From contig DUPL01000023.1 of the NCBI GenBank assembly GCA_012838385.1, positions 62,001 through 126,000 of the forward strand: DNA of 64,000 bases, written 5' to 3'. Of the stretch, positions 1-64,000 are shown piece after piece. Under the pieces are notes generated by a model, which was not told where the DNA came from, did no database searches, and was given only the letters and a program-made list of their open reading frames with translations. Numbering within the stretch: the first letter of the stretch is position 1; every line of letters starts with the position of its first letter. This DNA comes from Clostridiaceae bacterium. Lineage in GTDB: Bacteria; Bacillota; Clostridia; UBA1212; DUPL01. A program made the position numbers and the translations under genes.

Positions 1-78
1 CTCTGATGAAACCGCTGTCGGTAAAATCAGAGCAAGCAAAAAAACAAGTGAAATTAACAAACTTAATTTACCCTTCAT
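1..78 (-). CDS. Start of a secreted protein (partial, runs off the left edge)
   Basis: Only the first 26 codons are inside the window. The ATG at 78-76 is preceded, in minus-strand sense, by AGGAGG at 94-89, ten bases upstream. The peptide opens with MKGK, continues with a hydrophobic run of about 15 residues (LSLLISLVFLLALIL) and then PTAVSSE, which is a typical Sec signal peptide with a likely cleavage region around residue 23. The mature protein is not visible, so no function can be given. It lies downstream of the rhamnulokinase terminator on the same strand and is probably a separate transcription unit. Confidence 0.7.
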   Translation of the reverse strand, partial: MKGKLSLLISLVFLLALILPTAVSSE

Positions 79-149
79 ATTCTACATACCTCCTGATTGT
101 TTTTTTATATCATAACACGTTTGTTCAAGAAATTCAATATTTATTAAAA

Positions 150-181
150 CAAAAAACACCTCCGATATTTCTATCAGAGGC
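150..181 (-). terminator. Terminator downstream of rhamnulokinase
   Basis: In minus-strand RNA a 9-bp stem (CCUCUGAUA with UAUCGGAGG, one U-G pair, arms 180-172 and 167-159) closes a 4-base loop. It is followed by UGUUUUUUGUUUU. It lies 25 bases after the rhamnulokinase stop codon. Confidence 0.85.
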
Positions 182-205
182 CTTTAATAAAACAAATATT
201 GTCTG

Positions 206-1675
206 TTAGCTTTTTTGTATCTTCAAAAACTTTTCATACGCATCATCCCAGGCTGCAGGATTCTCAGGCATGTAAACTTCCTGTGGGAATGAGTTTGCAA
301 TAAGCTGTCTTGCTTCCTGAAGGTTCTTTACCTCACCAAGAGAGATAAGTTGAACAGCCAGGTTTCCTATGGAGGTAGCTTCTATAGGTCCGGCTACAAC
401 AGGTCTGTTTATGGCATTGGCTGTAAACTGGCTCAAAATAGTGTTCTTGCAGCCTCCACCTACAATATGGAGTTTGGGAAGTTTCTTACCGATAATCTCC
501 TCAAGACCTTCAATAACATATCTGTACTTGAGTGCTAGGCTTTCCATCACGCAGCGCACAATTTCGCCTTTTGTCTGAGGTACTTCCTGATTTGTCCTTG
601 CGCAGAATTCCTGTACTTTGGTTGGCATATTGCCAGGTTCGAAGAATACAGAATCATCAACGTCGATGATCGCCTTGAATGGCTGTGCGTTGAGAGCAGC
701 TTCATCAAGCTCATCAAATGAAATATGTTCTCCAATTTTCTCCCAATGACGTTTGCATTCCTGATTAATCCAAAGACCCATTATGTTCTTGAGGAATCTT
801 ACATTATTGTTAATACCGCCTTCATTGGTGTAATTAAGTTTGAGTGCATTCTCATTGATTATAGGCTTGTCAAGTTCCACACCAAGCAATGACCATGTGC
901 CGCTACTTAGATAAGCTCCTCCCTCCTCCGTGAATGGGACTGATACAACAGCACTTGCCGTATCATGAGCTGCAACAGCTATAACAGGTATCGATGCAAC
1001 ACCGAGTTCATCACATAACTCTTTTGTAAGTCCGCCCAGCTTTGTTCCGGCAGGTACAACCTCTGGAAGTATGTCAGTTCTGATACCCAGCTTTTCGAGC
1101 ATTTCATAAGCCCACTGTCCCTTGACAGGATTGTACAATTGTGACGTGCTGGTTATTGTGTATTCACACACCTTTTGTCCTGTCAGATAGAAATTGAACA
1201 AGTCAGGCACAAAAAGCATTGTATCGGCATTTTCAAGCATCACACTGTTGTTTTTATTCAACGCAAGCAGTTGATATAGAGTATTGAACTTCTGAAATGC
1301 AATTCCTGTTTCAGCATAGATTTCCTCCTGAGGAATCACCTTGCAGGCTTCTTCAATCATTCCATCGGTTCTGGAGTCTCTGTAATGTACGGGATTGCCA
1401 AGAAGCTCGCCATCTTTTGTCAATAGACCAAAGTCGACACCCCAGGTATCAACGCCTATGGAGCTTATATCTTTTCCTCCAGCCAAAGCTGATTTTAGAA
1501 TCCCTTGTTTCATTTCGTGAAACAATCTAAGAAAATCCCATGTAAATGTGCCGTTTAGCAAAACAGGATCATTTGAAAACCTGTGCGTCTCTTTCAATGT
1601 GAGCTTGCTGCCATCATACTCACCCAATATGGCACGGCCCGAGCTTGCACCGTAGTCAAACGCCAATATCTTCAT
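206..1675 (-). CDS. rhaB: Rhamnulokinase
   Basis: FGGY-family sugar kinase that phosphorylates L-rhamnulose to L-rhamnulose 1-phosphate in the cytoplasm. The 489 residues are the usual length of RhaB. The N-terminal ATP-binding lobe starts with AFDYGASSGR (about residues 5-14). The AAHDTASA segment carries the expected catalytic Asp near residue 238, and GTWSLLG (about 257-263) is a typical RhaB motif. The ATG is preceded by AGGAGG, six bases upstream. It lies 63 bases behind the zinc dehydrogenase on the same strand, with a long perfect hairpin in the gap. Together with the nearby GH78 rhamnosidase this supports rhamnose use. Rhamnose isomerase and rhamnulose-1-phosphate aldolase are not in the window. 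Confidence 0.9.
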   Translation of the reverse strand: MKILAFDYGASSGRAILGEYDGSKLTLKETHRFSNDPVLLNGTFTWDFLRLFHEMKQGILKSALAGGKDISSIGVDTWGVDFGLLTKDGELLGNPVHYRDSRTDGMIEEACKVIPQEEIYAETGIAFQKFNTLYQLLALNKNNSVMLENADTMLFVPDLFNFYLTGQKVCEYTITSTSQLYNPVKGQWAYEMLEKLGIRTDILPEVVPAGTKLGGLTKELCDELGVASIPVIAVAAHDTASAVVSVPFTEEGGAYLSSGTWSLLGVELDKPIINENALKLNYTNEGGINNNVRFLKNIMGLWINQECKRHWEKIGEHISFDELDEAALNAQPFKAIIDVDDSVFFEPGNMPTKVQEFCARTNQEVPQTKGEIVRCVMESLALKYRYVIEGLEEIIGKKLPKLHIVGGGCKNTILSQFTANAINRPVVAGPIEATSIGNLAVQLISLGEVKNLQEARQLIANSFPQEVYMPENPAAWDDAYEKFLKIQKS

Positions 1676-1698
1676 AAAACTCCTCCTTATTTATATTT

Positions 1699-1729
1699 AA
1701 CGGACAAAATGATAATCATTTTGTCCGTT
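1699..1729 (-). repeat. Perfect 15-bp inverted repeat between the dehydrogenase and rhaB
   Basis: The arms 1699-1713 and 1715-1729 (AACGGACAAAATGAT and its exact complement) are separated by one base. In RNA this gives a long hairpin 10 bases after the dehydrogenase stop codon, but in the minus sense it is followed by AAATATAAAT and not by a U-run. It could be an mRNA-stabilising or processing hairpin, a leaky terminator that lowers rhaB expression, or a protein-binding dyad. Confidence 0.8.
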
Positions 1730-1738
1730 ATTGTTCAG

Positions 1739-3001
1739 CTAGATGGATTTTGCATTTTCAAGCAGATAGTTCTCCGCTTCAACGCTCCACAATCCGTTGT
1801 TCTTCTCACAGATTTCAGCCAACTTCTTAAACATCGGGTCTGTCTTTCCTAGCTCTGCAAAATCATCAATTGCAGTAAGAGGCAGATCAATGTTGGTGTA
1901 TATGAGCTTCTTTCCACCTGGGATATCTGGCAGATTAAGTACGGTGTCAACAACTGCGTTGAGTCCTCCAATATGGGTTACCAACGCAGCAGGATTGAGC
2001 CTACCCTGTGCCATCATTTCCAGTGACTCTATCAAGTCATCAGTATTTCCACCACTGGTTCCAACAATGTGAGTGCTGGAGTAGTGAACATTGTAGAAAT
2101 TCAATTCTGCCTTGAAATCAGTCTGGCTTGGACCTGCAAAGAAGTTCAGACATCCGTCTCTTCCCAAAAGTCTGTCGCCCATCTCGATAACAGGACGTAC
2201 AGGAGCAAATACGAAGACATCGTCATAACCCTTGCCGTCTGTAAGCTCCATCATGTACTCTTCAGCATTTTCCATTGTGGCAGTGTTAATATATACAAGT
2301 TCAACACCATTCTTTTTAGCTTCTTCAACAGTGTAAATTGAAGCAGCTCTATCGAGACGTTCTTGATTTATATCGGTAACGACAAGAAGTCCTGGCCTTC
2401 TGTCACGATGTATTGCATAGTCTATGGCACAAAGACCCATCGGTCCCACACCTGCAAGGATAGCCATGTTTCCACCCTCGACAACACCCATCTTATGCTC
2501 ATAGCTTCCACTGGTGGTATGATACATGGCATGGAATGTACCAACAACACAGGACATTGGCTCAGCCGCACTTCCTGCAAAGAATCCTTCTCCGTTGTAT
2601 ACCAACAGATTATCGGTTTCCATAACCTCGTTTGGGATTACGATATAGGTTGCAGAACCGCCTATATATGGATATGAGTATCCTGGAGCATCCAATGAGC
2701 CTTTGTAGTTCAAAGCAGGCTGTATTGTAAATTTCTGACCAACCTTGAACTTGCTCTGCCATTTTGCTCCTACCTCTAAAATTTCTCCGCAAAATTCATG
2801 TCCAACAATAATTGGATTTTCAGCAACATTGTCGGGCACACGTTTATGATCTGCCCCTTGTATAGCTGCCTTGTATGTTGACATACAAATACTGTCAGAT
2901 ATAACACGGGCCAATATTTCGTCGTCTTTTAATGCTGGTAATTCGAACTCCTCAAGTCTCAAGTCCTTCTTACCGTATAACCTTACTGCTTTAGTCTTCA
3001 T
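1739..3001 (-). CDS. Zinc-dependent medium-chain dehydrogenase, L-sorbose-1-phosphate reductase-like
   Basis: A 420-residue MDR-superfamily alcohol/polyol dehydrogenase. The catalytic zinc site is visible as Cys39 (SICMST), His68-Glu69 (GHEFCGE) and probably Glu147 (AEPMSC). The Rossmann motif GVGPMG is at 184-189. The four-cysteine structural zinc lobe of classical alcohol dehydrogenases is not evident. The length exceeds the usual 340-350 residues, as in the SorE-type branch often named L-sorbose-1-phosphate reductase. Next to rhaB it probably acts on a rhamnose-pathway sugar or phosphosugar, but the substrate is inferred only from the neighbours. The ATG has an AGGAGG site. A sigma-A promoter and a dyad lie just upstream. 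Confidence 0.75.
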   Translation of the reverse strand: MKTKAVRLYGKKDLRLEEFELPALKDDEILARVISDSICMSTYKAAIQGADHKRVPDNVAENPIIVGHEFCGEILEVGAKWQSKFKVGQKFTIQPALNYKGSLDAPGYSYPYIGGSATYIVIPNEVMETDNLLVYNGEGFFAGSAAEPMSCVVGTFHAMYHTTSGSYEHKMGVVEGGNMAILAGVGPMGLCAIDYAIHRDRRPGLLVVTDINQERLDRAASIYTVEEAKKNGVELVYINTATMENAEEYMMELTDGKGYDDVFVFAPVRPVIEMGDRLLGRDGCLNFFAGPSQTDFKAELNFYNVHYSSTHIVGTSGGNTDDLIESLEMMAQGRLNPAALVTHIGGLNAVVDTVLNLPDIPGGKKLIYTNIDLPLTAIDDFAELGKTDPMFKKLAEICEKNNGLWSVEAENYLLENAKSI

Positions 3002-3027
3002 GACATTCCTCCTAGTAATTATACTAA

Positions 3028-3081
3028 CTTAATAACTATTAAGCCTATGATAATGTTACATTAAATTGCATGTTATGTCAA
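3028..3081 (-). promoter_or_regulatory. Promoter of the dehydrogenase-rhaB unit with a dyad near +1
   Basis: Minus-strand -35 TTGACA (3081-3076), 17-base spacer, -10 TAACAT (3058-3053). Immediately downstream is the perfect dyad CTTAATA-AC-TATTAAG at 3028-3043, covering the expected start of transcription near 3046. Its position fits a repressor operator. The regulator is not identifiable here. Confidence 0.6.
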
Positions 3082-3087
3082 CCGAGT

Positions 3088-4056
3088 TTACTTGATATAG
3101 AACTCGTTGAATATTGATTTATCGGGGATTTCAAAGCCGTCTATCCCATCAAAATATTCAAGGGTCCTGACAGGCACAAACTTCTCCAGCATTTGCTTTC
3201 CTTCTTCGTCCAGTTCATCCCTCATCTCGAATATTTTCTTCTTCAGATACGCGATCTCATACTCGAGAGACGAATTGAAAAAGAAGTCGGTATATGCCTT
3301 CATCGGCTTGATAAACTTCTCTTCACCCCTCCTTACATTCGGCCACATTTCCATGGTTCTTCTCAAGGTGGCTCCCCTTTTCACACTGTCTCTTACAGCC
3401 CTTCTCATGAACCTCAGTTCCTGAGGCCTGATAACCTGCTCGTTCTGGTCAGCACCAAAGAAGTCGAATGGACAAATGTACACGTTGAAACTGAACATGA
3501 AATCCACACCAGTCCTCAAGGCAGGATTCAGCGCATGTATGCCTTCAATAATCAACATGTCCTTTTCGGTGGGCTTCAGAACAATATCACCGGGCACTCT
3601 TGTACCTGTTGTAAAATCATACTTTGGCAGCACTATCTCATTGCCAGCCAGATACTCGTTCATCTGCTTCTTGAAAAACTCAACGTCAAAGGCATCCAGA
3701 GTTTCATAATCATAGTCGTTCTCTTCGGTAGGAACAAACCCGCTTTCAAGATGCATTTTCTGTATTTCAGCTCTATCCTTGTAGTAATTATCGAATGATA
3801 TTACCGTACAGTCATAACCATCCTCACTAAGCATTTCTGCCACCAAATGGGCAAATGTAGTCTTTCCCGAGGATGACGGTCCCGTTATCAATACAGCTTC
3901 GGTTACCTTTTCATGCTGCACATCCTTGTTGGCATTTCTTATCATCTCTCGAAGTTCTTCAAACTGCTTCCTGTGCCTTTGTTCGGATATTTCAATTAGT
4001 TCACCAAATCTATTTTCACGTATATAATTGTTTATTCTTTCAGCTGAGTAATTCAT
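3088..4056 (-). CDS. Uridine kinase-family P-loop nucleoside kinase
   Basis: Member of the uridine kinase/phosphoribulokinase superfamily of cytoplasmic ATP-dependent kinases. The Walker A motif GPSSSGKTT is near residues 59-67 after an N-terminal helical extension. DNYYKDR follows further on, and DMLIIEGIHALNP is the Walker B-like strand typical of the family. At 322 residues it is shorter than the roughly 550-residue clostridial homologues that carry N-terminal TGS/ThrRS-like domains. I chose ATG at 4056 because GGAGG sits eight bases upstream; a TTG one codon earlier is also open. Its promoter overlaps that of the divergent rhamnosidase gene. Uridine as substrate is a family guess. Confidence 0.75.
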   Translation of the reverse strand: MNYSAERINNYIRENRFGELIEISEQRHRKQFEELREMIRNANKDVQHEKVTEAVLITGPSSSGKTTFAHLVAEMLSEDGYDCTVISFDNYYKDRAEIQKMHLESGFVPTEENDYDYETLDAFDVEFFKKQMNEYLAGNEIVLPKYDFTTGTRVPGDIVLKPTEKDMLIIEGIHALNPALRTGVDFMFSFNVYICPFDFFGADQNEQVIRPQELRFMRRAVRDSVKRGATLRRTMEMWPNVRRGEEKFIKPMKAYTDFFFNSSLEYEIAYLKKKIFEMRDELDEEGKQMLEKFVPVRTLEYFDGIDGFEIPDKSIFNEFYIK

Positions 4057-4086
4057 CAAACACTCCTCCGTCTTAATTTTCCAAAT

Positions 4087-4129
4087 AGTATAGCATATTG
4101 TTGAAATACTAACAATAGTATGCTAAAAT
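4087..4129. promoter_or_regulatory. Overlapping divergent promoters of the kinase and rhamnosidase genes
   Basis: Plus strand: -35 TTGAAA (4101-4106), 17-base spacer, -10 TAAAAT (4124-4129), reading into the rhamnosidase. Minus strand: -35 TTGTTA (4115-4110), 17-base spacer, -10 TATACT (4092-4087), reading into the kinase. The two overlap almost completely and contain an imperfect dyad (TAGCATATTGTT against a longer complementary arm ending at 4125). The two directions probably exclude each other or share one regulator. Confidence 0.6.
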
Positions 4130-4163
4130 TCATCCATTAACAATACAAGAAAGGATACAGGCA

Positions 4164-6776
4164 ATGAAATCAAAAGATAATTTTAACAAACCCTACGGTT
4201 TGCTGATTAATCTAAGTCCATGCCCATTGGGAGTCGATTTGAACCCAAAGTTTTCATGGATTCTTGACAGTTCCAAAAAGAACGATCATCAAACGGCCTA
4301 CAGGATAATTATATCAGATAATAAGCAAAAAATAAATAGCAATCATGGCAACATATGGGATTCGGGTATTGTTGCCTCAAGCGAATCCTCAAATATATTT
4401 TATGCAGGAGATGAACTTTTGCCTGACAAAACTTACTACTGGAAAGTCTGCACTTTTGACAAAGACAGCGAACAAAGCGAATTCTCCGAGCCTCAAAAAT
4501 TCACAACATTAATTAAAGAATGGAAGGCAAAACCAATATGGTGTGATAATAATGCAGACATGGTTTTCATAAGAAAGGAATTTGAAATTTCCAAAGAAGT
4601 GGAATCTGCAATCGCTTCTGTTTTTGCCTCCTCCACTGAAACGGCAAGGCAGTATGTATTTGACTTTAGGGTAAACGGAAAATTCATAAGTCAGGGACCC
4701 GTGAAACCCCACAAAAACAAACACTTCTACAATACATATGACATAACCGATGAACTAACAAAAGGTATGAACTGCATCGGCAGCCTCCTGTTTACCAGAA
4801 AAGACAAAGTATACATGTGTCAACTGACCATCACATATACGGATGGCACTGTCGAAAGAATCGGTACTGATAAAACATGGCTTGCAATGGATGCCAAAGA
4901 TGTATTTGGAATGACAAGAAGCATAGGCACAGTTCTGTACTTCTACCCTTCGGAAGATATTAATGCAAATCTTTATCCTTTCGGTTTTGACAAGGCAGGG
5001 TTTCATAACGAGTCCTTTACACATGCAATTGAAAAAGAGTTCGACCACCAGCTTTACCCTGTATATACAACAAAAGTAGACAGATTCTATAAACATGCCC
5101 AATCCGTTGTCAAACTCGGTGAAAATGAATACTTCATAGACATTGGAAAAGAAGTGATTGGAGGTTTGAAGCTTTGTATTGAAGTTCCAAAAGCATATGC
5201 GAATCAAACCATAAGAATAATTTTTGGCGAAGAACTGGAAGAAGAAAACCAGGTACGCTATAAGATGAGGACAACAAATACATATGAGGAATTCTGGACG
5301 CTGAAGGAAGGATATCAGGAAATCGAAAACTTTGGAATGAAAGCCTTCAGATATGTGAACATCCAGAATTGTCCCATGCAGCTAACAACAAAAAACATAA
5401 TGGGTGTGGCTTACCGCCAGCATTATGACGCAAATGACAGTTTCTTTGAAAGCTCGAACAGCCTTTTAAACGACATATATGATTTTGTTAAATATTCAAT
5501 CACAGTAACAAGCCAGGATTTGTATGTAGACAGTCAAACAAGGGAAAGAAAAAACTACGAAGGGGATGCATACATAAACCAGCTTTCCCAGTATGCATTA
5601 ATGCGCAATTTCACCCTTCCCCGTTTCTCCATCGAAGATCTTGTATACTGCCCGACATGGCCATTTGAATACAAGCAAATGACCATAATGATGGCCTTAA
5701 ACGACTACCTGCACACAGGCGACAAAGGACTACTTGAAGCGCATTACGATATGCTTAAAACAAAAGTGGTGGATGGAAACAATGACCCTGACAATTATTT
5801 CGACGAAACTTTAGGGCTTGTCTTCAACACTACTAAGAACAACAGCGAAAACGCAAACCTGGTTGACTGGCCAATGTCAGAAAGAGACAATTACGACTTC
5901 TCCAATGCATATTACAACACAGTGACAAATGCTTTTCACTACAAAGCATATGGAGACCTGGCGCAGATTGCTGAAGTTCTGGGCATTTATGAAGATGCAT
6001 CGAAGTATAGCAAATATGCAGAGAGAATAAAAGAAAGCATGTACAAACACCTTATAGATGAGGATATCGGTCTGTTTGTCGACGGACTTGACAAGGACGG
6101 CATCAGACTTACCCACATGTCCCAGCACGCAAATATCTTCCCTCTTGCACTGGGTATTGTCAAGGACTATGAAACAATAGAAAGAATAGTTAAATTCATT
6201 GATGAAAGAGGCATGTGCACATCCGTTTACGGTGCACATTTCGTCCTTGCGGCATGCTATCAGGCAAATGCAGGTCAAACTGCATTGAATCTTATGATAA
6301 GCAGAAAGTTAAGAAGCTGGTATCATCTGATATATGAGCTGAATGCTACAGTATGTCCTGAAGCTTGGGATCCGGCAAACAAACCAAACATGACATACTC
6401 CCACCCCTGGAGCTCTGCTCCTGCAAATGCTCTTGCATATGGTATGTTTGGAATCAAACCAACCAAACCTGGATTCAAAACATTTGATATTAAGCTGCAA
6501 CCGGGCAATCTGGAGTATGCAAAAATAAAAGTCCCTACAATTAAGGGACATATTGAAGTTGAGTACAACCTTAATATTTTCACCGATAGCGAAACTGAAG
6601 TTTGTGTCAATGCTAAAATACCGGTAAATACAACGGCCAAGGTTTTTATACCCTGCAAGAAGGAAAATCCCGAAGTCCTGCTGAACGGAATTGAAACCGG
6701 CTTTGAATATGAAAATGGTTATGTTGCTGTTGACAATGTAGGTTCAGGAAAACATTACATTGTAGTCAAAAGCTAA
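4164..6776 (+). CDS. Alpha-L-rhamnosidase, GH78, cytoplasmic
   Basis: Glycoside hydrolase that releases terminal alpha-L-rhamnose from rhamnosides. The 870 residues show a fibronectin-like N-terminal part (residues about 15-115, ending in SEPQKFTTL), beta-rich jelly-roll regions, and the (alpha/alpha)6 catalytic domain from about residue 430. That domain includes DWPMSERDNYDF (about 566-577), the acidic segment expected to hold catalytic residues, and CPEAWDP. A C-terminal beta domain follows. There is no signal peptide, so it should act on imported oligosaccharides or glycosides inside the cell. The SD is AAAGGA before ATG. It is monocistronic, with its own promoter and a terminator. Confidence 0.88.
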   Translation: MKSKDNFNKPYGLLINLSPCPLGVDLNPKFSWILDSSKKNDHQTAYRIIISDNKQKINSNHGNIWDSGIVASSESSNIFYAGDELLPDKTYYWKVCTFDKDSEQSEFSEPQKFTTLIKEWKAKPIWCDNNADMVFIRKEFEISKEVESAIASVFASSTETARQYVFDFRVNGKFISQGPVKPHKNKHFYNTYDITDELTKGMNCIGSLLFTRKDKVYMCQLTITYTDGTVERIGTDKTWLAMDAKDVFGMTRSIGTVLYFYPSEDINANLYPFGFDKAGFHNESFTHAIEKEFDHQLYPVYTTKVDRFYKHAQSVVKLGENEYFIDIGKEVIGGLKLCIEVPKAYANQTIRIIFGEELEEENQVRYKMRTTNTYEEFWTLKEGYQEIENFGMKAFRYVNIQNCPMQLTTKNIMGVAYRQHYDANDSFFESSNSLLNDIYDFVKYSITVTSQDLYVDSQTRERKNYEGDAYINQLSQYALMRNFTLPRFSIEDLVYCPTWPFEYKQMTIMMALNDYLHTGDKGLLEAHYDMLKTKVVDGNNDPDNYFDETLGLVFNTTKNNSENANLVDWPMSERDNYDFSNAYYNTVTNAFHYKAYGDLAQIAEVLGIYEDASKYSKYAERIKESMYKHLIDEDIGLFVDGLDKDGIRLTHMSQHANIFPLALGIVKDYETIERIVKFIDERGMCTSVYGAHFVLAACYQANAGQTALNLMISRKLRSWYHLIYELNATVCPEAWDPANKPNMTYSHPWSSAPANALAYGMFGIKPTKPGFKTFDIKLQPGNLEYAKIKVPTIKGHIEVEYNLNIFTDSETEVCVNAKIPVNTTAKVFIPCKKENPEVLLNGIETGFEYENGYVAVDNVGSGKHYIVVKS

Positions 6777-6783
6777 AAACAAA

Positions 6784-6850
6784 GGTCTTAGCCTAATACC
6801 GACATAAGACCAAAAAAAAGATGTCACCTAAAAAGGGGGCATCTTTTATT
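6784..6850. terminator. Terminator pair between the convergent rhamnosidase and membrane-protein genes
   Basis: A hairpin with arms at about 6818-6829 and 6834-6845 (AAGATGTC... with ...GGCATCTT) has a T-rich tract on each side and can end transcription in both directions. A second hairpin, GGTCTTA/TAAGACC (6784-6790 and 6805-6811), lies beyond it for minus-strand transcripts. Confidence 0.8.
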
Positions 6851-6855
6851 TTCAC

Positions 6856-7347
6856 TTATTCATCCTGTTCTGAACCCGTTTCCTCGTACTCAGCGTCTGT
6901 ATCGTCATCCTCATCATACTCTTCGACATCATATTCTTCATCATCTGAAACTTCAGACACTCTTGGCTGCTTGGGATCGATATTGATAAAGAACTGCGCA
7001 AAGTATAAGACAACGAACACTGCGACAGCAACCATCTCAGTATCGTCATTGAGAATAATATTTGTAACATACAAGCCGATAACTACAAAGGAAGCTATAA
7101 ACAAAACTATTTTCACAATGGTTAATATTTTCAAATTATTATTCTCGCGCAATCTTTGTTTGTTATCCAAAATTGGAAAGACAATATCAATGCATGCAAC
7201 GGAAATGATTGCAAGCGGCAGGCTTATGTATCTTATAGTGTCACCCAACCCACCTTCCATGCCTCTAATCGTTACGAATAGAAATGCTATAAGCGAAACA
7301 ATCAACACCACTGAAAATATATTTGTCAGAAGATTCCTATGTTTCAT
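6856..7347 (-). CDS. Four-helix membrane protein with an acidic C-terminal tail
   Basis: Not recognised. The 163-residue protein has about four predicted membrane spans: residues 8-27, 38-58, about 74-94 and about 103-120. A hydrophilic tail of about 40 residues, very rich in Asp/Glu and Tyr, ends in GSEQDE. The tail could bind cations or basic partners, but that is speculation. It has its own promoter (-35 TTGACA, 7405-7400; -10 TACAAT, 7382-7377; 17-base spacer) and a GGGGG-type SD before ATG, so it is a single-gene unit downstream of luxS. Confidence 0.75.
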   Translation of the reverse strand: MKHRNLLTNIFSVVLIVSLIAFLFVTIRGMEGGLGDTIRYISLPLAIISVACIDIVFPILDNKQRLRENNNLKILTIVKIVLFIASFVVIGLYVTNIILNDDTEMVAVAVFVVLYFAQFFINIDPKQPRVSEVSDDEEYDVEEYDEDDDTDAEYEETGSEQDE

Positions 7348-7376
7348 TTTATTACCCCCTTGAAAATTATACCTAC

Positions 7377-7405
7377 ATTGTATATTTATACGTTGAATAT
7401 GTCAA
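7377..7405 (-). promoter_or_regulatory. Sigma-A promoter of the acidic-tailed membrane protein
   Basis: -35 TTGACA at 7405-7400 and -10 TACAAT at 7382-7377 with a 17-base spacer. The start codon is about 30 bases downstream. Confidence 0.65.
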
Positions 7406-7412
7406 CTAATCA

Positions 7413-7865
7413 TTACCTTAAAATAAGCCTGATTCCATAGTAAAACTCAAGGAAATCAAGCAGCTCGCGCTTTGCATCATCAATGTCATGGTAATAGCAG
7501 TTGCCACAGGACTTTTTATCCGCACCTGGGACCTCATCCATGTCCAAGGAAATAATCATTGCGCCTTTGATGTCATTGGAAATAAAGTTTTCCGGCGGAT
7601 TAAGCACTGTAAGGTAAAAACCAGTACGGCATCCCATAGGAGAAAAATCAATAATTGTAGCCTGACTTATTTCTCTTATCGATGTCGCCATCATATGCTC
7701 TATACTGTGCATGGTTGCAGGATACATGGGGTCATCCTTGTATGGTCTTTTGAAACGAATATCGTATTTGATTATTTTATTCTGTCTTCCTACGGGGATT
7801 TCTTCTGCAATCCTGATATCAGGTGCTTTCATGTTGGTATGATCAACTTGAAAAGACTTTACCAT
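7413..7865 (-). CDS. luxS: S-ribosylhomocysteine lyase
   Basis: Converts S-ribosylhomocysteine to homocysteine and DPD, the precursor of autoinducer-2, in the activated methyl cycle. The 150 residues match the family length. Metal ligands are visible as His53 and His57 (MHSIEHMMA) and Cys123 (GNCYYH). The catalytic Glu56 and Cys79 (MGCRTGFY) are also present. It starts 18 bases after the hisS stop on the same strand and is probably cotranscribed with hisS. No SAM or methionine riboswitch precedes it. An mtnN/pfs nucleosidase, normally needed upstream in the pathway, is not in the window. Confidence 0.95.
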   Translation of the reverse strand: MVKSFQVDHTNMKAPDIRIAEEIPVGRQNKIIKYDIRFKRPYKDDPMYPATMHSIEHMMATSIREISQATIIDFSPMGCRTGFYLTVLNPPENFISNDIKGAMIISLDMDEVPGADKKSCGNCYYHDIDDAKRELLDFLEFYYGIRLILR

Positions 7866-7883
7866 ATCCTTCTTCCTCTCCTG

Positions 7884-9215
7884 TTACATTATATTCTTTA
7901 CAAACTCCGTTAATTCATCAATTGTATAAACTGATTGTTCTCCGCTATTCATATCCTTTATGCAAACCGTATTTTTCTTGACTTCATCCTCCCCTATAAT
8001 CGCAACATAAGGGATTCCCAGCTTGTTTGCATAATTCAATTTCTTTGCTAATTTACCGTCATTTAAATAAACTTCTGTATTAACACCCTTCCGCCTGATA
8101 TAGTTAGCTGTCTTAATGGCATATGCACTAGTATCTCCTAGCGGAACAAACAGAACCTTGGTAGTTGTTTTCACGCCACTAACGCTAATAACATTGGCTT
8201 CTCTAAGTTGATAAAACAATCTTGACAATCCTATTGATATTCCTACACCTGGTAGTTTCTTTTTTGTATAATTTGATGCAAGGTTGTCGTATCTTCCACC
8301 AGAGCACACACTTCCAAGTTCTTTGTGATGGTTGAGTATGGTCTCATAAACAGTGCCGGTATAGTAGTCGAGACCTCTTGCTATCTTCAAATTGATTTCA
8401 ATCTCTGACGAATCCAAACCGAACGCCTTTATGTAGGACCATACGGTTTCTAACTCTTCCAAACCGGAAACAAAATCATCATTATCTATATCAATCTGTC
8501 TAAGAGCTGATATCACATCATCCGGATCGCCACATAGATTTGTAAATTCAAGTATTTCATCGGCAACATTTTCAGATATACCACTCGCAACAAGTTCCTT
8601 CCTGACATTGTCAGCACCTATCTTGTCCAGTTTGTCTATGATTCTTAATACTTCCACATTGTCCTTAATACCGTAATGCATGAAAAATCCATTCAATAGC
8701 TTGCGGTTGTTTATCATGATTGTAAATTCGTCCAAACCGAGCTTCTTGAATGTAGAATGAATAACACTTACAATTTCAGCATCATTAATAACACTGAGTT
8801 TTTCGTCTCCGACAATGTCAATATCACATTGATAAAACTCTCTGAAACGGCCTTTTTGAGGACGTTCTCCACGATATACCTTGCCTATATGATATCTTCT
8901 AAAGGGGAACGTAAGAACTCCATAATGCTGTGCAACAAACCTTGCAAGAGGAACCGTCAGATCGAATCTAAGAGCCAGATCATTATCTCCCTTGGTGAAT
9001 CTGTATACCTGTTTCTCAGTTTCTCCACCGCTTTTTGCAAGCAGCACCTCGGCTTTTTCAATTACCGGAGTGTCTATGGGTATAAAACCGTAGCTCTCGA
9101 AAGTACTCCTGATGGTATCGAGCATATTGTTAAATATTATCTGGTCTTCTGGAAGCAACTCAAGAAAACCGGATAAAATAGATGGTTTAACTATTGTATC
9201 TTTATTTTGATTCAT
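7884..9215 (-). CDS. hisS: Histidyl-tRNA synthetase
   Basis: Class II aminoacyl-tRNA synthetase that charges tRNA-His in the cytosol. It has 443 residues with this start. The motif 2 region is VYRGERPQKGRFREFYQ. The histidine-specific LARGLDYYTG motif (within KIARGLDYYTGTVYE) and the anticodon-binding C-terminal domain follow. I chose ATG at 9215 because GGGAGG lies upstream and a consensus promoter sits at 9271-9243. The open frame continues to 9359, but that extension would run into the tRNA terminator and tRNA gene. It is the first gene of a likely hisS-luxS unit. Confidence 0.96.
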   Translation of the reverse strand: MNQNKDTIVKPSILSGFLELLPEDQIIFNNMLDTIRSTFESYGFIPIDTPVIEKAEVLLAKSGGETEKQVYRFTKGDNDLALRFDLTVPLARFVAQHYGVLTFPFRRYHIGKVYRGERPQKGRFREFYQCDIDIVGDEKLSVINDAEIVSVIHSTFKKLGLDEFTIMINNRKLLNGFFMHYGIKDNVEVLRIIDKLDKIGADNVRKELVASGISENVADEILEFTNLCGDPDDVISALRQIDIDNDDFVSGLEELETVWSYIKAFGLDSSEIEINLKIARGLDYYTGTVYETILNHHKELGSVCSGGRYDNLASNYTKKKLPGVGISIGLSRLFYQLREANVISVSGVKTTTKVLFVPLGDTSAYAIKTANYIRRKGVNTEVYLNDGKLAKKLNYANKLGIPYVAIIGEDEVKKNTVCIKDMNSGEQSVYTIDELTEFVKNIM

Positions 9216-9242
9216 AAGATCCTCCCAAATATGTTCGCGTAA

Positions 9243-9271
9243 AGTATAATTGAAAGAAGAGATCTTGTCAA
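9243..9271 (-). promoter_or_regulatory. Sigma-A promoter of hisS
   Basis: -35 TTGACA (9271-9266), 17-base spacer, -10 TATACT (9248-9243). The predicted transcript starts near 9237, about 20 bases before the chosen hisS ATG, leaving no room for a T-box leader. Confidence 0.85.
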
Positions 9272-9283
9272 TCATTACGCATA

Positions 9284-9319
9284 TAAAAACTCCAAGGAAA
9301 CATGTGTTTCGTTGGAGTT
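9284..9319 (-). terminator. Terminator of the tRNA-Lys gene
   Basis: Stem AACUCCAA/UUGGAGUU (arms 9319-9312 and 9295-9288), extended inside by GAAAC/GUUUC, followed by UUUUAU in minus-strand RNA. It lies just after the tRNA CCA end and before the hisS promoter. Confidence 0.85.
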
Positions 9320-9326
9320 GCACGGT

Positions 9327-9402
9327 TGGTGATCCATCGGAGACTCGAACTCCGGACACCCTGATTAAAAGCCAGGTGCTCTACCGACTGAGCTAATGGA
9401 TC
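9327..9402 (-). tRNA. tRNA-Lys (anticodon TTT)
   Basis: The 76-base cloverleaf has acceptor stem GATCCAT/ATGGATC, a D-arm with AGCTCAGTCGGTAGAGC, and anticodon stem CCTGG/TCAGG with loop CTTTTAA (anticodon TTT). The T-arm is GTCCGGAGTTCGAGTCTCCG-like, the discriminator is A and the CCA is genome-encoded. It forms a solo unit with its own promoter and terminator, lying between thiI and hisS. Confidence 0.97.
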
Positions 9403-9424
9403 TTTTATTTTTTGGCGCCTGATT

Positions 9425-9453
9425 ATAATACTACATTTCAACCGGCTTGTCAA
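9425..9453 (-). promoter_or_regulatory. Promoter of the tRNA-Lys gene
   Basis: -35 TTGACA (9453-9448), 17-base spacer, -10 TATTAT (9430-9425). The predicted start is near 9418, which gives a leader of about 16 bases before the tRNA. Confidence 0.75.
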
Positions 9454-9510
9454 CACCTTTTTCTAAAAAAAAGCATGAAAAGTGCGACAAGCCTTGCCTC
9501 ACCATATATT

Positions 9511-10680
9511 CTACTCTACAACGACAAGCTCCATACTGTCAAAAGCTTCTTTCTCCAGTACCTCAAAATCAACTCTTTCTTCCTGTTTTAAAACATCATC
9601 AAGATTCGGTCTCGTCTTTGGATGCTTTGGAGTAAAAATAGTACAGCAGTCTTCGTAAGGAAGTATGCTGGTCTCATACGTATCAATTTTTCTGGCAATA
9701 TCAATTACTTCAGTCTTGTCCATTCCGATTAAAGGCCTGAAAACAGGCATATTGACAGCATTATCCGTACAATACAAAGCATGCATTGTCTGACTTGCCA
9801 CCTGTCCCACGCTTTCTCCTGTAACAAGAGCCATGCAGCCCGTATGTCTTGCAATTTTCTCCGCCAAACGCATCATGGACCTTCTCATAATGATGGTACC
9901 GTAGGACTGCTCGCATCTTTTGTTAATCTCAAGCTGTATATCGGTAAAAGGTACAATATACAGTTTTATTGTACCACAGTAACTGGCGAGAATTTCCGCA
10001 AGGTCAATCACCTTGCCTTTAGCCCTTTCGCTAGTATAAGGATAACTGTGATAATGTACGCATACAAGCTCCACACCTCTTTTTGCTACCATATAACCTG
10101 CAACAGGACTATCAATGCCTCCTGAAAGCAGCAGACATCCTTTGCCATTTGAGCCAACAGGCATTCCTCTATGTCCTTCCACAATATCCGTATAAACATA
10201 AGATTTTTCCCTAACTTCGACAAAAACTATAAAGTCGGGATTATTTACATCAACCTTTACGGAATGAGAAAAGTTCTTCAGTACATACGCCCCAAGTTCA
10301 TTGCAAATTTCAGGAGACTTCAAATGAAATGACTTGTTTCCCCTCTTTGCCTCAACCTTGAAGGTCATGGCTTCATTACCAAGCTTTTTCTCAACAACAT
10401 GGTGCGCCGCCTTCTTGATTTCCTCCATGTCGTTTTCAACACATGTAGCAACACTTACAGAGACTATACCAAACACCTTTGTCAGTTTTTCTACAGCCTT
10501 ATCTATATCAAAATTATCTTTTCCTTCAATAAAGAACCTTGACTGCGACCAGTTGATTACAAATTCTCCACAGTCCTTCATTGCCTTCCTCATATTCGAT
10601 GCAAGTTTGTTTTCAAAGTTTTTTCTATTTAATCCTTTTAAAGCAATTTCTCCAATTCTGGCCAAAATAACTTTTTCCAT
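9511..10680 (-). CDS. thiI: tRNA 4-thiouridine synthase (sulfurtransferase)
   Basis: ThiI adenylates and thiolates U8 of tRNAs, and in some organisms also takes part in thiazole synthesis. The 389 residues contain an NFLD/THUMP region (about 1-165) and an ATP-pyrophosphatase domain with the PP-loop SGGIDSP at 186-192. The C-terminal rhodanese domain of E. coli ThiI is absent, as in Bacillus-type ThiI, which takes sulfur from a dedicated cysteine desulfurase. That partner, nifS, lies 11 bases upstream in the same operon, which supports the assignment strongly. Confidence 0.94.
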   Translation of the reverse strand: MEKVILARIGEIALKGLNRKNFENKLASNMRKAMKDCGEFVINWSQSRFFIEGKDNFDIDKAVEKLTKVFGIVSVSVATCVENDMEEIKKAAHHVVEKKLGNEAMTFKVEAKRGNKSFHLKSPEICNELGAYVLKNFSHSVKVDVNNPDFIVFVEVREKSYVYTDIVEGHRGMPVGSNGKGCLLLSGGIDSPVAGYMVAKRGVELVCVHYHSYPYTSERAKGKVIDLAEILASYCGTIKLYIVPFTDIQLEINKRCEQSYGTIIMRRSMMRLAEKIARHTGCMALVTGESVGQVASQTMHALYCTDNAVNMPVFRPLIGMDKTEVIDIARKIDTYETSILPYEDCCTIFTPKHPKTRPNLDDVLKQEERVDFEVLEKEAFDSMELVVVE

Positions 10681-10691
10681 ATCTATTCCAC

Positions 10692-11840
10692 CTATCTGGT
10701 TCTTTTAAGCATTGATACTTCCTCTTTGATGATTTCCACCGCTTCTTTTGCCTCATCCAATGTATTTTGAGCGCTGAAACTTATTCTAATTGCTCCGTCA
10801 ATAATATTATTCGGTATTTGCATTGCAGTCAGCACATGGCTTCTTTTGTTCTTTCTGGTAGAACAGGCAGAACCCGTTGACACATAAATCCCTTTTGCTT
10901 CAAGACTATGCAAAAGAACTTCTCCTTTTATTCCCTCAAAGGACACATTAAGAATATATGGCAGACTACTCTCAAGGTTTGATATGACGTGAACCTTGTT
11001 CTCCTTGCCCAGCTCTTTTGCAATATAGTCCCTTATCTCCCTGACTTTTTCAAACCATTCTTCAAGATTCTCATACGCTATACTAGCAGCTTCGGCAAAC
11101 CCTGCTATTCCAGGCAGATTCTCAGTACCTGATCTTAATCCACCTTCCTGTCCTCCACCAAATATCACAGGCTCAACACGTATTCCTTTTTTAACATACA
11201 GAGCACCAATTCCTCTTGGGCCACCTATCTTGTGGGCACTAATGCTGAGCATGTCACAACTTAAATCCTTTGTGTCTATTTTGAGCTTGCCGAAACTCTG
11301 AACACAATCAGCATGAAATACCGTATTTCCATTCTTGCCCTTGACTATTTTGCATATCTCTTTTATTGGCAAGATGCTGCCTGTTTCACTATTAACATGG
11401 TGAACAGAAACAAGAACTGTTTTTTCTTTAACCTTGTCTCTTATCCATTCCAAATCAGGAACTCCTTTTCTATCAACAGGAATGTATTCCACATTATATC
11501 CGTTGTCGGACAGATATTTGGCGCATTCCAAAACAGAGGGATGTTCCGTCTCGGTAACCAGGATATGATTTCCCTTTCTGGGGTTGGCCCTGGCATAACC
11601 TATGAGTGCTAGATTGTTTGACTCGCTGCCACCTGAGGTGAATACAATTTCCTTTTCATCGCAGTTCAACAAGTCGGAAAAAATCTGCCGGTTTCTCCTG
11701 AGCTCCTTTTCAGCTTCATATCCAAGACTGTGAAGAGATGAAGGATTGCCGTAAAATTTTTCGGCAGTATGGACCATGACTCTGATAACACTATTCAATT
11801 GTTTCGTTGTTGCAGAATTGTCAAAATATATTTCTCTCAT
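10692..11840 (-). CDS. nifS: Cysteine desulfurase (NifS/IscS family), partner of ThiI
   Basis: PLP enzyme that removes sulfur from cysteine as a protein persulfide, here probably handed to ThiI. The 382 residues show TSGGSESNN (cofactor phosphate region, about 68-76), the PLP-binding Lys204 in SAHKIGG, and the persulfide Cys327 in TGSACSTRK. The start codon overlaps the trmD stop as ATGA, so the two are translationally coupled. Its place directly before thiI suggests tRNA thiolation rather than bulk Fe-S assembly; no iscU/sufU scaffold is nearby. Confidence 0.92.
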
Positions 11841-12544
11841 TTGTCCATATTTTCTCCTTTAATGTACGCCTCATACAAGTCAGGTCTTTTCCTTTTTGTT
11901 CTTTCCAAGGACTGCTCCCTTCTCCACTTTTCAATCTCTGCATGATGGCCTGAAAGAAGAATATCGGGCACCTTCTTTCCGTTTATCTCATAAGGTCTGG
12001 TGTATTGAGGATACTCAAGCAAGCCATTTACATGGGATTCGGACATTATTGCCTCCTCAGAAGACAAAACGCCCGGAACAAGTCTTCCAATACAATCTGC
12101 AAGTACCATGGCAGGTATCTCGCCACCTGTTAATACATAATCTCCAATCGAAATCTCTTCATCCACAATGTCTTCAAGAACCCTTTCGTCAACCCCTTCA
12201 TAGTGTCCGCAAAGAATCACAAGATGAGATCTTCTACTCAGTTCCATGGCCTTTTTCTGTGTCAGAACCTGGCCCTGAGGTGACATGTATATGCACCAGG
12301 GTCTGTCATCCGAGTTATCCTTTATATCCATAAAAGCATCGTATATGGGCTGATAGGACATGACAAGACCGGGACCTCCACCGTAAGGATAATCATCCAC
12401 TTTCCTGTGCTTGTCCTTGCTGTAGTTCCTTATCTGATAGTATCTGAAATCAAGCAGCCCTTTATCAATAGCCCTGCCAATTATGCTTTCATCAAAGCAT
12501 GCTTTTATAACATTGGGGAACAAAGTTAAAAAGTCAATTCTCAT
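11837..12544 (-). CDS. trmD: tRNA (guanine-37-N1)-methyltransferase
   Basis: SPOUT-class methyltransferase that forms m1G37 in tRNAs with a G36-G37 sequence, preventing +1 frameshifting. The 235 residues are the normal length. [10 protein letters not shown] at the start, YGGGPGLVM, the [10 protein letters not shown] trefoil-knot strand and [10 protein letters not shown] are diagnostic. Its start overlaps the end of rimM by 11 bases and its stop overlaps nifS by four, within the rpsP-khpA-rimM-trmD order usual in Firmicutes. Confidence 0.96.
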
Positions 12545-13058
12545 AGTAAATTTCCTTTAATCCCGGTAATAGCTCTACAATGATTTTTCTATTCTCAACA
12601 TCAATGGACTTGACCACTTTTTCCAGAGCTGGTACAAGTATTGATTTGCCTTCATCGTTTACTACATCGTAAACATCATTGCTGCCAGTCTCAAAAACAT
12701 CCTTCACCTTACCAAGTATCTCTCCGGTGTGCTCATACACCGTACACCCAATAAGGTCCGCTATAAAGTATCTTCCTTCAGGCAGCTTAATGGCATCCTC
12801 CCTGGAAACGGAAATATAGGCTCCTTTAAGATTCAGAGCCTTGTCACGTGTATCCACGTCTTTCAATGCAAGCAGAATAACATTATCCAAAATTCTACTG
12901 CTTTGATATTCATATTCTTTCAAGGCACTATCCTTCTCGATCCAAACTTTTTTAAGTTTCTTAAATCTGTTTGGATCCTCGGTTTCAGGTAACACCTTGA
13001 GTTCGCCCCGTATCCCATGAGCATTGACAATTTTACCAATAACAAAACGCTCTACCAT
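12534..13058 (-). CDS. rimM: Ribosome maturation factor RimM
   Basis: Assists late 30S assembly of the head region near S19. The 174 residues hold an N-terminal RimM barrel ([15 protein letters not shown] at about 8-22) and a C-terminal PRC-like barrel ([12 protein letters not shown]..., about 97-170). AGAGGT precedes the ATG. It lies in the ribosomal and tRNA-modification cluster. The gap before it holds a weak possible attenuator. Confidence 0.95.
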
Positions 13059-13094
13059 TTACAACCTCTTTACACATATATTCATGCAAATAGC

Positions 13095-13122
13095 AAAAGA
13101 GGGAGCGGCAAACCCTTCCCCC
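13095..13122 (-). terminator. Possible weak attenuator between khpA and rimM
   Basis: In minus-strand RNA GGGGGA (13122-13117) can pair with UCCCUC (13104-13099, one G-U pair) across a 12-base loop, followed by UUUUG. The stem is short and the U-run brief, so at most it lowers readthrough from rpsP-khpA into rimM-trmD. Confidence 0.35.
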
Positions 13123-13151
13123 ATTAATCAGCTCATAACCAAATGATAGTC

Positions 13152-13379
13152 TCAAACTATGTCCACATACACCGGCTTGTCTTCATTCCTGGATGCTGCT
13201 TTAATAACAGTCCTAATGGCTTTAGCTATGCGGCCATCCTTGCCTATGACTTTTCCCATATCCTCTTCAGCAACACTAAGTTGCAGAGTAATCGCCTTCT
13301 CAGTTTCAATCTGATTGACAGAAACCGCATCCGTATTGTCAACCAATTGACGGGCGATATAAACGAGCAGCTCTTTCAT
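13152..13379 (-). CDS. khpA: KH-domain RNA-binding protein KhpA
   Basis: Small single type II KH-domain protein that binds RNA broadly and, in other Firmicutes, pairs with KhpB. The GXXG loop is visible as GKDGRIAKAIR. The start ATG at 13379 has GGAGG eight bases upstream and gives 75 residues, the usual size; a longer TTG-started reading to 13394 is less likely. It lies between rpsP and rimM, its standard position. Confidence 0.92.
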   Translation of the reverse strand: MKELLVYIARQLVDNTDAVSVNQIETEKAITLQLSVAEEDMGKVIGKDGRIAKAIRTVIKAASRNEDKPVYVDIV

Positions 13380-13398
13380 AAAGCAATCCTCCAATCTC

Positions 13399-13647
13399 TT
13401 ACTCAGCTGTTTTCTCAGTTACTCTCTTGTACAGAGCCTTGACAGTGTCAGTCATCTGTGCACCATTTTTAATCCAATAGTCTGCCCTTTCGACATCTAT
13501 CTTGATCTCAGCAGGATCCACAAGCGGATTGTAGGTTCCTATTTCCTCGATAAATCTGCCGTCTCTGGCATTCCTTGAGTCTGCTACAACAACTCTATAA
13601 TATGGAGCCTTTTTAGCACCTATTCTTTTAAGTCTGATTTTTACCAC
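13399..13647 (-). CDS. rpsP: 30S ribosomal protein S16
   Basis: Small-subunit protein of 82 residues. It begins [20 protein letters not shown], followed by [14 protein letters not shown], both diagnostic. I chose GTG at 13647 because AGGAGG is eight bases upstream and the product then matches the canonical N-terminus; a GTG three codons earlier is also open. It lies just after ffh and before khpA. Confidence 0.95.
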
Positions 13648-13679
13648 ACCAAGCACCTCCTTTGTATTAATTGGTTATG

Positions 13680-15008
13680 TTAAAAAGGTAATCGCATTTT
13701 GCCAAAACCTTTCTTACCTGCACCTTGCATCATCTTCATCATTCTTTTGATGTTCTCAAAATCCTTTATCACCCGGTTAACATCCTGCACTGTAGTGCCG
13801 CTACCCTGGGCTATTCTTTTTCTACGGCTTGCATTTAGTATTGAAGGATCTTTTCTTTCTTTCAAAGTCATTGAATGAATAATAGCTTCTGTCTTTACAA
13901 GCTTCTTTTCATCAATGTCTTCCTCGTTTATCTTGCCTGCAACTCCAGGCAGCAACCCAAGTATACTGCTTATACCACCCATTTTCTTGACCTGCTGCAT
14001 CTGATCAAGAAAATCATCCAGTGTGAACTGCTGCTTGCGCATCTTCTTTTCCAGCTCTTCGGCCTTCTCAAGGTCGATGGCTTCCATGGCCTTGTCAATT
14101 AACGTAAGCACGTCACCCATACCAAGGATTCTGTCCGCCATTCTGTCCGGATAGAAGACTTCAAATTCATTCATCTTCTCGCCTACGGACGAGAACTTCA
14201 CAGGTTTGCCGGTTACAGCTTTTACTGACAAGGCAGCACCGCCACGGGTATCACTGTCAAGTTTGGACAGAATTATGCCGGTGACATCCAGTCTATCATT
14301 GAATGTCTGTGCCACATTCGCAGCATCCTGACCAGTCATTGCATCTACTACCAGCAAAATTTCGGAGGGATTTGTTGCTTCCTTTATTTTTTCCAATTCC
14401 ACCATTAATTCCTCATCTATCTGCAGTCTTCCCGCAGTGTCGATGATTACTACATCATTAAGCCCTCTGAGCGCCTGTTTGACCGCATTTTTTGCAATCT
14501 TTACAGGATTTTCATCAGTACCTTCCTGATAAACATTAACCCCAATTTGTCCACCCAGTACTTCCAGTTGCTTTACTGCAGCAGGTCTGTACACGTCACA
14601 GGCAACCAAAAGAGGGTTTTTGCCCTGTTTTTTCAGATGGAGTGCAAGCTTTCCCGAGGCTGTAGTCTTACCAGAACCCTGAAGTCCACAAAGAAGTATT
14701 ACATTCGGTGGTGTTTTTGAGAAGTCCAGTTTTGATTCTTTTGAACCTAATAGCTCTGTAAGCTCATCATTGATTATCTTTACAATTTGCTGTCCGGGTG
14801 AAAGACTTTGTATAACTTCCTGTCCAACGGCCTTTTCAGACACATTTGCAATAAAGTCCTTGACAACTTTGAAATTGACGTCAGCTTCCAGAAGTGCCAG
14901 TCGAATTTCACGCATAAAGGATTTTACATCCTTTTCAGTGACCCTTGTCTGGCCTCTCAGCTTTTTTATTGTCTTTTGCAATTTTTCAGACAAACTTTCA
15001 AATGCCAT
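13680..15008 (-). CDS. ffh: Signal recognition particle protein Ffh
   Basis: GTPase subunit of SRP that binds signal sequences cotranslationally and docks with FtsY. The 442 residues contain an N domain, the G domain with GLQGSGKTT (about 106-114), DTAGR and TKLDSDTRGG, and a methionine-rich C-terminal M domain ending KMMQGAGKKGFGKMRLPF. It is downstream of ylxM, its frequent partner. The SRP RNA gene is not in the window. Confidence 0.97.
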   Translation of the reverse strand: MAFESLSEKLQKTIKKLRGQTRVTEKDVKSFMREIRLALLEADVNFKVVKDFIANVSEKAVGQEVIQSLSPGQQIVKIINDELTELLGSKESKLDFSKTPPNVILLCGLQGSGKTTASGKLALHLKKQGKNPLLVACDVYRPAAVKQLEVLGGQIGVNVYQEGTDENPVKIAKNAVKQALRGLNDVVIIDTAGRLQIDEELMVELEKIKEATNPSEILLVVDAMTGQDAANVAQTFNDRLDVTGIILSKLDSDTRGGAALSVKAVTGKPVKFSSVGEKMNEFEVFYPDRMADRILGMGDVLTLIDKAMEAIDLEKAEELEKKMRKQQFTLDDFLDQMQQVKKMGGISSILGLLPGVAGKINEEDIDEKKLVKTEAIIHSMTLKERKDPSILNASRRKRIAQGSGTTVQDVNRVIKDFENIKRMMKMMQGAGKKGFGKMRLPF

Positions 15009-15016
15009 TTAACCAC

Positions 15017-15373
15017 CTACAAGCTTGTAATAATGCCAACCAGTTTGGTCTCAATACTTGATAGTATGTTCCGGTTGTCGTCACCCAGTTCCTCGTCGTT
15101 TAAGAATGCAAAGTCATACTGAATTGATTCCAGCTGTTTTTTTACATTCAGAAACCTCTCCAAAAGTCCCAGTTTTTCCTCATACTCATAGAGTGCAGCT
15201 TTTCCCCGTTTAATAAAATCGTGCACTCCCTGCCTGCTTATCTTCATCTCTTCGGCAATCTCTGCTAGGCTGAGATCATGATTGTGATGCAGCTCAAGAC
15301 ACTTAAGCTGGCTTGGTGTCAGAAGCTGACCATAAAGGTCAATCAGCATGCTAATCTCATAAATATCTTTCAC
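15017..15373 (-). CDS. ylxM: YlxM/UPF0122 helix-turn-helix protein
   Basis: Small protein of 118 residues with a sigma-70 region 4-like helix-turn-helix (LSLAEIAEEMKISRQGVHDF). It is found next to ffh in most Firmicutes, where it modulates SRP GTPase activity or expression (family knowledge). I chose GTG at 15373 because AAGGTGG lies six bases upstream; a TTG two codons earlier is possible. It is eight bases ahead of ffh. Confidence 0.9.
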   Translation of the reverse strand: MKDIYEISMLIDLYGQLLTPSQLKCLELHHNHDLSLAEIAEEMKISRQGVHDFIKRGKAALYEYEEKLGLLERFLNVKKQLESIQYDFAFLNDEELGDDNRNILSSIETKLVGIITSL

Positions 15374-15463
15374 AAGCAACCACCTTCCCTCGCCCAGTTC
15401 AACGCTGTAAAGCTTGAACTCTTTACAATATACAGTATAAGAATCTATTTGTCAAGAAAAAAA

Positions 15464-16375
15464 TCATTCAAAAAGGGCTTTTACATAATCTTTTGCGTTA
15501 AATGTCTGAAGGTCATCTATACCTTCTCCAACTCCAACCAGTCTTACAGGGATACCCAAATCGGAACATATGGAAACTATGATTCCTCCCTTTGAAGTAC
15601 CATCCAGTTTTGTCAAAATAATACCTGTAATATTGGCAACATCCTTGAAAGCCTTTGCCTGGTTGACAGCATTCTGTCCTGTTGTGGAATCCAGTACAAG
15701 TAATACCTCTTTTCTTGCATGGGGCATTTCCTTGTCAACAACTCTTGCCATTTTTGCAAGTTCATCCATAAGGTTCTTTTTGTTATGCAGTCTGCCTGCT
15801 GTATCACAAATCAGTACATCTACATTCCTTGCTTTTGCTGCTTGGCAAGCATCAAACAAAACGCTTGACGGGTCAGAGCCTTCCTTCTGCTTTACAATAT
15901 CGACATCTGCCCTCTCAGCCCAGATGACAAGCTGGTCAATTGCCGCTGCCCGGAAGGTATCTCCTGCAGCAAGCAAAACCTTTTTACCCGCGTTCTTGTA
16001 CAAATTTGCCATTTTTCCTATGGATGTAGTCTTTCCTACTCCGTTAACACCAATAACAGTTATGACAACAGGAGTTGCATCAAGGTCAAGACCTTTGGCA
16101 CTGTCCCCTTCAAGAAGCTTGGCAATCTCTTCCTTCAGGTATGATTTCACAACTTCAGAATCAGTAACCCTGTCAGCCTTGACTCTTTGCCTTAGACTGT
16201 CCATAATCTTCTCAGTCGTTGGCACACCAAAATCAGAACTTATTAAAACATCTTCCAAAGATTCAAACAGCTCTTCATCAACTTTTCCAAAAGACGCCAA
16301 TACGGCATCTATTTTTCCCATAAAGTTTTCTTTTGTTTTTTTAAGCCCACTCTTCAGCTTGTCAAAAAAACTCAT
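15464..16375 (-). CDS. ftsY: SRP receptor FtsY
   Basis: Membrane-associated SRP GTPase that receives the ribosome-SRP complex. The 303 residues have the N domain, GVNGVGKTTSIGKMA (P-loop), DTAGRLHNK, and TKLDGTSKGG. The long acidic A domain of E. coli FtsY is absent, as usual in Firmicutes. Its ATG overlaps the smc stop (ATGA), and GGGGGAG inside the smc end is its SD, so the genes are coupled. Confidence 0.96.
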   Translation of the reverse strand: MSFFDKLKSGLKKTKENFMGKIDAVLASFGKVDEELFESLEDVLISSDFGVPTTEKIMDSLRQRVKADRVTDSEVVKSYLKEEIAKLLEGDSAKGLDLDATPVVITVIGVNGVGKTTSIGKMANLYKNAGKKVLLAAGDTFRAAAIDQLVIWAERADVDIVKQKEGSDPSSVLFDACQAAKARNVDVLICDTAGRLHNKKNLMDELAKMARVVDKEMPHARKEVLLVLDSTTGQNAVNQAKAFKDVANITGIILTKLDGTSKGGIIVSICSDLGIPVRLVGVGEGIDDLQTFNAKDYVKALFE

Positions 16376-19300
16376 TTTACTCCCCCTAATTTCATAGATA
16401 CTACCTTGGATATTCCCTTCTCCTCCATGGTCACACCATACATGGTTTCAGCAATTTCCATGGTTCCTTTTCTGTGAGTCACCATAATAAACTGGGTTTT
16501 GTCTGAACCCCTTAGCAAAAATCTGCCGAACCTGTATACGTTTGCCTCGTCCAGTGAAGCTTCTATCTCGTCAAGTAGACAGAAAGGCGAAGGCCTCATT
16601 CTAAGAATGGCAAATAACAAAGCAATGGCGGTAAGCGCCCTTTCTCCACCAGACAGGAGCAGCATGTTCTGCAGCTTTTTACCTGGAGGCTGTACTTCTA
16701 TTTCTATTCCGCTTTCAAGCACATTAGCCTCATCCGTCAATATTATATCCGCTTTTCCTCCTCCGAACAACTCGCAGAACACTTCATTAAAATTCCGCCT
16801 TATCTGATCGAACTGTTTTGTAAACTGTTCCTTCATCACCTTGTTCATCTCATCAATCACTTCAAGAAGCTTCTGCTTGGCTGTATGCATGTCGTTGTAC
16901 TGCTCGCTCATGAACTCATACCTTGTCTTAACCTCTTCCAGTTCATCAATTGCGCCGACATTCACATTGCCAAGCTCCTTCATCTCCTGCTTGAGTTCAT
17001 TGATTCGTTTCCTGCGGGCCTCTTTGTTGACCTTGCCAGAAAAACTGCTTATCTCACATGCTTTTGTGTATGTAAGCTCATACTCGTCCCACAACCTGTT
17101 CAAACAACTCTCCTTGGTCTCCTCAAGTTTTGTCTTTCTAAATGCGAGGCGGGAAAGCTCTTCTCTAAGATTTGAGATTTCTCCTGTTATCTCACTAATC
17201 TTCTCAATCATGCCGGAAAGATTTGCATCAATCTCGCTCTTTTCGACAGTAAGCCTTGCCAAAAGTGCAGAATTGTCATCCTTGTCATGTACCTGCTTCT
17301 TGATCCTTGAGGCATACTCTTCGTTCTCTATTACAAGCTCCTTGATTCTGCTGCTGTCTTCATCAATCTGCAGCTTCAAATAGTTTTTCTTATCCTCATT
17401 TGAAGCAATCTCATTTAATAGCCTTTTCTTTTCGTCAAACAGATTATTCAGTCTGTTCTTTATTTCATTTTCTTCAACCTGTGCTTTTGTAAGCTCGTTG
17501 GTAAGAACATTTCTAACTTCAGCACCTTGTTTTGACTTCTCTTCGTACTGGGCAAGCTCCTTGCTTTTTTCCATAATCTGATTGTTTATATCAACAATCT
17601 CCACATCAATAGCATTAGTTCTTTCCTTAAGGACGGAGATTTCATTTACATTCCTGTCCGCATCCCGCATCAAGTCCTCAACCTTCTTGTCAAGGTTTCC
17701 TTTCTTCTCCACAAAAGCGTTGTAGACGTTCTTAGCCCTCTCTGTTTGAATTTCCTGTTTTCTTATCTTGTCAAGAATGCTGTTTTGTTCTTTTTCCAAC
17801 CTGTTTATATTCTCCCTCAAACCAACTATTTCATGTTTTAGGGAATCCAAAGAGCTTGAAAGTTGTTTGACAGACCTTTCCAGAGCAGGTATTTCCCTTG
17901 TTCTGGCAAAAACATTTGTCTTGTTATTGTTATTTGTGCTTCCTCCTGTCATCGCACCGGAGGTTCTTAATATATCTCCACCAAGAGTTACACAAACAAA
18001 AGAATATTTAAACCTCCTGGCAGCGTTAATACAGCTGTCAAGGTCTGTGAAAATTACAACCCTGCCAAGAAGATTGTTAACGATGTTCCCAAACTTCCCA
18101 TCGTACCTTACCAGATTTGCTGCAATACCAACAAATCCTGGCATGGTTTTAAGCTGTCTTTCCGTATTGGAATCTATGGTTCTTCCCTGAACAGCTGATA
18201 TGGGAAGAAAAGTTGCTCGTCCATAGTTTTTCTGTTTCAGATAATCTATGGCCTTCTTCGCCTCGTCTTCCGTATCGGTCACTATATTCTGATATGCTGC
18301 GCCAATAGCACTTTCCACCGCCAGTTCATACTCTGCCGGCACATTGATAATTTCCGCAACAGAACCATGAATACCTCTTCCAAAGGAGGCGTTCTGCCTG
18401 CAGAAAGTGAGGATTTCCTTTACGCTTCTTGCATAGCCCTCGTATTTTTCCTGCATTTCACTCATCAGTCTGAGTCTTGCCTGCTGTGATTTCATCTCCG
18501 CAGCAGTATCGGACAGACTGTTTGTTTTATTTTCATAAAGTACCTTCATACCATTGAGCTTGTCAGCATTTTCATTCCATTCCTTTTTAAAGCTCTCGGC
18601 CAAAGACGCACTTTGTATGTATTCCTCTTCAGCTTTTTTAATAAGGTCGTCAATTTCCAAATGCTCCTTGTTTGCATTCTCAATTTCATCCCTTATTTCT
18701 ATATTACGCTTGTCAAGCCTTTCAATGTTGCTTCTGCAGGATTCCTTTTCAGAATCTTTCTGGGACAGCCTGAGTCTTAACTCATAAAGCCAATCCTTGA
18801 GTTTTTCCGCCTCCCTGCTGTCATCACTAAGAAGTGACATTACCGCATTGTATCTCTCCTGCATGTCACTAATTTTCTGCCTTGCTTCTTCTATCTGTTC
18901 TTCAGTAACGAGAATTCTTTCATCTACATTTGCAACATCATTCTGAAGCTTGATGTTCCTGTTGGAAAGGTCGGAAAGTTCCATGTCATTTTTCTCAACA
19001 GCTTGCTTCAGAGTATTTATATTGTTTTCATTTATCTTTATTGATGAATTTATTCTTTCAATGAGGTTGCCAATCTCATGACCTTTTTCCCTCTCCCTAT
19101 AAATCTGCTCTTCAAGGGCTTTGCTCTTTTCTGTTTTCTCCTGGTTTTCTCTTTTTACATTCTCCAGTTTTTCTTCCGTCTGCTTTATCTGGTCCTCAAC
19201 GATAAATATGTTCTTATCCGTTTCTTCCATTTTCACACTGGAATCCTTGATTGTGTCCACAAGGTCGCCAACTTCAATATCCCTTAATTCATATTTAAGG

Positions 19301-19950
19301 GTCAGATATTTCCTGGCCTTCTCTGCCTGCTTTTCAAGAGGCCCAATCTGCCTTTCCAACTCACCAAGAATATCATTTATTCTGACAAGATTCTGCTCGG
19401 TGTTATTAAGTTTTCTTTCGCTTTCTTCCTTTCGCATCCTGTACTTCATGATGCCTGAAGCGTCTTCAAAAATGCCTCTTCTATCATTGGACTTGCTGTT
19501 TAGAATCTCATCCACCTTGCCTTGTCCAATAATGGAAAAGCCATCCTTGCCAATACCCGTATCGGCAAACAAAAGCTGAATATCCTTCAAACGGCACAAT
19601 GAGCCATTGATAAGATACTCACTCTCACCAGAGCGGTACAACCTTCTCGTTATTTTAACTTCCGAATAATCTATATTCAAAGTTCTGTCACTGTTATCCA
19701 TTATTAAAGACACTTCGGCCATACCAACGGGACGCCGATTTTCAGTACCTGCAAATATGACGTCCTCCATCTTGCCGCCCCTAAGTGTTTTTGGGCTCTG
19801 CTCACCAAGAACCCATTTGACAGCGTCGGAAATATTGCTCTTTCCACTGCCGTTTGGTCCAACTATGGCGGTTATGCCCTTGTCAAATTCCAGAACAGTC
19901 TTGTCTACGAATGATTTGAATCCTTGGATTTCAAGTCTTTTTAGATACAA
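16372..19950 (-). CDS. smc: Chromosome partition protein SMC
   Basis: ATPase of the bacterial condensin that organises the chromosome together with ScpA/ScpB. The 1192 residues have Walker A GPNGSGKSN (about 32-40), two long coiled coils, a hinge at about 510-680 containing GGSTNN, and the C-terminal ABC signature LLSGGERALTA with Walker B LLDEIEASLD. The start is TTG at 19950 with GGGGG upstream; starting elsewhere would lose the MYLKRLEIQGFKSF head. The usual upstream neighbour rnc is missing, and a divergent membrane-protein gene takes its place. Confidence 0.97.
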   Translation of the reverse strand: MYLKRLEIQGFKSFVDKTVLEFDKGITAIVGPNGSGKSNISDAVKWVLGEQSPKTLRGGKMEDVIFAGTENRRPVGMAEVSLIMDNSDRTLNIDYSEVKITRRLYRSGESEYLINGSLCRLKDIQLLFADTGIGKDGFSIIGQGKVDEILNSKSNDRRGIFEDASGIMKYRMRKEESERKLNNTEQNLVRINDILGELERQIGPLEKQAEKARKYLTLKYELRDIEVGDLVDTIKDSSVKMEETDKNIFIVEDQIKQTEEKLENVKRENQEKTEKSKALEEQIYREREKGHEIGNLIERINSSIKINENNINTLKQAVEKNDMELSDLSNRNIKLQNDVANVDERILVTEEQIEEARQKISDMQERYNAVMSLLSDDSREAEKLKDWLYELRLRLSQKDSEKESCRSNIERLDKRNIEIRDEIENANKEHLEIDDLIKKAEEEYIQSASLAESFKKEWNENADKLNGMKVLYENKTNSLSDTAAEMKSQQARLRLMSEMQEKYEGYARSVKEILTFCRQNASFGRGIHGSVAEIINVPAEYELAVESAIGAAYQNIVTDTEDEAKKAIDYLKQKNYGRATFLPISAVQGRTIDSNTERQLKTMPGFVGIAANLVRYDGKFGNIVNNLLGRVVIFTDLDSCINAARRFKYSFVCVTLGGDILRTSGAMTGGSTNNNNKTNVFARTREIPALERSVKQLSSSLDSLKHEIVGLRENINRLEKEQNSILDKIRKQEIQTERAKNVYNAFVEKKGNLDKKVEDLMRDADRNVNEISVLKERTNAIDVEIVDINNQIMEKSKELAQYEEKSKQGAEVRNVLTNELTKAQVEENEIKNRLNNLFDEKKRLLNEIASNEDKKNYLKLQIDEDSSRIKELVIENEEYASRIKKQVHDKDDNSALLARLTVEKSEIDANLSGMIEKISEITGEISNLREELSRLAFRKTKLEETKESCLNRLWDEYELTYTKACEISSFSGKVNKEARRKRINELKQEMKELGNVNVGAIDELEEVKTRYEFMSEQYNDMHTAKQKLLEVIDEMNKVMKEQFTKQFDQIRRNFNEVFCELFGGGKADIILTDEANVLESGIEIEVQPPGKKLQNMLLLSGGERALTAIALLFAILRMRPSPFCLLDEIEASLDEANVYRFGRFLLRGSDKTQFIMVTHRKGTMEIAETMYGVTMEEKGISKVVSMKLGGVK

Positions 19951-20072
19951 GTTTATCCCCCAAACCTAATTTTATCCGCTCAATTATATCATAAATATTA
20001 GAACTATACATCCTTTTGAATATTTAAACTTTTCAAGGTTAAAATAAAATATATTCAAGTTGCGGAGGTAAC

Positions 20073-20366
20073 ATGTTCGGTAATAGAAAAAGATTCAATA
20101 AAATACAAAAACAACTGCGCATGCTAAACCTTAGAATGGAGCGCATCAAATTTCTTGACTACATCTATTACAAGGAAAATCCATACAAGCTCCTGTGGTC
20201 AAACTTTCTGAGCGGTCTTGCCAGAGGCCTTGGAGGAGCCATAGGATTCTCCATCATTTCCGCAATTATCATACTCATACTTCAGTGGGTGGTTAGACAA
20301 AACCTCCCCTATATCTCCGACTTCATTGCAGACATATTGAATGCAGTAAACTCAAAATGCAAATGA
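20073..20366 (+). CDS. DUF5665-type small membrane protein
   Basis: A 97-residue protein with a basic, helical N-terminal half (about 1-42), a conserved-looking NPYKLLWSNFLSGLARGLGGAIGF segment (about 46-69) and a hydrophobic stretch to about residue 83, with a short tail outside. This matches my recollection of small DUF5665 proteins found widely in Firmicutes, whose function is unknown. GCGGAGG precedes the ATG. It is divergent from smc and convergent with ileS. Confidence 0.75.
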   Translation: MFGNRKRFNKIQKQLRMLNLRMERIKFLDYIYYKENPYKLLWSNFLSGLARGLGGAIGFSIISAIIILILQWVVRQNLPYISDFIADILNAVNSKCK

Positions 20367-20370
20367 AACC

Positions 20371-20402
20371 AAAAGAGACCGAAATTTCTTTCGATCTCTT
20401 TT
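20371..20402. terminator. Terminator between the DUF5665-type gene and ileS
   Basis: Stem of 14 positions (AAAAGAGACCGAAA/TTTCGATCTCTTTT, arms 20371-20384 and 20389-20402) with A/T tracts on both sides. It pairs better in the minus sense (a G-U pair) than in the plus sense (a C-A mismatch), so it mainly serves ileS. Confidence 0.8.
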
Positions 20403-20406
20403 ATAG

Positions 20407-23196
20407 CTATTTAATGTTGCTGTAGCATCTTAAGCAAATGCTCGGATGTTCTTCCACGGAACCAACAGTTTCTGAATACATCCAGCATCTTTCGCATTTA
20501 TGACCGGGAGCATCCTCGACGATGAGTTTTATGTTCTCAAAATACTCTGAATCAGCTGCGTTTTCCGGCGCTTCTCCCAATTTACGAACCTCAAATGCAC
20601 TGGTTATGCATACAGTGTTTAGAAGGTCCTCGTTCTCTTTTATAAATGAAAACTCCTCACCATCGGCATAAACCACAACCCTTGCATCCAATGAGTGACC
20701 TATTTTCTTTTCATTACGTGCAAGTTCCAACACCTTTGCCACATCGTACTTAATATCAATAAGTTTATCCCATTTCTCTTCCAAAGTATTATCCTTGTAT
20801 CTTTCAGTAAGTTCAGGCCAGTAGTTTAATTGTATGCTCAAGGTTTCGTCGCCTTCCTTATGTGGCATGTGCTGCCAAATCTCTTCACTTGTAAAGGCAA
20901 GTACCGGAGTCAGTATGCGTACAAGAGTGTCGAGTATGATGAACATCGCACTTTGTGCACTTCTTCTCTGGCTGCTTTCTGGTCTTGATGTATACAATCT
21001 ATCCTTGATGATGTCAAGGTAGAAGTTACTCATGTCAACCACGCAGAAGTTGTGAATCTGATGAAACAGCGCATGGAACTCGTACTCGTCAAAAGACTCG
21101 TTAACCTTGTGAAGGAGATTGTAAAGCTTCAAAAGCGCCCATCTGTCAATCTCAATCATGTCTTCATACGCAACCATATCCTTGTTCGGATCAAAGTCGT
21201 TAATATTACCAAGAATGAATCTTGCTGTATTTCTAATCTTTCTGTACACTTCGGAAAGCTGTTTGAAGATGTCTTCGGACACCCTAATGTCAACCTTGTA
21301 ATCCGAAGATGCAACCCACAATCTCAAAATATCGGCACCATATTTCTTGATTACCGTATGAGGCTCAATTACATTGCCAAGAGACTTTGACATCTTCTTT
21401 CCATGTCCGTCAACAACATAACCGTGAGTAAGAACCTCCTTGTATGGAGCGCCTTTGCCCATTGCAACACTTGTTAGCAATGAAGACTGGAACCATCCTC
21501 TGTGCTGATCGGAACCTTCCAGATACATCTCTACAGGAGTTCCACCAAGTTCAGGTCTGTTGTCTACAACGGCATAATGGGTCGAGCCTGAATCAAACCA
21601 GACGTCCATGATGTCTGTTTCCTTTTCCCATTCAGTACTGCCGCACTCGCAGACATATTCCTTGCCCATAAGCTCTTTTTCAGAAAGCTCAAACCAGCTG
21701 TTTGAACCTCGTTCATTAAATACTTTGCTTATATTCTCAATAGTATCCTCGTTGATGAGCTCTTTTCCGCACTTTTTGCAGTAGAATATGGGAATTGGCA
21801 CGCCCCAAATACGCTGACGTGATATGCACCAGTCACTTCTGTCCTGCACCATCTTGCTGATTCTTTCTTCTCCCCATCCAGGAATCCATCTTACTCCCTT
21901 GATTGCCTCAAGCGCATCGTCTCTGAATGCGTCAATTGAAACAAACCACTGCTCGGTTGCTCTAAAGATAATGGGATCCTTGCATCTCCAACAGTGTGGA
22001 TATTGGTGCATAATCTTTGTATCCTTGAGTAGATGTCCACTCTCTCTCAAGTGCTCTATAATATGTTTGTTGGATTTTTCATAGAACATGCCTGCAAAAG
22101 GTCCTGCATCTTCAGTCTGCATTCCCTTTTCATTCACAGGAACTATTGTCTCTATATTATACTTTTTGCATACCTCAAAGTCTTCGTGTCCAAAACCAGG
22201 AGCTGTATGAACGCAACCAGTACCTGCTTCAAGAGTAACATGATCGCCGAGCACAACTATGGATTTTCTGTCAAGGAAAGGATGCTCGCATTCAACAAGA
22301 TCTAGTTCCTCTCCCTTTACCTCTCCTACGATTTCATACTCTTCTATCTCACAGTTCTCCATCACGTCTTCTACCAGTTCCTTGGCAAGCAGGTAGTATT
22401 CTCCATTTGCATTAACTACTGCATATACATAATCAGGATTCAGAGAAATTGCCAGATTTCCAGGCAGGGTCCATGCAGTGGTCGTCCAAATTACAATATA
22501 TGTCTTGTCAAGATTTCCGGTAAACGGAACAAGCTTTCCCTTGTCATCAGATACCTTGAATTTTACAAAGATTGAGCTTGTCGAGTCTTCCTGATACTCA
22601 ATCTCTGCTTCCGCAAGAGCAGTCTCACAATCAGGGCACCAGTAAACCGGTCTAAGCCCCTTGTAAATATATCCTTTTGTCGCCATTGTGCCAAATACCT
22701 TTATCTGGCGAGCTTCAAAATCATTGGTAAGAGTAATGTATGGATTGTCCCAGTCTCCTCTTACACCTAGGCGTTTGAAAGATTCCCTCTGTCTTTCCAG
22801 ATATTTCAAGGCAAAATCCCTGCATGCGTTTCTAAACACTACAGGTCCCACTTCTTCCCTTCTCAGATTAAGTTCCTTGATTGCTCTCTGCTCTGTAGGA
22901 AGTCCATGAGTGTCCCATCCCGGCATGTATGGTGAGTAGTATCCCTTCATGCTGTAGTATTTGACAACAATGTCCTTCAATATTTTATTTAGTGCCGTAC
23001 CCAGGTGAATATCTCCATTTGCATAAGGAGGGCCGTCATGAAGAACAAACTTCTTGTTGTTCCTGTCTCTTTCTATTAATTTTTCATATATCTTGTCCTC
23101 TTCCCATTTCTTCAAATATTCCGGTTCCCTTTGAGGCAAATTTGCTCTCATTGGAAAATCAGTCTTGGGCAAATTTAGCATTTTGCTGTAATCCAT
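20407..23196 (-). CDS. ileS: Isoleucyl-tRNA synthetase
   Basis: Class I synthetase that charges tRNA-Ile and edits valine. The 929 residues have the HIGH-type motif [11 protein letters not shown] (about 57-67), the connective peptide 1 editing domain in the middle, KMSKS at about 595-600, and a C-terminal zinc site CERCW...CLRC. The zinc-binding tail is the type found in IleS of bacteria such as E. coli and B. subtilis. An additional CKKCG...CECG zinc element is visible at about residues 475-535. Expression is controlled by the T-box leader directly upstream. Confidence 0.97.
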
Positions 23197-23361
23197 TTTC
23201 TTCCCTCCATTAATGTTTATATAAATTATTGCCTGTAATTGCCATACATATGATTAAAACACAAAAACACATGCCACACTTGCATGTTCTTTCAATTATA
23301 TTTCATGCTTTTTGCAATGTCAATTCTTTTAATTCCCTTCAAAACACATCCTCCATTATGC

Positions 23362-23606
23362 AAAAAAACCCCGTCTCATTTGAGACGGAGGTTGTGTTTA
23401 CCTACCGCAACCACTCAAAATGCAGATTCAATCAAATCCTGGCATGTAACGGTGCCATCCGGAAAACGCCTAATAGACAGACATCGTTCAGCGTATCAGC
23501 TCGGGAGGGATGTGCATTCAGTGAGATTTCCGCTGATTTCCACCAACCATCAGCTCTCTATTGGGTCATCACCGACGCCAGGCTCCTTCATCGCCTTTTT
23601 TTGTTT
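23362..23606 (-). promoter_or_regulatory. T-box leader of ileS
   Basis: A tRNA-sensing transcription attenuator in minus-strand RNA. The stem I apical motif AGAGAGCTG...GGTTGGTGG is at 23558-23539. A candidate specifier ATC (Ile) is at 23511-23509, inside GCACATCCC. Two candidate T-box cores follow: GGATGGCACCGTT (about 23461-23448) and GAGTGGTTGCGG (23416-23405). The terminator is the stem 23391-23382/23377-23369 with a U7 run at 23368-23362. Uncharged tRNA-Ile should favour the antiterminator and readthrough into ileS. Confidence 0.88.
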
Positions 23607-23612
23607 CGATTA

Positions 23613-23641
23613 ATTATACAAAAAGTGGCTGTTTTTGTCAA
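23613..23641 (-). promoter_or_regulatory. Promoter of the T-box/ileS unit
   Basis: Perfect sigma-A elements: -35 TTGACA (23641-23636), 17-base spacer, -10 TATAAT (23618-23613). The predicted start is near 23606, giving a leader of about 410 bases before the ileS ATG. Confidence 0.9.
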
Positions 23642-23716
23642 ACATATTTCTTTTCTATTGTATCACTATATGCGAAGGTCTTTTTATTCAAATATTCATA
23701 TTACACCACATGACTG

Positions 23717-23968
23717 TCAACCCTTGTTGATTTCATACCATTCCAGAATTGTCGTAATAGCATAGGTTCCGTAATTGTTTATGTAGTAAATTTGGTTATC
23801 CTTATTGTATACTACCTTTTTGCAGCCTTTTGAAGATGTATCCTTGTACTAATAATCAACGACCTCCTTGCCGTTATAAATCATTATTTCACCTTCCGTT
23901 TCAAAACGTGCTTTTTTACCATCCCTGCTTGAGGACACAATCACAGATATACTTAGCCTATATCTTTT
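23717..23968 (-). pseudogene. Remnant of an unrecognised gene with an in-frame stop
   Basis: A minus-strand frame reads protein-like sequence from about 23968 (YRLSISVIVSSSRDGKKARF...) to YNGKEVVDY. It meets a TAG at 23851-23849 and then continues in the same frame as YKDTSSKGCKKVVYNKDNQ and onward to a TGA at 23719-23717. The quality on both sides of the stop suggests one gene broken by a nonsense mutation, with its 5' part lost. I do not recognise the family. A sequencing error at the TAG is the alternative. Confidence 0.5.
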
Positions 23969-23983
23969 TAATGGAGGAGTTAT

Positions 23984-24259
23984 GGTGGATAATTCAAAGA
24001 AAAGAACATTATTCAGGCGAGTCGTTTTTTTAAAAGACAACACCGCATACTACAGATTCTTGTCAAAGCACGACCCATATGGATTTGATTTGACAAACCC
24101 GGAAGATATATACATATAGCAAAAAAGAAGAGTTCCCCAAATACATATATAAGTTTTTAGATTCTGATGAAAAATTGAGCGTGACTCTTGTAAATATATT
24201 TTACGATCAATTATGAGGATGCAGTTACCGAAGACATAACCGTTTATGTGAATAGATAA
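23984..24259 (+). pseudogene. Remnant of a second unrecognised gene with two frameshifts
   Basis: ATG at 23984 follows GGAGG and opens MVDNSKKRTLFRRVVFLKD. It reads to PEDIYI and stops at a TAG near 24117. Shifting frame there gives YSKKEEFPKYIYKFLDSDEK and on to NIFYDQ. A second shift near 24215 gives EDAVTEDITVYVNR and a TAA at 24259, right before a terminator. Restored, the protein would have about 92 residues. The family is unknown. A good RBS and terminator suggest the gene was functional until recently. Confidence 0.55.
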
Positions 24260-24262
24260 ATA

Positions 24263-24287
24263 AAGAGGCATTCGAGCCTCTTTTTAT
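24263..24287. terminator. Terminator between the frameshifted remnant and the VOC gene
   Basis: Stem AAGAGGC/GCCTCTT (24263-24269 and 24276-24282) followed by TTTTTAT in the plus sense, and by a U-rich tract in the minus sense. It can act in both directions. Confidence 0.8.
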
Positions 24288-24658
24288 CTTTCTTGAAACA
24301 GTTCAATTATCTCTCCGTCCGGACCTTTAAAAAACGCAAGAGTAACAGGAACAGGAGGATTTGAAGGAAGATCCATATCCCTTGGTTCTGAAACAATCTC
24401 AGCACCATGAACTTTTATCTTTTCAAACAACTCCCTTGTATTGTCCACTTTAAGTGCCAGATGCCTGAAAGCACCTTCAGGGAGCAAATCCTCTCCATCT
24501 GCGAAAAGTTCAACAATAGCGCCTTCGTCGCTTTCCAGCATCACAACTCGCTTCTTGCCCTCTCCCCACGTCTTTGACTCTTTGAATCCCAACACTTTAT
24601 AAAATTCTATTGATTTTTCAATATCCCTTGTAGTTATACCGATATGATGAAACCTCAT
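24284..24658 (-). CDS. VOC-superfamily (glyoxalase/dioxygenase fold) protein
   Basis: A 124-residue single-domain protein of the vicinal oxygen chelate fold with two beta-alpha-beta-beta-beta modules. MRFHHIGITTRDIEKSIEFY at the start, the VELF strand (about 49-52), FRHLALKV (about 65-72) and GEIIELFQE at the end supply the usual His/Glu metal ligands. The layout resembles glyoxalase I or lactoylglutathione lyase-like proteins. The true substrate cannot be read from the sequence. It is a single gene, divergent from the helical protein at 24780. Confidence 0.75.
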   Translation of the reverse strand: MRFHHIGITTRDIEKSIEFYKVLGFKESKTWGEGKKRVVMLESDEGAIVELFADGEDLLPEGAFRHLALKVDNTRELFEKIKVHGAEIVSEPRDMDLPSNPPVPVTLAFFKGPDGEIIELFQER

Positions 24659-24779
24659 GTCTTGCTCCTTTCATTTTTCCTATATTCTACTTCACGGCTT
24701 CCAAGTTGTCCATATGTTTTTCACTTCAAACATGTCAAAAACATATTCTGTATTGATATTAGTTTTAGGAGAGATTTGT

Positions 24780-25331
24780 ATGAACGGTCAAACAATGTGT
24801 AGAAAATGCCAGCGAAGGATAAAAGTACACAATGCAATGAGAAACCTATGGGAACACCACATATTCTGGACATACAATTTCATAAACAGCATGGTCCAGA
24901 ATCTTCCTGATGCAAAATATGCAAGACAAAGGCTTCTGCAAAACCCGGAAGACTTTGAAAGAGAACTAGTACCGTATTATTCAAGATACGTCTCGAATCT
25001 GTTTGCAACTCTTTTGAGAGAACACCTGGTTCTGGCTGCAGACATGTTGAGTGCTATTCTGTCAGGCAATCCAAGGGAGGCGGACAGACTGAAAAGACAA
25101 TGGTACCAGAATGCAGAAGACATTGCCAGATTCTTGTCTGAGATAAACCAGTACTGGAGGCGGGACGAATGGAAGAACATGCTGTTTGAGCATTTGAAAA
25201 TGGTGGAAAGAATGGTTGAACTAACCCTTTCAGAAAACCAAAAGGAAAAGGTTTTCTTTCTTGATGAAATGGAAAAGCAGGCTCTTTCCATGGCCGATTA
25301 CATGACTCAAGGTATTCTGTCTCAGTTTTAA
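24780..25331 (+). CDS. All-helical protein with an N-terminal CxxC, function unknown
   Basis: The 183-residue protein seems to be entirely alpha-helical. CRKC lies near the N-terminus, followed by NLWEHHIFWTYNFINSM and LLREHLVLAADMLSAI. Next come INQYWRRDEWKNMLFEHLKM and, at the end, EKQALSMADYMTQGI. Repeated His and Glu on helices are compatible with a metal-binding helical bundle, but this is inference. I chose ATG at 24780 because AGGAGAG is upstream; the frame is open to 24657 but would overlap the divergent VOC start. The next gene follows after 63 bases and may be cotranscribed. Confidence 0.7.
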   Translation: MNGQTMCRKCQRRIKVHNAMRNLWEHHIFWTYNFINSMVQNLPDAKYARQRLLQNPEDFERELVPYYSRYVSNLFATLLREHLVLAADMLSAILSGNPREADRLKRQWYQNAEDIARFLSEINQYWRRDEWKNMLFEHLKMVERMVELTLSENQKEKVFFLDEMEKQALSMADYMTQGILSQF

Positions 25332-25394
25332 GGTTGTTGTTTCTTCTTATGTATGATATATTCTTGTAGAACAATTTGTGAGGGTGTTTGTTAA

Positions 25395-26102
25395 GTGAGA
25401 TTGTATATAGACAGTATAGGCAGGGACGTAGATATTGACATTGAGTACAAAAGGACAAGCAGGTACCTTCTGAGTGTTACTCCTGACATGAATGTTAGGA
25501 TAACATGTCCTCTTGGTGCAAAAACTTTTGAAATAAACAGAGTTCTTGACAATGCAAAACCCTGGATTGCACAAAGAATTAAAAAACTTGAAAAATCCAT
25601 TATCCTCGGAAACGAGTCCCTGTCCTCCGGCAGTTACATATATCTCTTTGGAGATAGAAAAACTATAGATACAAGACAAGGAAAACCCAAAGTATTGCTG
25701 GAAGATGATTCTATGATTGTCTATGTGGAAGACGAAAGCAAAGTGAAAAATACTTTTGATAAATGGTGGAAAAACCTTGCCGAAAAAACCTTTTCGGATA
25801 TTATAAACAAGCAAAGCAGATTCTTCAACGATATGTGTTTAGACACACCTTCCATCAGTGTCAAAAAAATGTACACCAGATGGGGAAGCTGCAATAAAAG
25901 GCTTAACAAGGTAAACCTTAACTCATACCTCCTAAGCCTTCCATATGAATGTATCGAATATGTAATTATGCACGAACTTGCACATCTGGTTCATCAAAAC
26001 CACAAGCAGGAATTTTACTCCCTGCTTGTAAAATACATGCCCGATTGGAAACAAAGAAAAAAAGTTATTGATGACAACTTTTTGCTTTGCAAAAAGAGTT
26101 AA
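25395..26102 (+). CDS. YgjP-like zinc metallopeptidase-domain protein (DUF45 type)
   Basis: A 235-residue protein with a beta-rich N-terminal part and a C-terminal gluzincin-like domain. The zinc motif HELAHLVHQNH gives His193, Glu194, His197 and probably His203. TRWGSC (about 161-166) and NLNSYLL before it are typical of the YgjP/DUF45 family. The biological substrate is unknown. It starts at GTG (25395) with an AGGGTG site upstream. Its stop codon directly abuts the stop of the convergent gene. Confidence 0.82.
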   Translation: MRLYIDSIGRDVDIDIEYKRTSRYLLSVTPDMNVRITCPLGAKTFEINRVLDNAKPWIAQRIKKLEKSIILGNESLSSGSYIYLFGDRKTIDTRQGKPKVLLEDDSMIVYVEDESKVKNTFDKWWKNLAEKTFSDIINKQSRFFNDMCLDTPSISVKKMYTRWGSCNKRLNKVNLNSYLLSLPYECIEYVIMHELAHLVHQNHKQEFYSLLVKYMPDWKQRKKVIDDNFLLCKKS

Positions 26103-26717
26103 TCAAACAATCAGACTGTTGTTCTTTTCAAGATTTTTGAAAAAACTTTTCAGATCCCCTTTATATACAATCTGTCCACCTAGTTCGGTAAATGTTTGAG
26201 GTCTAATGAGGTTTAAAGGTTTGTCAAACTTTACAACCTGGGCACTCTGCAAAAGATGTGCTACAAACTCGGAGCATGTAAATCTTCTTTTGCTTCTAAT
26301 CTCTGTTTTAAACATGTACCCAATGAAGCCAAGGAAATTGTATTTAAATAAATCTTTATTCTTTACATAAAAGCTCAACAGCCTTTTTATTCGTCTGTAC
26401 TGTTCTTCCGTTACATCAAATTTAAGTATCAGGCCTGGAACAGTTTTACATAACGAATAAAACCCTTGATCCATGAGCTCTCTTCTCAGACAGCCTATAA
26501 AAGGAAAACGGGGCCACTTCCTGCCAAAGCCATATAGGGCTTCCAAATTTCTATCTATTGATATGGATGCATGCGTATACTCATCTCTTGTATAGAGGTA
26601 AATCGCTTTGCTGATTACGGAACTCGAATGGCTTAATACTATGTAAATGCAGTAATTTTCAGATTTTTTCAAACTTAACGCCGTATCAGCAAATCTGTCT
26701 TTAAACGCTAAATCCAT
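26103..26717 (-). CDS. Permuted NlpC/P60-like (YiiX-type) cysteine hydrolase
   Basis: The 204-residue protein has the circularly permuted papain-like layout: a His in THASISID (His49) comes before the nucleophile-type Cys in FTCSEFVAHLL (Cys148, with Glu150). This order is typical of YiiX/YebB-like proteins, which cleave amide or ester bonds in lipids or cell-wall material. No signal peptide is seen, so it is probably cytosolic or peripheral. AAGGTGATG precedes the ATG. No terminator separates it from the convergent metallopeptidase gene. Confidence 0.65.
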   Translation of the reverse strand: MDLAFKDRFADTALSLKKSENYCIYIVLSHSSSVISKAIYLYTRDEYTHASISIDRNLEALYGFGRKWPRFPFIGCLRRELMDQGFYSLCKTVPGLILKFDVTEEQYRRIKRLLSFYVKNKDLFKYNFLGFIGYMFKTEIRSKRRFTCSEFVAHLLQSAQVVKFDKPLNLIRPQTFTELGGQIVYKGDLKSFFKNLEKNNSLIV

Positions 26718-26828
26718 TTATACATCACCTTGTTTCTAGTTTGACTCCCTGTTTATTCAGGATAAAGGGAATTATATAAAATAAACATTAATAATCTATG
26801 AATATTAGCTTTTAAAAAATTTACCATA

Positions 26829-26858
26829 TAAAAGAGGAGTTTTCAAGCCCCCTCTTTT
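26829..26858 (-). terminator. Terminator overlapping the aconitase stop codon
   Basis: Stem AAAAGAGG/CCTCTTTT with arms around 26858-26851 and 26837-26830. The upstream arm overlaps the acnA stop codon, and a U-rich tract follows in the minus sense. Confidence 0.75.
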
Positions 26859-29538
26859 ATCCGTTTAACTTTTCCCTCAGCACCATTGAAAGTATGCCTC
26901 CATGGCGATAGTAATCAATCTCCACTTCCGAATCGAATCTAACTAAAACCTCAAACTCCTTTTCATTACCATCCTTGTCACAGGCTGTAACTTTTACTAA
27001 ACTTCTTGGTTTTATGTGATCATCAACATGGATTGTAAATACCTCTTCTCCGGTAAGTTCAAGACTTTCTGCACTTTCGCCCTCCCTGAACTGAAGAGGC
27101 AGAACTCCCATCAAAGCAAGATTAGAACGGTGTATTCTTTCATAACTCTTTGCTATTACCGCCTTTACCCCAAGCAAAGCTACACCTTTGGCAGCCCAGT
27201 CTCTTGACGAACCCATGCCATATCCCTCTCCAGCAATTACAACCAGACCCACACCCTCCTGTTTGTATCTCATGCATGCATTATAGATGCTCGTCACTTC
27301 TCCTGTTGGAAAATACCTTGTGAATCCTCCTTCCTTTCCTCCAGCCAGCTTGTTGTTTAAACGTATGTTTGCAAGGGTTCCCCGCATCATAACTTCATGG
27401 TTTCCTCTCCTGGAGCCATATGAGTTGAAGGATTCCTTTTTTACCCCTTTTTCCAACAAATACTTTCCGGCTGGACTGTCTTCGCTAATTGAACCCGCGG
27501 GTGATATGTGGTCTGTGGTAACATAATCACCAAACATACCAACAACTCTTAAGTTCTCTAACGGTTTGATTTTCTCAACTTCCAGTTTCAATCCTTCAAA
27601 AAACGGAGGATTCTGAATATATGTGGATTCTTCATCAAAACCATACAACTCCCCACTATCATCCGCAATTTCATTCCAGCGTTTGTTTCCTTCATACACA
27701 TCCTCATATTCTTTGGCAAACAAGTCACTGGCTACTACCTTCTGAATTATCTCCTCTATTTCCCTATTCGTCGGCCAGATGTCTTTAAGGTACACATCCT
27801 GGCCATTTTTATCTCTACCCAAAGGTTCTTTGTACAAATCCACAGTCATGCTCCCTGCCAGGGCATAAGCCACAACCAAAGGTGGCGATGCCAGATAATT
27901 TGCCTTTACAAGAGGATGGATTCTTCCTTCAAAATTTCTGTTCCCAGACAAAACAGATGCAACCAGCAAATCATTTTCCTTAATGGCATCTTCAACTTCC
28001 CTTCTCAATGGACCTGAGTTGCCTATGCATGTGGTGCATCCGTATCCCACAACTCCAAATCCCAGTCTTTCCAGATACTCCAAAAGGCCGGACTGTCTCA
28101 AATATGCGGTAACAACCTTCGATCCTGGTGCAAGGGACGTCTTAACATGCGGAGGAACCTCAAGACCAAGCTCGCAGGCCTTCTTCGCAAGTAATCCCGC
28201 ACCAATCAAAACAAACGGATTTGATGTGTTTGTACAGCTTGTAATTGCGGCAATCACCACCGAACCATTCTTTATACTTGCTCTATCACCATCCATAACA
28301 ATATTCTCTGACAAACCAAAACCACGATAACCTTTTTCCCTTGTAATAGATTGATCGAACTCCTCCTTCATCAGGGACAAGGGTATGATATCCTGGGGTC
28401 TTTTGGGGCCAGCAAGGCACGCCTCCACCTCTCCCAGATCAATTTCTACAATTTCTGAGTATTCAGGCACCGAACCCGAATCACGAAACATCAGATTCTC
28501 CCTACAGTACCTCTCTACCAATTCAATATGCTCTTTTTTTCTGCCGGTCAGTTTCAAATAGTTCAAGGTTTCCTCATCAACCGGAAAAAATCCACAGGTA
28601 GCTCCGTATTCTGGAGCCATGTTGCTGACAGTTGCCCTGTCTGCGAGTGAGAGTGTTGACACTCCCTCTCCAAAATACTCAACAAACTTGCCAACCACCC
28701 CATGCTTCCTTAAGACATGCGTCACCAACAAGGCCAGATCCGTTGCAGTGGCTCCCTCCTTCATTCTTCCTGCAAGTTTTACACCCACCACATCCGGCAC
28801 TGGGAAATATGAAGCTTTGCCCAACATACCGGCTTCCGCCTCAATACCTCCCACTCCCCAACCCAGGATGCCAAGGCCGTTTATCATGGTTGTATGGGAG
28901 TCAGTACCTACAAGCGTATCAGGGTAAGCAAGAATTTCGTCTTCGTCCTCATCCACAAAAACAACTTGGGCAAGATACTCAAGATTTACCTGATGCACAA
29001 TGCCTGTAGCTGGAGGAACCACTCTGAAATTTGAAAAAGCTTTCTGTGCCCAACTTAAAAATCTGTATCTTTCTTCGTTCCTTTCAAACTCTATATCCAT
29101 GTTAAAACTAAGCGCATCACCAGACGCATACTTGTCCACCTGCACAGAATGGTCGATTACCAAATCCGCCTTCCTGTTTGGATTTATACACTTCGGATCA
29201 CCTCCAATGTCCGCTATCGCCTTTCTCATGGATGCAAAATCCACCATTGCAGGAACTCCTGTGAAATCCTGCAACAGCACTCTCGCAGGCTTGAATGGAA
29301 CATCAATTCTTTCATCAAACTTGTCGGTATTCCAATTTACAAGGTTTAAGACATGTTCTTCATTGATGGACCAACCGTCATACTGTCTCAATACGGATTC
29401 CAGCAACACCCTTATTGAATACGGCAGCCTTTTCACATTTATGTTTTTATTCTCTTCAAGGGCTTTTAAACTGTAGTAGTTGTATCTTTTTCCACCTGTT
29501 TCAAAATACCTTTTTACGTTAAATACATTTCTGTCCAT
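26857..29538 (-). CDS. acnA: Aconitate hydratase
   Basis: Interconverts citrate and isocitrate using a [4Fe-4S] cluster. The 893 residues match the AcnA/IRP1 type. SCTNTSNP (about 436-443) and [10 protein letters not shown] provide the three cluster cysteines. [15 protein letters not shown] and the C-terminal swivelling domain with [16 protein letters not shown] are present. GGTGAAGGA precedes the ATG. It is a single-gene unit. No citrate synthase or isocitrate dehydrogenase gene is in the window, so its role (citrate branch for glutamate) is inferred. Confidence 0.96.
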
Positions 29539-29619
29539 TCCTTCACCCCGTTTGATATCTATATTTCAATATATTATTCTCATACCAATTGGAAATTATG
29601 ATAGCAGAAACATAACACA

Positions 29620-29650
29620 AAGAAAAGAGGAGGTGCAAAAAGCACCTCCT
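29620..29650 (-). terminator. Terminator of the KamA-family gene
   Basis: Nine-bp perfect stem AGGAGGTGC/GCACCTCCT (arms 29650-29642 and 29636-29628) with a U-rich loop, followed by CUUUUCUUU. It starts at the stop codon of the gene. Confidence 0.85.
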
Positions 29651-30758
29651 ATGAATCAAAAACATCAATCCAACACTGATCTTCCTTGATATCCTTTACA
29701 AAAATCCTGTTCTCATCTTCAGGGGATTTCGCCTGATGGAATTTAAAAAGCATTTTATTTTCTTTCAACAATCCCATAACCTCTATTTTTCCTCTTTCGG
29801 TAGACATGATAAACCTGAAGCATTTGCCCTGTCCGTTAAGCTTTTTCCTTGCTTCCTTTATTATTCTTTCCGCCTTCAACAATGGCACTTGAAACTGATT
29901 CTTCACACCTTTTACTGGTCGGCATTGGAAAACATAATATGGGACAACACCAATCCTTGTCAGGTTGTTAGTTAGTTTTGCAAGAGTTTCTCCATCATCA
30001 TTAATGCCTTTCAAAAGAACTGTTTGATTCTTTATGATAATTCCACGATCTAGCAGGCATCTTATTGCCCTTTTTGACTCTTTTGTTATCTCCCTCGAAT
30101 GATTGAAATGAGTAACAACATAAATTGTTTTCTTTCTTCTATACTTGTCCAGTATGTCAAGTAGTTCCATATCATCATAAATTCTAGAAGGGAGCACCAC
30201 AGGCGTTCTTGTTCCGAAGCGTATTATATCAAGATGATCAATATCACACAGGGCTTCCAAATATTCCTCAATCTTTTTGTTGTTGTTCAAAAAAGCATCT
30301 CCACCGGATATGAGTACATTGTTTATTTCCTTATGCTCTCTTATGTAGTTGATGATGTTGTCAAACTCCTTCGTTATTTCATCACCATTAACACCAACAA
30401 GCCTTTTTCTAAAACAATGCCTGCAGTACATGGCGCACCTGTTGGTTGACAAAACGAGTGCGGTTTGCCTGTATTTGTGCTGCAAGCCCGTCATAACCGT
30501 ATTGTCCTTTTCACCGCTCGTATCAAAACTTCCGCTTAAGTCGGTCTCATTGATAGAGGGCACACACATTCTTCTAATCACATCATCTTCGTCCTCGGGA
30601 TTAATTAGAGACAGATAATACTGTGATACGGACATGGGAAACTTATCAATAATTTCATTGTACTTATGTAAATCTTTTTTTGAAACCTCAATATTCAAAT
30701 ATTGAAAAACTTCCTCAGCCGTAGTTACATTATTCCTCAGTTCTCTTCTCCAATCCAT
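29649..30758 (-). CDS. KamA-family radical SAM aminomutase, probably not lysine-specific
   Basis: PLP- and SAM-dependent 2,3-aminomutase family. The 369 residues carry the radical SAM triad Cys108/Cys112/Cys115 (CAMYCRHC), LISGGDAF (about 149-156), and a likely PLP Lys324 in ERGKIEV. In clostridial lysine 2,3-aminomutase two Asp residues bind the lysine side-chain amine. By local alignment they are here Arg280 (FQCRPVKG) and about Ser319 (FIMSTERG). A positive residue there suggests an acidic side chain such as glutamate. EpmB-like action on EF-P is less likely by sequence. It has its own promoter and terminator. Confidence 0.75.
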   Translation of the reverse strand: MDWRRELRNNVTTAEEVFQYLNIEVSKKDLHKYNEIIDKFPMSVSQYYLSLINPEDEDDVIRRMCVPSINETDLSGSFDTSGEKDNTVMTGLQHKYRQTALVLSTNRCAMYCRHCFRKRLVGVNGDEITKEFDNIINYIREHKEINNVLISGGDAFLNNNKKIEEYLEALCDIDHLDIIRFGTRTPVVLPSRIYDDMELLDILDKYRRKKTIYVVTHFNHSREITKESKRAIRCLLDRGIIIKNQTVLLKGINDDGETLAKLTNNLTRIGVVPYYVFQCRPVKGVKNQFQVPLLKAERIIKEARKKLNGQGKCFRFIMSTERGKIEVMGLLKENKMLFKFHQAKSPEDENRIFVKDIKEDQCWIDVFDS

Positions 30759-30790
30759 TTATCAAACCTCCAATCTTGATAATAAAAAAT

Positions 30791-30819
30791 AGTATACCCT
30801 ACATGCACTTCAATTGCAA
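30791..30819 (-). promoter_or_regulatory. Promoter of the KamA-family gene
   Basis: -35 TTGCAA (30819-30814), 17-base spacer, -10 TATACT (30796-30791). The ATG is about 33 bases below the -10 and has a GGAGG site. Confidence 0.65.
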
Positions 30820-30920
30820 ATTCCATGCCAATTTTGTGAAGTTTGTGTGACAATATTTAACACAATTACCAGCATCATGATATACAATCAATATATGTCA
30901 AGACGGAAGTTCTGTAATAA

Positions 30921-33077
30921 TCAAGTATTTATAATTAGTCCAAGCAATCTGACAGTGCTTGCAAATATGAAACAAACACCAATTCCAACCAAGGTAGGTA
31001 TTGCAAAAGACAACACTGTCCACTTTATGCTCTTTGTTTCCTTCCTTATGGTAAGACATGTGGTGGAACAAGGCCAGTGAAACAAAGTAAAAAGCATCAT
31101 GCTTATGGCTGTTGTCAAAGTCCATCCGTTTGCAACCAAAAGCTCCTTAAGCTCACTCAAAGAACCAAGTTCAATCAGACTTCCCTGGGCCATATACGCC
31201 ATAATTATAATCGGAACAACTATTTCATTTGCTGGAAATCCTAGTATGAATGCCAGAACTATAACCCCATCCAGTCCTAGAAGCTTGCCAAACGGGTCAA
31301 GAAAATCTGCGCTTATTCCTAAAAGAGTCTCACCTCCCACATGAATATTTGCCATCATCCAAATAATTGCCCCTGCTGGAGCCGCAACGATAACCGCTCT
31401 TCCCAGTACAAACAAAGTTCTGTCGAATATGGACCTTACTATCACTTTCAGAACCTGTGGTCTTCTGTATGGCGGCAGTTCTAGCGTGAAAGAAGAAGGA
31501 ACTCCTTTCAGAATTGTTTTGGACAATAAACCAGATATTAAAAAAGTCATGACTACGCCCATTACAATAACCAGTGTAAGAATTAAACTCGAGACCAAAG
31601 ACCCGGTCAGACCTGTCAAATACCCTGTAAAAAACATGGTTATGACAGCAATCAGTGTAGGAAACCTGCCATTGCAAGGTACGAAATTGTTGGTAATTAT
31701 TGCAATCAGACGTTCTCTTGGCGAATCAATTATTCTACATCCCGTTACACCAACCGCATTACATCCAAATCCCATACACATGGTAAGAGCCTGTTTGCCG
31801 CATGAGGATGCTTTCTTGAAGTATTTGTCCAGGTTGAACGCCACCCTCGGCAGATACCCCAAATCCTCTAGAATCGTAAAGAGAGGAAAGAATATTGCCA
31901 TGGGAGGCAGCATAACAGACACGACCCATGCAAGAACCCTGTATACTCCAAGCACCAAAATTCCATGTAGCCAATTTGGCGCATTAACCAATTCAAAAAA
32001 ATATGTTATTCTTTCTTCCAAGAAAAAGAAAAATCTTGCCAGCATTGCAGACGGATAATTTGCCCCTCTTATGGTAATCCAGAAAACCACAAAAAGAAGA
32101 ACCATCATTAAAGGATACCCCAAATATTTCCCCGTAATGATTCTATCCATTTTTCTATCCCTTTCTACGTACTTTTCATCCTCGTAGAAAACCACACTTT
32201 TTGATATTCTTTCTGCCTGTCTGACAATGCTCGAAACAATAATATCACTTAAATCTTCTTTGGAAATGTTGCTCTCTTCAAGTATTTTGTAAGCTATCTC
32301 AAGCCCTGATGCTACTTCTCCGTCTTCAAAAGGATTGATGGGAAGAAAATTCTCAATGGACTTCATAATCGACTCATCATTGTCAAGAAGTTTAAGACAC
32401 AGCCATCTAGAATCTATATGGTCTATTTTCCTTGATACAACGGGCTCCAGTACCGCTATTGCCCTTTCTATTGGTTCCGGATACTTTATCATAAAATCTT
32501 GTGTCTTCTCTTCCTTGTCTACAATGACGGACATTGTTTCCAAAAGACTTTTCAATGTGCTTTTTTTGCGTGCAGTTATTCCAACCACAGGGACCTTGAG
32601 CATCTTAGACAATTTATAAGTATCAACACCAATTCTTTTCCTTTTCGCTTCATCCATCAAATTTACACAGACAACAACATTTTTTGATATCTCCATGGTT
32701 TGCAGAACCAGATTCAAATTTCTTTCCAGACATGTGGCGTCGCAAACGACAATTACAGCATCCGGTCTTGCAAAACACACAAAATCCCTGGCAACCTCTT
32801 CTTCCTGGGAGTGGGCCATAAGTGAGTATGTACCTGGCAAATCCACCATTACATACTCTTTATCCTTGTATCTGCACACTCCTCTGGCATTGGCAACGGT
32901 CTTCCCCGGCCAGTTTCCAGTATGCTGTTTCATTCCTGTGAGATTGTTAAACAATGTACTCTTTCCCACATTGGGGTTTCCGGCCAGTGCTACAACATAT
33001 TCCCTTTCATAATCTATTTTTATACCAAACAACTCTTCACCAACTCTTGTTTCAAATGTTCTGCATGCAAGACTCAT
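30921..33077 (-). CDS. feoB: Ferrous iron transporter FeoB
   Basis: Inner-membrane Fe(II) importer with an N-terminal G-protein domain. GNPNVGKST (33-41) is the G1 motif; DLPGTYSL (G3) and NLMDEAKR (G4) follow. The 718 residues include the NFeoB helical spacer and two Gate-type membrane regions, with GCNAVG and PCNGR(F)PT motifs in the pore region. AGAGGTG precedes the ATG. FeoA lies directly upstream on the same strand, and a DtxR-type regulator is divergent. Together they form an iron-responsive locus. Confidence 0.95.
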   Translation of the reverse strand: MSLACRTFETRVGEELFGIKIDYEREYVVALAGNPNVGKSTLFNNLTGMKQHTGNWPGKTVANARGVCRYKDKEYVMVDLPGTYSLMAHSQEEEVARDFVCFARPDAVIVVCDATCLERNLNLVLQTMEISKNVVVCVNLMDEAKRKRIGVDTYKLSKMLKVPVVGITARKKSTLKSLLETMSVIVDKEEKTQDFMIKYPEPIERAIAVLEPVVSRKIDHIDSRWLCLKLLDNDESIMKSIENFLPINPFEDGEVASGLEIAYKILEESNISKEDLSDIIVSSIVRQAERISKSVVFYEDEKYVERDRKMDRIITGKYLGYPLMMVLLFVVFWITIRGANYPSAMLARFFFFLEERITYFFELVNAPNWLHGILVLGVYRVLAWVVSVMLPPMAIFFPLFTILEDLGYLPRVAFNLDKYFKKASSCGKQALTMCMGFGCNAVGVTGCRIIDSPRERLIAIITNNFVPCNGRFPTLIAVITMFFTGYLTGLTGSLVSSLILTLVIVMGVVMTFLISGLLSKTILKGVPSSFTLELPPYRRPQVLKVIVRSIFDRTLFVLGRAVIVAAPAGAIIWMMANIHVGGETLLGISADFLDPFGKLLGLDGVIVLAFILGFPANEIVVPIIIMAYMAQGSLIELGSLSELKELLVANGWTLTTAISMMLFTLFHWPCSTTCLTIRKETKSIKWTVLSFAIPTLVGIGVCFIFASTVRLLGLIINT

Positions 33078-33087
33078 AATTCACCTC

Positions 33088-33327
33088 TTAAATGACTTCA
33101 GATACAAGTATGCTTGATGAGTCTTCTGACCTGAGAGCAATTACGCAGCCTTTTATCAGATACGCAGTAGGATCTCCCAAAGGACTTCTTTGCAGGCATT
33201 CTACCATGCTTCCTTCAATGAATCCCATGTCCTGTAGTCTTCTTCTGATTGTACCTTTTGTAATGATTTTATTCACTCGTGCTTTCTGACCCTGCTTCAA
33301 ATCGTTTAATGTCGGTATTTTACTCAT
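33088..33327 (-). CDS. feoA: FeoA SH3-like protein of the ferrous iron transporter
   Basis: A 79-residue FeoA-domain protein needed for FeoB activity. It begins with PTLNDLKQGQKARV and shows RRRLQDMGFIEGSMVECLQRSPLGDP, the FeoA signature, and ends with LRSEDSSSILV. I chose ATG at 33327 because AGGAG lies upstream at normal spacing; a GTG three codons earlier is too close to that site. It precedes feoB by 10 bases. Confidence 0.93.
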   Translation of the reverse strand: MSKIPTLNDLKQGQKARVNKIITKGTIRRRLQDMGFIEGSMVECLQRSPLGDPTAYLIKGCVIALRSEDSSSILVSEVI

Positions 33328-33350
33328 ATATTCCACATCTCCTAAATATA

Positions 33351-33379
33351 TTAGTTTAAGGAAACTTTGTTTCCCAAAG
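33351..33379. promoter_or_regulatory. Dyad between feoAB and the DtxR-type regulator gene
   Basis: An interrupted inverted repeat centred on GGAAAC-TTT-GTTTCC (33360-33374) extends to TTTAAGGAAAC...GTTTCCCAAAG. It lies between the feoA start and the divergent regulator start, where a metal-dependent repressor operator would be expected. Repressor binding is inference. Confidence 0.5.
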
Positions 33380-33429
33380 ATATTATATGGATTGACGTCC
33401 TTTGTTGTTACAGTAAAGGAGGATGCAAA

Positions 33430-33867
33430 TTGGATAAGAAATTTTATACACTGAAAGGTTATCAGATGATCGACAAAGCAAAACTTACGTCTTCCATGGA
33501 GGACTACCTTGAGATGATTTGCAGACTAAGGGTAACGAAAGAGTATGTAAGAATAAGTGAGCTTGCTGCAAACCTTCATGTCAAACCATCTTCAGCCTCA
33601 AAAATGGTCAACAACCTAAAAACATTAGGTCTTGTCAAATTTGAGAAATATGGATACATAGTTCCTACAGAAAAAGGCCAAAAGATTGGTGACTACCTTC
33701 TTTACAGGCATGATGTCATTAATGAATTTCTTTGTATTCTTAACAATTCAGAAAGCGAACTTGAACAGGTTGAGAAAATCGAACATTTTATAAACAAAAA
33801 GACAGTGGACAATATGAAGAAATTCATAATCAAGCACAAGGGAAAGCAAAATCAGATTAATTCATGA
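33430..33867 (+). CDS. DtxR/MntR-family metal-dependent regulator
   Basis: A 145-residue transcription regulator. The winged-helix part (TSSMEDYLEMICRL...VRISELAANLHVKPSSASKMVNNLKTLGLV) is typical of DtxR/MntR, and it is followed by a helical dimerisation region with RHDVINEFL and EQVEKIEHFI. The first His/Glu/Met-type metal ligands fit the family, but the C-terminal SH3-like domain of DtxR is absent, as in MntR. I chose TTG at 33430 because AAAGGAGGA lies six bases upstream; ATG at 33466 is the alternative. It probably senses Fe(II) or Mn(II) and represses feoAB. Confidence 0.85.
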   Translation: MDKKFYTLKGYQMIDKAKLTSSMEDYLEMICRLRVTKEYVRISELAANLHVKPSSASKMVNNLKTLGLVKFEKYGYIVPTEKGQKIGDYLLYRHDVINEFLCILNNSESELEQVEKIEHFINKKTVDNMKKFIIKHKGKQNQINS

Positions 33868-33880
33868 TAAATCAGGATAC

Positions 33881-33902
33881 AATAAGCTTGTGCTTATTCT
33901 TT
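33881..33902 (+). terminator. Terminator of the DtxR-type gene
   Basis: Stem AATAAGC/GCTTATT (33881-33887 and 33892-33898) with loop TTGT, followed by CTTTT. It is short but well placed after the stop codon. Confidence 0.6.
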
Positions 33903-33926
33903 TGGCAAAAAGATACTTTTTACTCT

Positions 33927-33955
33927 TGTACAGCTATTTAAATTAATGTATAATA
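33927..33955 (+). promoter_or_regulatory. Promoter of efp
   Basis: -35 TTGTAC (33927-33932), 17-base spacer, -10 TATAAT (33950-33955). The efp ATG is 43 bases downstream, with GGAGG ahead of it. Confidence 0.7.
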
Positions 33956-33997
33956 ACTAAGACCGTTTAAATTTGACATTATATATGGAGGACAAAT

Positions 33998-34555
33998 ATG
34001 ATTTCAGCTGGAGATTTTAGAAATGGAATTACTTTTGAGCTTGATGGACAGGTTTATCAGGTTGTTGAATTTCAGCATGTAAAGCCTGGCAAAGGAGCAG
34101 CTTTTGTTAGAACCAAAATAAAGAATGTTATAACAGGAACCATACTGGAGAAATCCTTCAACCCATCCGATAAAATGCCAAGAGCTCACATAGAGAGAAA
34201 GGACATGCAGTATCTGTACAGTGACAATGGATTGTACTACTTCATGGATATGGAAACTTACGAACAGTTGCCTATCGATGAAGAAACTGTAAGCGATGCT
34301 TTGAAATTCGTCAAAGAAAACGACACATGCAAGATTCTTTCCTACAAGGGCAATGTTTTCGGTATTGAACCTCCGATGTTTGTGGAACTTGAAGTTATCA
34401 GCACTGAGCCCGGATTCAAGGGCGACACTGCTACAGGAGCAACAAAACCCGCTACCGTGGAAACCAATGCTCAAGTCAAAGTGCCACTTTTCATTGAAAA
34501 TGGTGACGTAATCAAGATTGATACACGTACCGGCGATTATATTGAAAGAGTATAA
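33998..34555 (+). CDS. efp: Elongation factor P
   Basis: Relieves ribosome stalling at polyproline by entering the E/P site. The 185 residues are the standard length, with a KOW-like N-terminal barrel and two OB folds. The tip loop is [11 protein letters not shown] with Lys32, so this is the lysine-type EF-P. No epmA homologue is in the window. Proline-rich clients such as the leucine-rich-repeat protein at 62.7 kb are plausible targets. The gene is followed after 44 bases by a CD1247-type protein that may be cotranscribed. Confidence 0.96.
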
Positions 34556-34599
34556 AACTGAATGGATTTTACAATAATATTAAGAGTGGAGGTGCTGAT

Positions 34600-35052
34600 A
34601 TGGGTTATTTGTTGGAAAGAGTAAGCTACCTGAAAGGTCTTGCAGATGGTATGAATATAAGTAGTGATACCTCCGAAGGAAGGCTACTTAGGGAAATCAT
34701 AGAGGTATTGGACGACATTGCAATGACTGTTGAAGAACTGGAAGATGACTTTGCAACAACCGCTGATGATCTAGAGGATCGTACAGAGTTTTTGGAAAGC
34801 GTCCTGTTCGATGATGACGAAGATGATGATTATTTCGATTACGATGATGAGGACATTGATACAATCGTCTGTCCTGCCTGCAAAGGTATCATTACATTCT
34901 CAGAAGATCAGGTAAATGAAGACTTCACAGTATTCACCTGCCCAGCATGCGGCGAAGAGATAGAACTTGAGTTGTATGACGACGATGAGTGCTGCATGTG
35001 TGATATCTGTGGTGATTACGATGACGAAGATGACGAAGAACTGGATGATTAG
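34600..35052 (+). CDS. CD1247 N-terminal-domain protein with acidic runs and zinc ribbon
   Basis: A 150-residue clostridial protein that I recall as the CD1247 N-terminal domain type; its function is unknown. The N-terminal part (MGYLLERVSYLKGLADGM...) is helical (about 1-70). A run of Asp/Glu/Tyr (about 71-88) follows. Next is a zinc-ribbon-like CPACK...CPACG (about 91-114), then more acidic residues with CCMCDICG near the end. Ten acidic residues dominate the tail. GGAGGTG precedes the ATG. Position after efp hints at a translation-related role, which is speculative. Confidence 0.75.
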   Translation: MGYLLERVSYLKGLADGMNISSDTSEGRLLREIIEVLDDIAMTVEELEDDFATTADDLEDRTEFLESVLFDDDEDDDYFDYDDEDIDTIVCPACKGIITFSEDQVNEDFTVFTCPACGEEIELELYDDDECCMCDICGDYDDEDDEELDD

Positions 35053-35059
35053 TTAATTG

Positions 35060-35085
35060 AAAGGGTGCAAAATGCACCCTTTTCT
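35060..35085. terminator. Bidirectional terminator between the CD1247-type gene and its convergent neighbour
   Basis: Ten-bp perfect stem AAAGGGTGCA/TGCACCCTTT (35060-35069 and 35073-35082) with an AAA loop and T-rich flanks on both sides. Confidence 0.8.
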
Positions 35086-35690
35086 TATGACGTTTCTTCT
35101 TCAAAAATCAGTCTCCTTGATTTTTCGTTATAACCATATATATATATCCATCCAAACATGTTGGAGAACTTTTCCCTGCTTACATATCCAAAGCTTTCAA
35201 CATACTCCTCATAGCTTTCACTATTGTTTTCATATTTTACAACTATCCGCAGGGCTTCATCAGAAACTTTCGCAAATACAAAACCATTATATGAAATGTC
35301 CTTGGTTTCACTCTCACAATTGGCATCATATCCATGAATTCTATTGTCAAAAACAACATACTCCCTGCCGCAGGACACACATATACTCTTTAGAAAGTTA
35401 ATTTTAGACACCTCGGGCATGTCGCTGATTCTTACCTTGTCAACAATCTTCCCAAATATATTTCGTTTTACTAAAAATACATTCCCTTCTTCATCCGACA
35501 TTCCCTCAATTTTTCTAAAGCCCTTTAATCGTTTTTCCCATTGCGCGATTTTGCTGATTTCTTCATCGGTGGGCTCATTCTTGAATACATGAAAACATTT
35601 TTCGCCACACTCGCAAACCAGCTCTACTTCTGTATGGGTGTCATCTTCTTTAATAACCTTTCCTGCATGTTTTATATACTCCGGAACCAT
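35085..35690 (-). CDS. Unrecognised protein with two CxxC-type pairs
   Basis: The 201-residue soluble protein has CECGEKC near residues 26-32 and CVSCGREYVVFDNRIHGYDA at about 105-124. Together these could bind one zinc ion. The C-terminal half (GFVFAKVSDEALRIVVKYENN, YVSREKFSNMFGWIYIYG) looks alpha/beta. I do not recognise the family. ATG at 35690 was chosen because CAGGAGGTGG precedes it; the frame is open to 35729. A promoter lies just upstream, overlapping the intergenic region shared with the divergent gene at 35821. Confidence 0.6.
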   Translation of the reverse strand: MVPEYIKHAGKVIKEDDTHTEVELVCECGEKCFHVFKNEPTDEEISKIAQWEKRLKGFRKIEGMSDEEGNVFLVKRNIFGKIVDKVRISDMPEVSKINFLKSICVSCGREYVVFDNRIHGYDANCESETKDISYNGFVFAKVSDEALRIVVKYENNSESYEEYVESFGYVSREKFSNMFGWIYIYGYNEKSRRLIFEEETS

Positions 35691-35711
35691 ATTCCACCTC
35701 CTGTAAGGAAA

Positions 35712-35739
35712 ATTATACAACCTAGTCATTATCTGTCAA
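35712..35739 (-). promoter_or_regulatory. Promoter of the CxxC protein gene
   Basis: -35 TTGACA (35739-35734), 16-base spacer, -10 TATAAT (35717-35712), about 20 bases above the chosen start codon. Confidence 0.7.
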
Positions 35740-35752
35740 CAGGTATTTCTCC

Positions 35753-35781
35753 TTGAAATATATTGCTCCTAATGGTATAAT
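35753..35781 (+). promoter_or_regulatory. Promoter of the 124-residue protein gene
   Basis: -35 TTGAAA (35753-35758), 17-base spacer, -10 TATAAT (35776-35781). The start codon is 39 bases downstream. Confidence 0.7.
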
Positions 35782-35820
35782 CTGCATTTGTGAGAATTAT
35801 GATATGAAAGCGAGGAGAAA

Positions 35821-36195
35821 ATGTATATAAACAAATTAACTGAATTTGACTATTGGCTGGACAGCGTCCTTCGCAAGAAATTGCCCAGCGGTACTGTTGC
35901 TGTTAATTTCAATTTATATGATAATGTAGACGATGAATGGTCCGTGGAACTGGTGGCCACAGACGAGTTTGATGAAGAAGACGAAGACTGGGCCTGCTGT
36001 GAGGTTTTCACCACAAGAGGCAATCCGTTTGGTATAAAACATGATGGGACATGGGAAGATGTTCAAAAGATTTTTGAGTACAACGTATCAAACTACTTGA
36101 AAAATGGCAAGTTTGCACACAAGCTAAGGAATTACCAGGCTGTAGGAATTGGATTCGTTGACAGAAATATTACAATACTGTACAAAAAAGATTAA
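35821..36195 (+). CDS. Unrecognised small acidic protein
   Basis: A 124-residue soluble protein with no signal peptide or membrane span. An N-terminal helix (KLTEFDYWLDSVLRK) leads into strands, an acidic stretch DEFDEEDEDWACCEVF (about 48-63), RGNPFGIKHDGTWEDVQKIFEYNV and a final strand pair ending YKKD. The CC pair at about residues 59-60 is its only cysteine feature. The small one-domain design resembles many uncharacterised single-domain proteins, but I can assign no family. GAGGAG precedes the ATG; it has its own promoter and terminator. Confidence 0.6.
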   Translation: MYINKLTEFDYWLDSVLRKKLPSGTVAVNFNLYDNVDDEWSVELVATDEFDEEDEDWACCEVFTTRGNPFGIKHDGTWEDVQKIFEYNVSNYLKNGKFAHKLRNYQAVGIGFVDRNITILYKKD

Positions 36196-36198
36196 GAA

Positions 36199-36225
36199 AA
36201 GCTGCCATTATTGGCAGCTTTGGTT
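36199..36225. terminator. Bidirectional terminator between the small acidic protein gene and pepP
   Basis: Perfect 9-bp stem AAGCTGCCA/TGGCAGCTT (36199-36207 and 36212-36220) with flanking TTTGGTTTTC (plus) and UUCUUAAUC (minus). Confidence 0.8.
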
Positions 36226-36227
36226 TT

Positions 36228-37301
36228 CTATAATATAATCATCTCTTTCGGGGCTTTCTTTGTCAGGACTTTAAGTTTTCCATCCACCACCGTTACCAAA
36301 TCCTCTATCCGAACTCCTCCAAGGCCTTCCACGTAGATACCAGGCTCAATACTGAATATCATGCCCTTGGCAAGTTCCTTATCCCCGAATCTGTTTATTC
36401 TCGGTTCTTCATGCACCTGAACGCCCACTCCGTGACCAAGTCCATGGGAAAATTCATCCCCATATCCCTCGCCTGCAATATGCTCTCTTGCAATCAGATC
36501 CAGGTCTCTTCCTGTCATGCCGGATTCAAATGAGTTTATTGCCTTAATATTGGCAGCCAACACAACGTCATAAATCTTCCTCATCTTTTCATCCGGCTCT
36601 CCCAAAAAGACGGTTCTAGTTATATCGGAGCAGTACCCGTTGTAGAATGCGCCAAAATCCATTGTAATGGCTTCGCCTTTCATTATTTTCTTATCAGAAG
36701 CGGTACCATGTGGAAGAGCTCCTCTGAAGCCGGATGCCACTATTGTGTCAAACGAGGTTTTCTCAGCTCCCCTCTTTCTAATACCATACTCAATCTCAGC
36801 AGCTACTTCTTTTTCACTGACCCCCTCTTTTATAATCCCAAGCACGTCATTAAAGGTTTCAACTACAATATCACAAGCTCTCTGAATCAACTCAATCTCT
36901 TCCACACTCTTCACACATCTCAGTCCCTCAATTATGCCTCCAATTGCTGTGAACTCGCAATTTTCGCAAAGTTCTGTCACTTTCTTGTAGGTCAAATACG
37001 AGATGTTATAATCTTCAAATCCAATGGTTTTGACATTCTGCTCTTTAATAAATCCGGCTATCTTTTTAAAATCACTGACGGGTATGTTTTTAATCTCAAA
37101 ATCTACACATTCTTCCTTTGCCTGCACCAAGTATCTGGAATCGGTCAAAATGTACTGGGACTCTTGCGTGATAAATATGAATGCATCTCCAAATCCCGTA
37201 AAACCAGATAGATAAAACACATTCTGCCACGATGTAACAAGGGCTGATTCTATTTGCTTTTCGCTTAACTTTTCTCTAAACAACTCTATTCTTGTTTTCA
37301 T
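36228..37301 (-). CDS. pepP: Xaa-Pro peptidase (M24 family)
   Basis: Dinuclear-metal peptidase that cleaves X-Pro bonds in peptides in the cytoplasm. The 357 residues have a creatinase-like N-terminal domain and a pita-bread catalytic domain. Metal ligands are visible in MDFGAFYNGYCSDITR (two Asp), FSHGLGHGVG (His), SIEPGIY (Glu) and GVRIEDL (Glu). The start codon overlaps the aroE stop (ATGA). In Firmicutes it often lies near aroQ and efp, as here. The exact specificity (aminopeptidase P or prolidase) cannot be set from sequence. Confidence 0.93.
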   Translation of the reverse strand: MKTRIELFREKLSEKQIESALVTSWQNVFYLSGFTGFGDAFIFITQESQYILTDSRYLVQAKEECVDFEIKNIPVSDFKKIAGFIKEQNVKTIGFEDYNISYLTYKKVTELCENCEFTAIGGIIEGLRCVKSVEEIELIQRACDIVVETFNDVLGIIKEGVSEKEVAAEIEYGIRKRGAEKTSFDTIVASGFRGALPHGTASDKKIMKGEAITMDFGAFYNGYCSDITRTVFLGEPDEKMRKIYDVVLAANIKAINSFESGMTGRDLDLIAREHIAGEGYGDEFSHGLGHGVGVQVHEEPRINRFGDKELAKGMIFSIEPGIYVEGLGGVRIEDLVTVVDGKLKVLTKKAPKEMIIL

Positions 37302-38164
37302 ATCAATACTCCATTTTCTCTTAATATCTTCAAAATCTTATCAAGTTCATTCTTGCCAACTTTAACATCATTCCAAATCTCAAACGCAATGACCGCCTGC
37401 CAGAACAGCATGGAATAGCCATTCAATGTACTGGCACCTTTCCCTCTTGCCTGCTTTAAGAGAAGTGTTTCGGAAGGACTGTAAATAATATCGACAACTC
37501 TTTGGTTTGTATTAAACCTGAAACTTTCAGGAAGCGGACTTTTCCCTTCCAAAGCGCCATGCATGCCAACGCTGGTCGTGTTGACAATTACATCAACATC
37601 TTCATGGATATGTTTTTCATTTTCCAAAACTTCAATCCTGTCCGCATAAATTGGCAAGGACTCTTTCAGGTCGTATGCTCTTTTCAATGTCCTGTTTTTT
37701 ATGTACAGCTTTTTACAGCCGTCTTGCAACAAGCCAACTGCAATAGCCTTTGCAGCTCCTCCTGCCCCAAGCATTAGTACACTGTCCCCTTTTACCCCAC
37801 AACCAAAGCTTTCTTTAAGGCTTCGTACAAATCCGTCACAATCCGTATTGAATCCTTTGACAATACCCTTGTCCACAAACACCGTATTGACAGCATCGAC
37901 ATACAAAGCACTTTCTGACATTTCATCAATATACTTGATTACTTCTTCCTTGTGAGGCATGGTTACGTTGAATCCTTCAACTCCCACACCAATAAGGTTT
38001 TTCACTTTTTCCTCAAGCTGTTCAGGTGAAACATCAAAGCAAAGATAAACACTGTTAATCCCCATTACAATGCTCAGAGTATTCTGAATCAACGGGGACA
38101 AGGAATGTTTGACGGGATGTCCAATTAATCCATACAGTTTTGTAGCTCCGTTTATTCTGGTCAT
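37298..38164 (-). CDS. aroE: Shikimate dehydrogenase
   Basis: NADPH-dependent reduction of 3-dehydroshikimate to shikimate. The 288 residues show GLIGHPVKHSLSP (substrate loop, about 13-25), NVTMPHKE with the catalytic Lys (about 64-71), GAGGAAKA in the NADP site, and INTTSVGM-like NTTSVGMHG. It is coupled by overlap to pepP and lies four bases after yqeG. With aroQ and aroK it covers three consecutive or adjacent steps toward chorismate. Confidence 0.95.
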   Translation of the reverse strand: MTRINGATKLYGLIGHPVKHSLSPLIQNTLSIVMGINSVYLCFDVSPEQLEEKVKNLIGVGVEGFNVTMPHKEEVIKYIDEMSESALYVDAVNTVFVDKGIVKGFNTDCDGFVRSLKESFGCGVKGDSVLMLGAGGAAKAIAVGLLQDGCKKLYIKNRTLKRAYDLKESLPIYADRIEVLENEKHIHEDVDVIVNTTSVGMHGALEGKSPLPESFRFNTNQRVVDIIYSPSETLLLKQARGKGASTLNGYSMLFWQAVIAFEIWNDVKVGKNELDKILKILRENGVLI

Positions 38165-38168
38165 GTCA

Positions 38169-38708
38169 TCAGCTCTTCTTAAACTTTTTCAAAAAGGGTT
38201 TTTCAAAATGACGCTTAAAGGTAACAAACCAATGGTCGTCATCCCTGTTTATTGGGTCCACCAAAATGGTATAGCAGCCAAACCAGTTTCCACCTAATAT
38301 GTCTGTAAACAGCTGGTCGCCAACCATAGCAACCTTATCTTTTTTCAAATTGAACTTGCCGGCAAGCTTTCTAAAACCTTTTGAAAGCGGCTTCCTTGCA
38401 CTGCCTGTAACTTTAAAATTAGGATGTTTGGTAAGTGTTTCTCCTTTCACAGTTACCTTTTCTGCAAAAGAAAAAATTCTTTCATCCTTTCCATTTGACA
38501 AAAAGCCAACACCAAAACCTTCATCCAACACTTTTTCAAGCCATGCATCCAGCCTGTCGTCGGACTCATGATCCGAGTATTGAATCAGTGTGTTGTCAAT
38601 GTCAAAAAACAATGCCTTTATTCCAATATCCTTTAGATATCCAAGATTAATTGAATATATGTCTGAAACCCAAATATCTGGGCGCAATCCTTTTCCCAAT
38701 AAAATCAA
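38169..38708 (-). CDS. yqeG: YqeG-family HAD phosphatase
   Basis: The 179-residue HAD-superfamily protein of the YqeG/GEP4 type (GEP4 is a phosphatidylglycerophosphate phosphatase in yeast). The catalytic motif DIDNTL is at about 37-42, motif II is SNG at about 76-78, and KVAMVGDQLFTDILGGN is motif IV. It starts with TTG overlapping the aroQ stop and lies inside the aro operon, where it has no known pathway role. Many Firmicutes have yqeG next to aroE. Confidence 0.88.
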   Translation of the reverse strand: MILLGKGLRPDIWVSDIYSINLGYLKDIGIKALFFDIDNTLIQYSDHESDDRLDAWLEKVLDEGFGVGFLSNGKDERIFSFAEKVTVKGETLTKHPNFKVTGSARKPLSKGFRKLAGKFNLKKDKVAMVGDQLFTDILGGNWFGCYTILVDPINRDDDHWFVTFKRHFEKPFLKKFKKS

Positions 38709-39139
38709 TCCCTACCTTCAAGTACAAGCTCTTCAAGAGCCATTATATACCCAGCAAATCCAAATCCCGATATCTGATTAATGCATGCATCTTTAATAAC
38801 TGATGTTTTTCTGAACTCTTCCCTCTCATGGATATTGCTGATATGAACTTCAATCGTTTTTATATCAACACTTTTTAGTGCATCATAAATAGCGTAGCTG
38901 TAATGAGTATACGCACCTGGATTAATTATGATTCCGTCAAATTTCTGGTAAGCCTTATGAATCTCATCTATGATTGCACCTTCATGATTTGACTGAAAAA
39001 TCTCCACCTCCACATTGAGTTTTTCAGCCTCATTCATGATATAATTGCATAAATCTTCATAAGTCATGGATCCGTAAACATCCTTTTCCCTAATGCCCAG
39101 CATGTTCAGATTTGGTCCGTTTATTACGAGAATCTTCAT
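38705..39139 (-). CDS. aroQ: 3-dehydroquinate dehydratase, type II
   Basis: Removes water from 3-dehydroquinate by anti elimination. The 144 residues are the dodecameric type II length. NGPNLNMLGIRE (about 7-18) includes the conserved flexible loop. NPGAYTHYSYAI, EVHISNIHEREEFR and SGFGFAGY carry active-site residues. It overlaps aroK upstream and yqeG downstream by four bases each, which indicates a tightly coupled operon. Confidence 0.95.
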   Translation of the reverse strand: MKILVINGPNLNMLGIREKDVYGSMTYEDLCNYIMNEAEKLNVEVEIFQSNHEGAIIDEIHKAYQKFDGIIINPGAYTHYSYAIYDALKSVDIKTIEVHISNIHEREEFRKTSVIKDACINQISGFGFAGYIMALEELVLEGRD

Positions 39140-39675
39140 TCCAGCCCCACACTCTTCCTATGTATAATTCTAATAATTTTGGATATTGCATCGCTTCTGT
39201 TGTTATCGTTTGATATCTCAACGTCAGCGTACTTTCTATACAGAGGCAGCCTTGTTTTGTAAAGCTGCAAAAGACCTTCAAAAGTCGTCTTCTTCAGCAT
39301 CGGTCTCTTGTCAAGAATACGCTTTGGGGTAGTTGCAAGACGCAGAAACTCCCTGTGGATAAATATCACAAAACTGCCTTCTTTTACTGATTCTATACTT
39401 TCTTGTCTTGTAACCACGCCACCTCCGGTGGCAATTATAATTTTGCTCATATTCCTCAGGTCGCAGCTTACCTGGTACTCAAACTCCCTGAACTGATCCT
39501 CACCTAATTTTTCAAAAATCTCCTCAATCGACATGCCCGCTTTTTCTACAATCAAATCATCCATATCTACAAACTCGTAATTGTAGTATTCTGCAAGGGC
39601 ACGGCCAATTGAGGATTTTCCTGAACACGGCATACCTATTAAAACTATTCTATCAAACATGCAATAATTATCCAT
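39136..39675 (-). CDS. aroK: Shikimate kinase
   Basis: Phosphorylates the 3-OH of shikimate with ATP. The 179 residues have Walker A GMPCSGKSSIG (about 14-24), MDDLI (DxD motif, shikimate binding), REFE and ATGGGVV. GxGKST-type family length is normal. It is the first gene of aroK-aroQ-yqeG-aroE-pepP. A promoter with -35 TTGACT and -10 TAATAT is upstream. The SD is weak; ATG at 39660 (MFDRIVLIG) is an alternative start. Confidence 0.93.
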   Translation of the reverse strand: MDNYCMFDRIVLIGMPCSGKSSIGRALAEYYNYEFVDMDDLIVEKAGMSIEEIFEKLGEDQFREFEYQVSCDLRNMSKIIIATGGGVVTRQESIESVKEGSFVIFIHREFLRLATTPKRILDKRPMLKKTTFEGLLQLYKTRLPLYRKYADVEISNDNNRSDAISKIIRIIHRKSVGLE

Positions 39676-39708
39676 TTGATCACCATATTTTATTAATAAT
39701 ATAAGTCT

Positions 39709-39738
39709 ATATTACCGTTTCCCTGCCTGAAAAGTCAA
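39709..39738 (-). promoter_or_regulatory. Promoter of the aro operon
   Basis: -35 TTGACT (39738-39733), 18-base spacer, -10 TAATAT (39714-39709), about 35 bases before the aroK start. Confidence 0.55.
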
Positions 39739-39759
39739 GATTAGAATATGACCAAATGG

Positions 39760-40500
39760 TTAATATTGCGCCTCTTTCACCTTTCTCAAGTATAATATGG
39801 ATATTATCAGTGCAGCTACAATACAGGCAAAAAGAACACCGAACAATACCATCAACACGCTTGTTCTTGCATCTGTTTTTGTCTTTGGAGGCACATAATC
39901 CGGGGTCCTTGTAGGACCTGCATATTTAGGTGTCTCCTCTGGCTCTTCCACATCGCCACCTTCTACTTCCTTTACCTCCTCCAGTGAACGAAACATGGCA
40001 ATCCATTCTATTTCCAAAACACCATCCACACTTTTCGGATAGACGTCGAACCTAAACTGGGTAACTACGCCTTCATAATACTCGTTGGTGCTGAAATCCA
40101 CTGTTACTATCTGCCATTTGCCATCCGCTCTGTACTCCGATGTACGTACATTCTTGTTCTCATCCAAACTGTTATGCCTGTCAGTTGCAAAATAAAGGTT
40201 GCCTGAACCAGGCTGGGGTGCTTTCATCTTTATGGCCAAAACCTTGTACTCGTTACAAGGTATATCGCCCATCAGCGATAAAGGCAAATATATGTAAGGG
40301 TCGTTTCCTCCTGGTGTAAAGGTAACCTTTATAGCACCATTTTCATAATACAGTTCGCTAACGTGGCTTACATTCCCAAATACATCAGCATAAGTTTCAT
40401 TATCAAGAACAATCATGGGACGATCCTCTGCGGATACAACCAACATGCAGTTTATTGTCAGTATAACCGATATTAGAATAACAATTCTCATTCTTCTCAT
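39760..40500 (-). CDS. Secreted, C-terminally anchored beta-sandwich protein
   Basis: Not recognised by name. The 246 residues start with a signal peptide (about 1-24, ending VVSA). A beta-rich domain follows (about 28-175) whose composition (YLPLSLMGDIPCNEYKVLAIKMK, WQIVTVDFS, TQFRFDVYPKSVDGVLEIEWIAMF) resembles carbohydrate-binding-module-like jelly rolls. A proline/threonine linker leads to one C-terminal membrane span (about 215-237). It should sit on the outer face of the cytoplasmic membrane. It follows the TraB/GumN-like gene by 27 bases and is probably in one operon with it. Confidence 0.7.
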   Translation of the reverse strand: MRRMRIVILISVILTINCMLVVSAEDRPMIVLDNETYADVFGNVSHVSELYYENGAIKVTFTPGGNDPYIYLPLSLMGDIPCNEYKVLAIKMKAPQPGSGNLYFATDRHNSLDENKNVRTSEYRADGKWQIVTVDFSTNEYYEGVVTQFRFDVYPKSVDGVLEIEWIAMFRSLEEVKEVEGGDVEEPEETPKYAGPTRTPDYVPPKTKTDARTSVLMVLFGVLFACIVAALIISILYLRKVKEAQY

Positions 40501-40527
40501 ATTACTTTAATCAATTCCCTTTCAGAT

Positions 40528-41472
40528 TTATCTTTTGACTACCTTGTATCCCTTCATCTCCAATTGATTAACCAGTCCGCTATCACCTACCATGTGAGCT
40601 GCACCAACTACATAAAAGACTGTTTTTCCGCTATTTATGTATTCTACAGCTTTCTCAACCATGTGTTTGTTTCTGTCAACAATCATGACCTTCTCAAACT
40701 CATTGAATACCTCCAACTGTTCATCCGACAAGGCCTTTTTCTTATCCTCGTTGTAAACATATTTCTCAAGCTTCTCTACATCAGCTTCCTTCCAAAGCTC
40801 ATACAAATCCAAGGTCTCCTTTACCAGATTGCCGACATTGTTCAGCGTATCCTCTAGGTAAAACGCCTGCAGATTGTCGCTGAGGGTTGCCATGGCACTT
40901 GCCTGATCAACAGCAGACTCAACTTCCAGAATATCCTTCTTGGCCTTCTTTGCCGCTTTCAAGAAATACATGTCAACACCCTTTTCAAAAGAGAGTCCTG
41001 TTTTTTCAGCAGCAGTCTGGCTTAGCAGCTCAGCCCAGAATATTGGTTTCAAAAGCAGGTAGGTTTCACTGTACATATCTCGTTCCACAAGATACTGTTT
41101 TGCTCTTTCGAACAGCTCTTCATCAATATGGTCTTCTATTGTGGAACCATCGTCATACATGAAATATTGCAAAACCTCTATTTGCATTTGCACATCCTTT
41201 TCAAGAGCGTCAATATCCACCTCCACTGCCAATGCAGAGCTTTCATTGAACGCATTCACAATCACATCGCTAAAAGGATAGATATCATCATCAGCAACAT
41301 GAATCGAGCCCAACAGATACAACTTCTTGCCATCACCATCCGTCACTTCCCAGAAAAAAGCTCCCGAATCTTGCTGAGTTTTTTTGTTGGGAGCACAGGA
41401 TACCAACATGCATAAAGCAAGTGTTATGACTGTGAAAACAATTAGAATTTTGACAAAACCTTTAATTTTCAT
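40528..41472 (-). CDS. TraB/GumN-family lipoprotein
   Basis: The 314-residue lipoprotein has lipobox LVSC with the acylated Cys at about residue 26. The TraB/GumN (Tiki-like) fold is shown by two GxxH-type motifs, YLLGSIHVADDD (about 50-61) and YVVGAAHMVGDSG near the end, and by conserved acidic residues between them. Some relatives are metalloproteases or pheromone-shutdown proteins, but the substrate here is unknown. The promoter has -35 TTGAAA and -10 TATAAT. It is the first gene of a likely two-gene envelope unit. Confidence 0.82.
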   Translation of the reverse strand: MKIKGFVKILIVFTVITLALCMLVSCAPNKKTQQDSGAFFWEVTDGDGKKLYLLGSIHVADDDIYPFSDVIVNAFNESSALAVEVDIDALEKDVQMQIEVLQYFMYDDGSTIEDHIDEELFERAKQYLVERDMYSETYLLLKPIFWAELLSQTAAEKTGLSFEKGVDMYFLKAAKKAKKDILEVESAVDQASAMATLSDNLQAFYLEDTLNNVGNLVKETLDLYELWKEADVEKLEKYVYNEDKKKALSDEQLEVFNEFEKVMIVDRNKHMVEKAVEYINSGKTVFYVVGAAHMVGDSGLVNQLEMKGYKVVKR

Positions 41473-41499
41473 GACTTCCTCCCAAATCTTTATATCTAT

Positions 41500-41527
41500 A
41501 TTATATCGGTTCTGTTAATTATTTCAA
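41500..41527 (-). promoter_or_regulatory. Promoter of the TraB/GumN-like unit
   Basis: -35 TTGAAA (41527-41522), 16-base spacer, -10 TATAAT (41505-41500). The -35 lies just beyond the terminator of the serine operon. Confidence 0.65.
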
Positions 41528-41531
41528 CAAG

Positions 41532-41568
41532 AAAACCGGTAATGATTAATATTTTCATTACCGGTTTT
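41532..41568 (-). terminator. Terminator of the serine operon
   Basis: Perfect 14-bp stem AAAACCGGTAATGA and its complement (41568-41555 and 41545-41532) around a 9-base loop, ending in UUUUCUUG. It follows the AEC transporter stop by five bases. Confidence 0.85.
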
Positions 41569-41572
41569 GCTA

Positions 41573-42562
41573 TTAAAATATAATTTTTAGCAATACTGAT
41601 ATCAATGGAAGGGTTAGAATACTTAACAAAGTTGATATGAATACCGATTCCGTGGCAAAGAAATAATCGCTTTCATATTCCATGGCAAGAGATGCGGTTA
41701 ATGTACCAATAGGCATTGCCAGCTGCAAAACAGTTATCAATACAACAGATTCCGATATTAAGCCAAAACCGTCAAGCAGTGCAAACACCGCCATGGATAA
41801 AAACGGAACCAACAACAGTCTCTGAAAAGACAAAACAAGAATAGGAACCTTCTTCTTAAAATCACCCACATTCAGCTTTATACCTGCCAGTATGAATCCT
41901 ATGAATATCATCGACATTGGAGTTGTAATGCTTGCCACATAATCTATGGTACTGTACACGCTGAAGAAGTATTTTGAATCAAGCAGCACCTGATTTAAAC
42001 CTGTCACCATAAGCAGAATTCCGAGAACAAAGGCTATTGTGTTGGCGTTTATCATGTGCTTTAGGTTCTTCTTGATATCTCTTTCCTTGTGTCTGTTAAC
42101 CATAAAGATGCCTACGGACCAAAGAAGGGTGTCGTTTCCCATGTTGAAAAACATGGCATAAATTACTCCTTCCTCGCCGAACAAAACCAGGAAAAGCGGA
42201 AGTGCAAAGAACGCCACGTTTCCAAACATGGCCTGGATTGCATAGACACCTTCAGTTTTATCTGACAACTTCATGACTCTTGATGCAAACAACGAAATGC
42301 CAAGCGTCAACAAAAGGAATATGATTGCAAAAACATAAATGTATATTCCGTTTATGTAATCCTCTCTGGTAAAGTCCGCCCCAAGCATCTTAACTAGAAT
42401 CGTGGCGGGCATGGCAACTTTTATAACCAGTTTGGACAATACCACCCCGCTGGACTCGGGCAGGTATTTTGTTTTTGCAAACAGGTATCCCAAACCTATT
42501 AATAAGAACAGAATCAGCGTCTGCGTAATTATATCCGATATGCTAATACTTGCAATTGTCAT
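41573..42562 (-). CDS. AEC-family (auxin efflux carrier-like) transporter
   Basis: A 329-residue integral membrane protein with about ten spans, beginning ITQTLILFLLIGLGYLF. It has the family's internal repeat and PMGTLTASLAMEYESD near the end, a region usually rich in Gly and Pro. Members export organic acids or amino-acid-like anions. It is two bases after serA in the same operon, which suggests export of serine, phosphohydroxy acids or related acids. That is context only; no substrate motif is readable. Confidence 0.85.
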   Translation of the reverse strand: MTIASISISDIITQTLILFLLIGLGYLFAKTKYLPESSGVVLSKLVIKVAMPATILVKMLGADFTREDYINGIYIYVFAIIFLLLTLGISLFASRVMKLSDKTEGVYAIQAMFGNVAFFALPLFLVLFGEEGVIYAMFFNMGNDTLLWSVGIFMVNRHKERDIKKNLKHMINANTIAFVLGILLMVTGLNQVLLDSKYFFSVYSTIDYVASITTPMSMIFIGFILAGIKLNVGDFKKKVPILVLSFQRLLLVPFLSMAVFALLDGFGLISESVVLITVLQLAMPIGTLTASLAMEYESDYFFATESVFISTLLSILTLPLISVLLKIIF

Positions 42563-42563
42563 T

Positions 42564-44168
42564 TTAGAAACTCAATCTTGATACTTTAAGTACCCCTTCA
42601 AGCTGTTTGATTTTATCAACAACATTATCAGGTACTTCCTGATCAACACTCACAAAAGCCTCCGCCTTGTCGCCACGCTCTTTCCTGCTCCACTGCATTG
42701 CAGCAATGTTGATTCCAGACTCTCCAAGAATGGTTCCAATCTTGCCTATCATACCGGGTACATCCTTGTTGTGTATTGCCAAAACATTCTCCGAAGGCTC
42801 AAAGTCCAGTTTGTATCCAAAGAAATCAACAAGCCTTATCTCTTCCTTGGCGAATACTGTTCCTGCCACACTGAGCTCCTTGTCACTTGTTACGAAATTC
42901 ACACTTATGAGGTTTGTGTATTTGTGAAGCTTTGTGGACTTGCTTACCACAAGCTCTACCCCCATTGACTCAAGCAGATGGTATGCATTAACGTAGTTTA
43001 CTGGAGTTTCAATTATCGGCTGCAAAAAGCCCTTGATTACCGACAGAGTAAAGATCTCCGTATCCTTGTCAGCCAAATCACCTTTGTATGTGATTTCTAT
43101 CCTTCTAACACGTTTTTTCTCCGCCTGGTAGTAAATCTTGCCGAGCATTATTGCCATATCAATATATGGTCTGATTTCCTCCATGTCAACAGCCTTCAAA
43201 GGAGGCATGTTGACAGCCGGCACAACTTCTCCCTTTAATGCTCTTCCTACCAGCTCCGCCACTGCGGTTCCTACGTTAAAGTTTGCTTCCTGGGTGGATG
43301 CACCAAGGTGTGGCGTGCAAATACAGTTGTCCAAGGAAAGCAGCGGATTTGTATACGTCTGCTTCTCGGGTGGAAGGTTGTAGTTTGGTTCAGGATCCAA
43401 AACGTCAAGAGCAGCTGCAGCCACTTTTCCGGATAACAAAGCGTCATACAAGGCCTTTTCATCGACAATGCCGCCTCTTGCTGCATTGACAATCCTGACA
43501 CCGTCCTTGCACATGGCAAGTTCCTTATCAGCTATCATGCCGTAAGTTTCATTTGTTTTTGGAGTATGAATAGTTATCAAATCAGACTGTTTTAAAAGAT
43601 CTTCCAATGTCTCGCATCTTACTACGCCCATTTTGTTGAAGCGCTCTTCAGTAATATATGGGTCGTAGGCAACAACCTTCATGTTGCAACCTAAAAGCTT
43701 TCTTGCTACTATGGATCCAATTCGTCCAAGACCGACGATGCCGGCAACTTTGCCGTCAAGCTCATTGCCTATAAAGTTGCCCCTTCTGAAATCATTGTTT
43801 CTGCCTGCGGATACCGCCTGCACAATATTCCTGAAGACAGCAAAAGCAAGACCAACTGCCAGTTCCGCAGCAGCCATAATATTTGATTCTGGAGTATTTA
43901 CAACAATGATACCTCTCTTTGTACAGCTGCCAAGCTTTATATTGTCAACGCCATTGCCTGCTCTTCCAACAACCTTCAAGTTTTTCGCTTTCTCCAAAAG
44001 CTCGTCATCTATCTTGGTTACACTTCTAATGATTATTGCATCATAATTTTCAATAACAGAAAGAAGTTCCTCCCTGTCAATGCCGAATCTTACATCAACA
44101 TCAAAACCATTGTCTATTAAATACTGTATACCTTCTTCAGCTATGCTCTCTGTTACAATAATCCTCAT
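42564..44168 (-). CDS. serA: D-3-phosphoglycerate dehydrogenase
   Basis: First step of serine synthesis: NAD-linked oxidation of 3-phosphoglycerate to 3-phosphohydroxypyruvate. The 534 residues match the long SerA type: catalytic plus Rossmann domains (VGRAGNGVDNIKLG, VGLGRIGSIVARKL, PHLGASTQEA with the catalytic His), an intervening domain (about 320-450) and a C-terminal ACT domain (NVLAIHNKDVPGMIGKIGTIL) that typically mediates serine feedback inhibition. Its start overlaps the aminotransferase stop by four bases. Confidence 0.96.
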   Translation of the reverse strand: MRIIVTESIAEEGIQYLIDNGFDVDVRFGIDREELLSVIENYDAIIIRSVTKIDDELLEKAKNLKVVGRAGNGVDNIKLGSCTKRGIIVVNTPESNIMAAAELAVGLAFAVFRNIVQAVSAGRNNDFRRGNFIGNELDGKVAGIVGLGRIGSIVARKLLGCNMKVVAYDPYITEERFNKMGVVRCETLEDLLKQSDLITIHTPKTNETYGMIADKELAMCKDGVRIVNAARGGIVDEKALYDALLSGKVAAAALDVLDPEPNYNLPPEKQTYTNPLLSLDNCICTPHLGASTQEANFNVGTAVAELVGRALKGEVVPAVNMPPLKAVDMEEIRPYIDMAIMLGKIYYQAEKKRVRRIEITYKGDLADKDTEIFTLSVIKGFLQPIIETPVNYVNAYHLLESMGVELVVSKSTKLHKYTNLISVNFVTSDKELSVAGTVFAKEEIRLVDFFGYKLDFEPSENVLAIHNKDVPGMIGKIGTILGESGINIAAMQWSRKERGDKAEAFVSVDQEVPDNVVDKIKQLEGVLKVSRLSF

Positions 44169-45322
44169 ATTCTCTCTCCTCTAAGTTCATTTTGTATTGC
44201 CTTAACTGCCATACCACTTTCAAACTTGTATCCTTCCTTCTCCAGGCATATCTCAAGGGCCGAGAAAGTCTTAATAATATCCGTACCAGAACAATAACCA
44301 CAGTGGCCTATCCTGAAGATATTACCCTTCAGCTTGCCCTGGCCGCCTGTTATCATTATATCAAACTCATTGTTCATCCTGTTTATGACGTTTTTAATAT
44401 TGATTCCCTCAGGCGCCCTTACAGCCGTAATTATATACGATGAATCCTTTTCATCAGGCAGAAGTTCAAGTCCCAGGGCTTTTACCCCCTTCTGGGTTGC
44501 AAGGGCTAGCCTTCTATGCCTTTCATATATATTCTCGAGCCCCTCTTCCATTATAAGTTTTAGTGCCTCGGCTTGTGCCATCATTGTTGTTATGGCTGGA
44601 GTGTATGGAGGATTTGCTCCCAATCCCTCTATTCCAGCTTTGTATTTTTTCAAGTCAAAATAGAATTTGGGAATATTGCTGCTTTTTGCAGCATTCCATG
44701 CCTTTTCACTTAGCGCAATAAAACCAAGCCCGGGAGGTGCCATTAATGCTTTCTGGGAACCTGCAACAACACAGTCAATACCCCATTCGTCAAAACGCAT
44801 TTCAAGACCTCCAAGAGCGCTGATTGCGTCCACGCACAATAATATATCAGTATCTCTTGTAAGTTCGCTTATTGCCTTTATATCATTTGAAACTCCTGTT
44901 GAAGTCTCATTGTGAGTTATAAGGATACCTTTGATATCCTTTTCCTTGTCAAGTATTGCCTTAATATCTTCCTTGACAGCAGCCTTGCCCCATTCATAAT
45001 CCAGTCTTATGACATCAAGGCCAAAGCATTGTGCTATCTTTGCAAACCTGTCTCCAAAATTCCCTATGCTAACTGCCAATACTTTGTCGTTAACGGAAAA
45101 CAAATTGGATACACAAGCCTCCATTGCCCCCGACCCTGACGAAGCGAGAGTAATTACAACTTGTTTAGTTCCATAAACATGTTTTAAACCTTGCTGCAAT
45201 GCATCTAATGTTTGTTCAAAATCTTTTGTCCTATGATGAATAATTTGCCGTCGCATTACTTCAAGAACGCTAGGCGGCAACATGGTAGGACCTGGTGTCA
45301 TCAGCAGTTTTTCAGTTGTCAT
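44165..45322 (-). CDS. Class V aminotransferase, likely phosphoserine-type partner of SerA
   Basis: PLP-dependent aminotransferase of the serine-glyoxylate/alanine-glyoxylate/PucG subgroup. The 385 residues start LLMTPGPTMLPPSVL, contain SGSGAMEAC (cofactor binding, about 62-70), D165 in CVDAISALGG, and the Schiff-base Lys191 in AGSQKALMAPPGL. Fused translationally by overlap to serA, it is very likely the transaminase of the serine pathway, as this class replaces SerC in some clostridia and archaea. Direct serine-glyoxylate activity remains possible. Confidence 0.85.
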   Translation of the reverse strand: MTTEKLLMTPGPTMLPPSVLEVMRRQIIHHRTKDFEQTLDALQQGLKHVYGTKQVVITLASSGSGAMEACVSNLFSVNDKVLAVSIGNFGDRFAKIAQCFGLDVIRLDYEWGKAAVKEDIKAILDKEKDIKGILITHNETSTGVSNDIKAISELTRDTDILLCVDAISALGGLEMRFDEWGIDCVVAGSQKALMAPPGLGFIALSEKAWNAAKSSNIPKFYFDLKKYKAGIEGLGANPPYTPAITTMMAQAEALKLIMEEGLENIYERHRRLALATQKGVKALGLELLPDEKDSSYIITAVRAPEGINIKNVINRMNNEFDIMITGGQGKLKGNIFRIGHCGYCSGTDIIKTFSALEICLEKEGYKFESGMAVKAIQNELRGERI

Positions 45323-45373
45323 TCAGATAGCCTCCTGTAATAAGAAATGCCATGTAAATGGCTATTTAGCATG

Positions 45374-45440
45374 AATTGCTTTCAAGCAACTGCTTGCAAG
45401 CAATTTAGAATATAATAATGTAAACTTAAATGTGTGTCAA
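45374..45440 (-). promoter_or_regulatory. Promoter of the serine operon with stacked dyads downstream
   Basis: -35 TTGACA (45440-45435), 17-base spacer, -10 TATTAT (45417-45412). From 45405 to 45374, just after the start of transcription, lies AATTGCTT...AAGCAATT (8-bp arms), with further TTGCTT/AAGCAA copies and the palindrome GCTTGCAAGC inside. This looks like an operator for a dimeric or tetrameric repressor. No known serine riboswitch pattern is seen. Confidence 0.6.
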
Positions 45441-45452
45441 GTGGAGGATTCC

Positions 45453-45483
45453 AAAAAAAACAAGCTGGATTGTTTAATCCAGC
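45453..45483 (-). terminator. Terminator of the pgeF-yugP operon
   Basis: Perfect 8-bp stem GCTGGATT/AATCCAGC (45483-45476 and 45471-45464), then UUGUUUUUUUU in minus-strand RNA, 24 bases after the yugP stop. Confidence 0.88.
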
Positions 45484-45506
45484 CTGCCTTTATCCTTATT
45501 CAAAAT

Positions 45507-46196
45507 CTAATCCCTGCGGCCTCTTGTCAAAAGAAGCAGTCTCAAAAGCTGTGCGATTGAAAGCGCCAATGCGGCAACATACGTCATGGCAGCAGCCCAT
45601 AAAACCCTTTTAGTCCCGTTAAGTTCAGCCTGGTCAAGAATACCTCTGTCGAGCGCCTGTATGGCCCTTCTGGAAGCATTCAACTCAACAGGAAGTGTGA
45701 TCAACTGGAACAAAGCAACACTTGCAAACAAAACAATTCCAATGGTAACAAGTTGTCCAAATCCCATAACCAACCCTATAAGAACCAGAGGCCAGGAAAT
45801 CATTGAACCGATGTTTGCAACAGGAACAAACGCATTGCGTACCATAATTGGCGCATAATTTCGATGATACTGAATAGCATGACCTACCTCATGACAGGCA
45901 ATTCCCAGAGCAGCTACACTTGTACTGTTGTATACACCATCCGACAGCCTAATTACATTCTCCTTAGGACTATAATGGTCTGTCAGATTTCCTCTTACGT
46001 GTTCCACCCTTACATCATATATGCCGTTTTCCCTCAGAACCTTTTCAGCTATTTGTGCTCCTGTATACCCACTTCTGCTTCTTACCTGCGAATAGCGGTT
46101 GTATGTGGACTGCAGTTTTACTTGTATTATCATTGATGCCACCAAAACAGGAAGCACCAGCACTACATACCAGTAGTCAATGAAAAAATAAGGCAT
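45507..46196 (-). CDS. yugP: YugP-type membrane zinc metallopeptidase
   Basis: The 229-residue membrane protein has one N-terminal span (about 8-25), the HExxH motif HEVGH (His102, Glu103, His106) and three further C-terminal spans. LSDGVYNSTSVAALGIACHEVGHAIQY is typical of the YugP/neutral zinc metallopeptidase 2 family; the physiological substrate is unknown. AGGAGG precedes the ATG by seven bases. It is the last gene of the operon before a strong terminator. Confidence 0.9.
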   Translation of the reverse strand: MPYFFIDYWYVVLVLPVLVASMIIQVKLQSTYNRYSQVRSRSGYTGAQIAEKVLRENGIYDVRVEHVRGNLTDHYSPKENVIRLSDGVYNSTSVAALGIACHEVGHAIQYHRNYAPIMVRNAFVPVANIGSMISWPLVLIGLVMGFGQLVTIGIVLFASVALFQLITLPVELNASRRAIQALDRGILDQAELNGTKRVLWAAAMTYVAALALSIAQLLRLLLLTRGRRD

Positions 46197-46895
46197 TTAT
46201 ACACCTCCTATTTCTTTTGTAATTGTCTCAATACATTTTCTTACCATTTCTTCCCTATCTACTACAAGCATACTTTCATACTTTTTCTTGAATTCTTCCG
46301 AAACTTCACACATGTTGTATCTACATACAATTCTGCAACCAGAATCAGGGATGTACACATTGTCATCCACGGTTATTATTGAAAAATATTCACCTTTGTA
46401 TTCTGCAATAACAACCGTATCAGTCTCAACCCTTATCTCAACATCAAAAAGAATGTCAATCAATTCTGAGACAACAATGCCGGTTGCTTTTATCTTTTTT
46501 TGAAAATCTGTTAATACAATCAAAACCAAAATCTCGGTATATGTAAAATTTGTCTTGTTTTCATCCAATATATCAGGATTTATTTCCTTTATTCGTAAGA
46601 TCTCACCCAAGGAAAACCTTCTGTTTGTTGTTTCGGGGGATATTAGCTTCTCCACTTTATCCAAACTGTATTTCTCCTTGTACCTAAGTATGTCCCTTAT
46701 CCTGGTTACAATCAATTTCCGGGGGAAAACAGTTATTTGCCCAGTCCGGGTCACCTTTTTCACGAACCACTCCTTGGGTATAAGTCCTTTTCTTTTCCAG
46801 CTGTATAACTGACTGCTGGTAATATGCATGGTTCCAAGAAGCTCCAGTTTGGATATATATTCCCTGCCAATATCTCTTTTAGAATGTATATCCAT
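46197..46895 (-). CDS. yhbD: YhbD-type (DUF4004) MerR-like helix-turn-helix protein
   Basis: A 232-residue protein with an N-terminal MerR-like DNA-binding region (SKLELLGTMHITSSQLYSWKRKGLIPKEWFVKKVTRTGQITVFPRK), typical of YhbD/DUF4004. The C-terminal part is a mixed alpha/beta region of unknown role. I prefer ATG at 46895 because the N-terminus then matches the family. A TTG at 46931 would overlap rluD, and neither start has a clear SD. It directly abuts yugP: its stop is adjacent to the yugP RBS region. Confidence 0.75.
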   Translation of the reverse strand: MDIHSKRDIGREYISKLELLGTMHITSSQLYSWKRKGLIPKEWFVKKVTRTGQITVFPRKLIVTRIRDILRYKEKYSLDKVEKLISPETTNRRFSLGEILRIKEINPDILDENKTNFTYTEILVLIVLTDFQKKIKATGIVVSELIDILFDVEIRVETDTVVIAEYKGEYFSIITVDDNVYIPDSGCRIVCRYNMCEVSEEFKKKYESMLVVDREEMVRKCIETITKEIGGV

Positions 46896-46923
46896 ATAAT
46901 AAATTTTATCATAATAAAATTTA

Positions 46924-47871
46924 TCAGTCAAATTTATTCAAAAGCTCGTAAAACTCCTTCGGCATATCGCTTTTAAAGCTCATGAACTCCTTCGTCCTCG
47001 GATGTACAAACTCCAAATTGTATGCATGCAGGAGCTGTCCAGGCATTCCTCTTGTGTCCTTTCTGCCATACACGGGATCTCCTACAACCGGATACCCAAT
47101 ATATGAAAGATGCACTCTTATCTGGTGGGTTCTGCCTGTTTCCAATGTACACTCCAGCAGTGTAAACTCATTATACCTTTCTATTACAGTATAATAAGTT
47201 CTTGCCTCCTTGCCATTCCTGACATCAACCGCCATTTTCTTTCTATCAGTCTTGTGTCTTCCAATTGGCGCATCTATATGGCCTTTGTTTTCCATAACCT
47301 GTCCCTCCACCAGAGCCATGTATTTTCTTGTAACCCGTCTCTCCTTTATTTCACTCGACAAAAACAAATGGGACATATTGTTCTTGGCCACCACCATGAG
47401 ACCAGTGGTATCCTTGTCAAGCCTGTGCACAATACCCGGTCTTATGGTACCTCCAATATCCGACAGATCCTTGCAGTGATACAAAAGAGCATTAACCAAG
47501 GTTCCTGAATGGTTGCCAGCCGCAGGATGTACCACCATTCCCCTCTCCTTGTTAACCACCACAATATCTTCATCTTCATAAACTATTTCAACGGGTATGT
47601 TCTCAGGTTTTGCCTCCAGCTCCGCAGGCTCCTTGAATTGAACATCGAAAAGGTCATTTTCCTTGACCTTTTCGTTTGCCTTGACAACTTTTCCCTTTCT
47701 TGTTACAAGCCCATCTTTTATGAGTTTCTGTACATAGCTTCTACTGATGGCATCAAAATAGTCTGCCAAATACTCGGTTAGAAAAACATCCAGTCTTTCG
47801 CCCTGATATTCAGCACTTACTACCGCTTCAATATATTCCATATCCTCCATGTCATCATTGTACACCGGCAT
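46924..47871 (-). CDS. rluD: Ribosomal large-subunit pseudouridine synthase, RluD family
   Basis: Makes pseudouridines in 23S rRNA (helix 69 for E. coli RluD). The 315 residues contain an S4 RNA-binding domain (RLDVFLTEYL...SRSYVQKLIKDGLV, about 26-56) and the RluA-type catalytic domain with the Asp152 motif PGIVHRLDKDTTG. ETGRTHQIRVHLSYIGYPVVGDPVYG is also diagnostic. The ATG at 47871 overlaps the end of lspA by 17 bases; starting at a later Met (47850 or 47841) would also be consistent with the family. lspA-rluD is a common neighbour pair. Confidence 0.93.
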   Translation of the reverse strand: MPVYNDDMEDMEYIEAVVSAEYQGERLDVFLTEYLADYFDAISRSYVQKLIKDGLVTRKGKVVKANEKVKENDLFDVQFKEPAELEAKPENIPVEIVYEDEDIVVVNKERGMVVHPAAGNHSGTLVNALLYHCKDLSDIGGTIRPGIVHRLDKDTTGLMVVAKNNMSHLFLSSEIKERRVTRKYMALVEGQVMENKGHIDAPIGRHKTDRKKMAVDVRNGKEARTYYTVIERYNEFTLLECTLETGRTHQIRVHLSYIGYPVVGDPVYGRKDTRGMPGQLLHAYNLEFVHPRTKEFMSFKSDMPKEFYELLNKFD

Positions 47872-48406
47872 CTTCCTCTTCTGATGATTTTTTGCTTCTT
47901 ACCTTCAACTTCTGAATAAACACAAAATTGTTAAACAAAGGCTGATTTTCCTTATGTATGAATAATACATAGATAATCATCAAAATACATCCAATTACGA
48001 TGCACATATCTGCTAAATTGAATACTGGAAAATCGTATCCGAATATGTCAAATGACAAGAAATCTACCACATAGCCAAGTCTTACACGGTCAATCAGATT
48101 CCCTACTGCTCCAGCAAGAATCAAAGACAATGATGTTTTTAAAAACAACGATCTAGCCTTAGGTATCAAAGCAATAATTACAAGAGACGCAACAGCGGAT
48201 ATTATCGTAAGATAGAAAGTTCCATCTGAAAATATTCCCCAGGCAGCCCCTGTGTTTTTCCAATAAACCAGTTCAAAAAAACCTGGAATCACTTCAATAC
48301 CGCTACCATATGGTATCCTTGATGAAACTATTATTTTGAAAATCTGATCCGCTATTATCAGCAGAATGCTAACTACAAAAAACATCTCATTCCTCCACTT
48401 ATTCAT
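47855..48406 (-). CDS. lspA: Lipoprotein signal peptidase (signal peptidase II)
   Basis: Cleaves signal peptides of diacylglyceryl-modified prolipoproteins in the membrane. The 183 residues have four spans and the catalytic aspartates in GNLIDRVRLGYVVDFLSF and FNLADMCIVIG. The C-terminal tail is a longer, hydrophilic stretch than usual (about 155-183). Its start overlaps the stop of an upstream lipoprotein gene (ATGA), linking the enzyme to a substrate protein. Confidence 0.95.
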   Translation of the reverse strand: MNKWRNEMFFVVSILLIIADQIFKIIVSSRIPYGSGIEVIPGFFELVYWKNTGAAWGIFSDGTFYLTIISAVASLVIIALIPKARSLFLKTSLSLILAGAVGNLIDRVRLGYVVDFLSFDIFGYDFPVFNLADMCIVIGCILMIIYVLFIHKENQPLFNNFVFIQKLKVRSKKSSEEEDAGVQ

Positions 48407-50004
48407 TCCTCTATAATCCCTTCAGTAAACATATGCAGGTTTCCAAAATTGTCCAACAGACTCCAGAAGTTGTACTCTGCATCCTTGCCGTATATCTTTT
48501 CTGAAATCACTATTGCTTCCTGGGATATATAAAGACCCATTATAGGAAGATCATCATCCAATATACCCTTTATCCTGGTCATATCATCCAGGATGGAGTC
48601 CTTTTCAAACAAACCTGCCAAAAGACCGTCAAGTTCTTCATTCGTATATCCACTAAGATTCATGACTCCCTCCGTTGCAAACAAGGGTTCAATATCTGGC
48701 CAGGATCCGATATAGAAACTTAAGAGCGCACATGAAAAATTGTTGCTCGTTAAAGCTGTCTCAAAGTCCGCCTCGGTCTGATAGTTAATTGAAAATATTA
48801 TACCAATTTCCTCGACCTGTTTTTTTATGTTTTCCGCACATAGACGCATCTCCGTGTCAACAGACAAAACATTGACAGGAATCGTCAGTGGATATCTTCT
48901 TTGAGTATCGCTCGCTTTATACCAGTACCCGTCATCCAGCTTTCGATAACCGGCCCTTTCAAGGTATTCCACAGCTTTGTTCAAATCCCTCTCATACATG
49001 TGGGAAGATTCCTTTGTATATCTTGTGCCAGGCATGACCGGCCATGCAGCCTTTATGCCGTTACCCGACACGCTTGCATTAATTACCCTCTCAAAGTCAA
49101 TAATGTGCATAAGAGCTTTTCTAATATTCACATCCATTGCCACATTGTTGGTTCTTAAATTTGGAACAAGACATACATAATTCCTTCCAGTATATTTGTA
49201 GGATATGTATCCTGCCTTGTTCATATACCTTGTGACATTGGAACCTGTCAACAACAACAAATCACAGTTTGACTCATATTTAAGCCTTTCATTGTCAAAA
49301 AAGTGGATTTCCACAGTTTCAATATATGGTATTTTACCCCAATACTTGTCATTTGCCACAAGCACCATCTTGTTATCTTCCGTAATAATATGTCTGTACA
49401 TGGAAGTGCCTACAGCATTCTTATCAATTCCTGTTGCAGTTGCGGATACAATCGGGAATGTAAGTTTTCCCGCAACATACATATCAGGTTTCCTGAGCTT
49501 TATGCTGAAAGTATATTCATCTATAAGCGTGCATTCTTCAATATTAGCCACATTTGCACTGTAAAGGCTGTCGTTTTTCATAAGAAAATTAATTGTATGA
49601 ATGCAGTCAGCAGCTGAAAAAGCCTTGTCATCATGCCATACAACATCCTTCCTTAAACTTATCTCCCATGACATGCCCTTGTCCTGTGTCTTTGCACTGA
49701 CAGCAAGACAAGGAAGAACATTCTGCTGAAAGTCAAGTTTGAAAAGAGGATCGTAAACAAGATTTAAATAGTGCTTCATATCCTCATTGTCAGCTACCAG
49801 AGGATTAAGGGTTCGAAACTTCGAAACTCCCAATGTCACAGTGCCACCGCTGACAGGTTTTACCTTTAATTCTCCTACAGGAGTCGGCATCGGTTCATTA
49901 ATATTCATCGTTGGTTGGGGCGTTGTATTAACATCATTTGAATCTCCGCAGCCCGCTAAAAAAAGCATAACCATAACGACAACTGAGACTAAAACCCTTT
50001 TCAT
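48403..50004 (-). CDS. Extracellular solute-binding lipoprotein, family 5 (peptide type)
   Basis: A 533-residue lipoprotein with lipobox FLAGC (Cys19). The fold is the SBP_bac_5 type: KFRTLNPLVADNEDMKHYLNLVYDPLFKLDFQQNVLPCLA near the N-terminus, and WEISLRKDVVWHDDKAFSAADCIHTINF (the oligopeptide-binding signature region) at about 131-160. AYSNGWPDIEPLF-like SWPDIEPLFATEG occurs in the C-terminal lobe. No permease or ATPase genes lie nearby, so it is an orphan binding protein or a regulator partner. It is the second gene of the operon. Confidence 0.87.
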   Translation of the reverse strand: MKRVLVSVVVMVMLFLAGCGDSNDVNTTPQPTMNINEPMPTPVGELKVKPVSGGTVTLGVSKFRTLNPLVADNEDMKHYLNLVYDPLFKLDFQQNVLPCLAVSAKTQDKGMSWEISLRKDVVWHDDKAFSAADCIHTINFLMKNDSLYSANVANIEECTLIDEYTFSIKLRKPDMYVAGKLTFPIVSATATGIDKNAVGTSMYRHIITEDNKMVLVANDKYWGKIPYIETVEIHFFDNERLKYESNCDLLLLTGSNVTRYMNKAGYISYKYTGRNYVCLVPNLRTNNVAMDVNIRKALMHIIDFERVINASVSGNGIKAAWPVMPGTRYTKESSHMYERDLNKAVEYLERAGYRKLDDGYWYKASDTQRRYPLTIPVNVLSVDTEMRLCAENIKKQVEEIGIIFSINYQTEADFETALTSNNFSCALLSFYIGSWPDIEPLFATEGVMNLSGYTNEELDGLLAGLFEKDSILDDMTRIKGILDDDLPIMGLYISQEAIVISEKIYGKDAEYNFWSLLDNFGNLHMFTEGIIEE

Positions 50005-50007
50005 AAT

Positions 50008-50745
50008 CTATCCTTTCAAACAGGCAAGCGCAGCCATTGCGCCTTCGCCAGATTTGTTTCTTTTAGTGCCTCTTCGGTGAGAAAAGAACAAATCTTCATT
50101 ATGACATGTACATATGTCCATATCAATTATATTCTCCTCTCTGACTCCCTTATCCAACAGACCACGTATAATTACTCCTTTAAGGTCAATATTTCCCTCT
50201 GTAATGCAATCAGCATAATCTGGATATTTGCCAGCAAAGAGAGAGTATACATCATTTTTAACTTCAAAACAACTTTTGCAAATGCACGGACCTATGACAA
50301 TTTCCACATCCTCAGCCTTTGTACCGTATACCTCATTCATTTTATCAAGAACATGTATACTTATGCCGTCCAATGTTCCCTTCCAACCCGAATGGGCAAG
50401 CCCGATGCTTTTCGTTTTTTTATCATGGAAATATACAGGAACACAGTCAGCATGAATGGTAACAAGACAAATGCCAGGCACATTTGTCACAGATGCATCG
50501 CAAACAGGTTTTTCTCCTCTTATGTAGCTTTCGTCAGCAACAAAAATATCTGTCCCATGTGTCTGATTAAGTAAAACCATTCTGTCAACACTCATGTTGA
50601 ATGTATTGGCTATCATTTCAAATCTTTTATCAACATTCTGTTTGTTTTCTTCCCTTGTATGGCTCATATTACCTGTGTATCTTGTGGTAAATAACTGAAT
50701 TATATCGTTTTTCTCCTGATTTATACAAACTTGTCTCATAGGCAA
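50008..50745 (-). CDS. pgeF: Peptidoglycan editing factor PgeF (YfiH/DUF152 laccase-like family)
   Basis: A 245-residue protein of the YfiH family, once called polyphenol oxidase, which removes wrong amino acids (e.g. L-Ser at position 1) from UDP-MurNAc precursors in E. coli. The metal site is visible as HADCVPVYF and GLAHSGWKGT, with CKSCFEVKNDV and DLFFSHRRG carrying further residues. TTG at 50745 has a GGATGGGG site; the ATG at 50739 is an alternative. It opens the operon, followed by the binding protein three bases on. Confidence 0.9.
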   Translation of the reverse strand: MPMRQVCINQEKNDIIQLFTTRYTGNMSHTREENKQNVDKRFEMIANTFNMSVDRMVLLNQTHGTDIFVADESYIRGEKPVCDASVTNVPGICLVTIHADCVPVYFHDKKTKSIGLAHSGWKGTLDGISIHVLDKMNEVYGTKAEDVEIVIGPCICKSCFEVKNDVYSLFAGKYPDYADCITEGNIDLKGVIIRGLLDKGVREENIIDMDICTCHNEDLFFSHRRGTKRNKSGEGAMAALACLKG

Positions 50746-50749
50746 AATC

Positions 50750-50805
50750 TTGACCCCATCCTTTTAAAGTGATAATATTATATATCAAATCCAATATTTA
50801 TTCAA
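50750..50805. promoter_or_regulatory. Overlapping divergent promoters for pgeF and ymdB
   Basis: Minus strand: -35 TTGAAT (50805-50800), 17-base spacer, -10 TATAAT (50782-50777) for pgeF. Plus strand: -35 TTGACC (50750-50755), 17-base spacer, -10 TAATAT (50773-50778) for ymdB. The two -10 elements overlap. Confidence 0.6.
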
Positions 50806-50835
50806 ATAATACATGTAATTAGAAAGGTAAACGCT

Positions 50836-51612
50836 GTGAAAATACTTTTTATTGGGGACGTATTCGCACGTCCGGGACGTCAGGCACTAAATCTCTGGCT
50901 TAAAGATCTAATAAGCGAGCATGATATTGACTTTTGCATTGCCAACGGCGAAAATGCGGCACACGGAAAAGGTATCACAAAGCAAACTGCAGATGAAATA
51001 TACGCTAGTGGTGTGGATTTCATCACACTTGGAAACCATGCTTGGGGACAGAAAGATACTCTTTCGTTCATCGATGACTTCCCAATTGTAAGACCAGCAA
51101 ACATGTCAAAATCTCTTCCCGGCAAAGGCTGGTGTATTGTCAACACAAACAAGGGAGACATAGGCATTTTGAATCTTCAAGGGCGTGTCTTCATGGACCA
51201 TGTGGACAATCCCTTTGAATGTGCCACTGAATGTCTTCATGAAATGCGCCAGTATACAAATATCATTGTTGTGGATTTTCATGCGGAGGCCACGTCTGAA
51301 AAAATCGCATTGGCGCTGTATATAGACGGATTGTGTTCCTGCGTAATTGGCACCCACACTCATGTCCAGACAGCGGATGAACGCATTCTCCCAAACGGCA
51401 CTGCCTTCATTTCCGATGCCGGAATGACCGGACCAATACACAGTATAATTGGCATGGACATAAAATGTGTAATGGAGAAGTTTGTTCGCTCCATGCCTAC
51501 AAGATTCGAACCTGCAAAAGGCAGCTTTATGCTGAACGCTGTTGTAATAGATATTTGTGACAATTCAGGAGTTGCCAAAGATATCTACAGGATTTTTTTG
51601 AAACAAAGCTAA
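50836..51612 (+). CDS. ymdB: YmdB-type metallophosphoesterase
   Basis: A 258-residue dinuclear-metal phosphodiesterase of the TIGR00282/YmdB group, which in B. subtilis controls the biofilm/motility switch and has cAMP phosphodiesterase activity. The motifs are IGDVFARPGRQ (Asp), NGENAAHGKG, GNHAWGQKD, DFHAEATSEK and GTHTHVQTADE, giving the usual Asp/Glu/Asn/His ligands. GTG is the start, preceded by AGAAAGG. It is followed by spoVS and rny, the same neighbours as in Bacillus, but with rny reversed. Confidence 0.92.
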   Translation: MKILFIGDVFARPGRQALNLWLKDLISEHDIDFCIANGENAAHGKGITKQTADEIYASGVDFITLGNHAWGQKDTLSFIDDFPIVRPANMSKSLPGKGWCIVNTNKGDIGILNLQGRVFMDHVDNPFECATECLHEMRQYTNIIVVDFHAEATSEKIALALYIDGLCSCVIGTHTHVQTADERILPNGTAFISDAGMTGPIHSIIGMDIKCVMEKFVRSMPTRFEPAKGSFMLNAVVIDICDNSGVAKDIYRIFLKQS

Positions 51613-51614
51613 AG

Positions 51615-51655
51615 TCGGGAAATATTCAACTTGCCTAACTTTAGAATTTTCCCTC
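51615..51655 (+). terminator. Possible terminator after ymdB
   Basis: GGGAAATATTC (51618-51628) pairs with GAATTTTCCC (51644-51653) with one bulge across a 15-base loop, followed by a T-rich tract (TCCATTATTTATT). The poly-U is broken, so termination may be partial. Confidence 0.5.
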
Positions 51656-51727
51656 CATTATTTATTCATAAATAACGATATGATGCATATATATGTACCA
51701 CAAACACCCCACTATTTTGGGAAATAA

Positions 51728-51756
51728 TTGTATTGCTACATGTTTTTATTTAGAAT
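51728..51756 (+). promoter_or_regulatory. Promoter of spoVS
   Basis: -35 TTGTAT (51728-51733), 17-base spacer, -10 TAGAAT (51751-51756), 47 bases before the spoVS ATG. In B. subtilis spoVS is sigma-H controlled; I see no properly spaced sigma-H element here. Confidence 0.55.
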
Positions 51757-51802
51757 ATATAAAAACAATCAAAAAATAAAAAAATAATGGAGGGTACATA
51801 TT

Positions 51803-52084
51803 ATGGATGTATTAAAGGTATCAGCAAGATCAAATCCAGCTTCAGTAGCAGGTGCATTGGCAGGTGTTATCAGGGAAGTAGGTTCTGTCGATGTGCAGGC
51901 AATCGGCGCAGGTGCAATTAACCAGGCAATAAAGGCTATAGCAATTACCAGAGGGTATTTGGCTCCGACTGGAATCGAATTGGTATGCATGCCCGCTTTC
52001 GTTGACGTTTATCTTGAAGGCGAGGAACGTACGGGCATCAAACTTCATGTTGAAAGAAGAAATTATAGGGGTTATTGCGGATAA
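51803..52084 (+). CDS. spoVS: Stage V sporulation protein S
   Basis: A 93-residue Alba-like small DNA/RNA-binding-fold protein. MDVLKVSARSNPASVAGALAGVIREVG and GAGAINQAIKAIAITRGYLAP are near-invariant in the family. It influences septation and progress through sporulation in B. subtilis. The last residues (ERRNYRGYCG) form a short extension. ATG has a GGAGGG site. It is convergent with rny across a shared terminator. Confidence 0.96.
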   Translation: MDVLKVSARSNPASVAGALAGVIREVGSVDVQAIGAGAINQAIKAIAITRGYLAPTGIELVCMPAFVDVYLEGEERTGIKLHVERRNYRGYCG

Positions 52085-52107
52085 CCCAAAAAATTAGAAA
52101 CATACTT

Positions 52108-52144
52108 AAAAAAGAGAGTGAATCAATCACTCTCTTTTTTGTTT
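52108..52144. terminator. Bidirectional terminator between spoVS and rny
   Basis: Perfect 14-bp stem AAAAAAGAGAGTGA and its complement (52108-52121 and 52127-52140) with a 5-base loop and T/A tracts on both sides. Confidence 0.9.
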
Positions 52145-52149
52145 TCAAA

Positions 52150-53745
52150 CTATTTTGCGTATTCTACTGCTCTTGTTTCCCGTAAAATCGTTACTTTGAT
52201 TTGTCCAGGATATTCCATTTCACTTTCAATCTTCTTAACTATCTCTCTTGCCTTCAAAGGCATTTCCTCATCACTGACAAGTTCCGGCTTAATCATAATT
52301 CTGATTTCTCGCCCAGCCTGAATCGCATAAGTTTTTTCAACGCCACTGAAGGAATTCGCTATTTCCTCGAGTTTCTCTAGTCTCTTGATATAAGTCTCGA
52401 GAGTTTCGCGTCTTGCACCAGGCCTTGCTGCTGATATTGTGTCTGCAGCTTGTACTAGTACAGCAACTACGCTTTGCGGTTCAATATCTCCATGATGTGA
52501 CATTATGGCATTTACAACATCAGGCGACTCTTTACACTTCTTGGCTATGTCTGCACCTATGGTTACATGCGAGCCTTCAATCTCGCTGTCCAGAGCCTTG
52601 CCTATGTCGTGTATCAAGCCGGCTCTTTTTGCCAAAGCTACGTCTACACCCAGCTCTGCAGCCATGACACCTGCCAGTTTAGAAACTTCAATTGAGTGCA
52701 AGAGAACGCTTTGTCCATAGCTGGTCCTGAACTTCAGTCTGCCCAGAAGCCTTACAATTTCAGGATGAAGCCCATACACACCAGTTTCGTATGTAGCGTT
52801 CTCTCCTTCCTGACGGATGACATTGTCTACTTCCTTTCTCGCCTTCTCTACCATTTCTTCGATTCGGGCAGGATGTATTCTACCGTCAATGATCAGCTTC
52901 TCCAGAGCTATCCTAGCTATTTCTCGTCGAATTGGATCAAAACTTGATAGAATAACAGCTTCAGGTGTGTCATCTATGATCAGATCAACTCCAGTCAATG
53001 TTTCAATGGTCCTTATGTTTCTGCCCTCCCTACCTATGATTCTGCCTTTCATGTCATCATTAGGTAATGCGACAACAGATACAGTCGTTTCTGAAACATA
53101 GTCAGATGCACATTTCTGTATAGCCGTTGCTACTAAGTTCTGTGCCAAAACAACACATTCCTCTTTCAGTTTCGCTTCGTAATCCTTGATAAGTGTTACT
53201 TTTTCCTGAATCAATTCGTTTTCAGTAAGTCTTAGCAAATATTCCTTTGCTTCATCTTTCGTCAAATTTGCGATACGTTCGAGTTCTTGGACTTGTTTGT
53301 TGAACATTTCCTCTACGTGTTTTTCACGTTCGTTAAGTTCAAGCATTCTTTCATTGAGCATACGCTCCTTTTGTTCCTGCGCATCCTGCTTTTTCTCAAG
53401 CAACTCTTCTTTCTGAATCAAACGTCTTTCATTTCTCTGTATCTCGTTTCGTCTATCTTTAATTTCCCTTTCAAGATCAATTCTACTTTTGTGAATCTCT
53501 TGCTTGGCAGTGAGCAAATACTCACGCTTCTTTATTTCACTTTCTTTAATTGCTTCACTAATAATTCTTTTGCCTTCCGCTTCGGCGCTTTCTATAACCG
53601 CTTCTGCTTCTTCTTTCCTGGCTTGATAACCCTTAGCAAAAGATCTTTTTGAGGCTATTTTCCAACAAATTAAGCCAACTAGTGAACTGAAAACTAAAGG
53701 GACGACTATGAATAGAATAATATCGCTAGTTCCTATACCGAACAC
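52150..53745 (-). CDS. rny: Ribonuclease Y
   Basis: Membrane-anchored endoribonuclease that starts mRNA turnover in many Firmicutes. The 531 residues have an N-terminal span (about 6-24), a long coiled coil (about 35-200), a KH domain ([16 protein letters not shown]) and an HD domain with [10 protein letters not shown] and [32 protein letters not shown] holds GxxG. It has a strong promoter at 53907-53879, and a leader with two hairpins whose DNA dyads lie right after the start of transcription. Confidence 0.97.
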
Positions 53746-53803
53746 CTCCCTTATTTAGTTGTCAAGGTACTCATATTTATCTGAACAACTTAAATTCTTC
53801 TAA

Positions 53804-53869
53804 ATGCACAAAATGAATTGTATGCACTTTATGCATTTTGTGCATATTATGCATTGTGCATAATATGCA
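53804..53869 (-). repeat. Tandem perfect inverted repeats in the rny leader
   Basis: Two perfect dyads lie side by side. The first is TGCATATTATGCA (53841-53853) with its complement at 53857-53869. The second is ATGCACAAAATG (53804-53815) with its complement at 53834-53845. They share 53841-53845, so the two hairpins compete at one base. Short TGCAT/ATGCA motifs recur at least seven times. The predicted start of transcription is near 53872, so both dyads are transcribed 60-125 bases ahead of the rny start. Confidence 0.85.
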
Positions 53870-53878
53870 TCACAGTTA

Positions 53879-53907
53879 ATTCTAAATAAAAAGATAATAT
53901 TTGTCAA
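53879..53907 (-). promoter_or_regulatory. Promoter of rny
   Basis: -35 TTGACA (53907-53902), 17-base spacer, -10 TAGAAT (53884-53879). It leaves a leader of about 125 bases before the rny ATG. Confidence 0.75.
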
Positions 53908-54049
53908 GAAGAAATAATGCAAGTTACGATCAATACAACCTAAATTATGAAAGCCTGCATAAATATTGAATATTTTGGCTCGATTTTGTGAATATACCAA
54001 CCTAATACATTAACAATATATATGATAAAATATTTTCAAATTAATATGC

Positions 54050-54229
54050 GAACATAACGGAAGGCGTATTTCATACAATCCTCAATCTGAGCAGTTTAGA
54101 CTCCCCGATGACGGAATAATGAAGGAAGTTACAATAGAACAGTATGAAAATGGCAAAGCCAGAGTAACATTCAATATTACTCATACCCCCTACAGTGATA
54201 ATCAGTCAAGAAAACACCGTTACTATTGA
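54050..54229 (+). pseudogene. Remnant of an unrecognised gene between rny and folD
   Basis: A plus-strand frame from about 54050 reads HNGRRISYNPQSEQFRLPDD, GIMKEVTIEQYENGKARVTF and NITHTPYSDN without a start codon or SD. Near 54200 the frame becomes poor (SRKHRYY, stop at 54229), while a shifted frame continues protein-like as SQENTVTIEFKHIFVQKKFY into a terminator. This looks like the 3' end of a gene with a frameshift and a lost 5' half. The family is not recognised. The rest of 53910-54050 is AT-rich with nothing else visible. Confidence 0.4.
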
Positions 54230-54267
54230 GTTTAAACATATATTTGTTCAGAAGAAATTTTACACAA

Positions 54268-54292
54268 AACCTGGCCATCAGGCCAGGTTTTT
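54268..54292. terminator. Bidirectional terminator after folD and the remnant
   Basis: Perfect 9-bp stem AACCTGGCC/GGCCAGGTT (54268-54276 and 54281-54289) with loop ATCA and TTTTTA on the plus side, UUUUGUG on the minus side. Confidence 0.85.
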
Positions 54293-54303
54293 ACTAACAT
54301 AAA

Positions 54304-55152
54304 TCAACCAAACATTCTTGCAGCCAAAAGTGTATTCGAAAGAAGTGTTGTAATTGTCATGGGACCCACTCCACCTGGAACAGGAGTAATGGCTCCACAA
54401 ATATCCTTTACCCTCTCAAAGTCCACGTCTCCGCACAACTTGTTATTCTCATCCCTGTTCATGCCCACATCAATTACGACAGCACCGGGCTTTACATACT
54501 CTTCGTTAACGAACTTGGCCTTTCCTATGGCAAAAATCAGAATGTCAGCCCTCTTGCAAACGCTTTTTAAATCCTTTGTTCTTGAATGGGTAACCGTGAC
54601 AGTACCATTTGCAGCAAGAAGAAGCATTGCCATAGGCTTTCCTACTATATTGCTCCTGCCAACAACAACACACTCTTTACCTTCAATTTCAGTTCCTGTT
54701 TCTTTAATAAGTTCCATAACACCTGCTGGAGTACAAGGAGCAAAGATTCCACTTCCCGTATACAGCCTTCCGACATTATATGGATGGAAGCAGTCTACAT
54801 CCTTTTTGGGATCAATTGCTTCAATAACTTTCATCTCGTCTATATGTTTGGGAAGGGGCAGCTGAACCAGAATTCCGTGCACTTCCTTGTCTTTATTCAG
54901 CCTGTCAATGAGTTCAAGAAGTTCTTCCTCGCTTGCCTCATCAGGCAGAAGGAATTCCTTTGACAGCATCCCGACTTCCGCACATGCCTTCTTCTTGTTG
55001 TTTACATATGTCCTCGAGGCCATGTCCGAACCAACCAGAACCACCGAAAGACAAGGATTAATTCCCTTTTCTTTAAGCTCAACCACTTCCTTCTTTATCT
55101 CTTCCCTTATACGCATTGATACCTTTTTACCATCTATTAACACAACAATCAC
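54304..55152 (-). CDS. folD: Bifunctional methylenetetrahydrofolate dehydrogenase/cyclohydrolase
   Basis: Interconverts 5,10-methylene-, methenyl- and 10-formyl-tetrahydrofolate. The 282 residues contain [12 protein letters not shown] with the catalytic Lys (about 49-60), [23 protein letters not shown] and the NADP site [18 protein letters not shown]. It ends [17 protein letters not shown], diagnostic for FolD. Its start overlaps the ftsK stop by four bases. The link to a DNA translocase is a gene-order accident or growth coupling, not a pathway. Confidence 0.96.
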
Positions 55153-57446
55153 CTTCCTTGCAATTCTTCGGGAAATTTATCTATCAAAACCATTCTTGGA
55201 TTACTTCCATCCTTGCAGGATATATATCCCCTTTCCTCCATCTGGTCAATTATCCTGGCCGCTCTATTGTATCCTATCCCAAGCTTTCTTTGGAGATAAG
55301 AGGCTGAAATCTGTTTCATTTCAATTGCAATCTGTACAGCCTGAGGAAGCAGTTCGTCCTCTTCCAATGCAGTATTTCGTGTTCCTTCAGCACTTTGAGT
55401 GTTCTCAACTTCTTTTACGACTTCCATGTCATACTCCGCTTCGCATGACTTCTTAAGATAGTCTACAACCGCCTCAACCTCTGCGTCGGAAACGAAAGCT
55501 CCCTGCACTCTTATTGGCTTTATACTTCCTACCGGCAGAAACAGCATGTCACCTCTACCCAAAAGCTTGTCCGCTCCTGCTCCACCGGCATTGTCAAGAA
55601 TGATTCTTGAATCCACTTGCGATGCAACTTTGAAAGCTATCCTTGACGGTATATTGGCCTTAATCAGTCCTGTAATTACATCAACCGAGGGCCTTTGGGT
55701 AGCAACCACCAGATGTATGCCGCAGGCTCTTGCCTTCTGTGCTATTCTGCATATTGCATCCTCAACAGAGTCCCTTGCTGCAAGCATGAGGTCTGCCAGC
55801 TCGTCTATAATTATGACAATCTTGGGCAGCTTATCCTCGCCTTCAGCCTTTGCCTGCCTGTTGTAACCTGCAATGTCCCTTACACCTTTTTCAGCAAACA
55901 TGGTGTATCTTTTTTCCATTTCCTGAACTGCCCAGGACAATGCCCCAGCCGCCTTCTTGGTTTGTGTTACCACAGGTATCATCAAGTGAGGTACGCCATT
56001 GTATATACCAAGTTCAACAACCTTGGGGTCTATCAGTATTAATTTTACATCATCGGGAGACGCCTTGTATATTAGGCTCATAATCAAGCTGTTAATACAG
56101 ACGCTCTTACCCGAACCCGTCGCACCAGCTATCAAAAGATGCGGCATCCGTGCAATATCTGCTACAACAGGTTCTCCTGTTATGTCACAACCAAGACAGA
56201 ATGCAGTGTTTGACCTGTGATTTCTGAAAGCCTTTGAATCTATAATCTCTCTCAAAGAAACAACTCTTACAGCATCATTAGGAACCTCCACACCGATTGC
56301 GGCCTTTCCTGGGATCTGCTCTATCCTTATACCGGGCGATGCCAGATTAAGCGCAATATCTTCCGATAGATTCTTTATCTTGCTTACCTTTACACCGGAA
56401 CTGGGCTGCACGTCATACCTGGTTATTGTAGGTCCCCTACTAATATTCACAACCTTTGCATCAATGTTGAAACTGAACAAAATATCCTCAATCTTTCTGG
56501 CAACCCTTGACGCATGTTTTTTCTGCTCATCGGAAAAATCCTGTTCCTGATCGCTGTCAGCAAGAAGGCTTATGGGAGGTTTTAAATAGCAGTGTTTTTC
56601 CTTGCTTATAATATTCTCCACAAATGTTGTTTCTTCCACATCAATCTTCTCTGGAGAAAAGGTGTATTGCTCAGGCTCATTAATGAAAGGTTCGTCTTTC
56701 TCTATAATTTCATCGTCAAAGGTCAGTTCCTGTTCCTCAAGCAAATATTCATCCTTCAACATCTCGCTTTCTTCAATCGCATTCTTGATTTTCTGTCTGT
56801 CAATTACCACACTCTGCTGCTTATTATTTCTCAACCTCTCATATATTTTTCTTCCAGTCCTTCCCACTTTGCTTCCGATAAATGAAACCTTGTTTATAAA
56901 ATTCATTATGGAAAGCGAAAAAAGAACCATTGTTATAATTATTGTCAATGGTATCAATACTACCAAGGCACCAGCCTTCTCCATATATTTCTGCAAAACA
57001 AGACTCAACCCTCCTCCAAGCAAGCCTCCGGAAGGTTTTTGCTTATGCGAATCAATAAGCTGTCTTACCGTTTCAAAGAAATCTTCATGGGAGGCATCAA
57101 ACGAAATCGTATGTATAAGTGACGATATCATTATGATTAAGAGAGTAAACAGAAAAGTCTTCTTAAAAGTAAAAACCTGTCGTTCAGTACCCCTTAATAG
57201 ACACCATGCCAAATACCATATAAGGCCAAGAATTAGAAAAGAAGCAACTTGTCCAAAAAAACCGAACAAAAATCCTCTAATGAGAACGCCAACAATTCCT
57301 ACCTTGTCTATATACGAAAGGAACATCAATAAGCCTGTGGCAAATAGAACAATTGACACAATCTCACGATGTTCCGTCTTGTTGCTTTTGACTCTTGCCG
57401 TTTTGCCATTTTGTGACTTTTTCTTTTGTGATGATGAGTTGGCCAA
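55149..57446 (-). CDS. DNA translocase, FtsK/SpoIIIE family
   Basis: Septal DNA pump that clears chromosomes during division, or moves DNA into the forespore if it is the SpoIIIE paralogue. With TTG at 57446 it has 765 residues: about four N-terminal spans (about 25-190), a linker, and a motor domain with Walker [10 protein letters not shown] and Walker [15 protein letters not shown]-terminal gamma winged helix ([26 protein letters not shown]) reads oriented DNA motifs. I chose TTG 57446 because GGGAG is eight bases upstream; the frame is open to 57461. It lies downstream of dpaAB, which favours, but does not prove, a sporulation role. Confidence 0.92.
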
Positions 57447-57513
57447 AAATCTCACTCCCAATTATTATTCAATAATCATTTTATCATTTATGCCAACAAT
57501 TTGCAATATTCAG

Positions 57514-58089
57514 CTATTCCGCACACAGTATTATCGGTTGGAGTTGCTCACCCTCCAATGCTTTCAATATTGTACTTTCAATGAGTGAGAAATCGGCCAC
57601 CATGGACCTTGGCTTTCCCTCGTAATTGTCCTGTTTTACAGGTACAAAATATACATTACTGGTGTTTAGTAAAATACCCAGATTCTTTGCATTTGCAGAC
57701 AAAGCATCATTTGTAGCCAACGCAAGCACAACGGGTCTTTGATTCCTCAATTGTGACTTGCAGGCCATAAGTACGGGCGTATCTGTTATGGCATTTGCAA
57801 GCTTTGCCATAGTATTACCGGTACAGGGTGCAACTACTACTACATCAAAAAGTCTCTTGGGTCCTATAGGTTCCGCTCCTTGAATAGTGCTAATTGGTTC
57901 CTTTCCCGTTATTTCAACAAGTAGTCTGATAGTTTCGTCAGAATCAATAAAGCGTGTTGCAAATGATGCTACGTTATATGAAATGATTGGATGAACGTCG
58001 TATCCTTTGTTTACAAGTTCTTTTATTACTTCCAAAGATTCACGTATGGTGCAGAAAGATCCTGTTAGCGCATACCCTATCCGTATCAT
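57514..58089 (-). CDS. dpaB: Dipicolinate synthase subunit B
   Basis: Flavoprotein-like subunit (SpoVFB) of dipicolinate synthase, which makes the spore-core chelator DPA from the lysine pathway intermediate dihydrodipicolinate in the mother cell. The 191 residues are typical: IGYALTGSFCTI at the start, DVVVVAPCTGNTMAKLANAITDTPVLMA in the middle and ALATNDALSANAKNLG. Its ATG overlaps the dpaA stop (TAATG), with GGGAGG six bases upstream. Confidence 0.95.
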   Translation of the reverse strand: MIRIGYALTGSFCTIRESLEVIKELVNKGYDVHPIISYNVASFATRFIDSDETIRLLVEITGKEPISTIQGAEPIGPKRLFDVVVVAPCTGNTMAKLANAITDTPVLMACKSQLRNQRPVVLALATNDALSANAKNLGILLNTSNVYFVPVKQDNYEGKPRSMVADFSLIESTILKALEGEQLQPIILCAE

Positions 58090-58970
58090 TATATGCCTCC
58101 CTTGTATTCTTCTTTTATTATGTTATATATTACCGTCTCCATGTACATGGCAGTAGTAACTGGCGCAACCTTTCCCGGCAAAGACAATGCATGGATTGTC
58201 TTGATGCCTTTGTACTGTGCATATTCAAAATCAACACCGCCCGGCTTGGAAGCCAAATCTATTACCAAGGCATCCTTCGCCACAAACTGCAGAATACTCT
58301 TGTCAAGCACCATCGCAGGAACGGTGTTGTAAATAAGTTTGTACTCGCCAATGAGCAAAGGCAGCTCCTCATACATTCCGCACTCAAGACCAAAAGCGGC
58401 AGCTCTTGAAATGTCCCTGCTGTTCCTTGCCACCACCAGTACTTTTGCTCCAATATTCTTCAACAAAACAGCCAGCGTCGATCCAACTTTTCCTAGTCCA
58501 AGAACCATAACCTTGCAGTTATGTATTGTAACAGGCAGCTCCTCCATCGCAATCTGCACAGCACCTTCAGCTGTGGGAATGCTGTTAAGGATTGCCATGT
58601 CATCCCTATCCATAATATCAATTATCCTCACATTCTTATCAGCTACTTTTTTGACAAAATCCGCAGGTACTTTTCCTGCAATCAACAACCTGCCTTTAGG
58701 TATGTTGTCCAATATATCCTGAAGTTCCACATCCGCTTGATGCAAAGGAGCATTCAATTTAATTCCATCCTGTGAAAATGGAATTGGTCCAATAATTATG
58801 TCTCCTCTTGCGAAAGCTTCAGTCATACTGTTGCATCTGTAGAAAAATTTCCCTCCTGCTCCGCCTTCCAATCCAAAAGTGTATACCTCGTTTCCTCGTT
58901 CCTCCAATAGTGAAGCCAACTTTACATTGCGCAGGTCTCCGCCTATCAATGTAAACTTCATATTTTTCAT
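58089..58970 (-). CDS. dpaA: Dipicolinate synthase subunit A
   Basis: Dehydrogenase-like subunit (SpoVFA). MKNMKFTLIGGDLRNVKLASLL at the start, KVMVLGLGKVGSTLAVLLK (Rossmann GxGxxG, about 159-177) and DLASKPGGVDFEYA fit the family. ATG at 58970 is chosen because GAAGAG is seven bases upstream and the predicted sigma-K transcript begins only about 22 bases above it; the frame is open to 58985. The mature product has 293 residues. It is cotranscribed with dpaB. Confidence 0.94.
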   Translation of the reverse strand: MKNMKFTLIGGDLRNVKLASLLEERGNEVYTFGLEGGAGGKFFYRCNSMTEAFARGDIIIGPIPFSQDGIKLNAPLHQADVELQDILDNIPKGRLLIAGKVPADFVKKVADKNVRIIDIMDRDDMAILNSIPTAEGAVQIAMEELPVTIHNCKVMVLGLGKVGSTLAVLLKNIGAKVLVVARNSRDISRAAAFGLECGMYEELPLLIGEYKLIYNTVPAMVLDKSILQFVAKDALVIDLASKPGGVDFEYAQYKGIKTIHALSLPGKVAPVTTAMYMETVIYNIIKEEYKGGI

Positions 58971-58999
58971 CGTATCACTCTTCAAATCTTTTTCCGATA

Positions 59000-59028
59000 T
59001 ATAATATGTGGGATTAATGATTTGGGTG
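59000..59028 (-). promoter_or_regulatory. Sigma-K-like promoter of dpaAB
   Basis: Minus strand -35 CACC (59028-59025) and -10 CATATTATA (59008-59000) with 16 bases between. The known sigma-K pattern is mACm and CATAnnnTA, and the -10 matches in full. The start codon is about 30 bases downstream. This fits mother-cell production of dipicolinate late in sporulation. Confidence 0.7.
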
Positions 59029-59035
59029 TATAAAA

Positions 59036-59063
59036 GAAAAAATTCAGGCAGAGCCTGAATTAT
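59036..59063 (-). terminator. Terminator of the envelope operon
   Basis: Perfect 9-bp stem AATTCAGGC/GCCTGAATT (59061-59053 and 59049-59041) with a 3-base loop, followed by UUUUUUCUUUU. The upstream arm overlaps the stop codon of the YkuD-type gene. It isolates dpaAB from the operon. Confidence 0.88.
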
Positions 59064-59905
59064 CTAACATGTGTCATCAAATCATCAAAAGAACTTGCGA
59101 TTACGATATATGTATCGCTATAAATCATTGAAAGTGCGATAAGCATCTTATCTTCAGGAATGGCAATACAACCTCCGGTATACAGCATGGAACCTTCTCT
59201 TGTACAGTGGAGGAAAATTGCAGAACCTTTTCCTTTAATTATGGGATCCACATTGTAGTTTATCGCTGCTACATAGTTGTACGTTCCCTTCTTGCTGATT
59301 AAATGCTCATATTTCGTTTTGTCATAAGTTGCAGGCAAATCTTTCTTCTTAATCCATTGATTGTACGTATCGGACTCAGGATTTGAATCCCAATAATCAT
59401 CTTCGCCTACAACAGTATAGCCAAGTGGAGATATGCCATTGTCATCCTTTATTCCAAAACACATTCCAAATGTATATATTCCGGCAGGAGTTCTGTAGTC
59501 GCCTTCATGTTTTTCCTCTATTGTAGCAATACCATTCTTCCCTACAAGACCAACAGTGTTAAACACTTCAACAAACTCATTGCCTTGTCTTTTAAAGGCA
59601 TAAAAATCACACTCAGGACCCTTTTCTCTTTGCAAAACAACAAATACATGAGATGCTTTTTCTGCCACAACAAGCCTTTTCACTGCCTGATATACATTTG
59701 TAACAGGCTCAGAAATAGGGGTTGGTGATGGCGTTGGCAACGGAGTAGATGTTGGCGTGACAGATTCTGTCGCCCCGGGTGTGTCATCAGCCCTGTCGGT
59801 AACCTCGGGTGAAATTTTTGGTGATGGAGTCATTTTGTCAATGTTCCTAACACAACCGGTCAACAACATTTCCACAAGAATAATGGATAATAATAATCCT
59901 TTCAT
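59060..59905 (-). CDS. YkuD-domain (L,D-transpeptidase-like) lipoprotein
   Basis: A 281-residue lipoprotein with lipobox LLTGC (Cys18), a Pro/Thr/Ser-rich spacer (about 25-68), and a catalytic YkuD domain (about 83-270). The domain has the motif HCTREGSMLYTGGCIAI, with the nucleophile Cys in GGCI and an upstream His. YkuD enzymes form 3-3 peptide cross-links or attach proteins to peptidoglycan. The spacing between H and C is a few residues longer than the classical HXX14-17SXGC; exchange of Ser for Thr/Gly in SxGC is visible. It is the last gene of the operon. Confidence 0.8.
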   Translation of the reverse strand: MKGLLLSIILVEMLLTGCVRNIDKMTPSPKISPEVTDRADDTPGATESVTPTSTPLPTPSPTPISEPVTNVYQAVKRLVVAEKASHVFVVLQREKGPECDFYAFKRQGNEFVEVFNTVGLVGKNGIATIEEKHEGDYRTPAGIYTFGMCFGIKDDNGISPLGYTVVGEDDYWDSNPESDTYNQWIKKKDLPATYDKTKYEHLISKKGTYNYVAAINYNVDPIIKGKGSAIFLHCTREGSMLYTGGCIAIPEDKMLIALSMIYSDTYIVIASSFDDLMTHVR

Positions 59906-59917
59906 AAAATTCTCCCT

Positions 59918-60904
59918 TTAATCCCATTGATACTGCGTTGTTATCTTATCCATTATCTCTTCTTTTATGTCCTTAAGATAATACTTTTCATCTTCCAAAT
60001 AAGTTTCCATTTCCGTTAAGAACTTAAAAGTACAATAGTCGTTGTACACAGCATCCCTTACGTTTTCGCTATTATCATAATCTTCAAAACCATCGCATCT
60101 GACAAGATAAATTCCGTATTCGTCAACAATTACAATCATGTCTCCTACCTTCAAATCAGGATTGGACGAAAACTCATATAATTCATCATCCTTGTTCTGG
60201 TATCCTTCCAAAGATACAGTCATCTTCCCGCCTGTTTCAATAACACCGATGTCATCTGACTCATTCAAGATTAAATCATCCATATCGCTTGATGTCTTTA
60301 TTTCGTCTAAATAAGATTCAGCTTTATTTATCTTTTCCTCAATAACTTCCCAAGATAGTTTGTTTCCGTTTTCATCCTTTAGAGAATAGTAAAGAACCTG
60401 AAGAGCCACACTTTTGTACTTCTTCACGTTCTGGTTGTAGTAATCTAAAAGGTCTTTATCATCAATATCATACTTTTCAAACACACTACTTTTGTACTTG
60501 TTAATCGTATTATCCATTAGAGCAAAGAGTTTGTACTGCAAAACATTCTCAAAACCCTTGTTCAAATACAGTTCTGCATTATCTTTTGCAAGGTCTTCGC
60601 TTAATCTCAATATCTCTTCTTTTTCTTCCTCAGTAAGAGGAGTGTTTAAACGTGCAATCTCATAAGTAACAGAATATAAATGAGCTTTGTTTAGTGCTTC
60701 ATCCTTATTCTTGGCATCAGTGCAAAAATGCATAAAAACAAAATCATATACCCTAAAGTCCTCATTTTCCGCAATTATCTTCCCATCGTATGCCAATCCT
60801 TCAATATGCCATACATCGCTTTTTTTCGGTATATTATTGCCTTTAGTGCACCCTGCCGCACTTACGACAACGAGAATAACGACAACCAAACAAAGCCTTT
60901 TCAT
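59918..60904 (-). CDS. PrsA/SurA-like foldase lipoprotein
   Basis: A 328-residue lipoprotein with lipobox VSAAGC (Cys19). The helical N-terminal part (about 50-150) resembles the SurA/PrsA chaperone region. A central stretch (about 155-275) resembles a parvulin-type peptidyl-prolyl isomerase, with VIETGGKMTVSLEGYQ and YEFSSNPDLKVGDMIVIVDEYGIYLVRCDGFED. The C-terminus is helical. The classical parvulin catalytic residues are not clearly present, so it may act as a chaperone only. It would help fold secreted proteins from the same operon. Confidence 0.6.
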   Translation of the reverse strand: MKRLCLVVVILVVVSAAGCTKGNNIPKKSDVWHIEGLAYDGKIIAENEDFRVYDFVFMHFCTDAKNKDEALNKAHLYSVTYEIARLNTPLTEEEKEEILRLSEDLAKDNAELYLNKGFENVLQYKLFALMDNTINKYKSSVFEKYDIDDKDLLDYYNQNVKKYKSVALQVLYYSLKDENGNKLSWEVIEEKINKAESYLDEIKTSSDMDDLILNESDDIGVIETGGKMTVSLEGYQNKDDELYEFSSNPDLKVGDMIVIVDEYGIYLVRCDGFEDYDNSENVRDAVYNDYCTFKFLTEMETYLEDEKYYLKDIKEEIMDKITTQYQWD

Positions 60905-60915
60905 AGATTACCTCT

Positions 60916-61611
60916 TTAATAGTCAAATACGGAAAGCCTGAAATCATCTATAATCTCACCGGCCACATCCTTGTACTTGTTGTATGAACTGCCTGCAAGC
61001 ACATCATGTTCCGCTTCATATATGATTATATAATAACACATTTGCCTGACAGCTACATACATGTCGCCCTTTACAGGGAAAAGATTTTTCATGTATGTGT
61101 AAGACACCTTCTTGAAAACCGTCTTTTCCGATTCGTAATCCATAATCGAACTTATATTATCCTCAGTTATATTTTTGCCCGATTCCATCAGTTCTGCCAG
61201 AGCAATGTCCATTGCTTGTTTCAAATCCATCTCTTCGCCTTTCTCAATAGGCCTGTAAAAAAAGGAGATGATGGCCGTTTCATCCCTGACCATGGGATCC
61301 TGTACATCTTCCTGTCCTGTTTCCTGGGGAATGGGAGTTGCATCTGACGACTTTATCAAGGGATATAGATTGAGAACAAGTCCTGTATCCTTGTCCAAGA
61401 AAAAATTGTTGGCACCTGCTTCAGCAGCCCAGTCTTCAGGATAACCTACCCTGAAAAAATATCTCTCAGCATTATGAAGCTTGGGAAAATGCTCTTCCGG
61501 AGCTGTCATTTTCTCCACACTTTCCCTAAAGTAGTCAACTACAGAATATCCCATCAGTATGACAAGAAACACTATCGAAACTTTTATAACAAAGCTTCTT
61601 TTTACTCTCAC
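60916..61611 (-). CDS. Membrane-anchored extracellular protein, family unknown
   Basis: The 231 residues begin with a basic tail and one membrane span (about 8-26); the rest should lie outside. The outer domain starts YFFRVGYPEDWAAEAG, a pattern seen in PsbP/DUF-type lipoproteins, and has a Pro/Gln-rich insertion near residues 90-105. No catalytic motif is visible. GTG is the start and overlaps the deacetylase stop (GTGA). It probably acts in envelope assembly with its neighbours. Confidence 0.65.
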   Translation of the reverse strand: MRVKRSFVIKVSIVFLVILMGYSVVDYFRESVEKMTAPEEHFPKLHNAERYFFRVGYPEDWAAEAGANNFFLDKDTGLVLNLYPLIKSSDATPIPQETGQEDVQDPMVRDETAIISFFYRPIEKGEEMDLKQAMDIALAELMESGKNITEDNISSIMDYESEKTVFKKVSYTYMKNLFPVKGDMYVAVRQMCYYIIIYEAEHDVLAGSSYNKYKDVAGEIIDDFRLSVFDY

Positions 61612-62561
61612 TCGTCTATCCTCCTAAATTCATATCCCATTTCTCTCAAAGTATCAATGATGGTAGCAAGAGCATTTGCATTGTCTTCAAATGTTGAATG
61701 CAACAATATTACAGCACCATTTCCAACAAACTTGCCTTCTTGTATTGGTCCAATCACTCTGTTGATTACTTCTTCCACACCGACCGGATCACCATAGTCT
61801 TTATGGGCAAGATCCCAGAAAATTGTTTCATAATGCATCTGGGCTGCAATATGAAGATCCCTTATGCTAAAGACTCCTCCTGGCGGACGGTAGTAAAACA
61901 TACGCTGACCTTTTCCAAATATCTTCTCGTATTCTCTTTCTACAACAACCAATTCCTCAACAAACTTCTCAACGGACAACTCAGGCATTGGAGTTTTTTC
62001 AGGATGTGTGTTCGTATGGTTACCAACCAAATGTCCTTCTTCCACCATTCTCTTTACAAGTTCCTGGTTCTTTCTAATGTAGCTTCCTGTAACAAAGAAT
62101 ATTGCCTTTACATTCTTCTCCTTTAAAATATCAAGTATTCTAGGCGTAAAACCATTTTCGTATCCATTGTCGAATGTAAGATACAATACTTTGCCATCAT
62201 TTGTCTTTCTGTATACTCCCCCATGTTTTTCAACTTCTTTGTATGGATATGCCCAGGACCAAGACCTTACTGTTGTATCCAGCCCAACAAGCTTTGATTC
62301 ATCTATCTCTTCAATAATTGGAATTGGCGTCGGAGTTGGTGTTTGCGTAACATCCGGATCAGTAGTTGTTTGTGGAGTTTGAGTCTCATCTTCCAGTGAA
62401 GGTGTTGGTGTTATTGGAGTTATTGTTGGCGAATTCCCAAGAATGTCGCTATCTAACCCCTTTAACGAATGCGCTACAACAACAGCTGCAAACATTACAA
62501 CCATCAGCGCAAATAATAGTAGAATGTAACTAACACTATTTTTCTTTTGTACTTTCTTCAT
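61608..62561 (-). CDS. Polysaccharide deacetylase of the PdaA type
   Basis: A 317-residue protein with an N-terminal anchor (about 10-30), a Thr/Pro-rich linker (about 42-85) and a NodB-type domain. VLYLTFDNGYENGFTPRILDIL is the PdaA-type opening, followed by GNHTNTHP, FYYRPPGGVFS and FWDLAHKDYG. In B. subtilis PdaA works on muramic acid to give the muramic-delta-lactam of spore cortex. The replacement of DD by DN is shared with PdaA. I chose ATG at 62561 because AGGAG lies 11 bases upstream; a TTG three codons earlier is possible. Confidence 0.82.
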   Translation of the reverse strand: MKKVQKKNSVSYILLLFALMVVMFAAVVVAHSLKGLDSDILGNSPTITPITPTPSLEDETQTPQTTTDPDVTQTPTPTPIPIIEEIDESKLVGLDTTVRSWSWAYPYKEVEKHGGVYRKTNDGKVLYLTFDNGYENGFTPRILDILKEKNVKAIFFVTGSYIRKNQELVKRMVEEGHLVGNHTNTHPEKTPMPELSVEKFVEELVVVEREYEKIFGKGQRMFYYRPPGGVFSIRDLHIAAQMHYETIFWDLAHKDYGDPVGVEEVINRVIGPIQEGKFVGNGAVILLHSTFEDNANALATIIDTLREMGYEFRRIDE

Positions 62562-62619
62562 GATAAACAAATCTCCTATGTATTATTTGAACACTAATAT
62601 TATGATTAAAACACAAAAA

Positions 62620-62648
62620 ATTATAGCATAAATTAGAGATAGTATCAA
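62620..62648 (-). promoter_or_regulatory. Promoter of the envelope operon
   Basis: -35 TTGATA (62648-62643), 17-base spacer, -10 TATAAT (62625-62620). It is sigma-A-like; no clear sigma-G element was seen, so vegetative expression is likely. Confidence 0.75.
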
Positions 62649-62650
62649 TG

Positions 62651-62680
62651 GAAAAACGGGCAGTTATCTAAACTACCCGT
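62651..62680 (-). terminator. Terminator of the leucine-rich-repeat gene
   Basis: A 10-bp stem ACGGGTAGTT/AACTGCCCGT (62680-62671 and 62665-62656, one G-U pair) with a 5-base loop, followed by UUUUCC. Confidence 0.75.
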
Positions 62681-62719
62681 ATACATTTACTAAACTTTTT
62701 ATAAAATTCGCTCCATGTC

Positions 62720-63856
62720 TTACCCTTCACCAGGATCTGGTGGTGGTCCTGGATCATATATGAAATCCTCATGAGCTTTAATATAATCGCCCTTGTAGTA
62801 GAAATAGTAGATTGCATCAGGATTTGCTTCCTTTAACATTATTACGGTCTCAATCTCAAGACTTGGTGGATTGAAGGAGCACCATTCCACTTTATGTAAT
62901 CCCTTCAACGGAGTCAAATCCTTAATGTCACCATTTTCTCTAAGCAACAGGAATCTCATCTCAGTCATGTTGCTCAAAGCCTCAATATTTTCAATCTTGT
63001 TGTTATTCAGCTTAAGAATTCTCAACTTGGTCAAATTAGCCAAAGGAGAGATATCTTCAATTTCATTGTATCCGAGTTCCAGTTCCTCCAGATTAACCAG
63101 ATTCTTCAAAGGAGTCACATCTTTTATTTTATTCTTGCCAAGATGTAGAACTTTCAGCTTGGTCAACCCTTCCAAAGCACTAATGTCCGATATCTGGTTG
63201 TCACCAAGATACAACTCTTCGAGATTCTTAAGATTTTTTAGCACACTTATATCCTTAATCTCATTCTGTGTCAGTCTTAGTACCTTCAGTTTAGTAAGAT
63301 CTTTTATTCCATTTATGTCCTGTATTCCACTGTTATACAGATGCAAATGCTCCAGATTCTTGTATTTCTTAAACGAATCCAAATCCGATATGTTCGCATT
63401 GGGGTTATTAATTGTCTTTACTGTTGCCGCATCGCTTCTTTGTGAAGCAAGAAAAATCAAACCTATGCCACCTATAATTACAACTATAACCGCCAGTACT
63501 ACTCCCAAAGCTTTGAAGGCCTCATTCTTGTATCCATGTTTACCATGCGTTCCATGGTATGATTTCTTGCTTGTACTTGTCTTATGTACAGAAGAAGCTT
63601 CGTCTGCTTTTGAAATCACAACATCCGATTCATGCTGATTAGTAACCGTGGTTTCAACTTTTTCACGTAAAGGAGCTTCCTGTTTTATACTTTCACCCGT
63701 CTGCTTGGAAACATTGCTCTTTAATACAGGAGGTTTGGGAGTTCCCTGAGCCCTGTTTACATAAGACTTTGGTAAAGCAGGAGGTCTTGGTGGTACAGTG
63801 CTATTGACTTTTTCATTAGGATTAACATTTTGATTGTCAGCTCTATTGCTATTCAT
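62720..63856 (-). CDS. Transmembrane leucine-rich-repeat protein (internalin/SDS22-like)
   Basis: The 378-residue protein has a long cytoplasmic N-terminal part rich in Pro, Lys and Asn (about 1-120), one span (about 126-148) and an outer solenoid. The outer part has about seven 22-residue repeats of the LKxLxLxxNxIxDIxxLxxLxN type (about 165-325), with a short C-terminal tail ending PPDPGEG. SDS22-like repeats usually bind proteins. I chose ATG at 63856 because AGAGAGG is seven bases upstream; an ATG six codons earlier is also open. Its own promoter and terminator make it monocistronic. Confidence 0.82.
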   Translation of the reverse strand: MNSNRADNQNVNPNEKVNSTVPPRPPALPKSYVNRAQGTPKPPVLKSNVSKQTGESIKQEAPLREKVETTVTNQHESDVVISKADEASSVHKTSTSKKSYHGTHGKHGYKNEAFKALGVVLAVIVVIIGGIGLIFLASQRSDAATVKTINNPNANISDLDSFKKYKNLEHLHLYNSGIQDINGIKDLTKLKVLRLTQNEIKDISVLKNLKNLEELYLGDNQISDISALEGLTKLKVLHLGKNKIKDVTPLKNLVNLEELELGYNEIEDISPLANLTKLRILKLNNNKIENIEALSNMTEMRFLLLRENGDIKDLTPLKGLHKVEWCSFNPPSLEIETVIMLKEANPDAIYYFYYKGDYIKAHEDFIYDPGPPPDPGEG

Positions 63857-63890
63857 TTGTTTTCCTCTCTTCATAGTTTATCCTACTAAT

Positions 63891-63919
63891 ATTTTAGCAT
63901 TCACTTTTTCTTAATTCAA
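63891..63919 (-). promoter_or_regulatory. Promoter of the leucine-rich-repeat gene
   Basis: -35 TTGAAT (63919-63914), 17-base spacer, -10 TAAAAT (63896-63891), just above the chosen start. The last 80 bases of the window hold nothing else I can support. Confidence 0.6.
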
Positions 63920-64000
63920 CTGATTATGGTATAATTATCAGATTGTTAAAACATAGTTCATATAATATCTGTCTGACACTGGCAACTGAAATATGCTAAA

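Follow-up and report, generated by a model that had tools for sequence, protein, structure and literature searches.

The RNase Y gene of a clostridial genome carries tandem hairpins in its leader and probably initiates translation at AUA

The rny gene, which encodes RNase Y, is located on the minus strand of the 64-kb window, i.e., the whole stretch of 64,000 nucleotides from a Clostridiaceae genome that was analyzed. The sequence elements of the gene and its leader, listed below, can be read directly from the DNA, with predicted and proposed roles worded as such.

52150 to 53745, minus strand: rny open reading frame (ORF) as delimited by the ORF caller, with the Pfam domains RNase_Y_N, KH, and HD
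52150 to 53736, minus strand: rny coding sequence counted from the proposed AUA, 528 amino acids (start-codon reading and Pfam domains)
53734 to 53736, minus strand: AUA, proposed here as the rny start codon and placed 8 nt after GGAGG
53743 to 53750, minus strand: Shine-Dalgarno (SD) sequence GGGAGGTG, including the GTG at 53745-53743 taken as the start by the ORF caller
53752 to 53770, minus strand: boxA-like element GTACCTTGACAACTAAATA, with one base between its end and the SD
53764 to 53772, minus strand: GAGUACCUU, predicted by folding to close the ribosome site through pairing with the SD region AGGUGUUC
53802 to 53871, minus strand: 70-nt block of the 9-bp repeat RTGCAYNNN, about eight units, one of them of 7 bp (reading, TRF, and alignment)
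53802 to 53838, minus strand: hairpin 2 in its RNA form, with the arms 53822-53838 and 53802-53818
53841 to 53869, minus strand: hairpin 1, 13-bp stem and 3-nt loop, 1 to 3 nt from the predicted 5' end
53879 to 53907, minus strand: sigma-A type promoter, TTGACA-17-TAGAAT (11/12 matches; identity with the congener)

The rny promoter, with TTGACA at 53907-53902, a spacer of 17, and TAGAAT at 53884-53879 on the minus strand, is near consensus, and its hexamers and spacer are identical in the congener G001. Its position and its 11/12 match predict a transcript start at about 53872, which agrees with the first-pass annotation in letting the transcript begin beside the inverted repeats described below. 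In the window's genus, rny faces ymdB and spoVS in convergent orientation (window 50836-53745; locus L011 in the congener); in other Bacillota the three genes are usually collinear. Between folD and rny, a short open stretch on the plus strand (54058-54229, ...KEVTIEQYENGKARVTFNITHTPYSDNQSRKHRYY) has no counterpart in the congener and resembles what is left of an inserted gene. An Rfam search of the 64-kb window at the gathering score returned tRNA alone, with no known cis-regulatory RNA matched, and a search of the plasmid collection gave 0 matches.

The repeat block starts 1 to 3 nt past the predicted 5' end and reads, on the transcript strand, ATGCATATT ATGCACA ATGCATAAT ATGCACAAA ATGCATAAA GTGCATACA ATTCATTTT GTGCATTTA, in which TRF finds tandem repetition at a period of about 9 bp. 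As the first-pass annotation had described, it holds two perfect inverted repeats sharing five bases: a 13-bp dyad (arms 53841-53853 and 53857-53869, 3-nt loop), corresponding to hairpin 1, and a 12-bp dyad (arms 53804-53815 and 53834-53845, 18-nt loop), with 53841-53845 common to both; a recount also reproduced its figure of at least seven copies of TGCAT/ATGCA. The two dyads belong to one repeat block, because the array has a 9-bp unit that is largely self-complementary. Specifically, the 12-bp DNA dyad is an alternative register to RNA hairpin 2; RNA folding offers stem 2 a separate stem of 14 to 16 bp, and since stem 2 can shift, the RNA stems need not compete for the five shared bases. 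The predicted fold of the leader reaches -37.4 kcal/mol, compared with -21.4 ± 3.0 kcal/mol for shuffled sequences (z = -5.4; 0 of 200 as good). Two of the five distinct perfect inverted repeats in the window (arms of at least 12, loops of 3 to 20) are located at the rny leader, and the RTGCAYNNNRTGCAY pattern occurs at nine places in the 2.57-Mb genome, four of them in this leader, a reversed control pattern at none.

Conservation within the genus was judged against a single genome, that of the congener (97% protein identity at its rny locus), and two genomes are a thin basis for comparison. The 56 leader nucleotides after the hairpin block are the same in both (0 differences). The repeat block of the congener is 16 nt shorter, with six units instead of about eight, and its hairpin 1 comprises 6 bp instead of 13 bp. 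Despite 10 substitutions in 37 nt, hairpin 2 of the congener retains 15 of 17 pairs, against 16 in the window genome; the pair changes consist of two double compensations, two one-sided changes, one gained pair, and two broken pairs. This retention is above chance (P about 0.007), as random mutation at the same sites equals it in 0.7% of trials, and the divergence of hairpin 2 is RNA-like. Because pairing was kept through so many substitutions, the repeat block, although fast-evolving, looks in these two genomes like an RNA under selection for pairing. Beyond the genus, the stems are not conserved, the outcome that the first-pass annotation had named as refuting its reading: the rny leaders of the order and class relatives examined lack these two hairpins, and in many order relatives a single TGCATTT persists as part of a weaker stem. 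Order-wide conservation of both hairpins was consequently rejected, the relatives sharing just this TGCAT-containing weak stem, and the hairpins appear to be genus-specific 5'-end structures. A short ORF runs through the 9-bp repeats (window 53776-53853, minus strand) and ends with HLEEFKLFR in both congeners. That this frame encodes a leader peptide (MHNMHKMHKVHTIHFVHLEEFKLFR in the window genome, MHVMHEMRKVLKEHVVHLEEFKLFR in the congener) was rejected as improbable, since almost every codon difference changes the amino acid and the frame has no SD.

Several readings of the hairpins were weighed. The repeat could be a functionless, drifting 9-bp minisatellite whose hairpins arise automatically from the self-complementary unit; the change in copy number from 8 to 6 and the 10 substitutions in 37 nt, compared with none in the next 56 nt, would suit such drift, but hairpin 2 has compensatory changes that are non-palindromic and that the unit does not account for, which leaves this a rather unlikely, if credible, reading. 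It is unlikely that the hairpins form an RNase E-type autoregulatory element bound by RNase Y. They are structured, lie at the 5' end of rny, and keep their pairing in the congener, and rny of Bacillus subtilis is autoregulated; however, they are unconserved beyond the genus, and in B. subtilis the control works by cutting the 5' UTR, which is AU-rich, and the early ORF, a mode that was set against the stem-loop model of RNase E (PMC10303841). The autoregulation through the leader that had been suggested initially thus has a precedent in B. subtilis, but one that works by cleavage and not by hairpin binding, and the hairpins are limited to the genus. Quite improbable is a third reading, in which a repressor or activator would bind the TGCAT dyads as DNA operators where rny transcription starts. 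Four overlapping RTGCAYNNNRTGCAY sites, about half of the genome's total, do lie at +1 to +70, and one site of this type is kept in the congener (ATGCATGTTATGCAT), but of the five RTGCAY dyads elsewhere in the genome, four are inside long ORFs, so that no regulon is apparent and a TGCAT regulon was rejected; the repressor on the DNA dyads proposed in the first-pass annotation is unsupported on the same count. Moreover, hairpin 2 diverged in a way that keeps RNA pairing and loses TGCAT (GTGCTC/GAGCAT). A CcpN operator was likewise rejected, its consensus appearing not to fit.

The conserved control features of rny appear, from the comparison of relatives, to lie downstream of the hairpins, namely, the SD, the boxA-like element, and the near-cognate start codon. 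The boxA-like site is the sole exact YTTGAMAAYTRAATA match in the window's genome, and it resembles the rRNA boxA GTACCTTGAAAACTGCATAA of a class relative (G053), a cross-genome comparison since the window's assembly has no 16S. The recurring form, TTGA(A/C)AA(C/T)TAAATA, mostly lies 18 to 22 nt upstream of the SD core and was found in 14 of 28 rny leaders of the order set (0.5 expected) and at 30 of 80 rny loci of the genome contigs (1.3 expected); upstream of the control genes it was absent (infC, 0/30; recA, 0/29). In a phylum sample of rny just 4 of 70 carried it, and a universal boxA element of rny was rejected for this rarity. The segment GAGUACCUU overlaps the boxA-like element, and in a single-sequence prediction for the window genome the SD is closed, the AGGUG bases having unpaired probabilities of 0.05 to 0.09 and opening costing about 6 kcal/mol. 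Mean SD accessibility was 0.37 for rny genes with AUH and 0.25 for those with canonical starts, compared with 0.46 for infC and 0.53 for recA, a modest difference.

Related arrangements were seen elsewhere. In Lachnospiraceae rny loci, e.g., L061, L091, and L102, the SD lies within a small hairpin, GGAGGTGCTCC, just before a GTG start, and a boxA-like ACAATGAAAACTAAATAA is located upstream of this hairpin. At four further loci (L147, L148, L149, and L151), a boxA-like TTTGACAACTGAATA or CTTGAAAACTAAATA lies at about position 1500 of the match strand, and behind it comes an element similar to GCC(A/G)AGACC...GGGCGAGCG, at some of the loci near Rfam pemK or dinG RNAs; together these may represent boxA-led non-coding RNAs of one family.

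In the window genome, the SD itself contains a GTG, the sole canonical codon that is in frame near it, and the 59 codons downstream of the proposed AUA contain no ATG, GTG, or TTG. A weak near-cognate start behind a very strong SD is best known from infC. The survey of this feature covered about 190 clostridial rny genes, a nonrandom sample, of which 157 have a clear SD. Sixty-three of the 157 show no ATG, GTG, or TTG 5 to 11 nt after GGAGG but have ATA, ATT, or ATC at 7 to 10 nt; 60 remain once three loci with ATG or TTG at the next codon are removed, and these are spread over many clostridial families. The ATH codon is positioned exactly 8 or 9 nt after GGAGG in 54 of the 63. At 24 loci the stretch from the in-frame stop (often a TGA overlapping the SD) to the ATH codon contains no canonical codon at all, and at 30 the nearest upstream canonical codon is just the GTG within the SD. 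Among the strong-SD loci with no canonical start, ATH was found at a spacing of 7 to 9 in 56 of 75, compared with an Ile-codon background of 0.22 (codons 2 to 13). The extended SD, GGAGGTG(A), recurs across clostridial rny genes, and the absence of a canonical start together with a properly spaced codon extends to isolates, with ATA in Lutispora thermophila, Caldanaerobacter subterraneus, and Romboutsia maritimum and ATT in Anaerosalibacter massiliensis and Maledivibacter halophilus. As a positive control, infC showed the near-cognate architecture in 27 of 29 cases from the same genomes and starts with ATT in both the window genome and its congener; the negative controls recA (0/18) and ymdB (0/14, with SD) lacked it, and spoVS had ATG in 33 of 33. 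On a quick FastTree phylogeny of the RNase Y protein, the near-cognate start clusters with the tree, requiring 15 changes versus 33 after shuffling (0 of 500 as low). From this sequence pattern we conclude that translation of the window's rny very probably initiates at AUA 53736-53734. Initiation at GTG 53745, with the AUA as an ordinary Ile codon, is open and in frame but very improbable, as this GTG overlaps its own SD with zero spacer, 24 relatives have no canonical codon upstream of the ATH, and infC in the same genomes has a matching near-cognate layout.

The weak start is not essential to rny, since many relatives use ATG or GTG: family f2 of the window's order has mostly canonical starts (ATG or GTG), and Lachnospiraceae rny has GTG 7 nt after GGAGG, with the GGAGGTGCTCC hairpin. 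As a separate observation, ymdB, a frequent neighbor of rny, has ATT by position at 7 of 47 loci; at L163, L165, and L166, the ATT lies at the expected start behind AGGAGGAG, and a canonical codon is missing over a span of 4 codons.

The new part of this analysis is the start-codon finding, more than the hairpins. An open-access literature search, with subscription papers mostly outside its scope, retrieved no paper on RNase Y and an AUU, AUA, or AUC start of its own gene and none on boxA in an rny leader. We give about even odds to the broader proposition that RNase Y is a widespread, apparently unreported AUA/AUU/AUC-start gene whose level is tied to IF3 and, in some lineages, to Nus and S10. 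In many Gram-positive bacteria, RNase Y determines globally how long mRNAs last. If the proposition is true, the level of the main decay-initiating RNase of Clostridia would be tied to initiation fidelity, i.e., the IF3 level, and in some lineages the boxA-like element would tie rny to Nus factors and free S10, joining mRNA decay with ribosome supply. A weak start kept across many clostridial families would offer a simple and testable account of how the RNase Y level is limited and could explain how the enzyme stays scarce. In addition, rny would be a large new case on the short list of non-AUG-start genes, and gene callers limited to ATG, GTG, and TTG would misplace the RNase Y start in such genomes.

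Taken as a whole, we consider it moderately likely that the rny leader limits output at both translation initiation and mRNA stability. The strong promoter would yield an mRNA that opens almost immediately with the tandem hairpins, which would shield it from 5'-dependent decay by RNase J1 and by RNase Y acting on 5'-monophosphate ends, the ends that RNase Y prefers; such protection by the 5'-terminal hairpins is a tentative proposal, somewhat short of an even chance. The strong SD would recruit ribosomes and would be closed by the upstream segment overlapping the boxA-like (NusB/S10-type) site, with SD closure in vivo suggested by the folding model and Nus binding a putative role of the site. 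Ribosomes would have to initiate at AUA, a weak near-cognate codon for which the strong SD would compensate, and rny expression would depend on ribosome occupancy of the leader. Under slow initiation, RNase Y and RNase J1 would gain access to the leader, and rny mRNA would be lost, as in B. subtilis. By this analogy, autoregulation by RNase Y in the window organism could equally well hold or fail.

Among known systems, E. coli RNase E reportedly controls its own mRNA through 5' leader hairpins. Like rny, rne is thus an RNase gene whose mRNA carries leader hairpins, but the enzyme families differ, and the hairpins of the window's rny, compared in two genomes, are not conserved beyond the genus. 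In B. subtilis, the same gene has a 164-nt leader and a very strong SD, among the strongest in that genome, which RNA structure can close. There, RNase Y cuts its own mRNA in the 5' UTR and within the first ~100 nt of the ORF and so reduces the amount of this mRNA, RNase J1 is apparently stopped by initiating ribosomes, and this cleavage model was contrasted with an RNase E-type binding to an uncleaved leader stem-loop (PMC10303841). It differs in that AUC was used there as a start just as a mutation and that leader hairpins were not shown to be needed, and autoregulation depended little on ORF translation, which counts against the mechanism proposed here (PMC10303841). In Staphylococcus aureus, infC (AUA), ccpN (AUA), and cvfC1 (AUU) start behind extended SDs, and the reporters tested gave ~10% of AUG in poor medium; ccpN and cvfC1 share the extended SD and noncanonical start with rny but are different genes, and that paper does not mention rny (PMC13009471). 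As cited in a passage of PMC9410913, an AUU start limits E. coli pcnB, likewise an RNA-metabolism gene, although it encodes poly(A) polymerase and belongs to another phylum. The mRNA of E. coli suhB carries a boxA-like element a few nucleotides from the SD, as in rny (PMC5725501), in a different phylum and a different gene, and a role of Nus factors at the rny site is putative. A feedback loop of the IF3 type would not be direct for rny, because RNase Y is not an initiation factor; in its layout, infC (IF3) of the same genomes likewise has AUU, AUA, or AUC 8 to 9 nt after GGAGGTG(A) and no canonical start.
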